DNA of 64,000 nucleotides from NCBI RefSeq assembly GCF_002224285.1, contig NZ_CP022436.1:4836001-4900000 (forward strand), in the 5' to 3' direction. This DNA is from Arthrobacter sp. YN (GTDB lineage: Bacteria > Actinomycetota > Actinomycetes > Actinomycetales > Micrococcaceae). Positions 1 to 64,000 of this stretch are shown here, one piece after another (position 1 is the first letter of the stretch; every line of letters starts with the position of its first letter). A model generated the notes under the pieces. The model worked only from the letters and a program-made list of their open reading frames with translations, made no database searches and was not told the origin of the DNA. Made by a program: the position numbers and the translations under genes.

Positions 1-1
1 C

Positions 2-310
2 GTCACCAGGGGGAACGTGGTTGAGACGTGGCTGCGCATCTCGATGTCACAAGATGACGCGGATCTCTACAGGGCGCTACTCGTGTCCTTCACGGACCTG
101 GGAGAGAACGCAGACGGGCTGTTGAGCCTTTCAGCGGAGGCATCAAAGCGCTGGGAGCAACTCCTGGCAGCCGAGCTCGGAGACCCTGTGGCAGCGTCGA
201 TCGTTCGACTCCTTGGAGATGGCATGGTGATGAACTCCCTGACGCGGGAAGCACTTCCCCCCGTTGAGAGCATCATGGCGTGGCTGGAGCCACGAAGGAA
301 CGCCGAATGA
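2..310 (+). CDS. TetR/AcrR-type regulator, C-terminal part only (5' end outside window)
   Basis: The frame is open from the window edge and stops at the TGA at 308-310, leaving about 102 residues. They look like the helical ligand-binding C-terminal domain of a TetR-like repressor, with amphipathic helices around GDPVAASIVRLLGDG. The DNA-binding half would lie before base 1, so the family call rests on this half alone. The stop overlaps the ATG of the next gene (ATGA), so the two are probably co-transcribed, and the membrane protein that follows is a plausible regulated partner. The ligand cannot be guessed. Confidence 0.6.
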   Translation, partial: VTRGNVVETWLRISMSQDDADLYRALLVSFTDLGENADGLLSLSAEASKRWEQLLAAELGDPVAASIVRLLGDGMVMNSLTREALPPVESIMAWLEPRRNAE

Positions 311-969
311 CCGCCGGCCTGCTGTGGGCGATCCTTGGCCTCGGCCTGGCGGACAGCCTCAATCCGGCGACAATCGTGACCATAACCCTCATCCTGCTCA
401 CGGTCCGCAAGCACCCGGTGACCTCGGCATTGTCGTTTGTCGTGGGCGCCTTGAGCACCGTGTTCATTCTTGGTGCAGTGATCTTCCTCGGCGCCGGAGC
501 AGCAGCGGACACCGTCAGTGACGGGCTTGTCTGGCTCCGGAGAATCGTCTTCCTGGTGGCTGCCGTAACACTGTTCATCACCGGCTACCGGCGCCTCAAG
601 GATCGCCCTCGCAAGGGCATCGGCTTGCCATCCTGGTTCGGGATAGGCACAGCATTTCCGTTCGGTGTACTGGTCACCGGCGCCGATCTTCCCAACGCAT
701 TCCCCTACTTCATTGCCATTGAACGGATGGTGGATGCAGATACATCCACGGGAACGGGCCTGCTTGTCCTCGCCGGATACGCGATCATCTATTGCGTGCC
801 ATGCCTGATCCTGCTTGCCCTCGGCATCGCTCACGGCGACAAGGTCCGCGAAAGACTTCAAAAGGTCTACGACCGATTCGCCACGGGCACCACCCAACGA
901 TCGGTTGCTGCAGCGGTGCTCTATCTTCTCCTGGGGGTCGGCGTCCTCGCGATCGCCCTCTGGCCTTAA
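307..969 (+). CDS. GAP-family (LysE/Sap-like) integral membrane protein
   Basis: A 220-residue protein with about six hydrophobic segments. The first carries LGLADSLNPATIV, typical of GAP/Sap proteins, which are distantly related to LysE exporters. A conserved loop with AFPFGVLVTGADLPNAFPY precedes the middle helices. I chose ATG 307 because AAGGAA lies 7 nt upstream and the codon overlaps the preceding stop. A GTG at 280 in the same frame would add nine residues inside the upstream gene. In mycobacteria some members move glycolipids or related small molecules; the substrate here is unknown. The TetR-like gene upstream suggests an inducible exporter. Confidence 0.8.
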   Translation: MTAGLLWAILGLGLADSLNPATIVTITLILLTVRKHPVTSALSFVVGALSTVFILGAVIFLGAGAAADTVSDGLVWLRRIVFLVAAVTLFITGYRRLKDRPRKGIGLPSWFGIGTAFPFGVLVTGADLPNAFPYFIAIERMVDADTSTGTGLLVLAGYAIIYCVPCLILLALGIAHGDKVRERLQKVYDRFATGTTQRSVAAAVLYLLLGVGVLAIALWP

Positions 970-971
970 CG

Positions 972-989
972 GGCGGGCATAGACCCGCC
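972..989. terminator. Short GC-rich hairpin between convergent genes
   Basis: GGCGGG (972-977) pairs with CCCGCC (984-989) around a 6-nt loop, three bases after the GAP-gene stop and three before the stop of the opposing gene. There is no T-tract, but the position between convergent stops fits a bidirectional terminator. Confidence 0.5.
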
Positions 990-991
990 GG

Positions 992-1276
992 CTACCGTGC
1001 TTCCAGCCGCGCCTTCAGCTGCTCAGCGTAGTCCGCATAGGCGGCGGCGATCTCTTCGAGGTCCACTGTTTGGGGGAAGTCGATCACAGGCTGGTGCTCT
1101 GCCAGGTACGACGTGGTTTCTTCAACAACGAGATGCTCGTCGAAGCCGCCCAGACCAGCCTCGGCAAGGAACTCCGGGTTGGTGTGGACCAGGGATTCCC
1201 CGGTTTGGCCCTCCGAGGCCCAGCGCACCAGGTACTCGTTCTGATTGACCAGTTCAATATCGAATGACTTCTCCAT
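992..1276 (-). CDS. Hypothetical acidic protein
   Basis: A 94-residue acidic, soluble protein with no signal peptide or membrane segment. The sequence begins with beta-rich stretches (FDIELVNQNEYLVRWAS) and ends in a charged helix. I do not recognise a family. ATG 1276 has only a weak ribosome-binding site upstream. The codon composition looks coding, and it is the best frame in the gap between the GAP gene and the TetR gene, both on good evidence. It may share a transcript with the TetR gene 34 nt upstream. Confidence 0.6.
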   Translation of the reverse strand: MEKSFDIELVNQNEYLVRWASEGQTGESLVHTNPEFLAEAGLGGFDEHLVVEETTSYLAEHQPVIDFPQTVDLEEIAAAYADYAEQLKARLEAR

Positions 1277-1310
1277 GGCAGCAGCCTAACGCCGGAAGCA
1301 CCTTTCGCCG

Positions 1311-1949
1311 TTACGTGGCCGCTGCTGACCGGGCGCCCATGTGTTCCAGCAGCACCCCAGTCGGCAGGCCCAGAAGGGCAGCCGCAAGGCTCCCCATCAG
1401 ATCCAGCACGTACTCGCTGCCGGCGCTCCCTGCCAGCACATCCATCACCAGCCCATCTTCCTGGGCAACCAGGGTCCGGGCGATCTTGGCCGGGTCCAGA
1501 AGGGGAGAGAACTCGCCGGAGCGGGTTCCGGCGTCGATGATGTCGCGATAGATGCGTTCCTGGGCACTGGTGAGGTCATCCTGGATGCGGCGCTGCTCGG
1601 CGTCGCGGAGCATGTGAGGCCAGTACTCGTAGAGGATCCGGGACACGTCGTCGTCCAGTCCGGCAGTAGTGCCGGCGCTGATGACGGCGGCGAGGCGCGC
1701 CGTCGGGCTCATATCAGGGTGAACGGATTCGGCGAGCTTTTCGAGAAACCTGCCGGAGGAAGCCCGCACGGCAGCAGCGATAATCTCGGCATGGCTGCCG
1801 AAATAGTAGAGCACGGCGTTCGCGGCCATGCCGGCTTCGGCGGCGATGGCGCGCAGGGTGGCCCCTTCAGCGCCGTCGCGCGCAGCTACAGCCTGGGCAG
1901 CGGCCACTATTTCCTGACGCCGGACTTCCTTCTTGTCTACCTTGGCCAC
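1311..1949 (-). CDS. TetR/AcrR family transcriptional regulator
   Basis: A 212-residue repressor. Residues 9-56 form the N-terminal helix-turn-helix (TLRAIAAEAGMAANAVLYYFGS), followed by an all-helical ligand-binding domain. GTG 1949 is preceded by GGGAG at good spacing. It is transcribed divergently from the APC permease gene. The 113-bp gap holds a 32-bp symmetrical palindrome (2006-2037), so this protein very probably represses both itself and the permease-nitrilase pair. The inducer is presumably the amine, amide or nitrile handled by those genes, which is inference. Confidence 0.9.
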   Translation of the reverse strand: MAKVDKKEVRRQEIVAAAQAVAARDGAEGATLRAIAAEAGMAANAVLYYFGSHAEIIAAAVRASSGRFLEKLAESVHPDMSPTARLAAVISAGTTAGLDDDVSRILYEYWPHMLRDAEQRRIQDDLTSAQERIYRDIIDAGTRSGEFSPLLDPAKIARTLVAQEDGLVMDVLAGSAGSEYVLDLMGSLAAALLGLPTGVLLEHMGARSAAAT

Positions 1950-1982
1950 TACTGCTCCCCCGTGAGCTCCTGAAGATTCCTG

Positions 1983-2037
1983 TTGACATTGACTCTAGAC
2001 GGGTATTGAATGGCATTCAAATTTGAATGTGATTCAA
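1983..2037 (+). promoter_or_regulatory. Promoter and large palindromic TetR operator
   Basis: A perfect 16-bp palindrome, CATTCAAATTTGAATG (2014-2029), is flanked at the same centre by TTGAAT (2006-2011) and ATTCAA (2032-2037), making a 32-bp nested dyad. A TTGACA -35 box lies at 1983-1988, and a -10-like TTGAAT lies 17 bp further on, inside the left half-site. A bound repressor would therefore cover the -10 region of the permease promoter. Confidence 0.7.
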
Positions 2038-2062
2038 ATTACTGATTCAACGAGGAGTCTCC

Positions 2063-3637
2063 GTGTCATTCCCCCCAACCCCACCCATGGCCACCCAAGA
2101 AGCAATCCCTACGAACCCAGCTTCCAAAGGCCTCAAAGCCGGGTCCATCGGCATCGGCCCCACGGTCGCCCTCGGCCTGGCCGCCGTCGCCCCGGCCTAC
2201 AGCTTGGCTGTGACGCTGGGCTTCGTGGTTCTTGCCGTAGGACAGAGCACCCCCGCCGCCTTCCTGCTGGGATTTGTGCCGATCCTTTTCACCGCACTCG
2301 CCTTCCGGGACCTCAACCGGGAGATGCCCGACTGCGGTGGCGTTTTCGTCTGGATCACCCGCGTCTTCGGGCCTGCTGCAGGCTGGTTCCTCGGTGGCTG
2401 GGTACCGCAGATGGCCACCTTCATTGCGGGCGCCGCCGTGGCCCAAGTCGCCACCACCTACCTGCTCACCTTCTTCGGTTTGGCAGCGATCGCCGCAGAA
2501 CCCCTCGCCGTAGCGGCCATCGCGTGCGGGCTGATCGTCCTGAGTGCATGGATCGCCGCGAGGGGAATCGAACTCTCCGCCTGGGTCCAGTACGCGCTGA
2601 TTGGCCTCCAGTTGGTGGCACTCGGCGGATTCTGCGTCGCGGCCTTCACCGCCATGGCCACGGGCACCTCCCCCGGAACGGCAGACGGCGCAGAAAAGCC
2701 AAGCCTGGAGTGGTTCAACCCCTTTGCCTCCGGCGACATGTCCGGGCTCGTCTCCGGCGTCATCCTGTGCCTGTTCATTTACTGGGGCTGGGATGCCTTG
2801 ATAGCCGTGAACGAAGAGACCACCGACCGCAAGGGAACGCCCGGAAGGGCGGTTGTCATCACTACCGTCATCCTGCTGTTCTCCTACGTCGTGACAGCCA
2901 CCGCCGCCGTCGGATTTGCAGGAACTGCGAGCATCACCGATCCCGAAACCGTCTCCGATGTCCTCTCGGTCCTCGGCCCGCAGGCGACAGGAGCCGTGTT
3001 TGGCCAGGTCATCGTCCTCGCAGTGGGCATGTCCGCGTTGGCAGCTCTGCTGACAGTAGCCGTCAGCACGCCACGGACGTGGCTCAGCATGGGCAGCTAC
3101 GATGCGCTCCCCAAGGCGACCACAAAGATGCACCCCAAGCGGGGGACTCCCACCACCTCCATCGCTTGGTGGGCGGCAATCACCATGGCCATGACGTTGG
3201 GACTGACGGCAATCAGCGCCGATTTCATCGGCCTGGCCATCCTCTCGGTGGGCCTGATGATCGCCGCGTACTACGCGGCCACAGCTTTGGCCTCGGTGGT
3301 GTACTTCGCCCCGCTGATGCGCACCTCCCCATCCGCCCTGATCCTGAAAGGCATCCTCCCCGGCCTCGGAGCACTGCTGATGATCGGAGCGTTCGCGTAC
3401 AGCGCCGTGGACATGCTGTCCCCTGAGTACGCGGGCCTGTCCTGGCTTGGCATCGGTTCAGTGTTCTGGATCGGGATCGGCGCGCTGTCCTTGGGCCTGA
3501 TAGTGACGGCGATTCTGCGGACCAGGCCGCGCCGCTTCTTTTCCGGCGAATCCATCCCCCGCGGAAACGTCACTACCCGCAACCACCTTCCGTCCATTCT
3601 CAGCAACGAAACTCCCAGCAACGAAACCGAGGCATAA
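2063..3637 (+). CDS. APC-superfamily amino acid/amine permease
   Basis: A 524-residue membrane protein with about 12-14 hydrophobic segments in the amino acid-polyamine-organocation pattern. It opens with GSIGIGPTVALGLAAVAPAYS and has a conserved acidic loop after the second helix (FRDLNREMPDCGGVFVW). GTG 2063 follows a GAGGAG-type site. The stop abuts the ATG of the nitrilase gene directly, so both are made from one message. The likely role is uptake of an amine or amide that the nitrilase-family enzyme then hydrolyses. Substrate specificity cannot be read from the sequence. Control is presumably by the divergent TetR protein. Confidence 0.88.
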   Translation: MSFPPTPPMATQEAIPTNPASKGLKAGSIGIGPTVALGLAAVAPAYSLAVTLGFVVLAVGQSTPAAFLLGFVPILFTALAFRDLNREMPDCGGVFVWITRVFGPAAGWFLGGWVPQMATFIAGAAVAQVATTYLLTFFGLAAIAAEPLAVAAIACGLIVLSAWIAARGIELSAWVQYALIGLQLVALGGFCVAAFTAMATGTSPGTADGAEKPSLEWFNPFASGDMSGLVSGVILCLFIYWGWDALIAVNEETTDRKGTPGRAVVITTVILLFSYVVTATAAVGFAGTASITDPETVSDVLSVLGPQATGAVFGQVIVLAVGMSALAALLTVAVSTPRTWLSMGSYDALPKATTKMHPKRGTPTTSIAWWAAITMAMTLGLTAISADFIGLAILSVGLMIAAYYAATALASVVYFAPLMRTSPSALILKGILPGLGALLMIGAFAYSAVDMLSPEYAGLSWLGIGSVFWIGIGALSLGLIVTAILRTRPRRFFSGESIPRGNVTTRNHLPSILSNETPSNETEA

Positions 3638-4537
3638 ATGCGCATCCTGTCCATCGCAGCAATCCAGACCAACCCCGTCCCCCACGACCTCGAGGCCACG
3701 TGGGCCCGGTTCGAGGCACAGGCCGAGTCAGCCAAGAAGCTCGGTCCCGACGTGGACGTCATCGTGGTTCCGGAACTGCTGCTTTCCGCGCCAGGCGAGT
3801 TCCTGCTCCCGGATCCAGAGGGCGAAACCCGTTCCGCCGCGCCCATCCCCAGCCCACTCACGGACCGCATTTCCGCCTTGGCCCGCAGGCTCAACGTGTG
3901 GCTCGTGCCCGGCTCCCTGCTGGAAACAGAAAACGGAAACACCTATAACACCGCCATCGCAGTGTCCCCGCAGGGCGAGATCGTGGCACGCTACCGGAAG
4001 CTGTTCCCGTGGCGCCCGTTCGAGACCACCACTCCCGGCGATTCCTTCGTCACGTTCGACATCCCGGGCTGCGGACGCATCGGCCTCGCGATCTGCTTCG
4101 ACGGCAGCTTCCCGGAAGTTGCGCGGCAGTTGGCCTGGTTGGGTGCGGAGGTCATCATCCAGCCCACCCTCACCACTACCCGGGACCGGGCCATGGAAAT
4201 CGTCATGTCCCAGGCCAACGCTTTCGCCAACCAGGTGTTCGTGGTGAACATCAACGGAGCCTCCCCGTCGGGTGTGGGCGAGAGCGTCATCGTGGACCCC
4301 GAGGGCACCATCATGCAGCATGCCCAAGGCGGCGAAGAGATTCTGTTCGCTGTGCTGGACCTGGACCGCGTCACGCAGCTCCGCCGCTATGGAACACACG
4401 GCATCAACCGCCCCTGGACCCAACTCCGGGACCAGGAAGGCCTGCTGTCCTTCCCGATGTTCGGCGGCGCGCACTTCGAGTCACCGGCCTGGCGCGAGGA
4501 TTCACTCGGTGCGCGGCAGGGCACCGGAACGGCCTGA
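3638..4537 (+). CDS. Carbon-nitrogen hydrolase (nitrilase superfamily)
   Basis: A 299-residue cytoplasmic enzyme of the nitrilase fold. The catalytic Glu-Lys-Cys triad is visible: Glu in VVPELLL (about residue 48), Lys in YRKLFPW (about 121) and Cys in LAICFDGSFPE (about 154). The family hydrolyses nitriles, amides or carbamoyl compounds; the Cys context (CFDGSFPEVAR) resembles aliphatic amidase or formamidase-like branches more than true nitrilases, but this is not decisive. ATG 3638 directly follows the permease stop. Permease plus hydrolase under a TetR repressor suggests a nitrogen-scavenging module. Confidence 0.85.
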   Translation: MRILSIAAIQTNPVPHDLEATWARFEAQAESAKKLGPDVDVIVVPELLLSAPGEFLLPDPEGETRSAAPIPSPLTDRISALARRLNVWLVPGSLLETENGNTYNTAIAVSPQGEIVARYRKLFPWRPFETTTPGDSFVTFDIPGCGRIGLAICFDGSFPEVARQLAWLGAEVIIQPTLTTTRDRAMEIVMSQANAFANQVFVVNINGASPSGVGESVIVDPEGTIMQHAQGGEEILFAVLDLDRVTQLRRYGTHGINRPWTQLRDQEGLLSFPMFGGAHFESPAWREDSLGARQGTGTA

Positions 4538-4553
4538 CCGCCCGCCCAAGGCA

Positions 4554-4593
4554 AGCAGCGTTCGACGGCGGGCTGCCGCCGTCGAACGCTGCT
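4554..4593 (+). terminator. Strong hairpin terminator of the permease-nitrilase operon
   Basis: An 18-bp perfect stem (4554-4571 with 4576-4593) closes a GCTG tetraloop, 17 nt after the nitrilase stop. The stem contains CGACGGCGG/CCGCCGTCG, a core shared with several other terminators in this window. The sequence after it (TCCTCAC) is only mildly T-rich. Confidence 0.85.
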
Positions 4594-4627
4594 TCCTCAC
4601 CCTAGAGAAGATCAGGTTACTTACTTC

Positions 4628-4643
4628 TATAATGGCATTGTGA
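4628..4643 (+). promoter_or_regulatory. -10 box placed for a leaderless ZIP transcript
   Basis: A perfect TATAAT lies at 4628-4633. A transcript starting about 7 nt later would begin at or next to the GTG (4640) or ATG (4643) of the transporter gene, and no ribosome-binding site is visible. The -35 region is poor. Confidence 0.5.
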
Positions 4644-5437
4644 TGGCATCACTGTGGTTCGGATTGATTGCCTCCAGCGCCTTGGTGATAGGCGCGCTCA
4701 TCGGTGTGCGTTTCGAGCTGCCGAAGCGGCTCCTTGCCATCCTGCTGTCCTTCGCGGCCGGCTCACTCATTACCGCCCTGGCGTTCGAACTGTTCGAGGA
4801 CGCCTACCAACAAGGCGGAATTGTGCGCGCGGCGGTGGGACTCCTTGCCGGGGCCATAGTGTTTACCGCGCTCAGCGCCTTCCTGGATCGCCTGGCCCAA
4901 CCCGGCCGCACATCGAAATCCAAACCTGCGGACGAAGTACAGGGCAGCCCAAAGCTGGACACCGACGCCGCCGCGTCAGATAGGGCAGCCACCTCCGCCT
5001 CAACACGCGGAGCTGCCGGAATGGCGTTGCTGGCCGCCGTGACCCTGGACGGCGTACCGGAAAACGTAGCACTGGGCATCTCCCTGGAAGAAGGATCCGG
5101 CGGCCTGGCACTGCTGGCGGCCATCTTTGTGTCCAACTTCCCCGAAGCCTTGGTGGGGGCCTCGTCCATGCGCAGCCAGGGCCGAAAAGCCGGGTCGATC
5201 ATGCTGCTCTGGAGTGTGTGCGCCGTGCTGCTGGTGGCAGCCGTGGTCCTCGGCGCCGGGCCCCTCTCATCCGCCGAACCCGCCACCATTTCCCTGCCGT
5301 TGGCGTTCGCCGCCGGTGCGGTGATCGCGTCGCTGGCGGACACGCTCATGCCCGAGGCCTACGAGCATGGCGGCCCAGCGGTTGCACTGAGCACGGCAGC
5401 GGGCTTCGTCCTTTCGTTCACGCTTTCACTCGTGTGA
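4643..5437 (+). CDS. ZIP-family metal transporter
   Basis: A 264-residue membrane protein with about eight segments. It has a hydrophilic loop near residues 85-120 (QPGRTSKSKPADEVQ) and the ZIP-type polar helix motifs DGVPENVALG and SNFPEAL, which line the metal path in the family. It resembles the ZIP protein at 29061-29816 in the same window (DGIPESVVLG, SNVPEGL), so they are paralogues. The likely role is uptake or efflux of a divalent metal such as zinc. Start: ATG 4643 or GTG 4640; the message looks leaderless. The gene is monocistronic, bounded by hairpins on both sides. Confidence 0.82.
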   Translation: MASLWFGLIASSALVIGALIGVRFELPKRLLAILLSFAAGSLITALAFELFEDAYQQGGIVRAAVGLLAGAIVFTALSAFLDRLAQPGRTSKSKPADEVQGSPKLDTDAAASDRAATSASTRGAAGMALLAAVTLDGVPENVALGISLEEGSGGLALLAAIFVSNFPEALVGASSMRSQGRKAGSIMLLWSVCAVLLVAAVVLGAGPLSSAEPATISLPLAFAAGAVIASLADTLMPEAYEHGGPAVALSTAAGFVLSFTLSLV

Positions 5438-5492
5438 GCGTTGAGCGGCTGGACGACTGGGAGGCTGCCGACTGCCGACTGGGCGACCAACG

Positions 5493-5536
5493 CAAGAAGC
5501 GCACGACGGCGGCAGTCCGGCGTCGTGCGCTTCTTG
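5493..5536. terminator. Bidirectional terminator hairpin
   Basis: A 16-bp perfect stem (5493-5508 with 5521-5536, core AAGAAGCGCACGACG) carries a small inner CGG/CCG stem. It lies between the convergent ZIP and DUF6458 genes. The right arm ends in CTTCTTGG, and the left arm reads as AAGAAG in reverse, so a U-rich side exists in both directions. Confidence 0.85.
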
Positions 5537-5559
5537 GTGTATTGCTTGTGCAGCGGCTG

Positions 5560-5820
5560 CTAAACCTCCGGGCGACGCTCGACAACTGTTTCAGGGGCGG
5601 CGCGCCGCTCGACCACTGTTTCGGGGGCAGTGCGGCGCTCGACGACCGTCCTGCGGGTCCTGTTGGACATGGCGATGGAGATGATGAGGCCGATGACGCC
5701 CACCACCATCAGGATGTAGCCCACCAGGACTTGGTCCAGGAAGGGAATGAGTCCGGGTGCGAGCGCGAAGGCCAAAATAGCGCCAATGGCAATCAGGGCA
5801 ATGGAAGAACCAATTCTCAT
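5560..5820 (-). CDS. DUF6458 family small membrane protein
   Basis: An 86-residue protein with two transmembrane helices (about residues 5-22 and 30-50; MRIGSSIALIAIGAILAFAL at the N-terminus). Its cytoplasmic tail holds three imperfect copies of a VVERR-containing unit (TVVERRTAPE, TVVERRAAPE, TVVERRPEV). This layout matches the DUF6458 proteins of actinobacteria, whose function is unknown. ATG 5820 is preceded by GAGGAGCACG. An 18-bp element at 5874-5891 upstream is nearly identical to one upstream of the PRC-barrel gene, hinting at shared stress control. Confidence 0.8.
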   Translation of the reverse strand: MRIGSSIALIAIGAILAFALAPGLIPFLDQVLVGYILMVVGVIGLIISIAMSNRTRRTVVERRTAPETVVERRAAPETVVERRPEV

Positions 5821-5873
5821 AACGTGCTCCTCGTGTCCGTTCGGCGCGTGGTCAGGGATCGTCGGCCGAATCT

Positions 5874-5891
5874 ATACAGTCAGCATACTTA
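5874..5891 (-). promoter_or_regulatory. Upstream element shared with two other genes
   Basis: ATACAGTCAGCATACTTA lies 54 nt before the DUF6458 start. It matches the element at 13629-13646 at 16 of 18 positions. Its function is unknown; it could be an operator or an alternative sigma-factor promoter. Confidence 0.4.
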
Positions 5892-5940
5892 TGAACCACG
5901 GCTCCCACCAGCCATGCGACGCCCTCCAGCGGGCCGTGCG

Positions 5941-6837
5941 TCAGTGCCCGTAGCGTGCGGCCACCCGGGCGATGGCGTCCTCGGGAGTCGGAGCCGGCCC
6001 GAACACCTGCTCCTGGCGGGTGGTGTCCGCAACATACTTGCCGGTCTCGAACCACGCCACCATGCTGGCCATGTCGCCTACCAGCGGAAGGACCTTCGCT
6101 GTCACCTTGCCGAGCCCGGCGATGGCACCGGCGGGAATGGACATCACCTTGATCTGCCTGCCGGCCCGCTGCCCGGCAATGTCGGCGGCGTCCTGAATGC
6201 TGACGGGGCGGCTCCAGCCAACATCGATGTGCTCCCCCTCAAGAATGTCCGCGTCAACGGCCTCCGCGAGGTACCGTGCAACGTCGCTGGCCAGGACAAA
6301 AGTGAGCCTGGCGTCTTTGGAGCCCAGCCATACAAAGCGGCCCTTGGCAAAGGGGTCACCGCCCATCCCCACAGCTTGGTCAAAGAATGCACCCGGACGG
6401 ATGGCCACAAAGGGAACGCCGAGCTCCCGGAACTTGTCCTCAGCCAGCTTCTTGTTCCAAAAGTGCGGGATCTGCGGTGTTTGGTCGCTGGTGACAATGC
6501 TGATCAGCACGAAGCGGGGCACGCCGGCATGCTTGGCGGCGACGGCCAGGTTGCTGTTGCCAAAGGTATCGATCGCCTGGGCGTTCTTGTCATTTCGCGT
6601 ATAGCCGGCGGCCGTTGAGACAACCGCGGAAACGCCTGTCATCGCGGCGATCAAGGAGGCTGCGTCCATCATGTCCCCGCGGACGATCCCAACTCCTTTG
6701 GCCTCAACTTTGGCGGCGTCGGACTTGGGCCTCACCAAGGCCCGGACTTTCTTGCCGCGCTTGAGAAGTTCATCCACCACTTGGCCGCCAAGGAATCCCG
6801 TGGCACCAATAACAAGGACAGGAAGGTCTTCGGCCAC
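5941..6837 (-). CDS. NmrA-like NAD(P)-binding SDR-family oxidoreductase
   Basis: A 298-residue protein with an N-terminal Rossmann motif GATGFLGG (about residues 8-15) and an atypical short-chain dehydrogenase layout like NmrA/HSCARG or NAD(P)H:quinone-reductase-like proteins, in which the usual YxxxK pair is not evident. These often sense redox state or reduce quinone-like compounds. GTG 6837 has AAAGGAG six bases upstream; an open frame continues further back but lacks a ribosome-binding site. It is transcribed divergently from the XRE-cupin gene. I cannot tell whether it is an enzyme or a sensor. Confidence 0.8.
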   Translation of the reverse strand: MAEDLPVLVIGATGFLGGQVVDELLKRGKKVRALVRPKSDAAKVEAKGVGIVRGDMMDAASLIAAMTGVSAVVSTAAGYTRNDKNAQAIDTFGNSNLAVAAKHAGVPRFVLISIVTSDQTPQIPHFWNKKLAEDKFRELGVPFVAIRPGAFFDQAVGMGGDPFAKGRFVWLGSKDARLTFVLASDVARYLAEAVDADILEGEHIDVGWSRPVSIQDAADIAGQRAGRQIKVMSIPAGAIAGLGKVTAKVLPLVGDMASMVAWFETGKYVADTTRQEQVFGPAPTPEDAIARVAARYGH

Positions 6838-6940
6838 GATTTCTCCTTTGGGTTTTGTTCCTAGGGTCAGTGGTAGCACGAGCGTCGGACGCCGGCCAGT
6901 CCCCAGCTTGCCCCGCCTCGGGCCCCGCAGGTAATGAGAG

Positions 6941-6968
6941 TGCACTGGAAGTGCAGTATGATGCACTT
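6941..6968 (+). promoter_or_regulatory. Overlapping inverted repeats over the -10 box of the XRE-cupin gene
   Basis: AAGTGCA (6949-6955) and TGCACTT (6962-6968) form a dyad with a 6-nt spacer. TGCACT (6941-6946) forms a second dyad with AGTGCA (6950-6955). A TATGAT -10 box (6957-6962) lies inside, and transcription would start at the A of ATG 6969. The layout fits autorepression by the XRE protein on a leaderless message. Confidence 0.6.
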
Positions 6969-7592
6969 ATGGATGACAGCACCACCAACCTCTCCCTGGC
7001 CATCGGCACCCGGGTCAAGCAGGAACGCCAAGCCCGCGGATGGACCCTGGACCACCTGGCCGAGGCTGCAGGAGTAAGCCGCCGGATGATCGTCAACGTG
7101 GAGCAAGGGGCAGCGAACCCCAGCATCGGAACTCTGCTGCGGATCAGCGACGCCCTGGGAGTCGGGCTCCCCGCCCTGGTGGAGTCCCCGCGCCCCAAGC
7201 CCGTCAAGATCACCCGGAGCGGCGAAGGTGCAACACTGTGGAGCAGCGAACAGGGCGGCCAGGGAATCCTGGTGGCCGGGACCGACTCACCGGACGTGGT
7301 GGAACTCTGGGACTGGACATTGGGCCCCGGCGACAGCCACGCCAGCGAGGCCCACACCGCGGGCACCAAGGAACTCCTGCAGGTTCAAGCCGGCGCGGTG
7401 ACCGTCGATGCAGGGGAGCAGGCAGTCACCCTCGAGGTTGGCGATGCCATGACTTTCCCAGGCGACATTGCCCACTCCTACGCCAACCTTGGCGCGGCAC
7501 CCGCCAGATTCATCCTTGCTGTTTTTGAGCCCGGCGTGGGATCAGGGCACCGGCAGGACGCCGATCCCAGCGTCATGGGAATCAGCCAGTGA
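6969..7592 (+). CDS. XRE-family regulator with C-terminal cupin domain
   Basis: A 207-residue regulator. Residues 10-65 hold a lambda-repressor-like helix-turn-helix (LDHLAEAAGVSRRMIVNVEQG), and residues 125-190 form a cupin-2 small-molecule domain (GTKELLQVQAGAVTVDAG, then GDAMTFPGDIAHSY). Such proteins usually regulate a neighbouring transporter or catabolic gene in response to an amino acid or similar ligand. ATG 6969 is chosen because a TATGAT box and nested operators lie immediately upstream. The stop overlaps the GTG of the EamA exporter gene (GTGA), so the exporter is the obvious target. Confidence 0.88.
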   Translation: MDDSTTNLSLAIGTRVKQERQARGWTLDHLAEAAGVSRRMIVNVEQGAANPSIGTLLRISDALGVGLPALVESPRPKPVKITRSGEGATLWSSEQGGQGILVAGTDSPDVVELWDWTLGPGDSHASEAHTAGTKELLQVQAGAVTVDAGEQAVTLEVGDAMTFPGDIAHSYANLGAAPARFILAVFEPGVGSGHRQDADPSVMGISQ

Positions 7593-8515
7593 GCACCCGC
7601 AAAGGTGGCCCCATTCCGCCCTGGAGCCTCGCCGTTGCAGCCATGTTCTCGGTGCAGCTCAGCTCCGCCCTTTCGGTGGGCCTCATCGCGGAGGTAGGTG
7701 CGGCTGGAACGGCATGGTTGCGGCTCAGCCTGGGCGCCATCATCTTCCTTGCCATCGCCCGCCCACCGCTGCGATCGGTGCGGCGGCCAGACATCCTGCC
7801 GCTCCTGGGCCTCGGCATCGCGACCGGGCTCATGACCATTATGTTTCTCGCCGCTGTGGAACGGATCCCGTTGGGCACCACCGTCGCCATCGAGTTCCTT
7901 GGCCCATTGACGGTGGCGGCGATCCGCAGCCATAACCGCCGCGCCTTGGCATGGCCGGTGCTGGCGCTGCTGGGAGTAGTCCTGCTGACCGAACCTTGGC
8001 ATGGCCGCGTCGACTTCCTGGGAATTTTGTTCGCGGCCATCGCCGCCGCCGGGTGGGGCGCCTATATCCTGCTGACGCAGCTGATCGGCGACCGTTTCAC
8101 CGGCATCGGGGCGCTCTCGCTGACGGTCCCCATCGCCGCAGTGACGGCCGCCGTCGTCGGCATTCCGCAAGCTGTTGGGCACCTCAACTGGGGCATCCTC
8201 GCAGGCGCCCTGGGCGTCGCCATCCTGATGCCCGTTCTGCCGTTCGTGCTGGAGCTGAAAGCACTGCGCCGGATGACGTCCACGGCTTTCGGCACGCTGA
8301 TGTCGTTGGAACCCGCCTTCGCCGTTCTCCTGGGACTGCTGGTGCTGCACCAGCAACCCACCATCGTCCAGTTCATCGGGATCGCCCTGGTTGTGGTTGC
8401 CGGTGCAGCCTCCCAGCGCGGGGGCGACAGGAAACTGACTCCCTTGGCCGAGCCCACCACCACGGGGCCCACGCCTGAAGCCTTATCCGCCAAGGGCCCC
8501 GGCAAAGGGGCCTGA
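7589..8515 (+). CDS. EamA/DMT-family transporter (RhtA-like exporter)
   Basis: A 308-residue protein with about ten transmembrane helices arranged as two EamA repeats. The second begins near residue 150 (GWGAYILLTQLIGDRF), with the conserved ALRRMTSTAFGTLMSLEPAFA before the last helices. That motif resembles the RhtA/YedA branch of amino-acid or metabolite exporters. Translation starts at GTG 7589, overlapping the XRE-cupin stop. The pair looks like a ligand-responsive export module. The exported compound is unknown. Confidence 0.87.
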   Translation: MSTRKGGPIPPWSLAVAAMFSVQLSSALSVGLIAEVGAAGTAWLRLSLGAIIFLAIARPPLRSVRRPDILPLLGLGIATGLMTIMFLAAVERIPLGTTVAIEFLGPLTVAAIRSHNRRALAWPVLALLGVVLLTEPWHGRVDFLGILFAAIAAAGWGAYILLTQLIGDRFTGIGALSLTVPIAAVTAAVVGIPQAVGHLNWGILAGALGVAILMPVLPFVLELKALRRMTSTAFGTLMSLEPAFAVLLGLLVLHQQPTIVQFIGIALVVVAGAASQRGGDRKLTPLAEPTTTGPTPEALSAKGPGKGA

Positions 8516-8547
8516 CGCACGACGGCGACCTGCCGCCGTCGTGCGTC
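8514..8547. terminator. Bidirectional terminator hairpin with CGACGGCG core
   Basis: A 14-bp stem (8514-8527 with 8534-8547) closes a 6-nt loop and overlaps the EamA stop codon. TCTTGCTTTT follows in the forward direction. It lies between convergent genes and carries the same CGACGGC core as the hairpins at 4554 and 5493. Confidence 0.85.
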
Positions 8548-8566
8548 TCTTGCTTTTGGCTTGTAC

Positions 8567-9631
8567 TCACCCGGCTTGGAGGGTGATGGCCACCTTGCCG
8601 CGGACTTTGCCGGCGTCGAAGTAGCGCATGGCATCCGGGACCTGGGCCAGCGGGTAGGTCCGGTCGATGACGGGAGTGATGGTTCCCGCCTCCAGGAGAC
8701 CGGCCAGGTACTCAAGATCCGGGGCATTCTGGGTGCCCACGATCATGGTGAGCCGCTGCCGGATGAAGGGCGAGAGGGCCACGGCGCGGAGTTGCCTGTC
8801 CATGCTCCCCGTCCACGTGCCGCCCTCCTCGCCACCGGTCATCACGGCAGTCCCTGACGGGGTGAGTGACCGGCGTAAACGTGAAACCGACGGGTTGCCC
8901 GCGATGTCGATGATGACGTCGTACTGCTCAGCGCCGTCGAGGAAATCCTGGGTGGTGTAGTCGATCACGTGGTCGGCACCGAGGGCCCTCACCATCTCCA
9001 CTTTCGCAGCGCTGGCCACTCCGGTGACCTCCGCCCCGGCGGCTTTGGCGAACTGCACCACATAACTGCCCACGCCGCCCGATGCTCCCGTGACCAGGAC
9101 CTTGAGCCCTTGCGCCGGCTGATCCCGGCCGGGATCGATGCCACCCGCGCGCAGGGCGATCAGGGCTGTGCACGCGGACACCGGCACCACGGCGGCCTGT
9201 TCGAAGGTGATGTTCGCCGGTTTGTGGGCCAACTGGTTTTCGCGGGCTGCGGCATACTCGGCGAACGTTCCCCTGCCCGAGCCGAACACGTGGTCCCCCA
9301 CCGCGAAGCGGGTCACCTTTGCTCCCACCGCTTCAACGGTTCCGGCGAGGTCCAGCCCGGGGACGGGTTTCCTGGGTGCCTTGAATCCATAGACCAAGCG
9401 CAGCGCATAGGGCAGGCCCGTGGCTATGTGCCATGTGCCGCGATCCAGCCCGGCCGCCTGGACTTTCACCAGCACTTCATTCTCCGCGATGACTGGACGC
9501 GGGACCTGGGCCTCATGCAGTACGTCGGCGGCGGAACCGTAGCCCTCCTGCACGATGGCACGCATGGTGGGACCTGGCAACGCCCGATCCTTGTGGCGAC
9601 GGGATTCCTTGGCTTGCTGACCAGTGGTCAT
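8567..9631 (-). CDS. NAD(P)-dependent alcohol dehydrogenase/quinone oxidoreductase-like (MDR family)
   Basis: A 354-residue medium-chain reductase. The N-terminal GroES-like domain includes GLDLAGTVEAVGAKVTRFAVGD. The Rossmann domain carries VTGASGGVGSYVVQFAKAAG, the AxxGVG-type NADPH site of the zinc-free quinone oxidoreductase branch. No catalytic or structural zinc cysteines are evident. ATG 9631 has GAAAGG upstream. It is divergent from a TetR gene across a gap holding two identical-pattern operators. It probably reduces a quinone or enone and is induced through that repressor. Confidence 0.87.
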   Translation of the reverse strand: MTTGQQAKESRRHKDRALPGPTMRAIVQEGYGSAADVLHEAQVPRPVIAENEVLVKVQAAGLDRGTWHIATGLPYALRLVYGFKAPRKPVPGLDLAGTVEAVGAKVTRFAVGDHVFGSGRGTFAEYAAARENQLAHKPANITFEQAAVVPVSACTALIALRAGGIDPGRDQPAQGLKVLVTGASGGVGSYVVQFAKAAGAEVTGVASAAKVEMVRALGADHVIDYTTQDFLDGAEQYDVIIDIAGNPSVSRLRRSLTPSGTAVMTGGEEGGTWTGSMDRQLRAVALSPFIRQRLTMIVGTQNAPDLEYLAGLLEAGTITPVIDRTYPLAQVPDAMRYFDAGKVRGKVAITLQAG

Positions 9632-9710
9632 GGCCGGACCTTTCAGTGCGTGTGCGGAGGGGGCTGGGTGATGGAGGGCTGCGTGGTGAGGTGAGGTTGT
9701 GATGGTTTTC

Positions 9711-9745
9711 GTACGCTGTACCAACGAGATTACCGTACACTGTAC
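9711..9745. promoter_or_regulatory. Paired 11-bp palindromes, TetR operator
   Basis: GTACGCTGTAC (9711-9721) and GTACACTGTAC (9735-9745) are two copies of the same dyad, 24 bp apart start to start, in the gap between the dehydrogenase (minus) and TetR (plus) genes. Two-site spacing of this kind suits two repressor dimers controlling both promoters. Confidence 0.65.
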
Positions 9746-9783
9746 TAAACCGCTAGAGCCCAGCAACCAGTCGAGGAGTGCCC

Positions 9784-10449
9784 GTGCCCACCGCAGCATC
9801 GCAGCGAAGCCCGCTGAGCCGGGAGCGGGTCCTTGAATGCGCCGTCACCCTCGCCGACGAGTCCGGAATCGACTCCCTGACCATCCGCACGCTCGCCCTC
9901 AGCATGGGAACCAAACCCATGTCCCTCTACTACTACGTTGCCAACAAGGACGAGATCCTGGACGGCATCGTGGATATGGTGTTCAGCGAAATCGAGCTTC
10001 CGGCACCCGAAGGGGACTGGCGCAAGGAGATGGCGTTGAGGGCCCACCGGATGCGGTCGGCACTCAGGCGCCACCCCTGGGCAGTCGGGTTGCTGGAGAG
10101 TCGGTCCGCGCCTGGCCCTGCAACGCTCCGGCATCACGAAGCAACGCTCGCGACGCTGAGGACTGCAGGATTCTCCGTCCCGCTCACTGCCCACGCCTAC
10201 GCCCTGCTGGACAGTTACATTTACGGCTTTGCCGTGCAGGAAGCGGCCCTCCCGTTCGAGGGGCGGGACACCGCGGCCGAGATCACCAGCCCCATCCTGG
10301 AGCGCTTCGCCACCGGTGAGTATCCCCGCATGGTGGAGATCGCCGTCGAGCATGTCCTTAAACCCGGCTACGACTTTGGCGACGAATTCCAGTTCGGCCT
10401 GGACCTCATTCTGGACGGCTTGAGCCGTCTGGCGGGAGACGCGGACTAG
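9784..10449 (+). CDS. TetR/AcrR family regulator with TetR-type C-terminal domain
   Basis: A 221-residue repressor. The helix-turn-helix (LTIRTLALSMGTKPMSLYYYVANKD, kept here as a family cue) spans residues 35-58, and the longer C-terminal domain resembles tetracycline-repressor relatives. GTG 9784 has GAGGAG five bases upstream; GTG 9778 overlaps that site and is less likely. The paired palindromes upstream and the divergent reductase are its likely targets. The GH15 gene follows after 10 nt and may be on the same transcript, though the functional link is unclear. Confidence 0.88.
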   Translation: MPTAASQRSPLSRERVLECAVTLADESGIDSLTIRTLALSMGTKPMSLYYYVANKDEILDGIVDMVFSEIELPAPEGDWRKEMALRAHRMRSALRRHPWAVGLLESRSAPGPATLRHHEATLATLRTAGFSVPLTAHAYALLDSYIYGFAVQEAALPFEGRDTAAEITSPILERFATGEYPRMVEIAVEHVLKPGYDFGDEFQFGLDLILDGLSRLAGDAD

Positions 10450-10459
10450 GATCTGATCC

Positions 10460-12319
10460 ATGGCCAGGATTGAGGACTACGCGATCATCGGGGATCTGAA
10501 CACCGCTGCCTTGGTAGGGCGGAGCGGGTCCATTGACTGGATGTGCCTGCCACGGTTCGACTCCCCCGCCTGCTTCGCGTCACTGCTGCACACGCCCGAC
10601 GCCGGCCGCTGGCTTTTAGCGCCCGCCGGCACACCCGACGGCGGCAACTGCACCCGACGCCGCTACCGCGGGGACACCCTCATCCTGGAGACAGAATGGG
10701 AAGTGGACGGCGGCGCTGTCCGGGTGATCGACTTCATGCCGGTCCGGGACGACGCCGTGGACCTGGTGCGGATTGTGGAGGGCATCTCCGGCGAGGTCAC
10801 CATGCAGATGGAGCTGGTCCTGCGCTTCGACTACGGCCGCGTGGTGCCGTGGGTCCGGCACAGCAAGCACGGCATCAGCGCGGTAGCGGGTCCCGACTCG
10901 GCCTACCTCACCACCCATGTCCCGCTCGAGGGGCGGGACAAGCGCACCTACAGCGAATTCACGGTCCGCGCGGGCGATCGGGTCCCGTTCGTGCTGCGCT
11001 GGGCGCCGAGCCATGAGCGGGAGCCGCGACGGATCGACCCCTTCCGCGCGCTCGCTGTCACCGAGTCGTTCTGGCTGGAGTGGATCGGCCGCAGCGAAAT
11101 GGCCGGGAAGTACAAGGAGCCGGTGGAGCGGTCCCTCATCACCCTCAAGGCACTGACGTATGCGCCGACCGGAGGCATCGTGGCGGCAGCAACCACGTCC
11201 TTGCCCGAGCAGATCGGCGGCCCCAGGAACTGGGACTACCGCTACTGCTGGTTGCGCGACGCCACCCTGACCCTGCAATCACTGCTCGCCGCAGGGTACA
11301 CGGAGGAGGCCTCCGCGTGGCGGGACTGGCTGCTGCGCGCTATCGCCGGCGACCCGTCGGAGCTGCAGATTGTGTACGGGCTCGACGGCGCGAGGAGACT
11401 GCCCGAGGCAGACATCCCGTGGCTCTCCGGTTACGAAGGTTCACTGCCCGTCCGCACCGGAAACGCCGCAGCCCCGCAACTGCAACTGGATGTGTGGGGC
11501 GAGGTCCTGGACGGTCTTTCCTTGACCCGGGCAGCCTTCCAGGACGGCACTGTGGACAGTTCCTGGGACATCCAGGTGGCCCTGATGGAGTACCTCGAAG
11601 GAGCCTGGGACCAGCCGGACAACGGGCTCTGGGAAATGCGGGGACCGAGGCAGCATTTCACCCATTCCAAGGTCATGGCGTGGGTGGCCGCGGACCGCAT
11701 GGTCAAAGGTGTCCGGACCTCCGGGCTACCCGGCCCACACGACCGCTGGGCAGCACTCCGCAGCGAAATCCACCACGACGTCATGACCAAGGGGTTTGAC
11801 GAGGAACTCAACACCTTCGTCCAGTCTTACGGAAGCAAGGATCTGGACGCGAGCTTACTTCTGGTCCCCCGCGTCGGCTTCCTCCCGCACAGGCATCCAC
11901 GCGTCGCAGGGACAGTGGAAGCCATCCAAAAAGGACTCACGGATGACGGCTTGGTCCTCCGCTACAGAACCCAGTCCGGCCACGATGGCTTGCCTGGGGA
12001 CGAAGGAGTTTTCCTTGCCTGTTCGTTCTGGCTGGTGGATGCACTGCTGGGCATCGGCCGCTCCACCGAGGCAACCGAACTCTTTGAGCGGCTACTCACC
12101 CTGCGCAACGATGTGGGTTTGCTGAGCGAGGAGTGGGACCCCCGGGCCCAACGGCAGCTGGGCAACACTCCCCAGGCCTTCAGCCATTTCCCGCTCATTC
12201 ACAGCGCCTTGCAACTGCATCAGGGAGAGGCGCACAAGAGCGACACCCCGCTGGGGCACCCTAAACATCCGGGGCAATCCAGCGGTTCTACCCTTCGGAA
12301 TGACCCTCGCCTGCGTTAG
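10460..12319 (+). CDS. Glycoside hydrolase family 15 protein (glucoamylase/trehalase-like)
   Basis: A 619-residue cytoplasmic protein with no signal peptide. An N-terminal trehalase-associated domain (IEDYAIIGDLNTAALVGRSG, residues 4-23) is followed by the alpha/alpha-barrel typical of GH15 (WDYRYCWLRDATLTL near 258; GNAAAPQLQLDVWGE near 337). The motif LLSEEWDPRAQRQLGN near 555 probably carries the general base Glu. Homologues in actinobacteria hydrolyse trehalose or alpha-glucans; which one applies is not settled here. ATG 10460 has AGGA about ten bases upstream. The 3' end overlaps an opposing small gene by 32 nt. Confidence 0.88.
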   Translation: MARIEDYAIIGDLNTAALVGRSGSIDWMCLPRFDSPACFASLLHTPDAGRWLLAPAGTPDGGNCTRRRYRGDTLILETEWEVDGGAVRVIDFMPVRDDAVDLVRIVEGISGEVTMQMELVLRFDYGRVVPWVRHSKHGISAVAGPDSAYLTTHVPLEGRDKRTYSEFTVRAGDRVPFVLRWAPSHEREPRRIDPFRALAVTESFWLEWIGRSEMAGKYKEPVERSLITLKALTYAPTGGIVAAATTSLPEQIGGPRNWDYRYCWLRDATLTLQSLLAAGYTEEASAWRDWLLRAIAGDPSELQIVYGLDGARRLPEADIPWLSGYEGSLPVRTGNAAAPQLQLDVWGEVLDGLSLTRAAFQDGTVDSSWDIQVALMEYLEGAWDQPDNGLWEMRGPRQHFTHSKVMAWVAADRMVKGVRTSGLPGPHDRWAALRSEIHHDVMTKGFDEELNTFVQSYGSKDLDASLLLVPRVGFLPHRHPRVAGTVEAIQKGLTDDGLVLRYRTQSGHDGLPGDEGVFLACSFWLVDALLGIGRSTEATELFERLLTLRNDVGLLSEEWDPRAQRQLGNTPQAFSHFPLIHSALQLHQGEAHKSDTPLGHPKHPGQSSGSTLRNDPRLR

Positions 12320-12518
12320 GCGGGGCTTCGCCTTTATGGCTCGCTTCTTCCAAGTGGATATCCAACTTGCGTTCGGCCTCACGCCGCCGCTGGCCGACGG
12401 TCCTCAACTGCTGGGTGGTGGGGTCTCCCCTGTCCTCAATCGCTGCGTCTGATGGCGCAGCGTCCGTTCGCGCTGCGTCCGAGCGCGCAGCAGTCCGGTC
12501 CTTCTCATGTTCGCCCAT
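12288..12518 (-). CDS. Hypothetical small charged protein
   Basis: A 76-residue hydrophilic, highly charged frame. It has an Ala/Asp/Arg-rich low-complexity start and a predicted helix (QRRREAERKLDIHLEEA). It overlaps the end of the GH15 gene by 32 nt tail to tail. No good ribosome-binding site precedes ATG 12518, and the frame stays open further upstream. The helix looks genuine and small intrinsically disordered proteins are common in this group, but the gene call is uncertain. Confidence 0.4.
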   Translation of the reverse strand: MGEHEKDRTAARSDAARTDAAPSDAAIEDRGDPTTQQLRTVGQRRREAERKLDIHLEEASHKGEAPPNAGEGHSEG

Positions 12519-12631
12519 AAGGAGATCGTCCCATCGACCGCGCTTTTGCGATAGCGAAATTCGCGATGCGGGGCCCGCTCTGCGCCCGCACCCGGGCACT
12601 TGGGACGTAGAGCGGGCCTCACACCATGCGT

Positions 12632-13510
12632 TTAGCGGCGGGTGTTGTCCGAGCTGGTCCCCTCGGTTTCGATGCGCTCCTTACGGACTTCTTCGTCGAC
12701 CCGAACATCCTCGGTGACTGTGTCCTTTTCGAGGCGGACGCGCTCCACCGGGACGGTCTCCTTGTCCACCACGGGCCTCTCCTCGTGGAGGGTGACCTCG
12801 TGCTCGCTCTCCGTCAGGTCGGCACCGGACATGGCATCGCCTGCGTTCGCGTCCGTAATGGGCTCCCGCTCCACACGGACTTCCTCGCGTTGCACGGGGA
12901 CCGTAGTGGTGACGTTCTCAGTGGTGATGTATTTCCTCAGGCGCGCCCGACCCGTGGCTTGCTTCTCCGTGCCGACGTTCAACCTTTCTTCAGAGCGGGT
13001 CATGGCGTCGTCGTCGCCGTTCCTTTCAGCCTCCGGACGATAGGCGCCTCCCGTGTCCATCGCGTCCCTGGTACCGAGTGTGTCCCGGGTTCCCACCGGG
13101 TCCCGCGTACCTACTGTCCCGGCGAAATGTGCATCGCGATCAGTTGTTGCGTCGGCGCGCAGATCATCGCCGTGACCGCTGAAGCCGCGCTTGCCCTCGA
13201 GTCCGTAGTGGTTGTACAGGCGGCTCTCCTCGCCCGGATCCAGGTGCCCGTCTTCGGCCACCCGGGGAGCATCCTTGATGTGGTCCTTGCTGTAGGGAAC
13301 CACCACGTCGTCACCTTCCACGGCGGCGTCCTGAAGCGGTATGAATGATTCCGAACTGCCAAAAAGTCCGGTCTTGACGGTCACCCAGGTGGGTTCGCCG
13401 GTGTCATCATCGGTGTAAAACGTGCCGATGGAGCCCACCTTGTCACCTTCAGTGGTACGGACGTGTCCGTTGAGGCCCATCAACCGGTCAATGTTTTCCC
13501 TCGCGAGCAT
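12632..13510 (-). CDS. PRC-barrel and DUF2382 domain protein
   Basis: A 292-residue soluble protein. An N-terminal PRC-barrel (residues about 5-75; GHVRTTEGDKVGSIGTFY) is followed by an acidic linker with tandem GTRD units (VGTRDPVGTRDTLGTRDAMD). A C-terminal DUF2382 domain (residues about 165-280) carries the characteristic REEVRVEREPI, LHEERPVVDKETVP and RVRLEKDTV strands. Proteins of this kind are stress-associated in actinobacteria and deinococci; the molecular role is unknown. ATG 13510 has AAGGAG seven bases upstream. An 18-bp element shared with the DUF6458 gene lies upstream. Confidence 0.88.
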   Translation of the reverse strand: MLARENIDRLMGLNGHVRTTEGDKVGSIGTFYTDDDTGEPTWVTVKTGLFGSSESFIPLQDAAVEGDDVVVPYSKDHIKDAPRVAEDGHLDPGEESRLYNHYGLEGKRGFSGHGDDLRADATTDRDAHFAGTVGTRDPVGTRDTLGTRDAMDTGGAYRPEAERNGDDDAMTRSEERLNVGTEKQATGRARLRKYITTENVTTTVPVQREEVRVEREPITDANAGDAMSGADLTESEHEVTLHEERPVVDKETVPVERVRLEKDTVTEDVRVDEEVRKERIETEGTSSDNTRR

Positions 13511-13628
13511 GATGTCTCCTTGGAATGCGGTTCTCTTATGTGGTTGCCAAGCGGGCTGCATCACCAGGCATGGTTTCCGAACGCCGGAACGGGGAAGAAA
13601 TTCAACCCGTCGGCTTTAAGGAACATCC

Positions 13629-13646
13629 ATACAGTAAGCATGCTTA
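13629..13646 (-). promoter_or_regulatory. Palindromic element shared with DUF6458 gene
   Basis: ATACAGTAAGCATGCTTA includes the perfect 12-bp palindrome TAAGCATGCTTA (13635-13646). It lies 119 nt before the PRC-barrel start. A near copy lies at 5874-5891 and a partial copy (AGTAAGCATCCTT) at 20638-20650. Confidence 0.45.
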
Positions 13647-13810
13647 GCGTTTACTTGGCAAGACCCAATGTGAGAACCGGCGGAGCTGCCGCGCCGGCCG
13701 GTGAGAGATCCCGCAAGGGCGGGCTGCCGCCGTCGTACGCCTTTTTTTACGCGTTTCAGAAATCGCTTTCTTCCAGCCCCGGAATGCACTACATTTATCT
13801 CCAGCAGTTT

Positions 13811-13827
13811 TCGGGATGCTATCCCGA
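13811..13827 (+). promoter_or_regulatory. Candidate operator of the sugar-acid operon
   Basis: TCGGGAT and ATCCCGA flank GCT, giving a perfect 7+7 dyad 66 nt upstream of the first gene. It is the natural candidate site for the IclR protein encoded at the end of the operon (19780-20550); binding is inferred. Confidence 0.5.
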
Positions 13828-13892
13828 TAATCGGAATCTAGTGCAAAACTCCTCATCCACGGCTACCAGCCACCACCCGCTTGGAGACAAGA

Positions 13893-15245
13893 TTGACTGA
13901 GAACAGCGTTGTTCAGAATGCCGGCCGGCCAGGTACCGGCACCCCGACCGAGGTGAAAAACGTCCGCCGGGCCGCCTGGGCCGGACTTATCGGAACTGCC
14001 TTGGAGCAGTACGACTTTGTGATCTACGGAACCGCCTCCGCGATCATCTTCAACACGATCTTCTTCCCCAACGTCGACCCTGCGATCGGCATCCTCGCTG
14101 CTTTCGGCGCGTACGCCGTCGGCTTCGGCGCCAGGCCCTTGGGCGGACTCTTCTTCTCCAAGTACGGCGACCGCTTGGGCCGCAAATGGGTGCTGGTGGC
14201 CACCCTCTTCCTCATGGGCATTGCTACGTTCGCTATCGGGCTCTTGCCTACCTACGAGCAAGCCGGACTGTGGGCGCCGGCTCTGCTGGTGGCCTGCCGA
14301 TTCCTGCAAGGCTTCGGCGCCGGAGCTGAACAGGCCGGCGGCGTGGTCCTCATCGCGGAAACAGCGCCCAAGGGTCAGCGCGGCAAGTACGCCTCACTGG
14401 TGTTCGTCGGCGCAGCGGCAGGAACGGCACTTGGAGCGGTGGTCTGGATCATGGTTCAGATGATGCCCAAGGAAGCCCTGGAATCCTACGGCTGGCGGCT
14501 GGTCTTCTTCTCGTCGATCTTCGTGACGATTGCCGCCTACGTCATCCGACGCAAGCTCAAGGAGTCCCCGGTGTTCCAGGAACTCCAGGAAGAAGGCGGC
14601 ATCGGCAAACGGGACACCCCCGTGGCAGATGTCATCAAGAACGGCCGCACCAACCTTTTCCGCGTGTTCTTCATGAACGTCGGCGCCAACGCCCATTCCT
14701 ACCTCTTCCAGGTGTTCCTGGGCTCCTACCTCATCAGCCAGCTCAAGATCGACGCCACGTTCATTCCCAAGGTCCTGCTGGTTGGCGCCCTGTTCGCCTG
14801 CGTGTCAGCCTTCGTGTTCGGAAACCTTTCGGACAGGTTCGGACGCCGCTCCATGTACTTGGTAGTGACCACTTTCCTGTTCATCTTCCCCATCCCGGCC
14901 TTCCTGCTGATCAACACGGGCAACCTGTTCCTGATCTCTCTGGTCATTGTCCTGGGCTTCATTTTTGCCGCCCAGGGATCCGTCGGAGTCCAGGCTGCGT
15001 ACTTCCCGGAGCTCTTCGGCGCTCGCTACCGCTACGCCGGCGTGGCACTCGGCCGCGAATTCTCCTCCGTTTTCGGCGGTGGCATCGCCCCGCTGATCTG
15101 CTCCGCACTGGTCACGGCTTTCAGCGGATCCTGGATCCCGGTGGCCATCTACATGATGGCCATCATGGGCATCAGTTTGTTCACCACCATCAAATCCCCG
15201 GAGACGGTCGATCGTGACCTTCTCCTTGAAGAGGACGCCAAGTAA
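13893..15245 (+). CDS. MFS transporter, MHS (metabolite:H+ symporter) family
   Basis: A 450-residue, 12-helix transporter. The family-typical start (GTALEQYDFVIYGTASAIIF, residues 33-52), the loop GDRLGRKWVL and the large-branch motif RFLQGFGAGAEQAGG place it with MHS symporters such as those for shikimate, ketoglutarate or dicarboxylates. Start is TTG 13893, with GGAGA five bases upstream; a TTG at 13881 is also in frame but has no site. The stop overlaps the next ATG by one base. It is probably the uptake system for the sugar acid degraded by the five enzymes that follow. Confidence 0.88.
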   Translation: MTENSVVQNAGRPGTGTPTEVKNVRRAAWAGLIGTALEQYDFVIYGTASAIIFNTIFFPNVDPAIGILAAFGAYAVGFGARPLGGLFFSKYGDRLGRKWVLVATLFLMGIATFAIGLLPTYEQAGLWAPALLVACRFLQGFGAGAEQAGGVVLIAETAPKGQRGKYASLVFVGAAAGTALGAVVWIMVQMMPKEALESYGWRLVFFSSIFVTIAAYVIRRKLKESPVFQELQEEGGIGKRDTPVADVIKNGRTNLFRVFFMNVGANAHSYLFQVFLGSYLISQLKIDATFIPKVLLVGALFACVSAFVFGNLSDRFGRRSMYLVVTTFLFIFPIPAFLLINTGNLFLISLVIVLGFIFAAQGSVGVQAAYFPELFGARYRYAGVALGREFSSVFGGGIAPLICSALVTAFSGSWIPVAIYMMAIMGISLFTTIKSPETVDRDLLLEEDAK

Positions 15246-16261
15246 TGTCAGAACCCACCACCTCCACCGCCCCCACCAATCCCACCAAAATTGTCATCAC
15301 CGATTGCGATCACGATTCCATCGATATCGAGCGTGCTGTCGCCCGGGACGCCGGCGTCGAGCTGGTGTTGGCTCAGTGCCGCACCGAAGACGAGGTCATT
15401 GCTGCAGCCGCCGGGGCGGACGCGATCGTTGTCCAGTACGCGCCCATCACCGCCAAGGTTTTGGACGCGCTGCCGGGCCTGAAAGCAATCGGCCGTTACG
15501 GCGTCGGGGTTGACACGCTCGACGTCGAAGCCGCCACCGCGCGCGGCGTCGCCATCTGCAACGTCCCCGACTACGGCACCGAGGACGTCAGCGACCACGC
15601 GATTGCCTTGGCCGTCAGCCTGGCCCGCGGGATTACGCAGCTGGACCGCGGCGTGCGACGCGGTGATCATTCGCTGGGGCCGGTGCAACCCTTGCACCGG
15701 ATTGGCGGGCGGGTGTTCGGAGTGGTGGGCCTGGGCTTGATTGGTGCGGCCACGGGCCGGAAAGCGAAAGGTCTGGGCTACCAGGTCATCGGTTCGGATC
15801 CGCTGCTGACCGCCGGGACTGTCACCGCGGACGGGATCACGGTGGTCGGCTTCGAGGAGCTTGTTGCCAGCGCTGACGTCATTTCCCTGCATGTCCCCCT
15901 CAACCAGTACACGCATCACCTGATCAACAGTGACGTCCTGGACAGGGTGAAGCCCGGCGCCGTGCTGGTCAATACCTGCCGCGGCGCGGTGGTGGACACG
16001 GATGCAGTGGCGGCGGCACTGCAGGACGGGCGCCTGCACGCTGCGGGTTTGGATGTTTTTGAGTTGGAGCCCCTGCCGCGGACCAGTCCCCTGCTGGAAT
16101 TGGAGAATGCAGTCCTCACACCGCACGCGGCCTGGTACTCCGAGGAGTCGTACGCAGAGCTCAAGCGGCGCACGGTGGAGAACGTGGTGGAGGTGTGTGC
16201 CGGCCGCGCGCCGCGCAACATCCTCAACAGTGAAGTGCTGAACGGGAGCGTGCCGGCATGA
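15245..16261 (+). CDS. D-isomer-specific 2-hydroxyacid dehydrogenase
   Basis: A 338-residue NAD-dependent enzyme. The Rossmann motif is GVVGLGLIGAATGRK (about 158-172). The catalytic Arg is in NTCRGAVVD (about 239), the Glu in VFELEPLP and the His in LTPHAAW (about 288), as expected for the family. The closest flavour is the CtBP-like branch (SLGPVQPLHRIGG). In this context it may reduce a 2-keto sugar acid or oxidise a 2-hydroxy acid; assigning it to 2-ketoaldonate reductase is a guess. It overlaps its neighbours on both sides (TAATG, ATGA). Confidence 0.87.
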   Translation: MSEPTTSTAPTNPTKIVITDCDHDSIDIERAVARDAGVELVLAQCRTEDEVIAAAAGADAIVVQYAPITAKVLDALPGLKAIGRYGVGVDTLDVEAATARGVAICNVPDYGTEDVSDHAIALAVSLARGITQLDRGVRRGDHSLGPVQPLHRIGGRVFGVVGLGLIGAATGRKAKGLGYQVIGSDPLLTAGTVTADGITVVGFEELVASADVISLHVPLNQYTHHLINSDVLDRVKPGAVLVNTCRGAVVDTDAVAAALQDGRLHAAGLDVFELEPLPRTSPLLELENAVLTPHAAWYSEESYAELKRRTVENVVEVCAGRAPRNILNSEVLNGSVPA

Positions 16262-17334
16262 GCGTCGAAACAGCAGCTGAATCCACGTCGCTGACGATGC
16301 GCGCAGCAGTCTGGACGGGCCCGGACACCATTGAGTACCGGACCGTGCCGCTCCCCGAAGTGCCGGAGGGCTGGGCCTTGGTCCGATCTGAACTCACCGG
16401 CATTTGCGGCACGGATTTTTCCATCCTGCACGGAAGCCACCCGCGCGCCGAAGCGCCCGTGGTGATGGGCCATGAAATCACCGGTGTTGTGGAGATCGCC
16501 GCCCCGGGGGGACCGGCTGAGGGCACCCGGGTGACCGTTGAACCGTTGATTTATTGCGGGAAGTGCCACCCGTGCAGGGAGGGAAACACGCATGTGTGCC
16601 GGAACCTGAAGCTGTACGGGATCGACGTCGCAGGCTCCCTGGCGGAGTATGTGGCGTTGCCGGCGGAGACCCTGATCCCGATCGACTCCGAGGTTCCGCT
16701 CCAGGAGGCCGCGCTGGCCGAGCCGTTGGCTGTGGCGGTGCACGCGGTGTCCCGGTCGGGGCTGCGTGGCGGTGAGCGGGTGGTGGTTTTCGGTGCCGGA
16801 CCTATCGGTATCCTCACCGCTCTTGTTGCCAGGCATGAAGGTGCCGGGAGTGTGCTGATTTCCGAACCTTCCGAAGACCGCCGCAGAGTGGCTGAGAAGC
16901 TCGGCTTCGACACCGTTCCCTCGGGCACCGACCCCATCGAGGCGATCCTGGAGGCAACCGGCGGGGATGGCGCGGACATCGTTTTCGATTCAGCAGCCCA
17001 CCCGTCCGTGGCGGCGCTGCTGCCCAAAGCGGTCCGCGTCCTGGGCACCATCGTGCTGGTGGGCGTCTACAAGAAGCCGGTGGAGGTTGATTTGCAGGCT
17101 CTGACCTTCGCGGAGAACACGGTGGTGGGCGTCCGCGTCTACACGCGGGCCGACGTCGAACGGGCCGTCAAGCTCATCGAGGGCGGCGAGCTGGGGCTGG
17201 GACGGATCCCGGTGGAGGTCTTCCCACTCGAAGAAACCCCGGCCGCCTTCACCAAGGCCATGACCGCTGGAGCGGTCCTCAAAGTATTCGTTGGGCCGGC
17301 TGCGGCAGCCGTCCCTGGCAAGGGAGAAGCATGA
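16258..17334 (+). CDS. Zinc-dependent alcohol/polyol dehydrogenase (MDR family)
   Basis: A 358-residue enzyme. The catalytic zinc site shows as CGTDF and GHEITG (Cys about 52, His-Glu about 74-75). The structural zinc lobe is CGKCHPCREGNTHVC (four Cys), and the NAD site is VVFGAGPIGILTA. This matches the threonine/sorbitol/L-idonate dehydrogenase group. Within the operon it most likely oxidises a secondary hydroxyl of a sugar or sugar acid. ATG 16258 overlaps the previous stop. Confidence 0.88.
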   Translation: MSVETAAESTSLTMRAAVWTGPDTIEYRTVPLPEVPEGWALVRSELTGICGTDFSILHGSHPRAEAPVVMGHEITGVVEIAAPGGPAEGTRVTVEPLIYCGKCHPCREGNTHVCRNLKLYGIDVAGSLAEYVALPAETLIPIDSEVPLQEAALAEPLAVAVHAVSRSGLRGGERVVVFGAGPIGILTALVARHEGAGSVLISEPSEDRRRVAEKLGFDTVPSGTDPIEAILEATGGDGADIVFDSAAHPSVAALLPKAVRVLGTIVLVGVYKKPVEVDLQALTFAENTVVGVRVYTRADVERAVKLIEGGELGLGRIPVEVFPLEETPAAFTKAMTAGAVLKVFVGPAAAAVPGKGEA

Positions 17335-18107
17335 CTGACACGGCAGCAGCGCGATGCACGCCATTTGACCTGACAGGCTCGACGGCGGCCATCACCGGAG
17401 CGTCCCGCGGCATCGGCTTGGGTATTGCCCTGGGCCTGATCCGGGCGGGTGCGAACCTCGTTGCGCTGCAACGCGGCCCACTCGCTCCGGAACTGGCCCT
17501 GGCCGCGGCGGAGGCAGGCGTAACTGCCGAAGCAACAGCCATCGACCTCTCCAGCCAGGACTCGGTTACCCAAGCGATCGAAACGACGCTTGCGAAGCAC
17601 CGGATCGACATCCTGGTCAACAACGCCGGCACGCAGATCCGCCATGACTCCGTGGAGTTCCCGTTGGAGGACTTCGATGCGGTCATGAACATCAACACCC
17701 GGGCAGTGTTCCAGCTCTGCCAGGGCTTCGGTAAGGCCATGGTGGAGCGCGGCGACGGCAAAATCATCAATTTGGCCTCACTGCTGACGTTCCAGGGCGG
17801 ATTGCGGGTTCCGGCCTACGCGGCGTCCAAGGGTGCAGTGGCCCAGCTGACCAAGGCGCTGTGCAATGAGTGGGCCCCACGAGGCGTCAACGTCAACGCC
17901 GTCGCCCCGGGTTACATCGCCACGGACATGAACCAGGCCTTGCTCGCCGACTCCGTCCGGCATGAGCAGATCTCCAGCCGGATCCCGGCCGCCCGATGGG
18001 GATCAGGCAACGACCTCGCCGGCGCGGTGGTGTTCCTGGCTTCCCCGGCCGCAGATTACGTGCACGGCGTTGTTCTTCCGGTCGACGGCGGGTGGCTGGC
18101 CCGATGA
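17331..18107 (+). CDS. SDR-family dehydrogenase, gluconate 5-/deoxygluconate-dehydrogenase-like
   Basis: A 258-residue classical short-chain dehydrogenase. The cofactor motif is TGASRGIGLGIA (about 22-33), NNAGT is near 98, the active-site Tyr-Lys is in YAASKGAV (about 163-167), and the C-terminal IATDMN and VDGGW are typical. The spacing resembles KduD or gluconate 5-dehydrogenase. ATG 17331 overlaps the Zn-dehydrogenase stop (ATGA). It probably catalyses one keto/hydroxy step in the sugar-acid route. Specificity is inferred from neighbours. Confidence 0.87.
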   Translation: MTDTAAARCTPFDLTGSTAAITGASRGIGLGIALGLIRAGANLVALQRGPLAPELALAAAEAGVTAEATAIDLSSQDSVTQAIETTLAKHRIDILVNNAGTQIRHDSVEFPLEDFDAVMNINTRAVFQLCQGFGKAMVERGDGKIINLASLLTFQGGLRVPAYAASKGAVAQLTKALCNEWAPRGVNVNAVAPGYIATDMNQALLADSVRHEQISSRIPAARWGSGNDLAGAVVFLASPAADYVHGVVLPVDGGWLAR

Positions 18108-18787
18108 GCACCATCCAACCAGCGGGCAACCCGCAACGGCCGGCTCCTTCCGCGCTCCTGACAGCCAATCCCGTGGTGGCCGTCATGCGGGCACACCACG
18201 CCCGCGAGTACGCCCCCGTGATCGAGGCCCTGGTGCGCGGAGGCGTCCGTTCCATTGAGCTGACCCTCAGCACCCAAGGAGTGTTCGAGGAACTGCCCCG
18301 GCTCAAGGAACGCTTCGGTCCGGACGCCGAGATCGGGGTCGGCACCATCACCACCGTGGACCAAGCCATGCAGGCCCTCGACGGCGGAGCGGACTACCTG
18401 GTCACCCCGGCGATGGTCACCGCAGTGGTGAGTGCCGCCGTCGAGCGTGACATCCCGGTGTTTCCGGGCGGGCTGACGCCCACCGAACTGCTGGCCGGCT
18501 GGAACGCCGGCGCCACAGCGGTGAAGCTCTTCCCCGCCTCGGCCGTGGGCACTGGGTACGTCGGCCAACTCCGCGGGCCGTTCCCGGACATGCGGATTGT
18601 GCCCTCCGGAGGCATCGGGATCGACGACGCACCCGCCTGGATCGCGGCCGGCGCCCTGGCCGTCAGCCTCGGCGGGCCTCTGCTGCGCGATGCTTTCTCA
18701 GGCGGAAGCCTGACGGAGCTGACCGCGCGGGCATCGAAGCTCAGCCAACTTGCAGCCGACGCCGTGGAAGCGCGGGCAGCCAAGTGA
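18104..18787 (+). CDS. eda: KDPG/KHG-type class I aldolase
   Basis: A 227-residue enzyme of the Eda fold. The family markers are the Glu in SIELTLST (about residue 48), the GVGTI strand, and the Schiff-base Lys in AVKLFPAS (about 141). It cleaves 2-keto-3-deoxy-6-phosphogluconate (or the galacto epimer) to pyruvate and glyceraldehyde-3-phosphate, and some members also cleave 4-hydroxy-2-oxoglutarate. ATG 18104 overlaps the SDR stop. With the downstream kinase it forms the lower half of an Entner-Doudoroff-type pathway. Confidence 0.88.
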   Translation: MSTIQPAGNPQRPAPSALLTANPVVAVMRAHHAREYAPVIEALVRGGVRSIELTLSTQGVFEELPRLKERFGPDAEIGVGTITTVDQAMQALDGGADYLVTPAMVTAVVSAAVERDIPVFPGGLTPTELLAGWNAGATAVKLFPASAVGTGYVGQLRGPFPDMRIVPSGGIGIDDAPAWIAAGALAVSLGGPLLRDAFSGGSLTELTARASKLSQLAADAVEARAAK

Positions 18788-19737
18788 CTACCTACACCGA
18801 CGTAGTGACCATGGGCGAAACCATGGCGCTCATGAAAGCCGAGACACCTGGGCCCTTGGCCCATGCCGGTTCGCTGGGGCTGGGCATGGGCGGGGCCGAA
18901 ACCAACGTGGCCATCGCCCTGAAGCGACTGGGTACCAGTGTGACCTGGCTCGGGCGGGTGGGGCAGGACAGCCTCGGCGACCTCGTACTCCGGGAGATAG
19001 CCGCCGAGGGCGTCACCACGTTAGGTATCCGCGACGCCGAGGCACCCACAGGCCTGATGATCAAGGAACGCCGCACCTTGGAACACCTCAAGGTCTGGTA
19101 CTACCGTTCAGGCAGTGCCGGCTCGAGGTTGGCTCGGGAGGACGTCCCGGCGGACACCATCCGGAACGCGAAGCTCCTGCACCTGACGGGCATCACTCCT
19201 GCCCTCTCCGAATCAGCGTGTGAAGCCGCGCTGTTCGCGGTGTCCGTGGCGCGCGAAGCCGGGGTGACTGTCTCCTTCGACCTGAACTACCGCGCTGCGC
19301 TGTGGACAGAGGACCAGGCCGGGCCGGTCTTCCGCACGTTCATTGAACTCTCAGACATTGTTTTTGCCGGTGACGACGAGGCGGGCATCGCAGTGGGCCA
19401 CGGGCCGGACTCCCTCGAACTCGCACGAAGGATCGCGGCTAGGGGACCACAGCAGGTAGTCATCAAGAACGGCCCCCTCGGTTGCGTCGGTGTGATCGAC
19501 GGCGCCGAATACCGTCAAGACGCAGTACGCATCAACGCCGTGGACACCGTCGGTGCAGGAGACGCTTTTGTGGCCGGATACATCTCCGACCTCCTTGCCG
19601 GGGCTTCCATAGAAGACCGTCTGCGCACGGCGGTGCGGACAGGCGCCTTCGCTTGCCTGGTACCCGGCGACTGGGAAGGCATGCCACGACGCCACGAGCT
19701 TGGTTTACTGGACGCTTCAGAACCCGTGGCGCGGTAG
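18784..19737 (+). CDS. kdgK: PfkB-family sugar kinase, 2-keto-3-deoxygluconate kinase-like
   Basis: A 317-residue ribokinase-fold enzyme. The N-terminal MGETMALM and GGAETNVAIALKRLG motifs are typical of KDG kinases, and the C-terminal PfkB signature DTVGAGDAFVAGY (about 258-270) contains the catalytic Asp. It should phosphorylate a 2-keto-3-deoxy sugar acid for the aldolase encoded just before it. GTG 18784 overlaps the aldolase stop (GTGA). Last gene of the operon; it converges on the IclR gene 42 nt away. Confidence 0.87.
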   Translation: MTTYTDVVTMGETMALMKAETPGPLAHAGSLGLGMGGAETNVAIALKRLGTSVTWLGRVGQDSLGDLVLREIAAEGVTTLGIRDAEAPTGLMIKERRTLEHLKVWYYRSGSAGSRLAREDVPADTIRNAKLLHLTGITPALSESACEAALFAVSVAREAGVTVSFDLNYRAALWTEDQAGPVFRTFIELSDIVFAGDDEAGIAVGHGPDSLELARRIAARGPQQVVIKNGPLGCVGVIDGAEYRQDAVRINAVDTVGAGDAFVAGYISDLLAGASIEDRLRTAVRTGAFACLVPGDWEGMPRRHELGLLDASEPVAR

Positions 19738-19779
19738 CGGGGATCGGGTCCGGTTCTTCCCTGCGCGGATCAACGGGCG

Positions 19780-20550
19780 CTAGATCCAGGCCCTTTCGAA
19801 TCCCGGCGGCAGGCAACTGGTGAGCTCCGGCTGGAACTTCTGCAGCAACGCAACGAGGGATTGGATGCGCTCGGGATTCATGTGGACACTGGGGGCTGAG
19901 ACTGAGACGGCGGCAGCCATGGCCCCGCTCAAGTCAGGTATCCCGATGGCAAGGCACGTGATTCCGAGTTCGTTCTCTTGGTCATCCATGGCATAGCCGT
20001 GGTGCTTGGCCTCATGCAGCGCAGCCAGGAATTCTTCGGCCGTCCTGATGGAAAGCGGCGTTGGCGTGATGGTGTGGTTGAAGGCCTTGATTGCCTCGGC
20101 GTCGCTTTTCTCGGCCAGCAGCACTTTGCCCAGCGCCGGGGTCTGGGCCTTCCGGCGAACGCCCGGATAGGAGGTCATCTCGAAACCTCGGTGGCCACGG
20201 GCCTTGGCCAGATAGACCACTTCATCGCCGGACAGTATCCCCAGATGGGTCGCGTCCTGGGTGATGCGGGCAATATCGGCCAAGACTTGCTGCACGACCC
20301 CCGGCAAATCGATGCTGGTTTGTGCTTGCGTGCCCAACTCCAGGAGCTTCACACCCAGGTGGTAGCTCCGGTCCTCCGACTGGCTCAGATACTTGGCTCC
20401 CACCAAGGAGGTCAGCATGCGGTGGGTGGCCGATCGGCTGAGTCCTGCGGCTTTGGTGATGTCCTCCAGCCGGTGATTGCCGGCCGCTACGCAGTCAATC
20501 AGGCTGAGTCCGCGTTCGAGTGTCCGGGCTCCGGCGGTGGTGGCTTCCAT
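19780..20550 (-). CDS. IclR-family transcriptional regulator
   Basis: A 256-residue regulator. The winged helix-turn-helix (LEDITKAAGLSRSATHRML, about 27-46) precedes an IclR effector domain with the characteristic TPALGKVLLAEK (about 138) and a C-terminal AVSVSAPS. ATG 20550 has GGAG very close (2-nt gap), with a further GGGAGA about ten bases upstream; an open frame continues further but encodes tandem-repeat sequence. It lies convergent to the sugar-acid operon, and the dyad at 13811-13827 is its likely operator. Confidence 0.88.
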   Translation of the reverse strand: MEATTAGARTLERGLSLIDCVAAGNHRLEDITKAAGLSRSATHRMLTSLVGAKYLSQSEDRSYHLGVKLLELGTQAQTSIDLPGVVQQVLADIARITQDATHLGILSGDEVVYLAKARGHRGFEMTSYPGVRRKAQTPALGKVLLAEKSDAEAIKAFNHTITPTPLSIRTAEEFLAALHEAKHHGYAMDDQENELGITCLAIGIPDLSGAMAAAVSVSAPSVHMNPERIQSLVALLQKFQPELTSCLPPGFERAWI

Positions 20551-20590
20551 GTCTCCGATTCTCCCACGGAACAGCCACCCGTCCCTATAT

Positions 20591-20625
20591 GCGGGAAGCC
20601 TCAGGCGCGCGGGAAGCCTCAGGCG
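20591..20625. repeat. Tandem 17-bp duplication upstream of the IclR gene
   Basis: GCGGGAAGCCTCAGGCG occurs at 20591-20607 and again at 20609-20625, one base apart. It lies 40-75 nt before the IclR start, in its probable promoter or leader, and looks like a recent slippage duplication. Confidence 0.7.
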
Positions 20626-20717
20626 GGCGAGCAATTTAGTAAGCATCCTTGCTTTCTAGTTGGAAGTGGTGTTTTGCTTGGTTTACCAAAGTTCAGGCAA
20701 CCGGATCAGGAGCTGAC

Positions 20718-21341
20718 ATGGTTGATGGATATGACTCGGGATCAAGCACTCCCAAAGCCCGCAGGGACGACGTCGTCCGGGCGGAAAAGGACCGTTTTGG
20801 CGGCATCAAGTGGGGCTCGGCTTTCTTTGGCTGGCTAACGGCCATCGGGATGACCGTCCTTCTCAGTGCCCTGGCTACGGCTATCGGGGTGGGCGTAGGA
20901 GCGGCCAACCCGTCCGGCGCTGAACAGGCAGCGGATCAGGCCCGGCAGAACGCAGAAACCCTGGGGATCGTCGGTGGAATCGTGCTGGCAGTCGTCCTGT
21001 TCCTGGCCTATTACTGTGGCGGCTACGTTGCCGGCCGGATGGCCCGCTTCGATGGTGCGAAGCAAGGACTCGCTGTTTGGCTGTGGGGCATTATTGTGGC
21101 GATCCTCGTGGCGATCCTCGCGGCAGTGGCAGGTAACCAGTTCAACATCCTCGACGACCTCAACGGCGCACCCCAGATTCCCCTCGACGGAAGCCTGATG
21201 ACCGCCAGCGGCATCATCGGCCTCGTCATCGCCTTGATCGTCCCCCTTCTAGGCGCCATCCTCGGCGGAAAGGCCGGCATGCGTTTCCACCGGAAGGTGG
21301 ACCAAGCGGGGATCGACCACCAAACCGGAGTCGCCGGATAA
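20718..21341 (+). CDS. Hypothetical four-helix membrane protein
   Basis: A 207-residue protein. A charged N-terminal stretch (RRDDVVRAEKDRFGGIKWG) is followed by four hydrophobic helices at about 35-60, 78-102, 117-138 and 165-188; a GYVAGRMARF loop follows the second. It resembles uncharacterised actinobacterial membrane proteins, sometimes named TIGR04086 or YrzE-like, but I would not press the match. ATG 20718 has AGGAG eight bases upstream. A partial copy of the AGTAAGCAT element lies at 20638-20650. Confidence 0.75.
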   Translation: MVDGYDSGSSTPKARRDDVVRAEKDRFGGIKWGSAFFGWLTAIGMTVLLSALATAIGVGVGAANPSGAEQAADQARQNAETLGIVGGIVLAVVLFLAYYCGGYVAGRMARFDGAKQGLAVWLWGIIVAILVAILAAVAGNQFNILDDLNGAPQIPLDGSLMTASGIIGLVIALIVPLLGAILGGKAGMRFHRKVDQAGIDHQTGVAG

Positions 21342-21451
21342 GCGCCTCCTAAACGCTGGCCTGCAGCTATTGCATGAGCCTCCGACGGGAGTTTTCCACA
21401 TAGCGCAGACGAGGGCTTATAGCTGTCCAGCCATCGTGACAGGCTTGATTT

Positions 21452-23401
21452 ATGGATGGCATAGGGCAGATCGTGGCGCGGCGGGCAGGTTCGTCCGGCG
21501 CCGGTGACATGCCCCCTCACATGTCGTCCTTCTCTCTGGACTTGCCTCCAGGAACCGCTGTCCGCACTTGCCCGACGCCGGTAATCGCCGAAGCTGCTAC
21601 CTCCCGGAACGCTGGGCTGCTCCCGGGGCTCGAACCGTTGTCCATACCCGGGGCATCTGTGCCTGAGGCACTGCGGGAGGCGTCTCGGTCCGCGGGCTCG
21701 GAATCCGCGCCACGGGAAGTGCGGGGCTCGTTGTCCGCAGAGCCACGATGGTCTGACATGCCCGCATTGGAAGCGGCGTTACGTGAGGGTGCGGCCGCAG
21801 CCGACGCATTGCGATCGATAGCCGTCGGCGAGGCCCGGCTGTTTGGGTTTTATGAGGCTGCTGACTTTGCCGGCAAGGTCGAGGAGATCGCCCGGTCGGT
21901 GGAGTACTTGCAGGTGGTCGCGGCCCGAGCTGTGGAACGGACCCGGACGGAAGCACTAACGGCCGGTCCGGGGTCCTCGGCAGCAACGCCGGAATGGCGG
22001 ACCGGTTGGACGGAACCGGTGCCAGGAACCGACACCGTGGCAGTTTCCGATGGTGAAGCATGCTCCACACCTCCCGCGGGTGGAGATGGTTCCGTGCCGG
22101 GAACAGGACCAGCACGGTGGGCTTCGGCCGCCAAAGCCAGCGTTCTGGATGACGGGTACCAGAACGCGGCGCAGTTCCTGCGGGCACGGTTGCGGATCAG
22201 CATCGGCGAGGCCAAGCGCAGGCTCGCCCTCGCCCCCGACGTCCTCCCCCAGACAGGGATCGCCGGGCAGGAGATCCCGGCCCGCCGCGAAATACTCGCC
22301 CAAGCGGTTGGGTCCGCGCTGGTGCCCTCCCGCTCGGCGACCATCATCAGCGCCGCCCTGGACAAAGTCCGGCACCTCACCGACGAGGACACCCTCACCC
22401 GGATGGAACACGCCCTCACCACCACCGCGGTCGAAACCGACCCGGACTTCGTCACCAAAATAGCCAAACGCTGGATCGACGTCATCGACCACGACGGCCC
22501 CGAACCCACCGAAGAAATCCTCCGCCAACTCCAAGGCGTGTTCCTCCGCCGCCGACGCCGCCACGGACTCCACCACCTCGAAATCTTCGCCACCGACGAA
22601 CAATACGAAATCCTCACCACCGCCATGAACGTCGCCACCAGCCCACGCCTCACCACCACCGGAACCGCAGCCGATACCGATACCGATGCCGATACCGATC
22701 AGACGGGCCCCGCCGGCCCGGACCTGGACCGGCGCAGCCGCCCACAGAAACTCCTCAACGGCCTCACCAGCGCCTGCAGCCTCGCCATGCGCACAGGAAA
22801 ACTACCCTCCAACGGCGGCCTCCCAGCCCAACTCACCGTCACCATCGGCTACCAAGAACTCCTCGAACAAGTCCACAACCACCAACAACACAACCAACAC
22901 AGCACCGGCACTGGCACTGGCACCGGCACCGGCACTGCGACCTTCAGCGGACCGATGCACCCGAACACCATCCGCAAAATCGCCTGCGACGCCGAGATCA
23001 TCCCCGTCCTGCTCGGCAGCGACTCCCGCGTCCTGGACATCGGCCGCACCACCCGGACCTTCCCACCCCACATCCGCAAAGCCATCACCGCCCGCGACGG
23101 CGGCTGCGCCTTCCCCGACTGCACCATGCCCGCACCCTGGTGCGAAGCACACCACACCACCTACTGGTCCCACGGCGGCACCACCTCAACAGACAACGGC
23201 ACCCTGCTCTGCAGCCACCACCACCACCTCATCCACAAAGAACAATGGCGCATCGACATGAAAACCGGCGTCCCCTGGTTCATCCCCCACCCCACATCGA
23301 CCCAACCCAAACACCCCGACGCAACCACCACCACACACCCCACAAAGACACACCCCACAGGACATAGGAGGCGCGGGTCCAACGTGGGGGAGAGTCCATG
23401 A
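21452..23401 (+). CDS. DUF222 domain protein with C-terminal HNH endonuclease motif
   Basis: A 649-residue protein of the DUF222-HNH type that is multiplied in many actinobacterial genomes. The central DUF222 region holds GEAKRRLALAPDVLPQTG near 250. The HNH core lies near 553-605: RKAITARDGGCAFPDC, WCEAHHTTYWSHGG, DNGTLLCSHHHHLIH, with two CxxC-like zinc pairs and the His-Asn-His layout. Two in-frame simple repeats interrupt it: an Asp/Thr run (DTDTDADTD) near 410 and a Gly/Thr run near 487. The function is unproven; such families are suspected mobile or repeat-associated genes. Confidence 0.87.
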   Translation: MDGIGQIVARRAGSSGAGDMPPHMSSFSLDLPPGTAVRTCPTPVIAEAATSRNAGLLPGLEPLSIPGASVPEALREASRSAGSESAPREVRGSLSAEPRWSDMPALEAALREGAAAADALRSIAVGEARLFGFYEAADFAGKVEEIARSVEYLQVVAARAVERTRTEALTAGPGSSAATPEWRTGWTEPVPGTDTVAVSDGEACSTPPAGGDGSVPGTGPARWASAAKASVLDDGYQNAAQFLRARLRISIGEAKRRLALAPDVLPQTGIAGQEIPARREILAQAVGSALVPSRSATIISAALDKVRHLTDEDTLTRMEHALTTTAVETDPDFVTKIAKRWIDVIDHDGPEPTEEILRQLQGVFLRRRRRHGLHHLEIFATDEQYEILTTAMNVATSPRLTTTGTAADTDTDADTDQTGPAGPDLDRRSRPQKLLNGLTSACSLAMRTGKLPSNGGLPAQLTVTIGYQELLEQVHNHQQHNQHSTGTGTGTGTGTATFSGPMHPNTIRKIACDAEIIPVLLGSDSRVLDIGRTTRTFPPHIRKAITARDGGCAFPDCTMPAPWCEAHHTTYWSHGGTTSTDNGTLLCSHHHHLIHKEQWRIDMKTGVPWFIPHPTSTQPKHPDATTTTHPTKTHPTGHRRRGSNVGESP

Positions 23402-23745
23402 GCCCGATCTTGCTGCGGGGGCGATATGCGGGGGCCGATATGCAGATAAGCCGCGATGCGTCTGGCGCCAAATGCCGAGCACCAGCGCGCCGGGCACTAA
23501 CGCTGCCCACGCAACCCCTCCCACGCAACCCCTGGGCACGACAGCCGGCCGGATGGCGCCCGCGCCGGCCGGATAGCGTCGGCGTCGGCCGGAGTGCATG
23601 GAGACCAATCGCCAAGCGAGAGAATACTGTTCCGTGACGACAGAGGGCACTTAACGTTAGAAGCGCCCGACCGCAGCCCATCGCCTAAGGAAATGAGCCG
23701 CCGTCGAGCGCTTGCTGAACCGGTTCGCCCAGCAAACCCGCGGGC
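23402..23745. other. Gap with short tandem duplications
   Basis: No credible gene. A 20-bp unit starting GCCGGCCGGAT repeats three times imperfectly from 23544, 23564 and 23584. CCCACGCAACCCCT is duplicated just before it (from 23516), and a GCGGGGGC/GATATGC unit is duplicated near 23414-23445. TTGCTG/CAGCAA (23712-23735) could form a weak hairpin behind pobA. Confidence 0.5.
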
Positions 23746-24933
23746 TTAGCGCGAGGCCGGCCAGCCCGTGTAGGACTCTGCGAGGTATGCCTTCGCGTGC
23801 TCGGAAGTGACCACCGAGTGCAGTTCACCGAGTTGTCGGGCGCGGTCGAAGTCATCGGCACCCGGCACCGTGTGCAGCATGGACGTCATCCAGTACGAGA
23901 AGTGCTGGGCCTTCCACACGCGGTCCAAGGCACGGTCGCTGTACGAATCCAACAGCGCTGTGGATCCCTTGGAGTAGAAGGAGTCGAGGCCCTCAAAGAG
24001 CATTTTGACGTCATGGATGGCCAGGTTGAGGCCCTTGGCTCCCGTTGGTGGAACAGTGTGCGCCGCATCGCCGGCCAGGAAGAGGTTGCCGTGGCGCATG
24101 GGGGCGTGGACGAAGCTGCGGAACGGCAGGACCATCTTCTCCAGGACGGGCCCTTCCTTGAGCTCAAACCCGTTGCCATTGACGCGCTTGCGGAATTCGT
24201 TCCAGATGCGTTCGTCATCCCAGTCGGACACATTTTCCTTGGGATCGCACTGGAAATACATACGCTGCACGGTTTCGGTGCGCTGGCTGATCAGGGCGAA
24301 TCCGTTCTCGGAGTTGGCATAGATCAGTTCGTCGGCGCTGCGCGGGGCTTCGGCGAGGATCCCGAACCATGCGAAAGGGTACTCGTGGAAGTACCACTTG
24401 CGGTTGGCCTCGGGGATCTGGAAGCGGCAATGGCTGCGGGATCCGTCAGCGCCCACCAGGAAGTCGGCCTGGATTTCGAATTCCTGGCCATCGGCGTCCG
24501 TGAACCACACCTTAGGCTTGCCTTCGAGGTCGTGAACCGTGGTGTCCGTGACGCTGTACCGGACGTCACCGCCGTCGGCCTCCCGCTTCGCGGCGAGGTC
24601 CATGAAAACGTCAGTCTGCGGGTAAAGCCATACGGATTCGCCGACGAGTTCCTTGAAATTGATGCGGTGGCTCTCGCCATTGAACCGCAACTCGATGCCA
24701 TCGTGCCGGTCGCCTTCGCGAAGGACCCGGTCCGAAACGCCGGAATCCACCAACAAGTTCACAGTGCCGTGCTCAAGTATGCCGGCGCGAACCGTCTCCT
24801 GGATGTCCTGGCGGCTGCGGATCTCCACCACTACGGACTCAATGCCCTGTTTGGCCAGCAAATGGGAGAGCATGAGGCCTGCGGGGCCTGCGCCCATAAT
24901 GGCCACTTGGGTGGTGATGGGTGTGCGTGCCAT
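23746..24933 (-). CDS. pobA: 4-hydroxybenzoate 3-monooxygenase
   Basis: A 395-residue flavoprotein hydroxylase that turns 4-hydroxybenzoate into protocatechuate using NAD(P)H and O2. The FAD dinucleotide motif GAGPAG is at residues 14-19, the DG motif is in LVGADGSRSHCR (about 160) and the GD motif is in FLAGDAAHTVPPTGAKGLNL (about 283-302). The length and the RQDIQETVRAG segment match PobA closely. ATG 24933 has GAGGAAC upstream. The IclR-type dyad at 25030-25044 lies in its promoter region. Protocatechuate ring-cleavage genes are not in this window. Confidence 0.95.
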   Translation of the reverse strand: MARTPITTQVAIMGAGPAGLMLSHLLAKQGIESVVVEIRSRQDIQETVRAGILEHGTVNLLVDSGVSDRVLREGDRHDGIELRFNGESHRINFKELVGESVWLYPQTDVFMDLAAKREADGGDVRYSVTDTTVHDLEGKPKVWFTDADGQEFEIQADFLVGADGSRSHCRFQIPEANRKWYFHEYPFAWFGILAEAPRSADELIYANSENGFALISQRTETVQRMYFQCDPKENVSDWDDERIWNEFRKRVNGNGFELKEGPVLEKMVLPFRSFVHAPMRHGNLFLAGDAAHTVPPTGAKGLNLAIHDVKMLFEGLDSFYSKGSTALLDSYSDRALDRVWKAQHFSYWMTSMLHTVPGADDFDRARQLGELHSVVTSEHAKAYLAESYTGWPASR

Positions 24934-25029
24934 GGTTGTTCCTCGCTTCGTTGCGGATCCCGGCTTGCTCGGAAGCGGGATGAATTTGGAATCAGTGTGG
25001 CCCGCAACGAGTGATTGCCGTTACAGCAA

Positions 25030-25044
25030 TTCCGTTCAACGGAA
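25030..25044 (-). promoter_or_regulatory. IclR-type operator upstream of pobA
   Basis: TTCCGTT-C-AACGGAA is a perfect 7+7 dyad 97 nt before pobA, in the gap after the IclR gene. It is closely similar to the site at 25893-25907, so both are probably read by the adjacent IclR regulator. Confidence 0.65.
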
Positions 25045-25050
25045 GATCAA

Positions 25051-25791
25051 TCAATCGCCGAGTTGGCGTCCGATGCCGCGGGCCGCCGTTTGGAGCGCGG
25101 GTACCAGCGCCTGCAGCCTCATCTCAGCCAGCGGGACCACGACACCCAGTGCCGCCACGGTCCGACGCTTGCCATTCATCACAGGAACGGCAATGCCCCA
25201 CGTGTCAGGATCCACAACACCCGCGAGTTGCGCGTACCCCTGCTGGGCCGCTTCGGCCAGGAAATGACGCACGACGTCGGCAGTCACCTTCCCGGAAGGA
25301 TCCTCGAATTGTTCGAGGTACTCCGCCTGCAGTTCTCGTGACTGGTGGGACATCAGGGCCAGCCCTGCCGAGGAGATGTGGACAGGCATCCTTCCGGCAA
25401 TCCTGGCCCGGTTGGCCACTGATCCCCTCCGCGAAAGCCGCTCCACGAAGAGCGCTTCCCACCCATCCAACACGGCAAGGTTCACGTTCTGGTTCAGGAC
25501 CTGCTGGATATCCTCCATGAAGGGCATGGCAGCTTGGCGGAGGGCCAAGGTGGGCGAATTGCGGTTGACGAGTTCCCACAAACGCAGGCCCAGGCGTACA
25601 GTCCCGCCAGCACCGAGATCCAGCAACCCGTGCCCCGAGAGTTGGCGGACCAATCGATGCGCAGAGGAAAGCGGAAGCCCGGCCCGGTCAGCCAACTCGG
25701 TCAACTGCAGCGAGGTCACCCCCTCCGGAAAGGCCTCTATCACCCGCACTACGCGGTCAACCACGGAATCTCCTGATGCTGAGTTGGCCAC
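25051..25791 (-). CDS. IclR-family regulator of 4-hydroxybenzoate catabolism
   Basis: A 246-residue regulator with a winged helix-turn-helix (LTELADRAGLPLSSAHRLVR, about 29-48) and an IclR effector domain (VHISSAGLALMS near 140). GTG 25791 is the likely start because AAGGAG lies six bases before it; an upstream ATG at 25878 in the same frame lacks a site. It lies between pobA and an aromatic-acid transporter, like PobR/PcaR regulators, and two matching dyads flank it. Whether it activates or represses cannot be seen. Confidence 0.87.
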   Translation of the reverse strand: MANSASGDSVVDRVVRVIEAFPEGVTSLQLTELADRAGLPLSSAHRLVRQLSGHGLLDLGAGGTVRLGLRLWELVNRNSPTLALRQAAMPFMEDIQQVLNQNVNLAVLDGWEALFVERLSRRGSVANRARIAGRMPVHISSAGLALMSHQSRELQAEYLEQFEDPSGKVTADVVRHFLAEAAQQGYAQLAGVVDPDTWGIAVPVMNGKRRTVAALGVVVPLAEMRLQALVPALQTAARGIGRQLGD

Positions 25792-25892
25792 GATTCGCTC
25801 CTTTGCGTGTCGGTCGATTGCTTGTTGGTCGGTTGCTTGCGGTCCGCGGGGACTGGCTTGGAAGGGGGTGACGTCCATACCACCGAGACACC

Positions 25893-25907
25893 TTCCATTC
25901 AATGGTA
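25893..25907. promoter_or_regulatory. IclR-type operator between regulator and aromatic transporter
   Basis: TTCCATT-C-AATGGTA is a near-perfect dyad with one mismatched pair. It matches the pobA site in pattern and lies in the divergent promoter region of the IclR and AAHS transporter genes. Confidence 0.6.
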
Positions 25908-26018
25908 GAACGTGTGCCACGCAACATCGGACGGTGATACAACTCTCATGACCTACCGAACGTTCTTTGGCCGTGAAACAACCAGCCAAGGCAACAACAA
26001 CGAAGTACCGAGGACGCT

Positions 26019-27317
26019 ATGCCAACGATGTCATCTGCCCGCCGCTCCCAATGGCCTGTCTGGCTTTGCTGGTTGGCGATGGTGCTGGACGGCTTCGACC
26101 TCGTGGTTCTCGGAACCGTCATCCCCACACTCATCAAGACCGGTGAGCTGGGCTTCGACGCGGTCGGAGCAACCTTCGCTGCCACCATCTCCTTGGTTGG
26201 CGTTGGTCTGGGGGCGCTCTTCATCGCGCCGCTGTCGGACAAGTTTGGTCGTAGGAAACTCCTGATCGCCTGCGTGGCAGGCTTCTCGCTGTTCACCATC
26301 GGCATTGCCTTCGCCCCGAACGTTGCGGTCTTCTCATTGCTCCGCCTGCTGGCCGGTCTCGGCTTGGGGGCCTGCCTTCCGGCGGCGTTGGCATATATGA
26401 ACGACTACGCCCCGGCAGGGTCAGCCGGAAAATCCACCACCCGGACGATGACCGGGTACCACGTGGGGGCTGTAGCCACGGCTCTGCTGGCCATTTTCAT
26501 AGTTCCCGACTGGCGGCTCATGTTCATCATCGGTGGCGTGGCTGGGCTGGTACTGCTGCCATTCCTGTGGGCCAAGTTGCCCGAGTCCCTCCCGGAAGCA
26601 GCTCCTGCCGAGGCGGGCGAGTCCAAGACGGGCGAACCTAAGGCGGGCGGGACCGCGAAGGCGGCAACCGCCGTCGAACATTCCGCCGGTACCAAAGCAA
26701 AGACCGGATTCCGCGACCTCCTGCAGAAGCCCTATCCTCTGGTTGCGGTTGGTATTGGCATTGCGTCCTTCATGGGGCTGCTGCTGGTCTACGGGCTGAA
26801 CACGTGGCTACCGCAATTGATGGCCGCCGCCGGATATCCCGTGAGCACCGGGCTGACGCTGTTGTTGGTCCTGAATGTGGGCGCCGTGGCGGGGCTGTTC
26901 GTCGCCGGAATCCTTGCCGATAAGCATGGGACCAAGAAGATCGTGCTGCTGTGGTTCGGATTGTCGGCGGTGCTGCTGGCCATCCTCAGCGTCAAGATCC
27001 AGAACGAGTTCCTGCTCAACGCGGCCGTCTTCGTGACGGGAGTCTTCGTCTTCAGCTCCCAGGTGCTGGTGTATGCCTGGGTCAGCCAACTCTTCCCGGC
27101 CAGGCTTCGCGGAACCGCTCTGGGCTTCGCTGCCGGGGTTGGCAGGTTGGGCGCGATCGTTGGTCCTGCGGTGACCGGAACCCTGGTGGCCGCGAATATC
27201 GCCTACCCTGCAGGCTTCTACGTCTTTGCAGCTGCCGGTCTCTTGGCCGTTGCCGCGCTGTTCCTGGTGCCGCATGAGGTCAAGGCCGACGACACCTCCG
27301 TGCCGTCCCGCCACTAG
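26019..27317 (+). CDS. MFS transporter, aromatic acid:H+ symporter family (PcaK-like)
   Basis: A 432-residue, 12-helix transporter. The AAHS signature WLAMVLDGFDLVVLGTVIP (about 18-36, with the conserved Asp residues in helix 1), SDKFGRRKLL, and RLLAGLGLGACLPAAL match 4-hydroxybenzoate/protocatechuate symporters. A longer Ala/Glu/Lys-rich cytoplasmic loop separates the halves. ATG 26019 has GAGGAC upstream. Divergent from the IclR gene and close to pobA, it very likely imports 4-hydroxybenzoate. Confidence 0.88.
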   Translation: MPTMSSARRSQWPVWLCWLAMVLDGFDLVVLGTVIPTLIKTGELGFDAVGATFAATISLVGVGLGALFIAPLSDKFGRRKLLIACVAGFSLFTIGIAFAPNVAVFSLLRLLAGLGLGACLPAALAYMNDYAPAGSAGKSTTRTMTGYHVGAVATALLAIFIVPDWRLMFIIGGVAGLVLLPFLWAKLPESLPEAAPAEAGESKTGEPKAGGTAKAATAVEHSAGTKAKTGFRDLLQKPYPLVAVGIGIASFMGLLLVYGLNTWLPQLMAAAGYPVSTGLTLLLVLNVGAVAGLFVAGILADKHGTKKIVLLWFGLSAVLLAILSVKIQNEFLLNAAVFVTGVFVFSSQVLVYAWVSQLFPARLRGTALGFAAGVGRLGAIVGPAVTGTLVAANIAYPAGFYVFAAAGLLAVAALFLVPHEVKADDTSVPSRH

Positions 27318-27324
27318 CCCAGCT

Positions 27325-27780
27325 TCACCACCGGGGACTTACCGCACAGGATTCAATGCCCCCTTGACGCAGGGACTCGTGCGCTTTCACGAGCAGCTGC
27401 GGACCTGCCGCGGAGCAGCGGTCCGTGGAGTTCTGCAGCGCGGGGAGTGCCAGGACCGCTGAGTCGAAATGGTGCTCCCGGATCATGGCTTCAATGGCCC
27501 GGCACTGGTTCTCCGTCTCCACGGCCCCCACCATGGCGGAGGAAATCCTGAGGCTCAAGACCGCGTCCATACTGGCATCGGCATCGTGCAGGCAAAGGCC
27601 AGTGGAGATTCTGAGGATCCTGCCGGGCAGCATGGACAGGTATGTGGAGAGGAACCTGATGGCCGGCGCAGAGTCGTCCAACTCCTCAGCCAATGCCTGC
27701 AGCTTGCACGAATCCAGGACAGATTCCGATGGTGTCCGGTGTGGTTCAGCATGACTTGTCACTGCCCGCAAGTCACTCAC
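27325..27780 (-). CDS. HPt-like protein lacking the phospho-accepting histidine
   Basis: A 151-residue protein. Its middle part (about 30-110) follows the histidine-phosphotransfer pattern: LAEELDD, FLSTYLSMLPGRI, then LSLRISSAMVGA, where family members have HxLKGSSxxxG. Here Leu replaces the His, so it cannot act as a normal phosphotransfer protein if the alignment is right. GTG 27780 has no good ribosome-binding site but overlaps the end of the frame before it. It converges on the AAHS gene, seven bases away. The function is unknown. Confidence 0.6.
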   Translation of the reverse strand: MSDLRAVTSHAEPHRTPSESVLDSCKLQALAEELDDSAPAIRFLSTYLSMLPGRILRISTGLCLHDADASMDAVLSLRISSAMVGAVETENQCRAIEAMIREHHFDSAVLALPALQNSTDRCSAAGPQLLVKAHESLRQGGIESCAVSPRW

Positions 27781-27988
27781 TACGTGCTGCTTGGGGTTCT
27801 GCGGCGCCGGTGGCGATGATCCGGGTGATCAGCTGGGTTTCCACCCGCTGGTCTTCAACCGGGATGCCGTAAGTGATGACGTTGCCTGCCTTGATGTCCG
27901 TGATGGGGGTGCTGTTGATGGTGCTCAGTGTCCTGGCGTTCCTTCCGGGTGTTGATCGGCTTTGATCGGCTTCTGCGGGGAGCCTGCA
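27773..27988 (-). pseudogene. Remnant of a signal peptidase I (SipW-like) gene
   Basis: An open stretch without any ATG/GTG start, bounded upstream by an in-frame TGA (27989-27991), encodes STPITDIKAGNVITYGI and then a segment ending ETQLITRIIATG. This is the order of the 'sxxDIKxGDVITY ... THRII' region of archaeal/SipW-type signal peptidases, just after the catalytic Ser; the Ser itself and the membrane anchors are missing. It lies downstream of a TasA/camelysin-like gene, whose maturation normally needs SipW. A degraded neighbour is the simplest reading. The match is by eye. Confidence 0.45.
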
Positions 27989-28182
27989 TCAGAGTCTGCG
28001 TGGCCCGGCTCAGGTCTTGCCGAAAACTGGCTCAAGAACATGGCGTGCTCATGGCTGCGGCGCTCATGACTACGGCTTGTCCAGAAATATGGCTGACCAG
28101 GAAAATACCGGCGGACCTGATCGGGCAGGGGGCGCCCGACCAGGCCCGGCGGGGCTTGATGGTGTTTCTGTTGCGGCAGTCG

Positions 28183-28227
28183 CAGCTGGCTGCCCGATGT
28201 GACAGCCAGCTGACCGTTGAGGGTCAG
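28183..28227 (-). terminator. Two overlapping hairpins behind the TasA-like gene
   Basis: CTGACC/GGTCAG (28210-28215 with 28222-28227) and CAGCTGGCTG/CAGCCAGCTG (28183-28192 with 28203-28212) share bases and could form alternately. They start 9 nt after the stop codon on the transcribed strand. There is no T-tract. Confidence 0.55.
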
Positions 28228-28235
28228 CGGGGGTG

Positions 28236-28844
28236 CTACTTGGTGGTTTCGGTGCGTTGGGTGCCGGTGAAGGAGAAGGCGATGGTGGAGGTGGCGCCTT
28301 GGAAGTCGTTGTTCGCGGTGGTGGGGAATGCGGTGGTGACTTTGAGGTTGTCGGTCTTGGCCGAGGTCACGGAGGTGAGGTTGGTGAGGGCCTTGTTGGC
28401 GGTGATGACCGGGGCGGAGGCCAGGACGGTGGTCTTGGTTCCGGTGCAGTTGTAGGGGGCTGCGGTGCCGGTCCAGGCCACGGAGCAGTTTTCGATGGTC
28501 AGCTGCAGGCCGTTGGTGGCGTCCGTGGTGAGCAGGGACCCGGTGGCCCCGGCGGAGGTGGTGAGGGTCACGTTGTTCAGGTCCGAGTTTCCGGTGTTGG
28601 CCAGGGTGACGAGCTTTTCGACCTTGTCTCCGGGGAGCAGTCCTGCGATGGGGACGTTGAGGGTGTTGGCCGGGCCGGGGGCGCCCAGGGCGATGGTGAC
28701 CGTGCCTGCGGTGACAGCCTGCGACGCGGAGGTCGACGAGGTGAACGCACCGTAGGTTCCCATGCCGGCGACGGCGGCTGCGGTGCCGACCAGTGCGACG
28801 GAGGCGAGGATTTTGCCGGAGGTGGTCTTGAGGCTGATGGCCAT
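28236..28844 (-). CDS. TasA/camelysin-like secreted protein (SipW-type signal peptide)
   Basis: A 202-residue protein with a SipW-type N-terminus: a charged start, a hydrophobic core (ILASVALVGTAAAVAGMGTYG) and then AFTSSTSASQAVTAGTV. The mature part is Thr/Ala/Asn-rich and beta-stranded, with LLPGDKVEKLVTLANTGN, the segment common to the M73 camelysin/TasA family. It contains two cysteines (NCSVAW, YNCTGT). Relatives form surface fibres or matrix. ATG 28844 has GAAAGGA about ten bases upstream. The dedicated signal peptidase seems to survive only as a fragment downstream. Confidence 0.75.
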   Translation of the reverse strand: MAISLKTTSGKILASVALVGTAAAVAGMGTYGAFTSSTSASQAVTAGTVTIALGAPGPANTLNVPIAGLLPGDKVEKLVTLANTGNSDLNNVTLTTSAGATGSLLTTDATNGLQLTIENCSVAWTGTAAPYNCTGTKTTVLASAPVITANKALTNLTSVTSAKTDNLKVTTAFPTTANNDFQGATSTIAFSFTGTQRTETTK

Positions 28845-29060
28845 CTGAGTATGGTCCTTTCGGGAGGCCACCGCGGGTCCGGCCGGCCGTTTCTTCCAGC
28901 CTCTCTGGCTGACAAGAACTACTGTGCCGGGGCTGGATCAAGAACAAATCCTGCAAACCCGCAACACTTCCTCAGGAAAACCTCAAGACTCACCACAGTC
29001 CCACCAACCCCATATGAAACACTCATGGGGCACGTGAAAGGCCAAGGAAAGGGCACAAGG

Positions 29061-29816
29061 ATGCCGATGTGGTTGCAGGCCCTGATGTGGGGAACGCTGG
29101 CAGGCGGAGCCCTGGTCCTCGGCGCGGGCATTGCCTGGCTGTGGAAAGTCCCGCCCAAGGTTGTTTCCACGGTGATGGCCTTCGGCGCCGGCGTCCTGAT
29201 CTCAGCCCTTGCCTTCGAACTGGTGGACGAAGCCGTCCAAGGCGGCGGCTTGATCCCCACCATCTTGGGCTTCCTCCTCGGTGCATTGATTTTTGTGGGC
29301 TCGAACGTTCTGCTGGCTCGCGCCGGCGCCAAGCATCGGAAACGCTCCACCGGACCCCAGCCCTCCGAAAAGGACAGCCCCGGCAGTGGAACGGCCATCG
29401 CCGTGGGTGCGCTGATCGACGGCATTCCCGAATCGGTGGTGCTCGGCGTCGGCCTCCTTGCCGGCGGGGCAGTGAGTCCTGCCATGCTGGCCGCCGTCTT
29501 CATCTCCAATGTTCCCGAGGGCTTGTCCAGCACAGCCGGCATGAAGAAGGCCGGGCGCAGCCCCGCTTACGTCTTTGGCACGTGGACCGGCATTGCCGTG
29601 TTCAGCGGACTCGCGGCGCTCATCGGCTACACAGCCTTGGAGAATGCCCCCGGGACTGTCATCGCGTTCATCACTGCGATCGCCGCCGGCGGAATTCTGG
29701 CCATGCTTGCGGACACCATGATTCCCGAGGCTTTCGAAGAGCACCATAACCTCACGGGGCTGACGGCCACCGTCGGGTTCCTGAGTGCCTTCACGATCCA
29801 TCACGTCGGCGGCTGA
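29061..29816 (+). CDS. ZIP-family metal transporter (paralogue of the gene at 4643)
   Basis: A 251-residue, eight-helix protein with the ZIP metal-path motifs ALIDGIPESVVLGVGL and FISNVPEGLSSTAG, and the terminal LADTMIPEAFEEHH, which adds two histidines. A short charged loop (KHRKRSTGPQPSEKD) lies mid-protein. ATG 29061 is preceded by AAGGAAAGGG; ATG 29025 upstream has no site. The other ZIP protein in the window has the same arrangement, including LADTLMPEAYEHGG. Metal and direction are unknown. It converges on the duplicated membrane protein gene. Confidence 0.8.
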   Translation: MPMWLQALMWGTLAGGALVLGAGIAWLWKVPPKVVSTVMAFGAGVLISALAFELVDEAVQGGGLIPTILGFLLGALIFVGSNVLLARAGAKHRKRSTGPQPSEKDSPGSGTAIAVGALIDGIPESVVLGVGLLAGGAVSPAMLAAVFISNVPEGLSSTAGMKKAGRSPAYVFGTWTGIAVFSGLAALIGYTALENAPGTVIAFITAIAAGGILAMLADTMIPEAFEEHHNLTGLTATVGFLSAFTIHHVGG

Positions 29817-29834
29817 CGTGAAGGCCAAAAGGAG

Positions 29835-31100
29835 CTAGTGCGGCAGCAGCCCCAGCAACGGCAAGGCGGCCGCCGTCGACACTGCCATGGCCGCCGTGTT
29901 GCCGATCACCGGGTGAAATCCGGCGGGCAGTCGAGCGGAAACCAGGCGGGCAAGGGGCGGCGCCAGGACTGCTCCCAGCACGGCACCGCCCACCATCGCG
30001 GACCACGAGCCTCCGTAGGCCAGGACGGCGGCAGGAGCCACGGACACCACGGACGCGTACGTGGCCGCCCACCCGCCGTCGCGGTACCAGCGCTGCCAGA
30101 GGACGACGCCGATTGCCGAGGTCAGCGCCTGGGCGAACAGTATGTGGGGCAGCAGGTTGGTTCCGTACGACGGCAACGCCGGGTTGAGCACGAACGCCCC
30201 CGCGACGGCCAGCATCACGCCGATACCGGCGAGTTCGTTGGCGAAGAAGTGGGTTTCGGTGAAGTCCTTGAGGACGCGGCGCGCAGCCCACGCGGCGTCG
30301 TGGCGGAAACTACGGTGAACGCTCGACGGCGGCCGGTGCGGTTCCGGCGGTCGGCCGGGCTCCGGCGGTCGGACCGGCTCCTGCAGTGCCAGCCACGGCA
30401 ACCGCCGCGCCACCATGAACGCCAGCACAGAGCCAACGGACATCGCGAGGACGTTTGCCACCACCACGGGCAGGCCGAGCGGCGTCGATACGGCCGGAAT
30501 GAACAGCAAAGCCAGGGGCGTCGTGGTGGCTGCTCCCAGAAAGGCACCGGTGACACAGGTCTTCCAGCCGGCCCCGTAGAGGAGGACCATGGCGGGAGCG
30601 ACGCACACAAAAGGCACGAACGTGGGCTGCCACCCGTCGTCGAGCATCCACCCGAAAGCCAGGTTGGACAGGAGCAAACTCAGCGACGCCGACGCCAGCA
30701 CCCACGGCCAGAGACCGGTCCCGTAGGTGAGCGACCCCGCCCAGGTCCTCCCCCGTCGCCCGGCCCACCACGCCAGGGCGGCCCCTGCCAGCAGGCCGAT
30801 CGCAGCGAGATCCGATGCCCAGAACAACGGCTCGGTCATGTCGCTCAGGAACCAGCGCAAGGCCGCCATCGGTGAGTCGGCGGTGGCTTCCGGCCAGCCT
30901 GTGTACACCGGACCAATCCGCGGAGAGTGTTGCGCGAGCAAGTGCAGGAGCAGCGCGAAGACCCCGACGATAGCCGCCATGCTTAACGCCCCCAAGGCGA
31001 CCGCTGCCGCACGGTGATGGGGCGCTTGCTCCGGTTCTCGCGCGACCTTTGGTTTGGATGGGAGCTCAGTTGCCGGAGGAGTTGGGAAAGAGTGCGTCAT
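29835..31100 (-). CDS. Unknown membrane protein made of two homologous halves
   Basis: A 421-residue multi-pass protein with about ten helices. The two halves are similar: LSDMTEPLFWASDLAAIGLLAG (about 90) aligns with LKDFTETHFFANELAGIGVMLA (about 265), and VCVAPAMVLLYGAGWKTCVTGAFLGA (about 170) aligns with VSVAPAAVLAYGGSWSAMVGGAVLGA. A proline-rich cytoplasmic linker (PPEPGRPPEPHRPP) joins them. ATG 31100 has a weak site. I recognise no family. The pseudo-twofold build is what many transporters have, but a transport role is only a guess. Confidence 0.7.
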   Translation of the reverse strand: MTHSFPTPPATELPSKPKVAREPEQAPHHRAAAVALGALSMAAIVGVFALLLHLLAQHSPRIGPVYTGWPEATADSPMAALRWFLSDMTEPLFWASDLAAIGLLAGAALAWWAGRRGRTWAGSLTYGTGLWPWVLASASLSLLLSNLAFGWMLDDGWQPTFVPFVCVAPAMVLLYGAGWKTCVTGAFLGAATTTPLALLFIPAVSTPLGLPVVVANVLAMSVGSVLAFMVARRLPWLALQEPVRPPEPGRPPEPHRPPSSVHRSFRHDAAWAARRVLKDFTETHFFANELAGIGVMLAVAGAFVLNPALPSYGTNLLPHILFAQALTSAIGVVLWQRWYRDGGWAATYASVVSVAPAAVLAYGGSWSAMVGGAVLGAVLAPPLARLVSARLPAGFHPVIGNTAAMAVSTAAALPLLGLLPH

Positions 31101-31425
31101 TGAAACCCTAAGGCGTGCGGTGGTGCGTGGCTTTGAGCAGCGTAACCGACCCCTTGACGCCACCTGCAACGGCCACGTTATGGGGAATTTGTGACCGGCG
31201 CGAGCACCCAGCCCAGCCAGCCCAGCCAGCCCAGCCACCGAGTCTCACAATCTCCGCTCACCCTTAGTGGGTGATCTTTCTGTCCAATCGCTGCCGATCC
31301 AGCGCGGGCGGGCGCCGGCGGGTCCGGGCGAATCGAGAATGGTGTTGTGGTCCCGCCGGGGAACGGGTCCCTTGCCGGATGACGACGGCCCTGCCCCGGG
31401 CCGAACGAACGATGGGAAAGACACC
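31101..31425. other. Gap with a 9-bp tandem repeat and a LuxR-type palindrome
   Basis: This 325-nt gap lies between divergent genes. It contains three tandem copies of CCAGCCCAG (31208-31234), the palindrome at 31258-31274, and a TTGACG/TTATGG pair (31154-31159, 31178-31183) that might be a promoter toward the SHOCT operon. No gene was found. Confidence 0.45.
31258..31274. promoter_or_regulatory. TCACCC-N5-GGGTGA palindrome, copy 1
   Basis: TCACCC TTAGT GGGTGA is a perfect 6+6 dyad, 152 nt upstream of the SHOCT-AI-2E-cls operon. Two more copies lie at 35078-35094 and 37790-37806, both beside promoters around the LuxR gene. Likely operator of that regulator. Confidence 0.5.
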
Positions 31426-31803
31426 ATGAACTTTTTGGAATCGTTGTGGAGCATCATTGTCGCTTTCTTCTTCATTGCCTATTTGATCCTCCTCTTTCAG
31501 ATCATTTCCGATCTTCTCCGCGACAAAGCCCTGGGTGGTGGTGTAAAAGCCCTGTGGATTCTGTGCCTGTTCGTGGCACCGTTTATCTCGGCCCTGATCT
31601 ACGTCATCATGCGTGGGAAAGGAATGGCGCTTCGCAGCGAAATACGCGTCCGTGAATCGGTGGAGGAAGCTGAGAATTACATCAGGGAGGTTGCCGGAGG
31701 ACCCACGCCCACCCAGCAAATCGAGTCAGCCAAAGCACTGCTTGCCGCTGGTGACATTACCGAGGCGGAGTACGCTCGCCTGAAGGAGCTCGCTTTGGCC
31801 TGA
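31426..31803 (+). CDS. Membrane protein with PLDc_N and SHOCT domains
   Basis: A 125-residue protein. Two N-terminal helices (about 6-28 and 42-62) form a phospholipase-D-nuclease N-terminal-type anchor (ALWILCLFVAPFISALIYVI). The C-terminus is a SHOCT motif (QQIESAKALLAAGDITEAEYARLK, about 94-117), a short domain often tethering or oligomerising proteins. ATG 31426 has GGGAAAG upstream. It is the first gene of a three-gene run with AI-2E and cardiolipin synthase, whose N-terminus has the same anchor type. Confidence 0.82.
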   Translation: MNFLESLWSIIVAFFFIAYLILLFQIISDLLRDKALGGGVKALWILCLFVAPFISALIYVIMRGKGMALRSEIRVRESVEEAENYIREVAGGPTPTQQIESAKALLAAGDITEAEYARLKELALA

Positions 31804-31847
31804 TTGGGGCGATGGCCCGCCATCCATATACCGCCGAAAGGGACCGC

Positions 31848-32912
31848 ATGACGCGATTGAAGGCCTTCCCACTGCTGGAAGGCGGGCCTTTCCGATTTGG
31901 TCTGATAACGGCACTGGGTGTTCTGGTTGCCTTGGCCCTGGGCTCGGCGGTCATTACGTTGCGGTATTCGCTGACGTTGATCTTCGCGGCCCTGTTCATT
32001 TCCTTGGGCCTGTATCCGTTGGTGCGCTGGCTGGAACGCTGGAAACTCTCGCGTGGCGGCGCCGTACTCGCGGTGGCGGTTGGCTTCCTGGTGGTGGTGG
32101 CCCTTTTGATCCGCTTCGTGGTCCCCATCCTGGTGGAGGAAGGCGCCGCACTGGTCCGGTTGCTTCCATCCAGCTTTGACGCAGTGGGTGAGCAAGAGTG
32201 GTTCCGGGACGTCAACGGTTCACTGGGCGGAGCCTTGACTCCATTGCTGGAATGGCTGGAAACCTCGGCGGCGGATCCCAATGTCTGGCTGGCAATTGGC
32301 GGCGGAGCGGTCCAGGTGGGCTACAACGTGGTGAACGGGACCTTCGCCGTGGTCTTCGTGGTAGTCCTGACCCTCTATTTCGTCGCCGGGCACGAGGTCA
32401 TGAAATCCAGCCTTTATGCACTGGTGCCGGCATCCCGCAGGGAATCATTCGCGGATATCTCCGAAACAATCATTGCCTCCGTAGGTAAATACCTGAGCGG
32501 CATGTCGGTCCTGGCTCTTTTCAATGCGATTTTCACCTTTATTCTCCTTTCCGTGGCCGGAGTCAGATATGCAGCCGTACTCGCCGTCCTGGCATTCCCC
32601 ATTACCCTCATCCCGCTGGTGGGCAGTGCGATCAGCACCGCCATTATGACCGTGGTTTCACTTTTCACGTCTCCTTCAACGGCGATTGTTGTTTTCCTCG
32701 TCATGCTGGCCTACATGCAGGTTGAGGCCTACGTCCTGACGCCGCGCGTGGTGGGTAAAGCGATCAGCATCCCGGGCTCTTTGGTGCTGATCGGCGCGAT
32801 GGTGGGCGGTACGCTGCTGGGCCTGCTGGGAGCGCTGATCGCCTGCCCCACCACGGCTTCCATCCTGCTGATCATCAAAAAAGTGGTCATCCCACAGCAG
32901 AACGCCAAGTAG
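31848..32912 (+). CDS. AI-2E family transporter
   Basis: A 354-residue membrane protein of the AI-2E (PerM/TqsA/YdbI) family with about seven or eight helices. Its C-terminal block holds VAGVRYAAVLAVLAFPITLIPLVGS (about 247) and VEAYVLTPRVVGKAI, the family hallmark. Members export autoinducer-2 or act as ion antiporters; the role here is unknown. ATG 31848 has AAAGGGA at good spacing, while ATG 31812 (12 residues longer) is weaker. The cardiolipin synthase gene follows after six bases. Confidence 0.85.
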   Translation: MTRLKAFPLLEGGPFRFGLITALGVLVALALGSAVITLRYSLTLIFAALFISLGLYPLVRWLERWKLSRGGAVLAVAVGFLVVVALLIRFVVPILVEEGAALVRLLPSSFDAVGEQEWFRDVNGSLGGALTPLLEWLETSAADPNVWLAIGGGAVQVGYNVVNGTFAVVFVVVLTLYFVAGHEVMKSSLYALVPASRRESFADISETIIASVGKYLSGMSVLALFNAIFTFILLSVAGVRYAAVLAVLAFPITLIPLVGSAISTAIMTVVSLFTSPSTAIVVFLVMLAYMQVEAYVLTPRVVGKAISIPGSLVLIGAMVGGTLLGLLGALIACPTTASILLIIKKVVIPQQNAK

Positions 32913-32918
32913 CGCGGC

Positions 32919-34385
32919 ATGCAAGGACTACCGCACGACGCCGATACCGTCGCCTTGATCTTGTTGGCGCTCCACATCGTGCTCGGATCAATCGCCGCGG
33001 TGATGGTCTCGGCAAACCGGAAACCGTCGTCCGCCATTGCCTGGGTGCTGGCGATCATCTTCATTCCCTACCTGGGCACAGTGGCGTTCCTGCTGGTGGG
33101 CCGTGGCAAACTCCCCCGGGCCCGGCGCGACAAGCAACGCGCCGTCAACGAGTTGATGCTTGGACGCACGCCTGGTCTCTCAGCAGTCAGCCACAGTGAC
33201 GACTGGCCCGCCTGGCTGCGTTCCGCCGTCGAACTTAACCTCAGGCTCGGCGCGCTGCCCATGGTGGGCGGCAACCGTGCCGAATTGCTGGAGGACTACA
33301 AGGGTTGCTTTGACCGCATGATCGCGGACATGGATACCGCTGAAGAGTATGTCCATGTGGAGTTCTACATTTTGGCACTGGACCCCACGACATCTCCATT
33401 CTTCGATGCCATGGCCAGGGCCTGCCGACGCGGTGTGGCGGTCAGGGTGCTCTTCGATCACCTGGCAGCAGTAGGCGACCCCAAATACAAGGACATGCTG
33501 CGGGCTTTTGATGGTATGGGCGCCGAGTGGCATGCGATGCTTCCCTTGCGCCCCTTCAAGGGCCAATGGCAGCGTCCGGACCTGCGCAACCACCGGAAAC
33601 TGGTGGTGGTGGACGGAAGGGTGGGCTACACGGGCTCCCAAAACCTGATCGATGCCTCCTACAACAAGAAGCGGAATATCAGGCGCGGCCTCCAATGGCA
33701 TGAACTGATGGTGCGTTTGGAGGGGCCTGCAGTGCGGGAACTCAACGCCGTCTTCGTCACCGACTGGTACAGCGAATCCGAGACCCTGCTGCCGTTGGAC
33801 ACTTCACCGGTAATCCTGGGGTCGGAGCCGGAACTGATCGACGCCCAGGTCCTGCCCAGCGGTCCCAGCTTTGATAACGACAACAACCTCAAGCTCTACA
33901 CCACCCTGATCTACAAGGCCGAGCACCGCGTCAGCATCACCAGCCCCTACTTTGTTCCTGACGAAGCCATCCAATTGGCCATCGTCACCGCAGCATCACG
34001 GGGTTTGAGCGTAGAGCTCTTTGTCTCGGAAGTGGGCGACCAGGCCACGGTCTACCACGCCCAGCGTTCCTACTATGAAGTCCTGCTGCGGGCCGGTGTC
34101 CGCATCTACCTTTACCGGGCTCCGCAGGTCCTGCACGCCAAGCACTTCACCATTGACCACGATGTAGCCGTTATCGGCTCAAGCAATATGGATGTCCGCT
34201 CGTTCAGCCTCAACATGGAAGTCTCGGTGTTGGTCCACGGCCGATCCATCGTGGACCGGATGCGGGCAGTGGAGGACAGCTACCGCGCGGCGAGCACGGA
34301 GTTGTTGCTGGAGGACTGGTTGCGGCGGCCGGTGGGTGAGGTGGCTCTGGACAATTTGGCCAGGCTGACATCGTCGTTGCAATAG
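32919..34385 (+). CDS. cls: Cardiolipin synthase (two-HKD phospholipase D type)
   Basis: A 488-residue membrane enzyme that joins two phosphatidylglycerol molecules to make cardiolipin. Two N-terminal helices (about 10-30 and 42-62) are followed by two HKD motifs: HRKLVVVDGRVGYTG (about 225) and HAKHFTIDHDVAVIGSSNMD (about 408). Both have the full HxK(x)4D pattern, so it should be active. ATG 32919 follows the AI-2E stop by six bases. It is the last gene of an envelope operon and converges on a DedA gene. Confidence 0.92.
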   Translation: MQGLPHDADTVALILLALHIVLGSIAAVMVSANRKPSSAIAWVLAIIFIPYLGTVAFLLVGRGKLPRARRDKQRAVNELMLGRTPGLSAVSHSDDWPAWLRSAVELNLRLGALPMVGGNRAELLEDYKGCFDRMIADMDTAEEYVHVEFYILALDPTTSPFFDAMARACRRGVAVRVLFDHLAAVGDPKYKDMLRAFDGMGAEWHAMLPLRPFKGQWQRPDLRNHRKLVVVDGRVGYTGSQNLIDASYNKKRNIRRGLQWHELMVRLEGPAVRELNAVFVTDWYSESETLLPLDTSPVILGSEPELIDAQVLPSGPSFDNDNNLKLYTTLIYKAEHRVSITSPYFVPDEAIQLAIVTAASRGLSVELFVSEVGDQATVYHAQRSYYEVLLRAGVRIYLYRAPQVLHAKHFTIDHDVAVIGSSNMDVRSFSLNMEVSVLVHGRSIVDRMRAVEDSYRAASTELLLEDWLRRPVGEVALDNLARLTSSLQ

Positions 34386-34400
34386 CACGCCCGGGTTAAG

Positions 34401-34997
34401 TCAGTCGTCCAGCTGCAAATACCACGTCACTGCGGCGCTGATTCCCCTGCCCAACAGCAGCGAGAACGCAATGGCGACGACAACGGCGAACTCTGTGGAA
34501 AGCCCCGGCAAAAGCCCGGAAAGGGCGCCAATGCCCACAGAGTAGGCGGACCACAGGATGCCCGCTGCGACGGAATAGAGGACAAACCTGCCACGCGGCA
34601 CCGGGGTGATGGCGCTGGCTACGTTCATGGTCAGCCGTCCGAGCGGGACAAACCGGGACGTCAGGACCCACGAGGCGGAGTGCTTTGATAGACGTTCCCG
34701 GGAGGCATGCAGGGCCTTCTGCGTCCGGGGGCCCTGGAGGATCTTCCAGTTGGCCATGTCCCGGCGCCGGACCAATTCATACGCACCGAGGTCACCGGCA
34801 ACCGCTCCGGCCAGCATCGCGGCAACCAACAGGTATCCGTTAGGGAGGTTGTCGGTGGCGGACAGGGCCCCCAAAGCCACAAACAAGGATGTAGTGGGAA
34901 TGGGTGGAAAGACTGCCGACAACCCCACGAACACGGCCCCGAGCGGGTAGACCCAGCCGGAATCCGCAGCGCTCATGATGTCCCTGAAAGCCTGCAC
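34401..34997 (-). CDS. DedA/VTT-domain membrane protein
   Basis: A 198-residue protein with four to five hydrophobic segments and the DedA family core: FPPIPTTSLFVALGAL (about 30), AGDLGAYELVRRRD and the Arg motif SRFVPLGRLTMNV (about 113-125). DedA proteins flip undecaprenyl phosphate or other lipids and help maintain proton gradients. GTG 34997 has AAGGGGG about eight bases upstream. It lies between cls and the LuxR gene, in keeping with an envelope theme. Confidence 0.87.
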   Translation of the reverse strand: MQAFRDIMSAADSGWVYPLGAVFVGLSAVFPPIPTTSLFVALGALSATDNLPNGYLLVAAMLAGAVAGDLGAYELVRRRDMANWKILQGPRTQKALHASRERLSKHSASWVLTSRFVPLGRLTMNVASAITPVPRGRFVLYSVAAGILWSAYSVGIGALSGLLPGLSTEFAVVVAIAFSLLLGRGISAAVTWYLQLDD

Positions 34998-35077
34998 GGT
35001 GAAACCCCCTTCCGGGCTTCGCCCAAGCGTCTCACGGCGGACAACACAATCCTTACGCTCGGAGGCCGCCGCGCGGA

Positions 35078-35094
35078 TCGCCCGTACTGGGTGA
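35078..35094 (+). promoter_or_regulatory. TCGCCC-N5-GGGTGA palindrome, copy 2, at the LuxR promoter
   Basis: TCGCCC GTACT GGGTGA has one changed base compared with the other copies. It ends 20 nt before the TACACT -10 box (35114-35119) of the LuxR gene, covering where a -35 box should be. This is the position of a class II activator or an autorepressor. Confidence 0.5.
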
Positions 35095-35125
35095 ATCCTC
35101 GAAGTCCCGCCCCTACACTGAAGGA

Positions 35126-37762
35126 GTGGACGACCTCAGTGGTACACGCCCGGACCTCTTGAGCCCCCAACTGATGGCGGTCTCCAAGCCGCCCTTGGAC
35201 CTGCTGGCTCGGCCCCGGCTTGTGGCAAAACTGGATGCCACACCTGACGCCGTCCTCCTCTGCGCCCCCGCCGGGTTCGGCAAATCGGTGGTCCTCGGCC
35301 AATGGCTTGCAGGCCGGATGTACAACGTGGCGTGGGTGAGCCCGGACCAGCAGGACGAACCGGCCCTATGGCCCTCAGTGCTTCAGGCGCTCCGGCAGTG
35401 CCCAGCCGTACCGGACGGTGCCTTGTGTCAATTTTCGGGAACCGAAACGAATGCCCACGACGTCCTGAATCACTTGGCGGAGCAGTTGACCGCCGCCGAA
35501 GGCACCATCCGTCTGGTCATCGACGGCGTTGAGGGCTTCCCGACAGCAGACCGCGATCGCTGGATTCCGGCGCTGTTGAACCAAGTGAACCTGCCCGTCC
35601 AACTTGTCTTGGCCACCAGGGACAGCACTGCCGTTGACCCGGGACGGGCCCGGCTCAGCGGGCGAATCCTGGAACTGCATTCACGTGATCTTGCTTTCTC
35701 CCTGGACGAGATCAACTCACTTGCGGCCAAGTCCATCACGCTGCTGGGTACGCATCAACTGGGCGAGCTGTTCCGTCAAACCGGGGGCTGGCCCGCTTGT
35801 GTGGTGCTTGCCTTGCGTTCGCTGCGCCACGCCGCGGACGTCGAAACGTCCGTGGGCGACATCGCAGCCAACAACCGCCACCTCGCAGAGTATCTGGACC
35901 ATGAAATTCTCCGTGCGCTCACCCTGGACGAGAGGCACGTGCTCTCCAGTACCAGCGTGTGCCGTGTCCTGGTGGCCGCCCAAGCCAACGCCCTCGCAGG
36001 CCACCGGAACGCCGGGAACGACCTCGCCATGCTGGCGGACCACCGCGATCTGGTGGAAGCTGCAGGGAGTGGCCGGAAGGTCTTCCTGGTCCGGCCCCCG
36101 ATCAGGGCCTACCTCCGGGCGGAACTTGCCCGGAAGGAGCCGGACGAATTGCTCCGTCTCCACCGGATCGCCGCACGCTGGCATGAGCAGGCAGGAGAAC
36201 ACGAGGCCGCCATCCGGCACGCCATGGACTCAGCTGACAGTCAGTTGATCGGCGCAATCCTCGAACGGCACGGAGCAACCCTCCTGGGATCAGGCGGAGT
36301 CACGCGGGTCCGGAGGGCCATCGCGGAGCTGCCGGATTCCGTCCTGGCGGCGAGTCCCAAGCTCTGCCTGGTTGCGGCACTGGCCCATGTGGAGAGCCGT
36401 CAGCCCACCACCGCTGCCCGTTACCTGGCCGCCGCAAGTCGTTTGTGGACAGAAAACACGCCCTCCGACCTCTCAGAACTCCGCGCCCTGGCAGAAGCCC
36501 GCCTTTCCTGGTTCAGCGGAGACTGGGAGAACCAGGACCCCAGAGCCACCTCCGATTTGGCAGCCCTTCCCTTGTCACGGCAGAGCGACATCCGGATCGA
36601 AGCAAGGATGGTTTCGGTCACCGCGGCCGTGGTCGAGCAGCACTACGGGGCCGCCGAAAACGAGGCCCAGGAGGCACTGCTCGAGGCCATCGAAGCGGGT
36701 AACGGCTACCTTGCCGGAAAGGTGTACCTCAAGCTTGCCGGCATCTCCTCAATGCAAGGCCACATCCGCCGTGCCGGTGAATACCTTCGGCAGGCAGAGG
36801 AGAAGCTTCCGGCCTATGCGTGGACAGCGGGAGCCGGCCGATCGGTGGGTGCCCTCATGCATGCCGCGGCAGCTCTTCTCGGCGCCGAACCTGCAGCAGC
36901 CCTGAAATTCGCCGCCACGGCAAGTGCGGAACTGGGACAACTGGGGTCCTCTTCCAAAGGAGTGGGAGCCGCAATGCGCGCCACAGTGGAACTGGTCACT
37001 GCGTGCGCCCACCTGGATTCAGGGGATAGGCGGCACTCCCTGGATGGCATGCGGCAAGCCAGGTTGAGGATTGGCCAGGACCATCTGTTCGCCCAGCCCA
37101 TGGCGGCCTTCGTCGCAGTAATGGAACATACCGCTGCGCTGTCCTTGGGTCATGCAGAGCGTGCCCGCGAAGTCCTGGAGTGGGCCGAGGAGATCATCCC
37201 CGGGACGGGCGAATTGTGCTTGCTGCGAGCGCAAGGCCCTGCGGGGATCAGTCGCTTCGACGCCGCAACCGAGCGTCTCCGGCCACTGCACGCAGGCGCT
37301 GCTGCACCCCTGCTGGAATGGACGTGGCTCCACGTGAACGTCCTGGAGTGCTCCATTGCCATCCGCACGGGGCGGCGGACACTGGCCGGCAAACTCCTGG
37401 AAGATGCGCTGGGCAGGGCCGACGATTTAGGGGTTGTCAGGCCTTTGGCCATCGCTCCCCAGGAGGTCCTGGATCTGTTGGTGGAACGGGCTGGTATCAA
37501 TGGGCCCCATGACGAACTCGCCAAGCGGTTGCTGGCCCTGAGGCCTCCCGCTCATTCCCGTCTCGCGCCTTTGTTGACGCCCCGCGAGCGGGAGGTCCTC
37601 ACCCTGCTCCCCTCACACCTGTCGCAGGAACAGATAGCGTCAGAGCTTCACTTGTCCGTGAATACGGTGAAAACCCACCTGCGGATCATCTATTCCAAGC
37701 TCGGCGCCGGGACTCGCCATGATGCCGTGTCTGCGGCGTACAAGTTCGGGCACCTGCCGTAG
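35126..37762 (+). CDS. LuxR-family regulator of the LAL/MalT type
   Basis: An 878-residue ATP-binding regulator. The Walker A motif is CAPAGFGKSV (about 45-54), followed by a STAND-type NTPase (VIDGVEG as Walker B, about 132), a long helical TPR-like middle, and a C-terminal LuxR helix-turn-helix (LTPREREVLTLL to EQIASELHLSVNTVKTHL, about 815-855). GTG 35126 is likely leaderless: a TACACT box ends 7 nt before it, and the AAGGA directly abutting the GTG is too close to act as a ribosome-binding site. Target sites are proposed at three TCRCCC-N5-GGGTGA palindromes. The signal is unknown. Confidence 0.88.
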   Translation: MDDLSGTRPDLLSPQLMAVSKPPLDLLARPRLVAKLDATPDAVLLCAPAGFGKSVVLGQWLAGRMYNVAWVSPDQQDEPALWPSVLQALRQCPAVPDGALCQFSGTETNAHDVLNHLAEQLTAAEGTIRLVIDGVEGFPTADRDRWIPALLNQVNLPVQLVLATRDSTAVDPGRARLSGRILELHSRDLAFSLDEINSLAAKSITLLGTHQLGELFRQTGGWPACVVLALRSLRHAADVETSVGDIAANNRHLAEYLDHEILRALTLDERHVLSSTSVCRVLVAAQANALAGHRNAGNDLAMLADHRDLVEAAGSGRKVFLVRPPIRAYLRAELARKEPDELLRLHRIAARWHEQAGEHEAAIRHAMDSADSQLIGAILERHGATLLGSGGVTRVRRAIAELPDSVLAASPKLCLVAALAHVESRQPTTAARYLAAASRLWTENTPSDLSELRALAEARLSWFSGDWENQDPRATSDLAALPLSRQSDIRIEARMVSVTAAVVEQHYGAAENEAQEALLEAIEAGNGYLAGKVYLKLAGISSMQGHIRRAGEYLRQAEEKLPAYAWTAGAGRSVGALMHAAAALLGAEPAAALKFAATASAELGQLGSSSKGVGAAMRATVELVTACAHLDSGDRRHSLDGMRQARLRIGQDHLFAQPMAAFVAVMEHTAALSLGHAERAREVLEWAEEIIPGTGELCLLRAQGPAGISRFDAATERLRPLHAGAAAPLLEWTWLHVNVLECSIAIRTGRRTLAGKLLEDALGRADDLGVVRPLAIAPQEVLDLLVERAGINGPHDELAKRLLALRPPAHSRLAPLLTPREREVLTLLPSHLSQEQIASELHLSVNTVKTHLRIIYSKLGAGTRHDAVSAAYKFGHLP

Positions 37763-37789
37763 GCCGTGACCTCGGCGGATGCCCATCAC

Positions 37790-37806
37790 TCACCCGATTG
37801 GGGTGA
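37790..37806 (+). promoter_or_regulatory. TCACCC-N5-GGGTGA palindrome, copy 3, at the SLC13 promoter
   Basis: TCACCC GATTG GGGTGA ends 22 nt before a TAGTCT -10 box (37829-37834), almost the same geometry as copy 2 at the LuxR promoter. The -35 region is occupied by the dyad. Confidence 0.5.
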
Positions 37807-37840
37807 CCCTGCGGTTGTAACCCGGATCTAGTCTGAAAGA

Positions 37841-37882
37841 ATGCTGGCCAAAGACCCCACGGGTTACCCAAGGCATCAATGA
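37841..37882 (+). CDS. Putative 13-residue leaderless leader peptide
   Basis: ATG 37841 lies exactly where transcription from the TAGTCT box should begin. The 13-codon frame (MLAKDPTGYPRHQ) ends in a TGA that overlaps the ATG of the SLC13 gene (ATGA at 37879). Translation of the short frame would bring ribosomes to the transporter start. It has no obvious regulatory codon run, so coupling rather than attenuation is the likelier use. No homologue is known to me. Confidence 0.4.
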   Translation: MLAKDPTGYPRHQ

Positions 37883-39681
37883 CAGACGTCATCGTCACGC
37901 TGCTGGTGCTCGCCGTGGTGATTGCCGCGTTCGTGTGGAACCGCCTGCCGGTTGAGGTAGTGGCTCTCGGAGCAGCCTTGGCCCTCTACGGCACCGGCAT
38001 TGTGGGTTTGGAGGATACGTTCGCCGGTTTCGGGAGCGGCACAGTGGTGTTGATCGCTGCGCTGTTTGTGGTGGCGGAGGCGATCGATGCCGCGGGCGTG
38101 ACCACGTGGCTGGGAAGCCTGCTGATCAGGTTTTCGGGAACGAGCCGCACCCGGTTGATGGTGTTGATGATGGTGTTGACGGCTTTACTGACGGCCCTCA
38201 TCAGCGTCAACGGAGCAGTCGCCGCATTGTTGCCCATGGTGGTGGTCCTCGCAGTCCGGCTGGGACGGCGGCCCTCCGAACTGCTGATGCCCATGGCTTT
38301 CGCAGCCCACGCCGGGTCTTTGCTGATTCTTACCGGTTCGCCGGTCAATATCCTGATCCTCAATGCAGCGCTGGACACCACGGGAAAGGGAATCGGGTTC
38401 TTTGAGTTCGGGCTGGTGGGGCTTCCCTTGCTGCTGGGAACCATCGGATTGACCCTGTGGCTGGGACCACGGCTCTTGCCGACCCGAACTCCTGATGCTC
38501 TCCCCAAGGACCTGGGTTCCCACAGCGAGACCCTCATGAACCACTACCTCGGCGGGGAGGGGCTGAGCCGGCTCAGCATCCCGGCAGGATCAGCCCTGGT
38601 TGGCCAGCCGGTTGCGTGTCTTCAGGACGGGCACGACGGCGGCCACCTCCACCTCATCAGCGTGCAGCGGCCGGACGGAAAACCGTCCAACAGCACCCTT
38701 TTTGAAGGCGGCGATGAGATAGTGGTGCGCGGCGGGCAACAGACGATCAACGCCCTCGCTGCCCGGCACGGCCTCGAACAGGACGACGACGCCACGTGCG
38801 GCCTCATCAGCAGTACCTACGGAGTGGCCGAGGTAGTGGTGGCACCGCGGTCGAACCTCGTCGGCACGGAAGCTTACCCCGGGATGGTCACGGACAGCGG
38901 GGATCTGGTGGTCTTGGCCCATCACCATCCAGGTGAGCCGGAATCGTCGGGACGCACGCTGATCACAGCCGGAGACAGGCTGCTGCTTCAAGGATCCTGG
39001 TCGGCGCTCGATCAACACACGGAGGACCACAATGTGTTGCTGGTGGACTCGCCGGACACCATCCGCCGCCAAACAGTCCCGTTGGGGCCGCGGGCCACGC
39101 CGGCGCTGATCATCCTGGGCGCCATGGTGGTTCTGTTGGCCACCAACCTCGTGCCGGCACCCGTCGCGGCCATGCTGGCGGCTTTGGCCATGGTGGTGCT
39201 GCGCGTTGTCACAGTTCAGCAAGCCCACCGTTCCATGGCCTGGACCACCCTCATCCTGGTGGCCGGCATGATTCCGCTGTCCACGGCCATCACCTCCACC
39301 GGCACCGCCGAGATCCTCGCCGAGGGAATGGTGGCAGTGGTGGGGAATGGTGGGCCTTTGCTGTTGCTCCTGGGGCTTTTTGTGGTGACTGCCGTCCTCG
39401 GCCAGCTGATCAGCAATACGGCCACGGCCCTGATCATCATCCCTATCGCTCTTTCCGTAGCGCAGGAGTCATCCATCAACCCCTACGCCGTGCTGATGTG
39501 CGTGTCCGTGGCTTCCTCCGCCGCGTTGCTGACACCCGTGGCAACGCCGGCCAACATGATGATCATGCAGCCGGCGGGCTACAGGTTTGGCGACTACTGG
39601 AAGTTCGGGCTGGCCATCATGGCACTGTACGCAGCAGTGGCCATCCTCTTGGTGCCCGTGTTCTGGCCGCTGCAGACGTAG
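37879..39681 (+). CDS. SLC13/DASS-type anion transporter with central TrkA-C domains
   Basis: A 600-residue membrane protein. The N-terminal half (about 1-200) and C-terminal half (about 405-600) each carry transporter helices, with the paired family motifs LISVNGAVAALLPMVVVLA and LISNTATALIIIPIALSVA. The cytoplasmic middle (about 205-395) holds two TrkA-C-like domains (GSALVGQPV, EGGDEIVVRGG; GDRLLLQGS). This matches sulfate/dicarboxylate permeases of the SLC13 group. ATG 37879 has AAGG five bases upstream and overlaps a short leader frame. Confidence 0.87.
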   Translation: MTDVIVTLLVLAVVIAAFVWNRLPVEVVALGAALALYGTGIVGLEDTFAGFGSGTVVLIAALFVVAEAIDAAGVTTWLGSLLIRFSGTSRTRLMVLMMVLTALLTALISVNGAVAALLPMVVVLAVRLGRRPSELLMPMAFAAHAGSLLILTGSPVNILILNAALDTTGKGIGFFEFGLVGLPLLLGTIGLTLWLGPRLLPTRTPDALPKDLGSHSETLMNHYLGGEGLSRLSIPAGSALVGQPVACLQDGHDGGHLHLISVQRPDGKPSNSTLFEGGDEIVVRGGQQTINALAARHGLEQDDDATCGLISSTYGVAEVVVAPRSNLVGTEAYPGMVTDSGDLVVLAHHHPGEPESSGRTLITAGDRLLLQGSWSALDQHTEDHNVLLVDSPDTIRRQTVPLGPRATPALIILGAMVVLLATNLVPAPVAAMLAALAMVVLRVVTVQQAHRSMAWTTLILVAGMIPLSTAITSTGTAEILAEGMVAVVGNGGPLLLLLGLFVVTAVLGQLISNTATALIIIPIALSVAQESSINPYAVLMCVSVASSAALLTPVATPANMMIMQPAGYRFGDYWKFGLAIMALYAAVAILLVPVFWPLQT

Positions 39682-39831
39682 CCCGCTCTTAAGGACCAAG
39701 ACTCCAGAACCAGAACCCAGTGATCGGAGATCGACGCCAAGACAAACCCGCACACCGTTCCGCCAACCCCGTAGTGAGGTATTCACAACGCCCCATCCCT
39801 GTGAAGGGGCAGAGCACACCAGGAGCATGAC

Positions 39832-41541
39832 ATGGCCAGCGACCACACCACCAAGGAAACCCCACCACCCGTCAAGGCGGCTTCATGGCTGCCCTTGATC
39901 GTGGTGGTCCTCACCCAAATCCAGGCTTCATTCGCCGTCAACGCCCTGACGGTTTCCATGCAGGGCATCACCACCGACTTGGACACCGCAGCGACGTCAG
40001 TGGGCACTGCCATTACTGCCGGGACGTTTTCGATGGCGGCGTTCATCCTCTTGGGAGCGAAGCTGGGCGCCCGGTTCGGTACGCGCAAGGTGTTCCAGAT
40101 TGCCGTCGCCATTCATGCCGCCGCCATGGCAGGGGTGGCATTGAGCCTCAGTCCGGCGATGCTCTTCATTGCCCAAGCGTCTTCCGGTGCTGTCATTGCC
40201 TTGATCGCCCCCGCGCTCACGGTCTTTATCGCCACCAATTACAAGGATCAGCAGCAAGCCAAGGCCATCGGACTCCTGGCTGCCGCCATTCCGGCAGCTG
40301 GTGTTCTGGCCTTGCTCATCGCCGGCTGGTTCGCCACCACAATCGGTTGGCGCTACTCGTTCGGCCTCATGGTGGTCCTCGGCGCCATCAACCTTCTGTT
40401 GAGTTTCAAGCTCAAAACAGTCCCGGCACAACCACAGCTGAAGATCGATTGGACCGGCTCCGCCATCGCTGCGGTGGCCGTCATCCTGCTGAGCTTCGGT
40501 TTCAGCGGTCTGTCCGCCTGGGGTACCTGGTTCGCAACCAACCAAGCGCCTTTCGACATCCTTGGACTCTCCCCCGCGCCGCTCCTGATCCTCCTCGGAG
40601 CCATCGCCGGGCAGGTGTTTTTCCTGTGGATCCGGAAGCGCCAGGATGCCAAACTGCCCCGCATTTTCGACCTCAGGGTGTTGGCATCCAGTTCCGAACT
40701 CGCAGTGACCGCGTGCATGGCCATCATGCTCTTTGTGGGGACGGCCGCAAACTTCCTGATTCCGCTCTACATGCAGATCGTGCAGGGCCGCTCCAGCATC
40801 GAGACGTCGTTCTCGATCATTCCCTACACGTTGTCCATTTTCCTTGCGAGTACTTTCGTGGCGTTCCTGTACGACAAGTTCCCGCCACGGGCCATCGCGC
40901 AAGGCGGCTTCGTAGTGGTGGCCGGTGCGCTGGTCCTTCTCGCCTTCACCATCCGCAACGACTGGGGCCAGCTGTTCGTCGTGCTGGGCCTGATCCTCCT
41001 GGGACTGGGCCAGGGCGCAATCGTCGCTTTGGTGTTCAATACGCTGCTCAGCGCAGTTCCCCGCGAGCTGGCCGGCGACGTCGGAGCCTGGCGCGGGCTC
41101 GTCCACAACCTCTCCGGCAGTGTGGGCATCGCGGTGGCGAGCGCATTCGCCGTCGGAATGCTGTCCTCGCTGATTGCCAGCGGCGCTGCCGCGCATCCGG
41201 AGGTTTCCCAGGAGCTGATCTACAAAGTAAATGTCAATGAGGCCGACTTCCTCACCAACGCGCAGGTGGAGGCGGTGATCGGCGACCGCGTGAGCAGCCC
41301 CTCCGAGCTGGCCGCTGCGATCGAAGTCAACAAGGAAGCCCGGCTTCGCGCCCTGCAAATCTCCCTCCTTGGGCTCTCCGGGCTTACCCTGCTGGCGATC
41401 GTTCCGGCGGGCCGTATGCCCGGCCGGATGAAAGGCGACCTCCCTGAACAGCTTGAACCGGACGATCCCGACGCGATCCCGGAACCGGGCCTCACAGCGG
41501 ACCATACTGAACCAACCTCAAAAGAACGGGCGAAACGGTGA
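39832..41541 (+). CDS. MFS transporter, 14-helix EmrB/QacA-like
   Basis: A 569-residue protein with about 14 hydrophobic segments, an N-terminal MFS core (VNALTVSMQGITTDLDTAATSVG) and the loop GARFGTRKVF. It fits the DHA2 multidrug-efflux group. The last 60 residues are acidic and hydrophilic (LPEQLEPDDPDAIPEPG). ATG 39832 has AGGAG seven bases upstream. The stop overlaps the GTG of the aminopeptidase gene, an unusual pairing that suggests export of, or protection from, a peptide-like compound; this is speculation. Confidence 0.85.
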   Translation: MASDHTTKETPPPVKAASWLPLIVVVLTQIQASFAVNALTVSMQGITTDLDTAATSVGTAITAGTFSMAAFILLGAKLGARFGTRKVFQIAVAIHAAAMAGVALSLSPAMLFIAQASSGAVIALIAPALTVFIATNYKDQQQAKAIGLLAAAIPAAGVLALLIAGWFATTIGWRYSFGLMVVLGAINLLLSFKLKTVPAQPQLKIDWTGSAIAAVAVILLSFGFSGLSAWGTWFATNQAPFDILGLSPAPLLILLGAIAGQVFFLWIRKRQDAKLPRIFDLRVLASSSELAVTACMAIMLFVGTAANFLIPLYMQIVQGRSSIETSFSIIPYTLSIFLASTFVAFLYDKFPPRAIAQGGFVVVAGALVLLAFTIRNDWGQLFVVLGLILLGLGQGAIVALVFNTLLSAVPRELAGDVGAWRGLVHNLSGSVGIAVASAFAVGMLSSLIASGAAAHPEVSQELIYKVNVNEADFLTNAQVEAVIGDRVSSPSELAAAIEVNKEARLRALQISLLGLSGLTLLAIVPAGRMPGRMKGDLPEQLEPDDPDAIPEPGLTADHTEPTSKERAKR

Positions 41542-43049
41542 ATCACGAACCCTACAAACTGATTCCGGCAGACTTCTCAGCTCTCCCTTCCTTGGGCGGC
41601 ACCGAACCGGAGCTGCACTTCGTGGACGGCTTCGGCGCCCTCGACGCGATCGGCGTGCTGGTCCACTCAGAGGGTGACGTTCCCGAGTCCGTCGGCCTGC
41701 ACCGGGAGACGTTGGCGAGCGCGGGGTTTGACGGCAAGCCCGGGACAACCCTGCAGCTGGCCAACGCCTCAGGAACGCTGGTGGTTGCCGTTGGCGGCGG
41801 AAAGCCCGGTTCCCTGGACGCGGACAGCTGGCGCAAGGCGGCCGCGGCCTTGGTCCGGGCCACGCAGAAGCACTCCCGCATCGGTTTTGAACTGACGGAC
41901 ACGGCAGGGCTCGACGCCGGGCGGTTGGGCCAGGTTCTGGCCGAAGGGGTGCTGTTGGCCCGGTACAGCTACGACACCCTCAAGAGCAGGGGCAAAGGAA
42001 CCTCCCTTGCCGAGGTACAGTTCCTGGCTCCCGGGATGGATACAGAGGCCGCTTCACGAGGTTTGGACACGGGCCGTATAAAAGTGCGGGCCACCGCCAT
42101 CGCCCGGGATCTGTGCAACGCTCCGCCGAGCCACCTCACTGCCGTTGGATTGGGCTCGGCGGCAAAGGAGCTCGGGGAGCAGTTCGGGTTTGGGGTGGAG
42201 GAGTTCGATAAACAACAGCTCATCGACCTCCGCTGCGGTGGCCTACTGGGCGTCAACGCCGGCAGCGCCCAGGAACCCCGCATGATCAAGCTCAGCTACC
42301 AGCCCGACGGGGCGCCCACTGGCCACCTCGGCCTGGTGGGCAAGGGCATCATGTATGACTCCGGCGGTGTCAGCCTCAAACCCAGCGACCCCATGCACCT
42401 GCTCATGAAAATGGACATGGGCGGCGCGGCGGCGGTGCTTGCCGTCTTCACCGCATTGCGCGATCTCGGCTGCCAAGCCGCCGTCACCGGGTTCCTGATG
42501 TGCACGGACAACATGCCCTCCGGCTCGGCCTACAAGTTGGGGGACGTGCTCACCACTCGCAGCGGACTCACCATCGAGGTGAAGAACACCGACGCCGAAG
42601 GTCGCCTGGTGATGTGCGATGCCCTGACGCTCGCGGTGGAGGATGGCGTGGACGGGATCGTGGACATCGCCACCCTGACCGGGGCAGCCCTGATGTCGTT
42701 GGGACAGCTCACCGCGCCGGTGTTCGGAAACGATCAGCGCTTGGTGGACCTGGTGCTGGAATCGGGCGGGCGCGCAGACGAACAACTGTGGCAGCTTCCA
42801 CTGGAGCGGGCCTACCGTCCCCAGCTGGATTCCGACGTCGCGGACATTTCCAACCTTGGCGGACCCTACGCCGGTTCCACCACTGCTGCCCTGTTCCTGG
42901 CCGAGTTCGTGGGTGAAACTCCCTGGGCGCACATCGATATTGCAGGCACCATGCAGTCGGACAAGGACGATGCCTGGCGAAGCAAGGGTGCTACGGGGTT
43001 CGGCGCGCGTCTCCTGATCGATCTGGCACTCGACTATTCAGCCGGCTGA
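41538..43049 (+). CDS. Leucyl aminopeptidase, M17 family
   Basis: A 503-residue dizinc/dimanganese exopeptidase that removes N-terminal residues from peptides. The metal-ligand motifs are VGKGIMYDSGGVSLK (about 270-284) and the signature NTDAEGRL (about 350-357) with its metal-binding Asp/Glu and catalytic Arg. The N-terminal macro-like domain is intact. GTG 41538 overlaps the transporter stop (GTGA). A strong hairpin follows. This may not be the only M17 enzyme of the genome, so I leave pepA unassigned. Confidence 0.92.
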   Translation: MNHEPYKLIPADFSALPSLGGTEPELHFVDGFGALDAIGVLVHSEGDVPESVGLHRETLASAGFDGKPGTTLQLANASGTLVVAVGGGKPGSLDADSWRKAAAALVRATQKHSRIGFELTDTAGLDAGRLGQVLAEGVLLARYSYDTLKSRGKGTSLAEVQFLAPGMDTEAASRGLDTGRIKVRATAIARDLCNAPPSHLTAVGLGSAAKELGEQFGFGVEEFDKQQLIDLRCGGLLGVNAGSAQEPRMIKLSYQPDGAPTGHLGLVGKGIMYDSGGVSLKPSDPMHLLMKMDMGGAAAVLAVFTALRDLGCQAAVTGFLMCTDNMPSGSAYKLGDVLTTRSGLTIEVKNTDAEGRLVMCDALTLAVEDGVDGIVDIATLTGAALMSLGQLTAPVFGNDQRLVDLVLESGGRADEQLWQLPLERAYRPQLDSDVADISNLGGPYAGSTTAALFLAEFVGETPWAHIDIAGTMQSDKDDAWRSKGATGFGARLLIDLALDYSAG

Positions 43050-43087
43050 CCCCATTCACCCCTGAACGCCTCCCCGGAGACAGCCAA

Positions 43088-43117
43088 GAGGCCCCGACGC
43101 AGCAGCATCGGGGCCTC
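43088..43117. terminator. Bidirectional hairpin terminator
   Basis: GAGGCCCCGA (43088-43097) pairs with TCGGGGCCTC (43108-43117) around a 10-nt loop, between the convergent aminopeptidase and GlsB-type genes. Confidence 0.85.
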
Positions 43118-43132
43118 GTGGTGTTCTGGCGG

Positions 43133-43393
43133 TTAGGCCTTCTTGCGGGTGAGCAGTCCCCAGATGATGAGGACCAGCAGTGCGCCGCCGATGGCAAGCA
43201 GCCAGGTGGACAGCGACCAGAACTCGTTGATACCCACGTTGAAGAGCGCGCTGCCGATCCATCCACCCAGGACGGCGCCGACGATGCCGAGCAGCAGCGT
43301 AGCGATCCAGCCGCCGCCCTGCTTGCCAGGCTTAATGGCCTTGGCGATGGCTCCAGCAATCAAACCCAAAATGATCCAACCAATGATTCCCAT
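43133..43393 (-). CDS. GlsB/YeaQ/YmgE family stress-response membrane protein
   Basis: An 86-residue protein with three helices. The family pattern is complete: MGIIGWIILGLIAGAIAKAI, GGGWIATLLLGIVGAVLGGWIG and a final hydrophobic helix before LLTRKKA. Members are small 'transglycosylase-associated' inner-membrane proteins induced by stress; the mechanism is unknown. ATG 43393 has a GAGAGATG site upstream. It is monocistronic by the look of the hairpin behind it. Confidence 0.9.
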   Translation of the reverse strand: MGIIGWIILGLIAGAIAKAIKPGKQGGGWIATLLLGIVGAVLGGWIGSALFNVGINEFWSLSTWLLAIGGALLVLIIWGLLTRKKA

Positions 43394-43465
43394 TTTTCAT
43401 CTCTCTTTCATAAGCAGGACCCAGTTCGGCATAAGGACGCATGCCGCTATCGACCTGATTGTTGG

Positions 43466-44389
43466 CTACCAGCTGAGCCGTCGGAGCATACCGACGGCTT
43501 GGCTGGCAGACGGCCTGCCGGCAGGATCGGGGTCTGTCATGGCATGAAGCACCATGGACCAGCGCCGCCGAACCGTGCCGGGAATTCGGGGTTCCCCCAG
43601 AGTCCTTGCCACCATTGACTCGAGGGGAGGGCCTGGGAACGCTTTGGTTCCGGTCAGGCATTCAAGTGCCACCAAGCCCAGCGAGTAGATATCGCTGGCC
43701 GACGTGGACCTACCGCCGCACACCTCTTCGGGACTCAAGTAATGCGGTGTTCCCGACGACGATTTGGGCGCCGAATGACGCCCGTCGATGGCTATCCCAA
43801 AGTCGGTCAACTGTGCGATTCCAGGACCGTCCGGGTCCCCGCGGAAATCCACCAGGATATTTCCGGGCTTGATGTCGTTGTGGACAATCCCCCGGCGATG
43901 CAGATGCGTGAGCGCCTTCGCGATCCCGCTCATCCACGCCACCGTCTGCTCCGGGGAGGCCCGGTGCTCGTGGAGGATTGACCGGAGGTCGTTGCCGTCC
44001 AGCAGATCCATCACCAGATAGTTGCGGCTTCGCTGGGAGTCCTGGTCCGCCGTCGTGCCCGAACCGAGCACCGCGACGATATTCTGGTGGCGAAGCCTGC
44101 TGTGGATGTCCACCTCGCGCCGGAAGGGCGAGTCCTGGGCAGCCTCTGTTGTGGAGGGGTCCGTTGCCCGGAAGATCTTGACAGCCACGTGCTTTCCGGT
44201 GCGCAGGTCGAGGGCTTGATTGACGTAGGCTTCCGAGCCGTCGCCCAGCCGAGCGCCGAGTCGGTACCGTCCGCCGAGCACTACTGCCCCAGGCTGTGCT
44301 GCACCTGACTGCACAGCCCCTGGCTGCGCCATGCTTGAACACCCGGCCCCGCGATCAGCGCGGACGGCCGCAACGTCAAACGTGGTCAC
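43466..44389 (-). CDS. Hanks-type serine/threonine protein kinase
   Basis: A 307-residue cytoplasmic kinase without a membrane segment or PASTA/sensor domain. Its motifs are the loop RLGDGSEAYV, VAVKIF (Lys about 71), helix-C Glu in RREVDIHSRL, the catalytic loop VHNDIKPGNILV (about 169), DFGIAID (about 193), GTPHYLSPEE and DIYSLG. The catalytic loop reads HND rather than HRD, so it is a non-RD kinase and may not need activation-loop phosphorylation. GTG 44389 overlaps the stop of the upstream gene (GTGA), which points to a functional pair. Confidence 0.9.
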   Translation of the reverse strand: MTTFDVAAVRADRGAGCSSMAQPGAVQSGAAQPGAVVLGGRYRLGARLGDGSEAYVNQALDLRTGKHVAVKIFRATDPSTTEAAQDSPFRREVDIHSRLRHQNIVAVLGSGTTADQDSQRSRNYLVMDLLDGNDLRSILHEHRASPEQTVAWMSGIAKALTHLHRRGIVHNDIKPGNILVDFRGDPDGPGIAQLTDFGIAIDGRHSAPKSSSGTPHYLSPEEVCGGRSTSASDIYSLGLVALECLTGTKAFPGPPLESMVARTLGEPRIPGTVRRRWSMVLHAMTDPDPAGRPSASQAVGMLRRLSW

Positions 44390-44787
44390 GCCAGGAGTGT
44401 TTCGATCTCGGCGGCCGGCACGCCCGCCACCTCCGCGAGCGCCTGGGGGTTGACTCCGGCGTCAACGGCCTTCCTGAAGGCCAAGGCGAGAGTGTTCTGT
44501 GAGATAGCAAGTTCATGCTGGAGACTCTGGCGGCGAAGCGCGGCGATCCAGACACCGCTCACGGGATCAATGGCGTCGATGTCCATGCGGAAGCCGCACC
44601 CGCAGGCCCACTCCGGCCAGATGGGCTCTACCGAGACCCACTTCATGGCGTCATAGGATGGTCCGGCGGAGATGGCCATGTGCGACCCGCAATGCACGGG
44701 TCCCACGGGAATTACCTGGTCCGTAACAACGTGTACGTCATTCTCAGCCACTGGTGTGGAACTTGGTTCACGCAGCGCGACTGTCAT
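44386..44787 (-). CDS. Hypothetical protein coupled to the kinase gene
   Basis: A 133-residue protein with two cysteine/histidine patches (VHCGSHM about 32-38; WACGCGF about 60-66) that could bind metal. Its C-terminal helical part (NTLALAFRKAVDAGVNPQALAEVAGVPAAE) resembles a helix-turn-helix. Family unknown. ATG 44787 has GGGAAG five bases upstream. It shares GTGA with the kinase start, so it may be the kinase's partner, regulator or substrate. Confidence 0.75.
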   Translation of the reverse strand: MTVALREPSSTPVAENDVHVVTDQVIPVGPVHCGSHMAISAGPSYDAMKWVSVEPIWPEWACGCGFRMDIDAIDPVSGVWIAALRRQSLQHELAISQNTLALAFRKAVDAGVNPQALAEVAGVPAAEIETLLA

Positions 44788-44804
44788 CGTCTTCCCACAC
44801 ATTC

Positions 44805-44830
44805 ACTAGTAAGTAGCTTGGCTATCTAGT
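44805..44830 (-). promoter_or_regulatory. Dyads in the promoter of the kinase operon
   Basis: TAGC-TTG-GCTA (44814-44824) and ACTAG...CTAGT (44805-44809 with 44826-44830) lie just before the operon. The first dyad resembles MarR-type sites, and the neighbouring MarR gene ends 37 nt away. Binding is a guess. Confidence 0.35.
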
Positions 44831-44866
44831 TATATGTGTACTTATCAATTATGTCCAGCCGGGACG

Positions 44867-45367
44867 TCAGGGGGTTGCGACGCTGTCAATGGCCGCGCGC
44901 ATGCGCCGGAGGAACTCCACCACCACGGCGGAGTCTTCAGCGCTCAGGGTTTCGGCGGCCTCCATCATCCGCGAGTGCATGTCTCCCAAGGTGCTGCGAA
45001 CCTCCCGGTCGGAGCCGGGGGTGGGCCGCAGAATGAGGGCCCGCCGATCGGTAGGATGCGGTTCCCGGCTCACGTAGCCGGACCTGACCAGGCGGTCCAC
45101 CAGGGAGGTCATGGACGCCGACGTCACACCGAGGCGGACCGCCAATTCCTTGGGTCCCACATCGCGGCCGGCCCGCTCGGCTTCAAGAAGGTAGCGCAAG
45201 GCTAGAAGATCGGTTTCGCCCATTCCCATGGAGGCGCGCGTGCGGCGGCGCATATCAGCCTCGGCGGAGCGATAGTCCCTCAGTGCATTCAGGACGTCCA
45301 CTGCGCCCATCTGCTTACGGCTCTCCAGCCCGTACCAATAGCCCTGACGTTCACTTTTGTCGCTCAT
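44867..45367 (-). CDS. MarR-family transcriptional regulator
   Basis: A 166-residue winged-helix regulator. The recognition segment is KELAVRLGVTSASMTSLVDRLVRSGYV (about 79-105), followed by the wing REPHPTDRRALILRPT. ATG 45367 has AAAGGAC six bases upstream; an ATG seven codons earlier lacks a site. A TAGACA/TGTCTA dyad (45382-45404) sits just upstream, so it probably represses itself. The FUSC gene lies upstream in the same direction, and FUSC-type exporters are common MarR targets. Confidence 0.87.
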   Translation of the reverse strand: MSDKSERQGYWYGLESRKQMGAVDVLNALRDYRSAEADMRRRTRASMGMGETDLLALRYLLEAERAGRDVGPKELAVRLGVTSASMTSLVDRLVRSGYVSREPHPTDRRALILRPTPGSDREVRSTLGDMHSRMMEAAETLSAEDSAVVVEFLRRMRAAIDSVATP

Positions 45368-45381
45368 CACCAGTCCTTTGG

Positions 45382-45404
45382 TAGACATGTATCTCGCTTG
45401 TCTA
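45382..45404 (-). promoter_or_regulatory. Candidate MarR operator
   Basis: TAGACA (45382-45387) and TGTCTA (45399-45404) form a dyad with an 11-nt spacer, directly upstream of the MarR gene's ribosome-binding site. Confidence 0.5.
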
Positions 45405-45453
45405 AGCAATCGATCCTAGGCGATAACTTCCCGTACCGCTGACGTCCACCCGC

Positions 45454-46500
45454 TCAGGCCTCGGCCAGACCCCCGCGTACCCGCCGCCAGACCGCAGGAG
45501 CCACCACCACTGTGACGCCGACAGCGGCACCAATGACTGTCTCGATGATGCGGTCGCGGAGGAGTAAACCAGGATCGACCGGCGCCGCCAACAGCGTGGC
45601 AATCAATGCCAGCGGAGTTACGAACACCTGCGCCACCAGGTACTGCCGGGCGATGAACATTTCCGCCCCGAACTGGCACGCCGCGATCACCAGGACCATG
45701 GCCCACGGCGCGGGATTGAGCCACAGGATCCCGGCCAGCAGCACCAGCCCAATGACCGTTCCGGCGATCCTTTGGAAGCCGCGGCCCACCCGGTGGCGCG
45801 TCGAGTGGCCCACCAGCGGAACCACTGCCGCAACCATCGCCCAGTAGGTATGCCCGAACCCGAGCCGCTCCCCCACCAGCGTCGCGATGGTCCCCGCAAG
45901 GCCCGCAGCAATCAGGTAGCCGCCGCCTTCCAGCCAGATCGCCCGGCGCTCGGCCTCTGTGTGACGGATGGGAGGCGGACGTTTCCACGGCGTCCGGTGG
46001 CTCTTGACGACGCGGGACGACATGCCAATCAGCAGGCAGAAAACAGTGGTCAGAAGCGATACCAGCATCGCTTCCCACACGGGCGGTTGGGCCGCAATGG
46101 ACGCGATGGCGGCAAACGCAAAGATGTGAAAGAGCGAACCGCCCGGACGGAGCCTCCAGGCAGCCACCACCACGGAGCAGACGCCGGCCACTACGGTGGT
46201 CGCGGCGGTCAGAAGCCACGAATATGCGGCGCCTTCCAGCCCCGAGCTCTGTGCAAAGCGGGCCATGAGGGTCGCAAGGAGAATGATGAAAAGCATGAAG
46301 CCACCGGCTCGCAACTGGCTGCGGAAGCGGATGCTGTGGGGCTCGTTGCGGCCGTAGATTCCGGTGAAGGCACCGAACGAGGCGAACACTGCCAGGTCCA
46401 GGCGTCCGATCAGCGTCAGAGTGATCAGCGGAACAAACACACCTACAGCGCAGCGGAGGGCGGGATGGTGGTCCTTGTTTCCAGGACCCATCGTGAACAT
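45454..46500 (-). CDS. FUSC-family membrane protein (aromatic acid exporter type)
   Basis: A 348-residue protein with two sets of about five helices around a cytoplasmic stretch (KSHRTPWKRPPPIRHTEAE), the layout of FUSC/AaeB-like proteins. The second half contains LVGHSTRHRVGRGFQRIAGTVIG, the conserved FUSC segment with its HR..G.QR..GT motif. ATG 46500 is chosen; a TTG at 46518 would add six residues, and neither has a strong site. It may export aromatic or weak organic acids under the MarR protein; the substrate is not known. Confidence 0.82.
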   Translation of the reverse strand: MFTMGPGNKDHHPALRCAVGVFVPLITLTLIGRLDLAVFASFGAFTGIYGRNEPHSIRFRSQLRAGGFMLFIILLATLMARFAQSSGLEGAAYSWLLTAATTVVAGVCSVVVAAWRLRPGGSLFHIFAFAAIASIAAQPPVWEAMLVSLLTTVFCLLIGMSSRVVKSHRTPWKRPPPIRHTEAERRAIWLEGGGYLIAAGLAGTIATLVGERLGFGHTYWAMVAAVVPLVGHSTRHRVGRGFQRIAGTVIGLVLLAGILWLNPAPWAMVLVIAACQFGAEMFIARQYLVAQVFVTPLALIATLLAAPVDPGLLLRDRIIETVIGAAVGVTVVVAPAVWRRVRGGLAEA

Positions 46501-46610
46501 TTCCGCTACAGCCTTCAAGGGGGCGGCTCGCCTTTCGTCGCAGGATCAAACGTACGACGACGGCGCTGGCGTCCGCTTCAAGGTTACGCTCCGAGCACTG
46601 GACTACTTTG

Positions 46611-46671
46611 AGTTTTTGTACAGATAGTGCCCCGAATCACGCGTCATTGGGGCACTATCTGTACAAAAACT
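46611..46671. terminator. Very long perfect hairpin, 23-bp stem
   Basis: The 23 bases at 46611-46633 pair perfectly with 46649-46671 around a 15-nt loop. The outer part of each arm is GTTTTTGTAC/GTACAAAAAC, and the inner part ends CCCC/GGGG. It lies 7 nt after the end of the secreted-protein operon and before the FUSC gene. A terminator is the simplest reading, although the T-run is inside the stem. Confidence 0.6.
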
Positions 46672-46677
46672 GCAGGG

Positions 46678-47966
46678 TCAGAAGCGCGATGCTGCGAGGC
46701 TGTTGACCTGCGCCGTGGAGAGCGCGTTGCCGGCGAGATCCGTCACTCCGGCTGCCGGAGCGTAGCCGGGAAGTGGCGTCGGCGTAGTAGCCACCGTCAG
46801 CGTCCCGGGGCCTCCCGCCCCAAGGTGATGGTGAGTGTCTTGGCGCCCGGGTTCCAGGTCAGGATGGAGCCGTTGGTGTTGTTCCCGGCGAAGGTGAGGG
46901 CCGAACCGGTGTAATTCCCACCGAGCGCCACACTGCCAACCCTCAAACTGGGGCAACCCGCTTGGGACACGGTCAGCACGTCGTCTGCGCTGATGTTCAC
47001 CAAGACCTGGCTGCTGCCGTTTCCACTCTGGGTTTGCGTTGTGGTGTTGCTGGTCCAGGCGCTGCAGATGGTATTGGCGATCAGGGACTCGGAGAAGGTG
47101 AGCTTCACGGAGTCGGTCTGCTCTACGATGCCCAAGGTTTTTCCTGCGCCGTTGTTCAGCTGAACGCCAGTGACCGTTGGCGCCACCACATCCTTGGTGG
47201 ATGTTGCCGTCCCGGCGGGTCCGGTGTTTCCGGCCGCATCGCTTGCGCGGGCCGAAGAGGAGATGGTTCCGTCAGTGAAGGCCGAGAGGTTCAACGGAGC
47301 GGCGGTCCACACACCGGAGGCAAGGGTGGTGACAGTCTGCGTCACCGGCGCTGCGCCGGCGCCGGACACGGTGAGGGTCACCGAGGAGTTCGCCTCCGCC
47401 GTGCCGCTGATGGGAACGCTCCCGACGGTGGACTGGTTGACGTAAGCCGGCGCGGTTACCACCGGAGCCAGAGGCGCGGTGGTGTCCGTGACAGGTGTGG
47501 TGGCAGTGCTGCGTTGGCTTTCGCTTCCTTGCCACAGGGAAAGGGTGGGCGTCACGGTGTAGTACCAGGTTCCTGCGGGCACTCCGGCCTCAACGCAACC
47601 CAGTCCAGCCACCGTTCCGGCGCATCCACCTGTCGCCGTAACCCTCGTCCCGCCGGTCGCGGAACTGTAGCGGGCAAGACTGTAGCCGGTCACGGACCGT
47701 CCTGCCGCCGTCGTGCTTGCTGTCCACGAGACCGTCACGTTGGCGCCGGAAACGGCGGTAGCAGGCCTGGCCCCTTGGGCTACCGAGTCGGCCTTTACTG
47801 CGCCGGGCCCGCTGCTGATGGAGCCCCAGAATGCGCTGGCAGCCGGACCTCCCCAGGAGACGAGGAGAATGCCGGCCACAATGATCGCGAGCCTGCTCCG
47901 CCAGCCGAACACAGCAGACACACCGAACACAGCAGATGCAGGACGGTTTTGACGAAGCCGGCTCAC
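46678..47966 (-). pseudogene. Frameshifted secreted protein with Ig-like repeats
   Basis: The reading frame from GTG 47966 runs to a TGA at 46797. The next frame continues the same domain in sense (GPGTLTVATT, then GVTDLAGNALS) to a TGA at 46678. Adding one G to the GGGG run at 46818-46821 restores 429 codons. The product has a signal peptide (LAIIVAGILLVSWGGPAASA), a fibronectin/Ig-like region and a SwmB-like C-terminal domain. GTG overlaps the previous stop, with GGAGG upstream. It could be a real mutation, a sequencing error or a phase-variable tract. Confidence 0.7.
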
Positions 47967-48469
47967 TTCCGTACCTCCAGCGTGACGGGAACGGTGAATT
48001 GGGCGCCTTGGCAGGCGGAGACCGACGCCGCGCTCATTCCTGCAGCGCCCTGGAGCGTGAGCAGGATGGAGGAGTTTGGCTGGATGATCAGTGGCGGTGA
48101 AAGCGGCACGGGAGGCGGTGTGAACGTCACTCCCGTGGTGGTGCAGCCGGGGTGGGCGGCATCGGCAGTTACGGGCCCGTTGGCCGCAAAACCGTAGACG
48201 GTGACGGCGTGCGGGTTGGGGTTCGACGCGCGAAGGAGGACGTCGGCGGTTCCGCCGGGGACCAGGCTGGTCTGCAAGGTGTCACCCGGGACCAGTGCGT
48301 CCACCGTGACGGCCTGCATGCTGCCATTGCTTGCTGAACCGCTGCCTGTTCCCGCAGCAGCCCAGTAGGCATAAGCGGAACCTGCGCCGCCCAGGATGCA
48401 GAGGGCCACGGTGGCCACAGCAGTTCGTGCAAGCCGGCCAGTGGGAAGAGTGCGGGCTGTCGTTTTCAT
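47963..48469 (-). CDS. Secreted protein with SipW-like N-terminus
   Basis: A 168-residue protein. The signal region is RLARTAVATVALCILGGAGSAYAYW, followed by AAAGTGSGSASNGS, very like the protein at 49394-49849 (AAYAYWTTTGSGNGSATN). The mature domain is beta-rich, with LVPGDTLQ, a Pro-rich loop (TPPPVPLSPPL) and a C-terminal SACQGAQFTVPVTLEV. ATG 48469 lies one base after the preceding stop, so translation is coupled. Probably surface-exposed or part of a fibre; the function is unknown. Confidence 0.75.
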   Translation of the reverse strand: MKTTARTLPTGRLARTAVATVALCILGGAGSAYAYWAAAGTGSGSASNGSMQAVTVDALVPGDTLQTSLVPGGTADVLLRASNPNPHAVTVYGFAANGPVTADAAHPGCTTTGVTFTPPPVPLSPPLIIQPNSSILLTLQGAAGMSAASVSACQGAQFTVPVTLEVRK

Positions 48470-48470
48470 G

Positions 48471-49307
48471 TCAGTTCGCCTGTCCTGTTCCGCTGAACGT
48501 GAGCCGGACGGTGGCACCCTTGCACCCATCCTGGAGCTGTGACGTATCCAGCATGGTGATCCGGGGCAGTTTCGACTCAGGAACCCCCAGCGATGAAAGG
48601 GAGCGGCTCCCCGGGGCCACGGTCAGCGGGTACGTTCCGGAGTACTGGGCGAGCGTGTAGTCGGCCGGAGTGCACGGCAGGTTGGCCGCCACCGCGGCGG
48701 GAGTCCTCACCACCTGGCTGATGGCCACCGTCAGATTGGTCACCGCGATCCCCTTGTTGTTGGGGTTGGAGATCAGCAGGTCCACGGACCGTGTAACTCC
48801 CGGGGCCAGCAGCCCGCTGACAGTACCGCTCACATCAAAGGTCCGCTTCACCTCCAGGACGTGCAACTGCGCCTGCGCTGACGACTGAAGAGTTCCGGCC
48901 GTCCCCTTCACTGTGAAGTTGGACTTTCCAGCCGGGGTGCCGGGCGCCGTGGTGATGGTCAAGGCCACCTGGGCGGTACCTCCTGACGTCAACACCACCG
49001 ACGACGGCGACCACGCAGCTGCCGCTCCTGCCGGCAGACCCGTGACAGCGAACGTCACCGGCCCCGTGAAACCTCCCGTGGATGCTGCGGTCAACGTGTA
49101 CGTGGCGGATTGCCCCTGATCCACCGTGCGGCTTGAAGGCGACAACGTCACGGTGATTCCTTTGGTGACCTTGGCCTGGCCGCCCTGTGCACCGCTTGCG
49201 GCAAGTGCCCCAACAGGCACCAAAGCCACTACCAACGCCAGGAGCAGCGCGCGTAGTGGTATTGCGACTCGGTGCAATGGCGCGGTGCGTTCTGGCCGGG
49301 GGTCCAT
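48471..49307 (-). CDS. Secreted protein with Ig-like domain
   Basis: A 278-residue protein. The signal peptide (LLLALVVALVPVGALAAS, about 20-37) is followed by an Ig/NEW3-like beta domain (VTLSPSSRTVDQGQSATYTL, VTGLPAGAAAAWSPSSV, about 50-145) and a second domain ending QDGCKGATVRLTFSGTG. That ending matches the C-terminal motif of its neighbour (NQDACKSAIVTVNVSS). ATG 49307 has GAAAAGAG upstream. It is the second gene of the secreted-protein operon. No enzymatic motif was seen. Confidence 0.75.
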   Translation of the reverse strand: MDPRPERTAPLHRVAIPLRALLLALVVALVPVGALAASGAQGGQAKVTKGITVTLSPSSRTVDQGQSATYTLTAASTGGFTGPVTFAVTGLPAGAAAAWSPSSVVLTSGGTAQVALTITTAPGTPAGKSNFTVKGTAGTLQSSAQAQLHVLEVKRTFDVSGTVSGLLAPGVTRSVDLLISNPNNKGIAVTNLTVAISQVVRTPAAVAANLPCTPADYTLAQYSGTYPLTVAPGSRSLSSLGVPESKLPRITMLDTSQLQDGCKGATVRLTFSGTGQAN

Positions 49308-49393
49308 GGAAGCTCTTTTCGGACGTGTTCAGTGCTGGGCAGAAGGTTCAGCCGGGGATCACCACTCGCGGGATGATCCCCGGCAGGCCGGTG

Positions 49394-49849
49394 CTACAGG
49401 CTCGAGACGTTGACCGTCACGATGGCCGACTTGCAGGCGTCCTGGTTCTCGGTGGTGCTGTCATTGAACTTCAGGACGCCGCTGCCCACCGGTGTTCCTG
49501 TGGAACCGGCCGCCACAGGGCTGCTGCTGGTGACCGCGGTGACCTCGAACCAAGCAGGAAGACAAGCAGCGACGTTGGTGGTCACGTTGGCCGAGAGGGT
49601 GCCAACAACCGTGCTGGAGGTGGTGGAGTTATCGGCCGTGTAGGCCACATCCACCTGGTTGCCTGGTGCGAGCCCAGCGGCGAACGTGGCGTGGAGTACC
49701 ACGGTTCCACCGCCGGACGCGTTGGTGGCTGAGCCGTTGCCCGAGCCCGTGGTGGTCCAGTAAGCGTAGGCAGCCCCGCCGCCGACGGCTACCAGTGCCA
49801 CGCCAGCGACGGCAGCGGTGATCCGGCTCTTCTTGGAAAGTTTGCGCAT
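49394..49849 (-). CDS. Secreted protein with SipW-like N-terminus, first gene of operon
   Basis: A 151-residue protein. RKLSKKSRITAAVAGVALVA is followed by GGGAAYAYWTTTGSG, a signal of the same style as TasA/SipW-dependent proteins. The mature part is Thr/Ser/Ala-rich with two cysteines, the second in NQDACKSAIVTVNV, shared with the next proteins. ATG 49849 has AAGGAG eight bases upstream. It heads a four-gene operon of related exported proteins. No sortase motif was seen. Confidence 0.78.
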   Translation of the reverse strand: MRKLSKKSRITAAVAGVALVAVGGGAAYAYWTTTGSGNGSATNASGGGTVVLHATFAAGLAPGNQVDVAYTADNSTTSSTVVGTLSANVTTNVAACLPAWFEVTAVTSSSPVAAGSTGTPVGSGVLKFNDSTTENQDACKSAIVTVNVSSL

Positions 49850-50251
49850 GATATGACTCCTTGGTTGATCGAGGTACCGGGGAGCCGCAGCGCAACCCCC
49901 AGCATCCGGCCATCGCTGGCGGATGAAGCGATGCCCCCCATGCTTCTGTGTCCCAGGCTTCCGTGGCTACCCTTGGCTGTACGCCTCTTTTACGCCCGAA
50001 CAAGGGGTCAGAAATACGCTCATCGCGGATGCAAGTACTCAGGTTCTTGCGACCGACTACTTGGATGGGCGCCGGTAAATGCAGTCATGGCGGGGGCGGC
50101 GGGTACGTAACGTGGGGAACATTTCCGGGCGGTCCGGCAACGACTTTCGCGGCCGGCACATGCCACCCATCAAGCAACCTGCGCGAACATTGTGCCCGTC
50201 TTGAGCAAAAACTGCGCTGGGGTTCGAAGCTTTCGGGTTGATGACTTAACC
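49850..50251. other. Long upstream region of the secreted-protein operon
   Basis: About 400 nt with no convincing gene on either strand. It must hold the operon promoter and possibly a long leader. I see no clean palindrome or known riboswitch pattern. GGTAGCCACGGAAGCC on the transcribed strand has a passing likeness to c-di-GMP-I riboswitch ends, but the rest does not fit. Confidence 0.4.
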
Positions 50252-50298
50252 CCCGACGGCGGCCGGTCGCCTCTGTGAGGTGACCGACCGCCGTCGGG
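50252..50298 (-). terminator. Compound hairpin terminator behind lipA
   Basis: A 17-position stem with one mismatch (50252-50268 with 50282-50298) carries an inner CCTC/GAGG stem and a TGT loop. The base contains CCCGACGGCGG/CCGCCGTCGGG, the core seen in other terminators of this window. Confidence 0.85.
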
Positions 50299-50365
50299 CT
50301 ATGCCGTCGGTGGGGATGATTTCACCACGGGTGGGCAGCATGGGTGTTGGTCCTTGTGCGGGGGC

Positions 50366-51385
50366 TTAACCGTGGGCGGCGAGGATGGTGGAGGCTTCCT
50401 GGCGGGTGGTGCCGGAGTCCTGGATGCCCTCGGCAATGTGGGCGAGGTGGGCGGGGATGTCCCGGCCCTTCTTCCGCATCGCGGTGGCCCAGAGGCGCCC
50501 GGCCCGGTACGAGGACCGCACCAACGGACCCGACATCACACCAAGGAAACCGATCTCTTCGGCCTCGTGCTGGAGATCCACGAACTCCTGCGGCTTGACC
50601 CACCGGTCCACCGGCAAGTGCCGCTCGGACGGGCGCAGGTACTGGGTGATCGTGATCAAATCACACCCGGCCGCGTGCAGGTCCCGCAGCGCCTCGGAAA
50701 TTTCCTCCCGGGTCTCGCCCATGCCCAGGATCAGGTTGGACTTGGTCACCATGCCCAAATCCCGGCCCTGCGTGATCACATCAAGGGACCGCTCGTACCG
50801 GAAGGCCGGACGGATCCGCTTGAAAATCCTCGGCACGGTCTCCACGTTGTGCGCGAACACCTCGGGCTTGGAATCACAGATCGCCGCGATGTGCTCCGGC
50901 TTGCCGGAGAAATCGGGGATCAACAACTCCACCCCGGTGCCCGGGTTCAGCTCATGGATCTTCCGGACCGTTTCGGCGTACAACCACACACCCTCATCGG
51001 CCAGGTCATCACGGGCCACCCCGGTCACCGTCGCGTACCGCAGCTGCATGGCCTGCACGGAGCGGGCCACCTTGGTGGGTTCGAACATGTCCACCGGGGA
51101 CGGTTTGCCGGTATCGATCTGGCAGAAATCACAGCGCCGGGTGCACTCGGACCCGCCGATCAGGAACGTCGCTTCCTTGTCTTCCCAGCACTCAAAAATG
51201 TTCGGGCAGCCGGCCTCTTCACACACCGTGTGCAGGCCTTCCTTCTTCACCAGGTTCTTGAGCTGGACGAACTCCGGCCCCATCTGGACCTTGGCCTTGA
51301 TCCACTCGGGCTTACGTTCAACCGGGACCGCCGAGTTACGCTGCTCAACGCGCAGCAACTTACGGCCTTCAGGTGCGAGTGTCAT
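50366..51385 (-). CDS. lipA: Lipoyl synthase
   Basis: A 339-residue radical-SAM enzyme that inserts two sulfurs into octanoyl groups on lipoyl domains such as GcvH and the E2 subunits. The auxiliary cluster motif is [12 protein letters not shown] (about 55-66), the radical-SAM motif is CTRRCDFC (about 81-88), and the C-terminal [11 protein letters not shown] (about 286) supplies the auxiliary-cluster Ser. ATG 51385 has AAGGAACG upstream. Its place just behind the glycine-cleavage cluster makes sense, as GcvH needs lipoylation. The partner lipB is not in the window. Confidence 0.96.
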
Positions 51386-51488
51386 GACGTTCCTTTGTGT
51401 TGATCTCTAAATTCTTGCGTTGCGGGGCCTGCCCTGCGTGCTTTGCCTGGGTTTTAGGCGTCACAGCGGGCCTCACAACAGGCGTTTT

Positions 51489-52889
51489 TCAGCATTCGAC
51501 GACGTTGACGGCGAGGCCGCCCATCGCTGTTTCTTTGTACTTATGGGACATGTCCTTGCCCGTTTCCCGCATGGTCACAATGACCTCATCCAACGAGACC
51601 CGGTGTGTTCCGTCGCCCCAGAGCGCCATCTTCGCGGCGTTGATAGCCTTCGCCGCAGCGATCGCGTTCCGCTCAATACACGGAATCTGCACCAACCCCC
51701 CGATCGGATCACACGTCAACCCCAAATTATGTTCCATCGCGATCTCCGCCGCGTTCTCCACCTGCCCCGGCGTACCACCCATCACCTCAGCCAAACCAGC
51801 AGCAGCCATCGACGACGCCGACCCCACCTCACCCTGACACCCCACCTCAGCCCCCGAAATGGAGGCCTGCTCCTTGTACAACACACCCACAGCACCGGCA
51901 GTGAGCAAGAACTTCACCACCACATCGTCCCGGTCCTTTTGGGAGGCCTTGTCCATGCCCGGAGCATAATTCAACGCGTAATACAGCACCGCAGGAATAA
52001 TCCCCGCCGCACCATTGGTCGGCGCCGTCACCACACGGCCACCCGAGGCGTTCTCCTCATTGACGGCCAGGGCGATCAGGTTCACCCACTCCTGCCAATA
52101 CTTCGGATCGTTCCGGTCCTTGTCCTCCTTCAGCAGCCGCTCCAACCAATCAGGAGCACGACGACGAACCCTCAACCCACCAGGCAGGACACCCTCACGC
52201 TTCAAACTGGTTTCAACACAGGCTTCCATCACCGACCAGATATGCAGCAAACCCTCCCGGATCTCCTCCTCCGACCGGGACGCCCGCTCGTTGATGAACA
52301 TGATGTCGCTGATCCCCAAACCCTTCGAGGAGCACCGGCCCATCAACTCCGCCGCTGTCCTAAAAGGCAACGGCAACTCCTTCTTCGACTCCTCCAACTC
52401 CTGCTGAGCCGCGTTCTCCTCACCCTCACGGACAATGAACCCGCCACCGACCGAAAAGAACGTCGCCTCCCGCACGATGTTTCCCTCAGCATCGGAGACA
52501 GCAAACTTCATCCCATTCGTATGCCGCGGCAACACCGTCAACGGATGCAGCACCATATCCCCCACCGCATAGTCCAGGAGCGTGCCGCCGGCCAGGTTGA
52601 GCTTTCCCGTCTCAGCAATGGAATCCAGCCGTTCCTCCACCTCGTCAGGCAGGATCTCCTCGGGGTCGTATCCCTCGAGCCCCAGCAGGACGGCTGTGAA
52701 GGTGCCGTGCCCCTTGCCGGTGGCGGCCAACGATCCATACAGATCGACCCGCAAACCGGCAACGGACTCAAGCACTCCGGACTCACGAAGCTCACGGGCA
52801 AACACCGCCCCGGCGCGCATCGGCCCCACAGTATGAGAGCTCGACGGCCCAATGCCTACAGAGAACAGATCGAAGACCCCAACGGCCAT
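51489..52889 (-). CDS. sdaA: L-serine ammonia-lyase, iron-sulfur type
   Basis: A 466-residue single-chain L-serine dehydratase making pyruvate and ammonia. It starts [27 protein letters not shown], with the family SSSHT motif. Three [4Fe-4S] cysteines are visible in [15 protein letters not shown] and QIPCIERN. The protein ends VVEC, and a C-terminal Cys in this enzyme type folds back onto the cluster. ATG 52889 has GAGGAAAT upstream. It follows glyA in the same direction, so serine from glycine can be drained to pyruvate. Confidence 0.95.
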
Positions 52890-53159
52890 GGCTATTTCCT
52901 CACTAAGTAAAACGACATTGAACCCGCCCCGCCCCCAACAAACGGAACGGACCCCAAACCCCCCTTCGCCGATTCGGGGCTTCGCTGCAAAACCCGGCGC
53001 ACCCACGGCACGTCCCGCAGCACCCCCCGAATCGGACAGAACACCAACGCACTCCCAAACCAACCCAACGCCCGAAGAACACCCCCGGCAGCTGGGCCTA
53101 TTTCTCAGACAAGCGAACCCGAGTCCGGTCCTGAGACGGCGATCAGGCATGCGGCCCTC
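52890..53159 (-). promoter_or_regulatory. sdaA upstream region with a long-range stem
   Basis: CCGATTCGGGG (52969-52979) pairs with CCCCGAATCGG (53025-53035). Inside it, GCTGC (52984-52988) pairs with GCAGC (53017-53021), giving a two-part stem around a 28-nt loop about 80-145 nt before sdaA. It could be a structured leader or a terminator reached from glyA. No gene is apparent in the region. Confidence 0.45.
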
Positions 53160-53254
53160 ATGGGCCTGAGGTCCGGCAGCGGGCGTCCAAGGGAGCATCG
53201 CATCCGCTCAGCGGGTGCCTATGCGACCGAGCCCGCCGAGGACTTCAGGCCCAT
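53160..53254 (-). repeat. 95-nt structured element, copy 1, behind glyA
   Basis: A 15-bp outer stem (53160-53174 with 53240-53254, one G-T pair) encloses a 65-nt core. The core contains a GCGGGC/GCCCGC stem (53179-53184 with 53231-53236) and a hairpin GCATCCGC-TCA-GCGGGTGC (53200-53218). It begins 20 nt after the glyA stop on the transcribed strand. The core matches copy 2 at 58 of 65 positions, while the outer stem differs at five paired positions with base pairing kept. Unknown family. Confidence 0.75.
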
Positions 53255-53274
53255 CGGCCAACGCAACCGAGCGA

Positions 53275-54594
53275 CTAGCTCAGGTTCGCGACTCCCGGGT
53301 ACAGCGGGTGCGCCTTCGCAAGAACGTCAACACGGTGACGCAGCCCGGAAAGGTCCGCGTCGGCGTCGGCGATCAAGGCCTCGGCGATGATGTCCGCCAC
53401 CTCGCGGAAGGCTGCTTCGCCGAAGCCGCGCGTCGCCAACGCCGGAGTGCCGATGCGCAGTCCGGAGGTGACCATGGGCGGGCGGGGGTCGAACGGGACG
53501 GCGTTGCGGTTGACGGTGATGTCGATCGCGGCAAGGCGGTCTTCGGCTTGCTGGCCGTCGAGTTCGCAGTTGCGGAGATCGACAAGGACCAGGTGTACGT
53601 CCGTTCCACCGGAGACGACGCTGATGCCCTTGGCGGCGACGTCGGGCTGGACCAGTCGCTCGGCGAGGATGCGTGCACCGGCGAGGACGCGTTCCTGACG
53701 CTCACGGAACTCCTCCGAGGCGGCGATCTTGAACGCCACAGCCTTGCCGGCGATGACGTGCTCCAGCGGGCCGCCTTGCTGGCCGGGGAACACGGCCGAG
53801 TTGATCTTCTTGGCGATGTCGGCGTCGTTGGAGAGGATGATGCCGCCACGGGGACCGGCGAGGGTCTTGTGCGTGGTGGACGTGGTGACGTGCGCCTGCG
53901 GGACCGGCGAGGGGTGCAGTCCCGCAGCCACCAGGCCGGCGAAGTGGGCCATGTCCACCATGAGGTAGGCGCCCACGGAGTCGGCGATCCGGCGGAACTC
54001 AGCGAAGTCCAGCTGCCGCGCATAGGCGGACCAGCCGGCAACGATCAGCGCAGGTTTGTGCTCCTGTGCCAGGGCCTCAACTTCGGCCATGTCCACCGTG
54101 TGGGTGTCCTCGCGGACGCCGTAGGGAACCACGTTGTAGAGCTTGCCGGAGAAGTTGATGCGCATGCCGTGCGTGAGGTGCCCGCCGTGAGCCAGGTTCA
54201 GGCCCATGATGGTGTCACCGGGCTTGATGAGGGCGTGCATCACCGAGGCGTTGGCCTGGGCACCAGAGTGTGGCTGGACGTTCGCGAACTCAGCACCGAA
54301 AAGGGACTTGATGCGCTCAATCGCCAGCTGCTCGATCACATCGACGTGCTCGCAGCCGCCGTAGTAGCGCTTGCCCGGGTAACCTTCGGCGTACTTGTTG
54401 GTCAGGACCGAGCCTTGGGCCTGCATGACGGCAACGGCCGTGTGGTTCTCCGAGGCGATCATTTCCAGGCCGTCGCGCTGGCGACCCAGTTCGTCGTCGA
54501 TCTTCGCAGCGATCTCAGGATCCAGCTCGGACAGCTGGGCGTCCAACGACGCCGACACCACCTGCTGGTACTCAGTGACAGATACCGGGTTCAC
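53275..54594 (-). CDS. glyA: Serine hydroxymethyltransferase
   Basis: A 439-residue PLP enzyme interconverting serine and glycine with tetrahydrofolate. The PLP lysine lies in [14 protein letters not shown] (about 240), [17 protein letters not shown] is near 80, and the N-terminal [15 protein letters not shown] is standard. GTG 54594 overlaps the gcvH stop (GTGA), so the two are co-translated. In this cluster it consumes methylene-THF released by glycine cleavage. A second glyA may exist elsewhere; not seen here. Confidence 0.95.
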
Positions 54595-54974
54595 AGCTCT
54601 CCACCGTTCGTTGCAGCGTATTCTTCGGCCGACATGAGCGGCCCTTCCTCCGTGGCGGCCACCTTGAACAGCCAGCCCGCGCCGTAAGGATCGTTGTTGA
54701 TGAGGGCGGGATCGGAGACAACGGCGTCGTTGATCTCGGTCACCTCCCCCGTCACGGGCGAGTACAGGTCCGACACCGACTTGGTCGACTCCACCTCGCC
54801 GCAGGTCTCGCCAGCGGTCACCGTCGAACCAACCTCGGGCAGGTCCACATACACAATGTCGCCCAAGGCATCAGCGGCAACCGCGGAAATCCCGATCCCC
54901 ACAGGCCCATCACCATCAGCGGCAACCCACTCGTGCTCAGCCGAGTATTTCAATTCAGCAACTACTTTGCTCAT
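54591..54974 (-). CDS. gcvH: Glycine cleavage system H protein
   Basis: A 127-residue lipoyl carrier. The lipoylation Lys is in [16 protein letters not shown] (about 64), the Glu-Ser-Thr-Lys context is canonical, and the length matches the family. It shuttles the aminomethyl group between GcvP, GcvT and the L protein. ATG 54974 has AAGGAATC upstream. It is separated from gcvT by 172 nt that hold a 95-nt structured element, and overlaps glyA downstream. Confidence 0.95.
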
Positions 54975-55045
54975 CAGATTCCTTCTCTCACTAACTGAAA
55001 CTTTTCAAGATCACCCGCGGCAGGGTAACCATCCCCCCGGCCCCT

Positions 55046-55140
55046 GTGGGAGTGACATCCGGAAGCGGGCGTCCAAGGGAGCATCGCGTCCGCCCAGCGG
55101 GCGCTTCTGCGACCGAGCCCGCGGAGGATGTCACTCCCAC
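55046..55140 (-). repeat. 95-nt structured element, copy 2, behind gcvT
   Basis: The outer stem is perfect over 15 bp (55046-55060 with 55126-55140) and extends by CCC/GGG past one mismatch. The 65-nt core (55061-55125) has the same inner stem (55065-55070 with 55117-55122) and the hairpin GCGTCCGC-CCA-GCGGGCGC (55086-55104). Its G-C pair at the third position is A-T in copy 1. It starts 6 nt after the gcvT stop on the transcribed strand. Confidence 0.75.
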
Positions 55141-55146
55141 CGGGAC

Positions 55147-56295
55147 CTATTTTTGGCGCTTGTAGAACGGCAGCGGCACAACTTCGAACGGTTCGGATTT
55201 GCCGCGCAAGTCCACTTCCACGATCGTGCCCGGCTCTGAATGCTCGACGTCGATATACGCCAAGGCGACCGGGTAACCGAGCGTGGGGCTCGGTTGGCCG
55301 GAGGTGACTTCGCCGATGAGTGAGCCGTCTTTGAGGACCGAGTAGTGTCCGCGGGCGGCGCGGCGTCCGGTGCCCTTGAGGCCCACGAGCTTCTGGCCGA
55401 GAACCGATCCGACGCCGGCTGCCTTGATCGACGTCAGCGCTTCCCGGCCAACGAAGTCGCTTTCCTTGGCCAGGGAAACTACGGGGCCGAGCCCTGCGGT
55501 GTAGGCATTGACGTGGGTGGAAAGCTCGTTGCCGTAGAGGGGCATGCCGGCTTCCAGACGCAGCGAGTCGCGGGCTGCGAGTCCTGCTGGGATGAGGCCG
55601 TGGCCGTCACCTGCTTCGAGCAGTGCTTCCCAGAGGCCCGGGGCGTCGAGGTTCGGGACGTAGATTTCGAAGCCGTCTTCGCCGGTGTAGCCGGTGCGGG
55701 CCAGCAGCAGGTCCTGGGTGCCGCCGTCGAACGTCAGTCCAACCTCAACCGCAGCGTAGTACTTCAGTTCGGTGACCAGCGCGTGCTGATCGGCGGGAAC
55801 CAGGGTCAGCAGGATGGCTTCGGCGTTGGGGCCCTGCACCGCGATCAGTGAGGTCTCCGCTGAGGCATCGTCCACCACGACGTCGAAACCTGCCGCGCGC
55901 TTCCGCAGCGCCGCAGCGACCACCTTGGCGTTGCCCGCGTTCGGGACCACCAGGTACTTGTCCACGCCCTCTTCGGGAGAGGGCCGACGGTAGGTAATGA
56001 GGTCGTCGATGATGCCGCCGTCGGTGTTGCAGATCAGCGAGTACTTCGCTTTGCCCTCGGCGATCGCGGACAACTTGCCTACCAGCGCGTAGTCCAGGAA
56101 GGCAGCCGCGTCCGGGCCGCTGACCCAGACTTCGCCCATGTGGGAGAGGTCGAACAAGCCCGCGGACTTGCGGACGGCGTGGTGCTCGGCGAGCTCCGAC
56201 TCGTACTTCAGGGGCATCTGCCAGCCGCCGAAGTCCGTGAAGGAAGCGCCGGCCTTTTTGTGCTGCTCATAGAGAGCTGTGTAGTTCTCAGACAT
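55147..56295 (-). CDS. gcvT: Glycine cleavage system T protein (aminomethyltransferase)
   Basis: A 382-residue folate-dependent enzyme that releases ammonia from the aminomethyl-lipoyl intermediate and forms methylene-THF. The family markers are FDLSHMGEVWVSGPDAAAFL (about 48), RTGYTGEDGFEIYVP (about 196) and the C-terminal PTLGYPVALAYI. ATG 56295 has AAGGACT upstream and follows the gcvP stop by 11 bases. A 95-nt structured element starts right behind its stop codon. Confidence 0.95.
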   Translation of the reverse strand: MSENYTALYEQHKKAGASFTDFGGWQMPLKYESELAEHHAVRKSAGLFDLSHMGEVWVSGPDAAAFLDYALVGKLSAIAEGKAKYSLICNTDGGIIDDLITYRRPSPEEGVDKYLVVPNAGNAKVVAAALRKRAAGFDVVVDDASAETSLIAVQGPNAEAILLTLVPADQHALVTELKYYAAVEVGLTFDGGTQDLLLARTGYTGEDGFEIYVPNLDAPGLWEALLEAGDGHGLIPAGLAARDSLRLEAGMPLYGNELSTHVNAYTAGLGPVVSLAKESDFVGREALTSIKAAGVGSVLGQKLVGLKGTGRRAARGHYSVLKDGSLIGEVTSGQPSPTLGYPVALAYIDVEHSEPGTIVEVDLRGKSEPFEVVPLPFYKRQK

Positions 56296-56306
56296 GTCGG
56301 GAGTCC

Positions 56307-59168
56307 TTAGTTTTCAAAGTCTTCAAGCGGAGGGCAGGAGCACACAAGATTCCGGTCACCTGCGGCACCGTCGATCCTGCCGACGGGCGGGAAGTACTTG
56401 TCCTGCTTGAGGTGGTGGACGGGGAACGCGGCCTGCTCACGCGGGTAGTCGCGCCCCCAGTCGGAACTGACGACGGCGGCAGCCGTGTGCGGTGCGTTGC
56501 GCAGCGGCGACTTCTCAACAGTGAAATCACCGCTGGCCACCTGCTCGATCTCTGCGCGGATGGTGATCATAGCTTCGATGAAGCGGTCGATCTCGGCCAG
56601 GTCTTCGGACTCCGTCGGCTCCACCATCAACGTGCCCGCCACGGGGAACGCGAGGGTGGGGGCGTGGAAGCCGAAGTCGATCAAGCGCTTGGCCACATCC
56701 TCGGCCGTGACACCCGTGCGGGAGGTCAGTTCACGGAGGTCCAGGATGCACTCGTGCGCCACGAGTCCTCCTTCGCCTGTGTACAGGACGGGGAAGTGCT
56801 CATCCAGTCGGGAGGCAACATAGTTGGCAGCAAGAAGCGCCGACTTGGTGGCTTCCGTCAGACCCTGCCCGCCCATGAGCTTCACATAGGCCCAGGAAAT
56901 CGGGAGGACACCGGCCGAGCCGTAGCGCGAGGCAGAAATGGCCACGCCGTGCCCTTCCTCATGGGACGCTTTGTTCGCGTCGCCCGGCATGAACGGAGCC
57001 AAGTGGGCTTTCGCAGCAACAGGGCCAACACCCGGGCCGCCGCCGCCGTGCGGGATGCAGAAAGTCTTGTGCAGGTTCAGGTGGGACACGTCGCCGCCGA
57101 ACTTGCCCGGCTGGGCGAGCCCAACGAGTGCGTTGAGGTTGGCGCCGTCAACGTAGACCTGGCCGCCGGCCTCGTGGATCGCGTCGCAGACCTCGCGGAC
57201 GTCGGCGTCGTACACACCGTGCGTGGAGGGGTAGGTGATCATGATGCAGGACAGGACGTCTTTGTTGGCCTCGATCTTGGCCGTCAGATCCGCGTGATCG
57301 ATGGTGCCGTCAGCAGCCGTGGCCACCACCACTACCTTCATGCCTGCCAGCACAGCAGACGCTGCATTGGTGCCGTGGGCCGACGCCGGGATCAGGCAGA
57401 CAGTGCGCTGCTCATCACCGCTGGAAAAGTGGTAGCCGCGGATCGCCAACAGACCGGCGAGCTCACCCTGGGAACCGGCATTCGGCTGAATGGAGACCTG
57501 GTCATATCCGGTGATCTCGGTGAGGTCCGCTTCCAGGTCGGAGATCAGCTCGCGCCAACCCTCGGTCTGGGAATCCGGGGCGAACGGGTGGATGGAGGCG
57601 AACTCCGGCCAGGAAATCGCCTCCATCTCAGCGGTGGCGTTCAGCTTCATGGTGCACGAACCCAGCGGGATCATAGTGCGATCCAGTGCGAGGTCCCGGT
57701 CCGACAGCTTGCGGATATAGCGCAACAACTGCGTCTCGGAACGGTGCGTGTTGAACACTGGGTGCTGCAGGAAATCGGACGAACGGACCACGTCAGCGGG
57801 CAGTTCGAACCCGGAGGCGTCCCCTACCGGGCCGGCACCAAAGGCGACGGCTACCGCTGAGAGGACCTCCGGCGTCGTGGTTTCATCAACGGAGACACCA
57901 ACGGTGTCGGCATCGATGAGGCGCAGGTTGATGCCGCGGGCTTCGGCTGCTGCGATGACCTTGTCGGCCTTGCCCGGGACACGGACAGTGAGGGTGTCGA
58001 AGAAGGACTCGGAGACAAGTTCCCGGCCGGCCTTTTGCAGGGCCGAAGCCAAAACACGGGCGTGTCCGTGGACGGTCTCGGCGATCGATTTCAAGCCCTC
58101 GGGACCGTGGTACACCGCGTACATCGAGGCGACAATGGCGAGCAATGCCTGCGCGGTGCAGATGTTGGACGTGGCCTTTTCGCGGCGGATGTGCTGCTCG
58201 CGGGTCTGGAGTGCCAAACGGTACGCAGGGACGCCGGCGTTGTCTTTGGAGACGCCCACGATGCGGCCGGGAAGCGTGCGCTCCATGCCTTCGCGGACGG
58301 CCATGTAGGCAGCATGCGGGCCGCCAAAGAACAGCGGGACACCGAAGCGCTGCGCAGTTCCGACGGCGATGTCCGCACCTTGTTCGCCCGGAGGCGTGAT
58401 GAGGGTGAGCGCCAGCAAATCCGCGGCCACCGTGACCAGTGCTCCGCGTTCCTTGGCGTCAGCAATCACAGCGGTGTGGTCGAAAACCCGGCCCGAAACG
58501 CCGGGCTGCTGCAGGACGATGCCGTTGATGTCGCCGTCGGGAAGCCCGGCCGAAAGGTCAGAAATCTGAACTTCGAAGCCCAGCGCCTCGGCGCGGCCCT
58601 TCACGATCGCGATGGTCTGCGGGAGGAGGTCCGCGTCCAGGACAGTCTTGCCGTCCTTGGCAGTTTTGTTCTTGTTGGCGCGGCGCATCAGCAGCACAGC
58701 TTCGGCAACGGCGGTGGCTTCATCCAACAACGAGGCGTTGGCTACGGGAAGTCCGGTGAGGTCCTGGACCATGGTCTGGAAGTTGAGCAGCGCCTCAAGG
58801 CGGCCCTGCGAAATTTCAGGCTGGTACGGCGTGTAGGCCGTGTACCAAGCGGGAGCTTCCAGGATGTTGCGGCGGATCACCGGGGGCGTCACGGTGTCGT
58901 AGTAGCCCTGACCGATCATCTGGACAGCGGTCTTGTTTTTGGACGCGAGCTTGCGGAGCTCGGCGAGGACCTGCACCTCGGTGAGGGCGTCGTTTCCACT
59001 CGAAAGCCTAAGTGCAGCTTCCTGGCGGATGGAATCGGGGACGGCGACGTCTACCAGGCCGTCGACAGAGTCGTAGCCGATGGCCTTGAGCATGGTGTCA
59101 ACGTCGGCTTGGCGGCGGGCGCCAATGTGCCGGTCCGCGAAGGCGGTGGGGGTTGATTGAACAGTCAA
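56307..59168 (-). CDS. gcvP: Glycine dehydrogenase (decarboxylating), P protein
   Basis: A 953-residue PLP enzyme that decarboxylates glycine and loads the aminomethyl group onto GcvH. It has the usual two-half architecture in one chain: [15 protein letters not shown] at the N-terminus, and the PLP lysine in [17 protein letters not shown] (about 700). I prefer TTG 59168 as start because GGAG lies six bases before it; ATG 59180 in the same frame contains that site and is the alternative. First gene of the cluster, preceded by a tandem glycine riboswitch. Confidence 0.94.
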
Positions 59169-59231
59169 GAGGAACTCCATGATTCAGGCGCCCAGTGAGC
59201 GCCACGATGATGTGGGGTTCCTCCCCGCTCT

Positions 59232-59412
59232 GTATTGGACCTGAGAGATTCCGCAGGAATGGTTGCCTGCTTGCACCGTCGGTGAGCCCGGTTGCCCGGA
59301 CTGCTTTCCAGAGTTGCCTAACCGCGGCGGTACATGGGCCTGAGAGATTCCTGGGGAGGATTTGCTCCTACGGCGCCTGACTGGATGTACCGGCAGGACT
59401 CTCCCGCCGCAG
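59232..59412 (-). ncRNA. Tandem glycine riboswitch upstream of gcvP
   Basis: Two glycine aptamers lie on the transcribed strand. Aptamer 1 (about 59412-59338) reads GGCGGGAGAG ... GCGCCGTAGGAGCAAATCC ... AATCTCTCAGG. Aptamer 2 (about 59315-59239) has the GACGGTGCAAGCAGGCAACC core and again ends GGAATCTCTCAGGT. This pair of conserved blocks is diagnostic. It should turn gcvP expression on when glycine is plentiful. A likely promoter is TTGCGC (59480-59475) and TATGGT (59456-59451). Confidence 0.93.
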
Positions 59413-59633
59413 ATCAAAAGCGTTGCGTCACGATGAGTGACACGCTTCACACCATAGCGGGTTGTTTTGAAAAAGCGCAAGCAAGGTGTGGCTACTTCCC
59501 ACCAACCCTCTCTCACTTCCCAAGCCCTTCCCACCAACCGTCTCTCACATACCGCTTACACCGGCTGGAAACCCCGGAGTGGTATTTTGATCTCTGCTGG
59601 AGGCAGACACTGCACCTATTCGGAGGATCATCC
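59413..59633. promoter_or_regulatory. Divergent promoter region of gcvP and mscL, with a 22-bp direct repeat
   Basis: It contains the gcvP promoter described with the riboswitch. Toward mscL, a 22-bp direct repeat reading CTTCCCACCAACCCTCTCTC then AC (59495-59516) recurs at 59527-59548 with one mismatch, 32 bp apart. The repeat may bind a regulator on one face of the helix (three turns). Confidence 0.45.
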
Positions 59634-60110
59634 ATGTTCAAGGGTTTCAAGGACTTCATACTTCGCGGCAACGTGATCGAGTTGGCCATTGCCGTAGTCA
59701 TCGGCAGCGCATTCACGGCACTCGTCACTGCCTTCACTAACAACATCATCAACCCCGTGATCGCCGCCGCCGGTGGCATGAACGCTGACGGGCTCGGCTT
59801 CAAGATCTGGGAAAACAACCCCGCCACGATGGTCAACATCGGCGCTGTACTGACGGCCTTGGTCACCTTCGTGATCACCGCTGCCGTGGTCTACTTCATC
59901 TTCGTGGCACCCATGAACAAGATCAATTCCCTGGTCAAGGACCGTCTCTCCACTGAAGAGCCGGAAGAAGAGCCGCTGCCTGCAGATACTGCCCTTCTGG
60001 CCGAAATCCGCGACCTCCTGAAGGACGCCGCTGCCGCCCGCAGCATTGCTCGGACCTCTGACCTCGAGTCGGACCTGGACTCCGAACTCGATTCCGACCG
60101 CACCCGCTAG
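59634..60110 (+). CDS. mscL: Large-conductance mechanosensitive channel
   Basis: A 158-residue pentameric channel subunit opening under membrane tension during osmotic downshock. N-terminal helix MFKGFKDFILRGNVIELAIA and TM1 (IGSAFTALVTAFTNNIINP) match the family, followed by the periplasmic loop, TM2 (about 73-95) and the cytoplasmic KINSLVKDRLSTEEPEEEP bundle. The tail is longer than usual and ends in an acidic Asp/Ser/Leu run (DLESDLDSELDSD). ATG 59634 has GGAGG at good spacing. Confidence 0.94.
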   Translation: MFKGFKDFILRGNVIELAIAVVIGSAFTALVTAFTNNIINPVIAAAGGMNADGLGFKIWENNPATMVNIGAVLTALVTFVITAAVVYFIFVAPMNKINSLVKDRLSTEEPEEEPLPADTALLAEIRDLLKDAAAARSIARTSDLESDLDSELDSDRTR

Positions 60111-60153
60111 GATCGACAGCTCCCTGCGAGCGCTGGTTCCCAGTTGCTTCACC

Positions 60154-60188
60154 GAACCCGGTGTTCTCTCCGCGAGGGCGCCGGGTTC
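60154..60188 (+). terminator. mscL terminator
   Basis: GAACCCGGTG (60154-60163) pairs with CGCCGGGTTC (60179-60188) with one G-T pair, 43 nt after mscL. TTATGTT follows. Confidence 0.75.
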
Positions 60189-60309
60189 TTATGTTGGCGG
60201 ACCCGCATGGACACCCTCAACCCGGGGCGGAGCGCACGTTCACCTGCTCGTCCACAGAACGTGACGCGCTGGCAACCGGTGTGAAACGGGGGCAGGGCAG
60301 CATGGGAAC

Positions 60310-61203
60310 ATGAAGCCCAACCCGAGCACTTCGGTCACCGCGGAGCTTCTCTGTGATGTCTGCGGCCAGTTGCCCGTACCGCCCAAAGCCCGGCTCACCC
60401 TCGCCAACATCGCGGTGATGCTTCCTATCGAGCTGTTGGTTCATGCGGCCGTGGTTGGAACCACCCTCCCCTACGTGGCCAAGGTCCTGCTGCTTGCAGT
60501 GACCGCCACCATTTTGGTGATCTGGGTGGCCGAACCTTCAGCTGCCAAGGTCCTCCGGGGTTGGCTGCACGCGCCGGCTCTCCGCCAACGGCACAGACTA
60601 CATCTGGCACCGGCCTTGTGGCGGGCCCGAACAGTGCTGCTGGACCAGCCGGGTTCACTGCAGACGGTCACACAGTCCTTGGCCAAGTTGGGCACCAATA
60701 TCCTCAGCCTTCACGTCCACCCGGTGATGCGAGCCGGGTCCCTCGGCCCGGGACACATCGGAACTGTCATGGACGAGTTTGTTCTCTCCGCACCGGGCGA
60801 CGTCACCGAGCAGGAACTGCTGAAAGCCCTGGCCGACGGCGGCGGGGGTGGGTCCCTTGTTTGGCCCACCACCGCTTTGGCCATGGCAGATGGCCAGACC
60901 AAAGCACTGGCCCTGGCAACCCGGATTGCCGGAAACCCGAAGGAACTTCCGCACGCAGTCGCCGAGCTGCTTTCCGCCAAAGTCGTCCCGAGCGATCCGG
61001 AGCATCCGGCACCCGAGTCGAGCGCCGGCGTCGGACCTTCACCGGACGTCCTCAAAATCCCCACCGCCTGGAACGGCCCACTGGTCTTTTCCCGACCCGG
61101 CGAACCGTTCACGCCGGCCGAGTCCGCCCGGGCGCACAGGCTGGCTGAGCTCGCGGAGATCCTGGCACACAGCCCGGCGGCACCGGAGAGAGTGCGCTGC
61201 TGA
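60310..61203 (+). CDS. ACT-domain membrane protein
   Basis: A 297-residue protein. A Cys-containing N-terminus (LLCDVCGQLPVPPKARLT) is followed by two hydrophobic helices (about 32-52 and 56-75) and an ACT domain (RTVLLDQPGSLQTVTQSLAKLGTN, about 106-170, including VMDEFVLSAP). ACT domains bind amino acids as regulatory ligands, so this may be a membrane-tethered amino-acid sensor. Nothing else in it suggests an enzyme. ATG 60310 has GGGCAGCATGGG upstream. It stands alone between mscL and the pnt region. Confidence 0.72.
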   Translation: MKPNPSTSVTAELLCDVCGQLPVPPKARLTLANIAVMLPIELLVHAAVVGTTLPYVAKVLLLAVTATILVIWVAEPSAAKVLRGWLHAPALRQRHRLHLAPALWRARTVLLDQPGSLQTVTQSLAKLGTNILSLHVHPVMRAGSLGPGHIGTVMDEFVLSAPGDVTEQELLKALADGGGGGSLVWPTTALAMADGQTKALALATRIAGNPKELPHAVAELLSAKVVPSDPEHPAPESSAGVGPSPDVLKIPTAWNGPLVFSRPGEPFTPAESARAHRLAELAEILAHSPAAPERVRC

Positions 61204-61258
61204 AGACACGGTTCAACAACCGGGCGGAAGCTCAGCTACCGCGCCCCAGCTATTGGTG

Positions 61259-61513
61259 TCAGTCCACCAGCCGGATCCTGAGACCGGTTCCCCGCTCTTT
61301 CTCCACCAACCTCCGCTCTATGGGCCCGCTTTGGGCAAGCCAGAGGACCTTGCCGTCATAGGTGACGGACTCCACGCAGCCTTGGTCCACAACCTCGTTG
61401 TACCGCCAGACCTGCACCGTCTGGCCCACAAGGACCCGCCAATTGGTCACGGCCCTGCCCTCGGTTTTGCTGAAAGGCGTCCCGGGCGACGATTTTTTGT
61501 TACTGTCCTTCAC
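61259..61513 (-). CDS. Hypothetical small basic protein
   Basis: An 84-residue basic, beta-rich protein (WRVLVGQTVQVWRYNEVVDQG, then ESVTYDGKVLWLAQ) that looks like a small SH3-like barrel with a charged N-terminal tail. No family is recognised. GTG 61513 has AGGAG about eight bases upstream. It converges on the ACT gene. The function is unknown. Confidence 0.65.
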   Translation of the reverse strand: MKDSNKKSSPGTPFSKTEGRAVTNWRVLVGQTVQVWRYNEVVDQGCVESVTYDGKVLWLAQSGPIERRLVEKERGTGLRIRLVD

Positions 61514-61601
61514 GTCAATGACTCCTAGCGGTGCTTTACAAACTGTCTGTAAAGACCTGTGCCGCCACGGTTCAGTACATGACGCAGTTCGCGGGTTTTT
61601 C

Positions 61602-62975
61602 CTAGAGTGCCTTCACCGCGCCCAGAACCTTGGTCAGTGAATCCTTGGCATCTCCGAACAGCAAGGTGGTTTGGGGTTCGTAGAGGAGTTCGTTTTCAAT
61701 ACCGGCAAATCCCGGACGCATGGAGCGTTTGAGGAACACCACCTGCCGGGCGTCGGCAACTTCAAGGATGGGCATTCCGTAGATCGGCGAGCCGGAGGTG
61801 GTCTTCGCGGCAGGGTTCACGACGTCGTTGGCACCCACCACCAAAGCAACATCGGCGGTCTTGAATTCGGAGTTGATGTCGCCCATTTCCTTCAGCGATT
61901 CGTAGGGCACGTTGGCCTCAGCCAGCAGCACGTTCATGTGTCCGGGCATTCGTCCTGCCACGGGATGGATGGCGAAATCCACGTCAATTCCGCGTGCTTC
62001 CAGAGCCAGGGCGAGCTCGGCGGCGGTGTGCTGTCCCTGTGCGACCGCAAGTCCGTATCCCGGCACAATGATGACCCGCTGGGCATAGCCGAGCAATACT
62101 GCAACGTCCTCCGCGCTGGAGGACCGCACTGGCCGCTCGCTCACGGCGGTGGATCCTGCCGTCGAGCCACCCTTGAAGGCGCCGAACATGATGCCGGCGA
62201 CACTCCGGCCCATCGCCGCCGCCATGGCCCGGGTCAGGATGGTGCCCGAGGCTCCTACCAACGTTCCGGCGACCAGCAAAAGAACATTGCCCAGCACCAG
62301 CCCCGATGCCGCGACAGCCAGGCCGGTAAAGGCATTCAGGAGCGAGATGACGATCGGCACATCGGCACCGCCCACCGGCAGCACTAACAGGATGCCGGTA
62401 ACAAGACCCAGGACCAAGAGCACCAACGCCAAGGCCAGTGAGCCGTTCAATATCACCACAACACCGGCACCCACAGCGGCCAGCAACACCACGGCCATCA
62501 GTGCGGGCAGGCCCGGGAAGGTGACGGGGCGGGTGGTCATGAGCCCTTGGAGCTTGGCGAACGTGACACCGGAACCGGCGAAGGACACTGCACCCACCAG
62601 CAGCGTAAAGACGATGGCCAGGCGAACCCAGGGATCGTCTGCGTGGGATAGTTCCAACAGGGCAACCAGCGCAGCGGCACCCCCGCCAACACCGTTGAAG
62701 AGGGCCACGAGCTGGGGCATCTGCGTCATCTGCACGCGGCGGGCCACCGGCGCCGCCACCCCGGAACCCACCGCAATGGCACCGAGGATCCAGGGAATGT
62801 TGTCCAACTTCACGGAGACGAATACCGTGACCACGGCCAACAGGGCACCAAGGGCGCCGATCAGGTTGCCGCGACGGGCCGTTTTCGGTGAGTTCAGCCC
62901 CTTGAGCGCGAGGATGAAGCACGCCGCCGCTGCGAGATAGAGGAGTGCCGTCCACGTGGGATTGAGCAGCGTCAC
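61602..62975 (-). CDS. pntB: NAD(P) transhydrogenase subunit beta
   Basis: A 457-residue subunit of the proton-translocating transhydrogenase, which uses the proton gradient to make NADPH from NADH. About eight N-terminal helices (1-250) precede the NADP-binding domain III: VIIVPGYGLAVAQGQH (about 303), HPVAGRMPGHMNVLLAEA and VGANDVVNPAA. GTG 62975 has AAGGAG eight bases upstream and overlaps the pntA C-terminal gene stop (GTGA). Confidence 0.95.
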   Translation of the reverse strand: MTLLNPTWTALLYLAAAACFILALKGLNSPKTARRGNLIGALGALLAVVTVFVSVKLDNIPWILGAIAVGSGVAAPVARRVQMTQMPQLVALFNGVGGGAAALVALLELSHADDPWVRLAIVFTLLVGAVSFAGSGVTFAKLQGLMTTRPVTFPGLPALMAVVLLAAVGAGVVVILNGSLALALVLLVLGLVTGILLVLPVGGADVPIVISLLNAFTGLAVAASGLVLGNVLLLVAGTLVGASGTILTRAMAAAMGRSVAGIMFGAFKGGSTAGSTAVSERPVRSSSAEDVAVLLGYAQRVIIVPGYGLAVAQGQHTAAELALALEARGIDVDFAIHPVAGRMPGHMNVLLAEANVPYESLKEMGDINSEFKTADVALVVGANDVVNPAAKTTSGSPIYGMPILEVADARQVVFLKRSMRPGFAGIENELLYEPQTTLLFGDAKDSLTKVLGAVKAL

Positions 62976-63319
62976 TGTTGGCGCTCCTTCGTCACGGCTT
63001 CGGCGGAGCCAGGACTGGCCGGCTCAACTTTCGACGGCGGCCGTTGCCTTCCGCGGAACATCTCCAACATGCGGTCGGTCACCACGAACCCGCCCACGAG
63101 GTTGGCCGTGGCAAGGACGACAGCCAACAGGGCCACGGCCAGCACCCACGGGTCAGCAGCCTGTCCGGCAACGATGATGGCTCCCACCAGGATGATGCCG
63201 TGGATCGCGTTCGCACCGGACATGAGCGGCGTGTGCAGGGTGCTGGAGACCTTGGAAACAACCTCGAAGCCCACAAACACGGCCAGCACGGTGATCGTCA
63301 GCAGGCTCATGCCATCCAT
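62972..63319 (-). CDS. NAD(P) transhydrogenase alpha subunit, membrane part
   Basis: A 115-residue protein with three helices corresponding to the C-terminal membrane part of the long E. coli PntA; in this organism alpha is split into two genes, as in Rhodospirillum. The markers are SSTLHTPLMSGANAIHGII and NLVGGFVVTDRMLEMF. The C-terminal 25 residues are hydrophilic. The start ATG (63319) overlaps the stop of the upstream gene, and its own stop overlaps the pntB start. Often named pntAb or pntA2. Confidence 0.92.
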   Translation of the reverse strand: MDGMSLLTITVLAVFVGFEVVSKVSSTLHTPLMSGANAIHGIILVGAIIVAGQAADPWVLAVALLAVVLATANLVGGFVVTDRMLEMFRGRQRPPSKVEPASPGSAEAVTKERQQ

Positions 63320-64000
63320 CAGCGCACTCCTTCAGTTCCGGGATGGGTGGAGCCTACGGGTTCTGTTTCGCCTGCGAGCGCCGTGAGTGCCTCCGCGGTA
63401 GGTGCGTGCCGTACTTCGCCGAGGTGGGTGAGGCAGGTGCCCGCCACTACTTCGTCGTCGAAGTCCGGGGAGACCGTTCCGTCTTTGGTCATGAGCGCCA
63501 GCAGATTGGCCACATTCTTGGCGTAGAGACGGGAAGCGTCTGCGGGCATCGCGGAGGCTGCGTCCTTAATTCCCACCAGCGTCACGAGTCCTTGGCCGTC
63601 TGCGGTGGGCACGGGGATGTCCTGCCCCGGGATGCTTCCCTCAACATTCCCGCCGGATTCGGCTGCCAGGTCCACCACCACGGAGCCGGGGCGCATACCC
63701 TGCACCATCTCGCGGCTCACCAGGAGCGGCGCCCTTCTGCCAGGAACAGCAGCGGTGGTAATCAATACATCGGCTTGGGCAACGTGCGGCGCCAAAAGTG
63801 CCCGCTGCAACGCGCCGCGGTCTGCGCTGAGTTCGCGGGCGTATCCACCGGAGGCCTCGGCGGTTTCCAGGTCCAATTTGATGAACGTGCCGCCCATGGA
63901 CGCTACTTCGTCCGCCGAAGCCGGGCGGATGTCGTTGGCGGAAACCCTGGCCCCGAGCCGCTTGGCTGTGCCGATCGCTTGCAGTCCAGCAACACCCGCG
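63319..64000 (-). CDS. pntA: NAD(P) transhydrogenase alpha subunit, NAD-binding part (5' end outside window)
   Basis: The visible 227 codons are the C-terminal part of the soluble alanine-dehydrogenase/PNT domain. At the window edge the NAD motif region reads AGVAGLQAIGTAKRLGA, followed by ANDIRPAS, a segment around FIKLDLETAEASGGYAREL and the AAVPGRRAPLLVSREMV loop. The N-terminus lies beyond base 64000. The stop overlaps the ATG of the membrane-part gene, so pntA-pntA2-pntB form one operon. Confidence 0.92.
   Translation of the reverse strand, partial: AGVAGLQAIGTAKRLGARVSANDIRPASADEVASMGGTFIKLDLETAEASGGYARELSADRGALQRALLAPHVAQADVLITTAAVPGRRAPLLVSREMVQGMRPGSVVVDLAAESGGNVEGSIPGQDIPVPTADGQGLVTLVGIKDAASAMPADASRLYAKNVANLLALMTKDGTVSPDFDDEVVAGTCLTHLGEVRHAPTAEALTALAGETEPVGSTHPGTEGVR

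Follow-up and report, generated by a model that had tools for sequence, protein, structure and literature searches.

Small palindromic repeats are common in bacterial genomes, and the reason why their hairpins persist is often unclear. REP and BIME sequences are palindromes found near gene ends and are linked to a RAYT transposase. They are extragenic and often occur as inverted pairs. The RPE elements of Rickettsia, as reviewed in PMC2229807, are small hairpin-forming repeats with open reading frames, which lie in genes as well as between them and for which a 12-bp terminal inverted repeat is listed. The same review describes the ERIC, NEMIS and YPAL repeats of approximately 100 to 170 nt, which form long stem-loop transcripts co-transcribed with their neighbors, and states that the orientation of ERIC matters. 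A RepRanger survey of putative REPs (PMC12306157) includes Arthrobacter livingstonensis in a table with the figures 5,512 and 705.

Here we describe a family of hairpin-forming repeats represented by two elements in the glycine/serine gene cluster of an Arthrobacter genome. The window is the whole 64-kb stretch of DNA analyzed. E+ denotes the strand of the element that lies on the + strand of the window and E- the complementary strand. As in the REP and BIME sequences of E. coli, the palindromes occur at gene ends and include inverted pairs in one gap. Unlike them, the family lacks a Y1/RAYT transposase in 203 of 204 genomes, has copies within genes and follows another hairpin plan. The RAYT/Y1 domain (PF01797, E<=1e-6) was identified in a single one of these genomes of the genus by a search that was positive in an E. 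coli control, which makes a RAYT-driven REP unlikely as the general cause. Compared by description with the RPE, and without claiming a shared origin, the Arthrobacter repeat also lies in frame inside unrelated protein genes. It differs in being GC-rich and restricted to the Arthrobacter group, in having variable outer arms and a fixed inner motif, and in its strand-biased fold and its presence in both orientations in one coding site. ERIC, NEMIS and YPAL are stem-loop miniature repeats of a similar kind. No fixed termini were seen in the Arthrobacter family, whose ends and outer arms vary around a fixed core.

The family looks like a new REP/RPE-like group without a RAYT transposase. The search of the open-access literature found no account of it. 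The accessible part of the RepRanger paper names no such family, fold or covariation, and copies may be among the predictions for A. livingstonensis. An earlier note on this DNA had offered several labels, of which "REP-like element" is the nearest. Readings as a glycine-specific RNA or a canonical terminator were rejected. We conclude that the elements are probably dispersed palindromic miniature repeats of Arthrobacter and its near relatives, with a fixed E+ hairpin, a mobile-like spread, and survival where they are tolerated or useful.

Two covariance models were used. R1 was built from 20 long copies found by BLAST in this genome and its relatives (20 of 29 loci; short and incomplete copies and one diverged copy were left out). 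R2 derives from 39 copies of the short form, none of them from the window, that had been found with R1, which favors paired arms. Gene context was read with a custom codon-usage gene finder trained on six window genes, whose predicted starts are occasionally wrong.

Table 1. Positions in the window of the two elements, the parts of the copy 2 hairpin, and the cluster genes
Feature	Position	Strand	Remarks
Long-form element copy 1	53160..53254	+ (E+)	R1 match 53150-53264, 119.5 bits; R2 E 2.9e-12
Long-form element copy 2	55046..55140	+ (E+)	R1 match 55036-55150, 120.6 bits; R2 E 3.7e-13
Copy 2 extended stem	55039..55147	+	22-nt arms 55039-55060/55126-55147, 91% complementary
Copy 2 P1 arms	55046-55060/55126-55140	+	
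Copy 2 internal loop	55061-55064/55123-55125	+	GGAA/GGA
Copy 2 P2	55065-55070/55117-55122	+	
Copy 2 tandem G-A	55079-55080/55111-55112	+	
Copy 2 P3	55081-55084/55107-55110	+	
Copy 2 P4 hairpin	55086-55093/55097-55104	+	
sdaA-type serine dehydratase	51489..52889	-	PF03313 + PF03315; start 52889 chosen by us; downstream of copy 1
glyA, 439 aa	53275..54594	-	PF00464
gcvH, 127 aa	54591..54974	-	PF01597; overlaps glyA
gcvT, 382 aa	55147..56295	-	PF01571
gcvP	56307..59180	-	PF02347; first gene of the cluster
Glycine riboswitch aptamer	59318..59416	-	RF00504, 65.6 bits; upstream of gcvP

The two elements share one structural plan, and each forms a single long hairpin on E+ (Table 1). A letter-by-letter recheck agreed with the earlier description of the pair. 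Both copies are 95 nt long and identically oriented, their 65-nt cores are identical at 58 of 65 positions, and the outer stems carry matched changes at pairs 1 (A-T/G-C), 6 (C-G/A-T), 7 (C-G/G-C), 11 (G-T/C-G) and 12 (G-C/A-T). Over their whole length 78 of 95 positions agree. Folding of the E+ RNA gave z scores of -7.7 and -8.1 against dinucleotide shuffles, and none of 200 shuffles was equally stable for either copy. Both strands fold far beyond shuffles, with -65.6 and -66.5 kcal/mol for E+ versus -58.7 and -59.3 kcal/mol for E-. R2 recovers both elements, on the + strand only, and a scan of the window with this model gave no other match at E up to 1.

The cluster genes gcvP, gcvT, gcvH, glyA, sdaA and lipA, with identities supported by Pfam, are all on the - strand, so their mRNA carries E-. 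Copy 2 occupies the gap between gcvT and gcvH, 6 nt from the gcvT stop (TAG), and its extended stem touches the last base of that stop codon. Copy 1 follows the glyA stop (TAG) by 20 nt and lies ahead of sdaA; both spacings are as first reported. BLAST against the genome itself placed copies at five positions. Two are those of the window, two more follow gcvT2 and gcvH2 in another gcv cluster, at 1.098 Mb, and the last, at 0.98 Mb, is a shorter relative. The second cluster, gcvPT-gcvH-sdaA at 1.094-1.101 Mb (L006), is diverged from the first and has a glycine riboswitch of its own. The riboswitch upstream of gcvP is a separate known element and the sole Rfam match in the window. The earlier note had not recognized the family, and the Rfam search likewise gave no match to the elements. 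At the gathering score only glycine riboswitches were returned for the window, L006, L007 and eight further loci, and nothing relevant appeared around the elements at E<=10.

The family extends well beyond this cluster. Of 206 genomes of the genus, 199 have R1 matches at E<=0.01, with 1 to 17 per genome, and 7 have none; further copies with paired arms, for which the earlier note proposed a search, are widespread. In this genome 12 copies reach E<1e-3 and one more has E 0.026, and they adjoin other genes too, contrary to a confinement to the glycine/serine cluster. Twelve chosen genomes have 7 to 27 copies each at E<=0.001. In a sample of the order, which also includes non-matching members of the genus, R1 matched 6 of 297 genomes, all in a single genus out of 94. 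R2 matched 83 of 395 genomes and 4 of 32 genera of the family Micrococcaceae. Clear matches beyond the genus are limited to one further genus of that family (four genomes, best E 3.6e-15 to 1.2e-7); two more genera are represented by four weak single matches, uninspected, at E 1e-4 to 8e-4. In a scan of named genomes, at least 80 loci are among the matches listed, 71 of them in Arthrobacter, Pseudarthrobacter or Paenarthrobacter and 9 in other bacteria; R1 (E<=0.01) matches 71 of these 71 Arthrobacter-group loci and 0 of the 9 others. Many copies occupy the same orthologous sites across species, and copy counts are therefore not independent.

The copies occur in two forms of one plan, a long form (that of the window) and a short form, to which nearly all the non-gcv copies examined belong. 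On E+ the plan comprises, from the outside in, the outer stem P1, an internal loop GGNA/NGA, the six-pair P2, a bulged G with a UC/GA pair step, a YAA bulge, a two-pair step GS/SC, and a tandem G-A. The apex consists of P3-P4 in the long form and of one closing pair with a GNA triloop in the short form. The inner motif may resemble kink-turn and UAA/GAN motifs; GNA loops of the d(GCGAAGC) type are stable. The closing pair in 97 short cores is G-C (74), C-G (20), A-T (2) or C-C (1), and 94 have the GNA triloop. The internal loop was compared in 202 copies, a set in which at least 7 of 12 arm pairs were required (8 of 210 dropped), and 198 of them have one of three matched loop combinations (90, 66 and 42). 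These loop counts, like the pairing counts below, treat related copies as if independent.

The arms covary. In the 20 long copies 91.3% of 820 cells are paired, and the covariation of 0.293 compares with 0.117 when shuffled (reached in 0 of 500) and at most 0.068 when slid. The 39 short copies have 93.4% of 1053 cells paired and a covariation of 0.500, versus 0.143 shuffled (0 of 500) and at most 0.111 slid; the number of their pairs changed on both sides, a weaker measure, is reached by 25 of 500 shuffles. Because these sets had been found through similarity or a structure model, the pairing test was repeated on copies identified by the core pattern only, with no arm filter. This gave 87 matches in 80 loci among the matches listed. 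Of these, 67 were used, 19 having no readable closing arm (9 in other bacteria, 10 in Arthrobacter-group loci) and 1 being a duplicate. Among the matches listed, 86.6% of outer pairs 3-15 in the 67 copies are standard, versus 58.9% on average and 62.9% at most when the arms were dealt among copies.

The strand on which the fold is favored can be read from wobble pairs, as G.T on E+ corresponds to the mismatch A.C on E-. The outer 15 pairs of the 202 copies have 243 G.T versus 65 A.C on E+. The excess peaks at pairs 4-6, is absent at 10 and 15 and is reversed beyond 17; it is concentrated in the inner six pairs of the outer stem, near the core. G.T exceeds A.C on E+ in 8 of 8 context classes, including the 97 copies after stop codons, where the mRNA is E- (98 versus 36). 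Thinning of the 202 copies to 79 representatives left 89 versus 26 (p 3e-9), with 43 versus 21 at pairs 7-15 alone (p 0.008). The thinned 3'-end E- copies have 34 versus 9 (16 versus 7 at pairs 7-15 alone, p 0.09), and the thinned coding copies in E+ sense are tied at pairs 7-15, 5 versus 5. The pattern-only copies among the matches listed show 84 versus 21 (p 4e-10) and, thinned to 41, 51 versus 12 (24 versus 11 at pairs 7-15, p 0.04). For the 20 long copies found by BLAST, the counts over the 15 pairs are only 17 versus 9. The E+ fold thus appears to be favored regardless of the direction of transcription. This speaks against the suggestion that the gcv mRNA carries a 3'-UTR element, as it is folding of the other (+) strand that the wobbles favor in all context classes. 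Of 115 copies from 8 genomes, 84 have E- co-directional with replication (p 8e-7), a figure that is confounded with gene orientation, counts related copies as independent, uses rounded sizes for three genomes, and includes 13 of 14 matches of this genome (one shadow dropped).

Copies follow stops, precede starts, separate convergent genes or lie in frame within three kinds of gene. Of 32 gcv loci from 25 genomes, 25 contain at least one element and 7 contain none. Placement there was read from 40 of 46 matches at a threshold of E 0.05, a few of them weak, after removal of six reverse-strand shadows. All 24 E- copies are nearest the upstream stop, at -6 to 77 nt from it. All 16 E+ copies lie 27-74 nt ahead of the next start and 15 are nearest to it; the remaining one nearly fills its gap. 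Several gcv gaps hold an E- and an E+ copy together, tail to tail. The CitMHS/gatC gap of other species shows the same placement, with both copies at L167. Inverted pairs in one gap recur (e.g., L342, L343, L345, L346, L349, L353 and L354), alongside single, tandem and in-gene copies. The context of the named loci was read from 92 of 97 match rows, leaving out four shadows and one cut-off match. Unrelated neighbors of the family include topA, gatC, a Crp-type regulator, a PASTA kinase and DUF885. In our reading most copies in this genome lie just past stops in E- sense. Exceptions to the placement are a copy of this genome and L146, both of which directly precede an S58 peptidase gene in E- sense, L138, which is reversed in the topA/sseB gap, and L176, which follows a stop in E+ sense. 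As a separate observation, one glyA/sdaA gap (L106 1793-2546, genome G089) contains four long-form copies approximately 210 bp apart.

One in-gene site is a linker of the S58 peptidase. Among the matches listed, 15 of 80 named loci have a short copy in frame within this gene; 12 of these copies are E+ relative to the gene and 3 have the reverse orientation. The identity of the gene was confirmed by PF03576 in 5 of 5 loci run, including all 3 reversed ones. In 30 genomes of the genus, compared by eye with one locus unreadable, the linker holds whole copies in either orientation, half-elements, other palindromes or none, and that of this genome holds a half-element. The arms within the coding sequence remain complementary between species, also by eye. 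The linkers, which are too diverged, revealed no target-site duplication and no clean pair of empty and occupied sites. The arms may derive either from a palindrome already present or from a flank copied in inverted form. Other palindrome-like repeats, of the TTTCGAC/GTCGAAA type by eye, occupy the linker in two species (L251, L253), and the site may therefore attract insertions of several repeat families. In-frame elements also occur in two genomes in an E1-E2 ATPase gene, for which a heavy-metal domain was identified in one of the two, and in a DUF4194 gene of this genome; the ATPase and DUF4194 copies are read in one and the same frame. The peptidase and metal ATPase copies illustrate the way in which repeats of this type extend proteins by short peptides. 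A different palindrome (GTCCGGGTTCCCTGACCGAGCTTGCGAGGTTAGGG) is nested in the apical loop of the element at L163 1786-1931, L172 3991-4135 and L353 1120-1292, and exact copies of it are present in 9 of 376 loci.

The favored reading, of dispersed repeats that would have spread like a small mobile element of the REP, ERIC or RPE kind, is based on the fold, strand, position and in-gene features together. The mobilizing machinery would probably recognize the folded E+ strand. Copies would then survive mainly where a hairpin is tolerated or useful: after stops, tens of bases before starts, in convergent gaps and in flexible protein linkers. No mobilizer was found, and many orthologous sites hold a copy in more than one species, both of which count against mobility. 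A more specific version is possible and is put forward tentatively: a structure-recognized, non-RAYT element in which the folded E+ single strand itself (ssDNA or a dedicated RNA) is selected, the outer stem drifts or derives from the target, and the near-invariant inner motif (GGNA/NGA, YAA, tandem G-A, GNA) is read by an enzyme or binding protein of the Arthrobacter group. The hairpin in the gcv mRNA would probably define where gcvPT and gcvH-glyA end, through a block to 3'-5' exonucleases, lower read-through, or both, and from its position such a boundary role in this cluster is plausible. Taken as the origin of the whole family, a boundary hairpin selected by the host is more doubtful. In this view the element would terminate transcripts or block RNases past gene ends, a sister version would serve in leaders, a host factor would bind the core, and mobility would be incidental. 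The spacing of E- from stops and of E+ from starts in the gcv gaps, its repetition in the CitMHS/gatC gap, the copies between convergent genes, the same-site copies in many species and, in our reading, the prevalence of E- just past stops in this genome all agree with it, as does a mild excess of T after E- (0.228 versus 0.176 background; five or more T in 8 nt in 13 of 201 versus 2%). However, a TTTT within 12 nt follows E- in only 6 of 201 cases (2 of 202 after E+), and with no real U-tract a canonical intrinsic terminator was rejected. The wobbles of the 3'-end copies also favor the strand absent from the mRNA, before and after thinning, and in-frame copies lie within genes in both orientations.

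Mutational upkeep could in principle account for the paired arms. Template switching during replication between inverted repeats is reported to homogenize arms and invert spacers (PMC8604942), and dispersed palindromes could be maintained in this manner with no selection on the fold. The orientation differences at the S58 and topA/sseB sites and the arms that stay complementary within S58 genes fit this explanation. It should nevertheless erase the imperfect internal loop, which nearly all copies keep in one of its three matched forms, and it predicts neither the apical G-C/C-G/A-T swap nor the E+ wobble excess. In our reading three similar copies after glyA (L013 in G016, L017 in G007, L011 in G021) also differ by single-sided arm changes and not by perfectly corrected pairs. 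We regard upkeep by itself as improbable, and template switching may still help to keep arms matched and flip spacers. The earlier note had argued that compensating changes imply selection on the fold. Paired changes do conserve the fold, but the argument was too quick for the outer stem, where template switching can have the same effect; the inner motif together with the strand-biased wobbles is the stronger evidence. A regulatory RNA or riboswitch-like element specific to glycine and serine is very improbable. The BLAST-found long copies are almost only in gcv/glyA/sdaA gaps (exception L018), and a glycine riboswitch lies beside the elements in both clusters of this genome. Yet the element is a single hairpin with copies inside the S58 peptidase and ATPase genes, and this candidate was rejected because copies adjoin the unrelated genes listed above.

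With approximately 200 related genomes, in which variable ends, a fixed core and the strand of the favored fold can all be read, it becomes testable whether such repeats are kept as transcript hairpins, as substrates of a mobilizing enzyme, or through replication errors. For annotation, such hairpins should not be labeled terminators or gcv regulatory RNAs by default. Other palindromes were seen in the window. Three near-perfect hairpins (4553-4594, 5493-5536 and 8514-8547) have a CGACGGCG-type inner stem in common and lie at or just past a predicted gene end; they may form a second family of hairpins. At 46611-46671, two genes predicted on the - strand flank a perfect inverted repeat of 23 bp, which has AT-rich ends and resembles a strong terminator of the ordinary kind.
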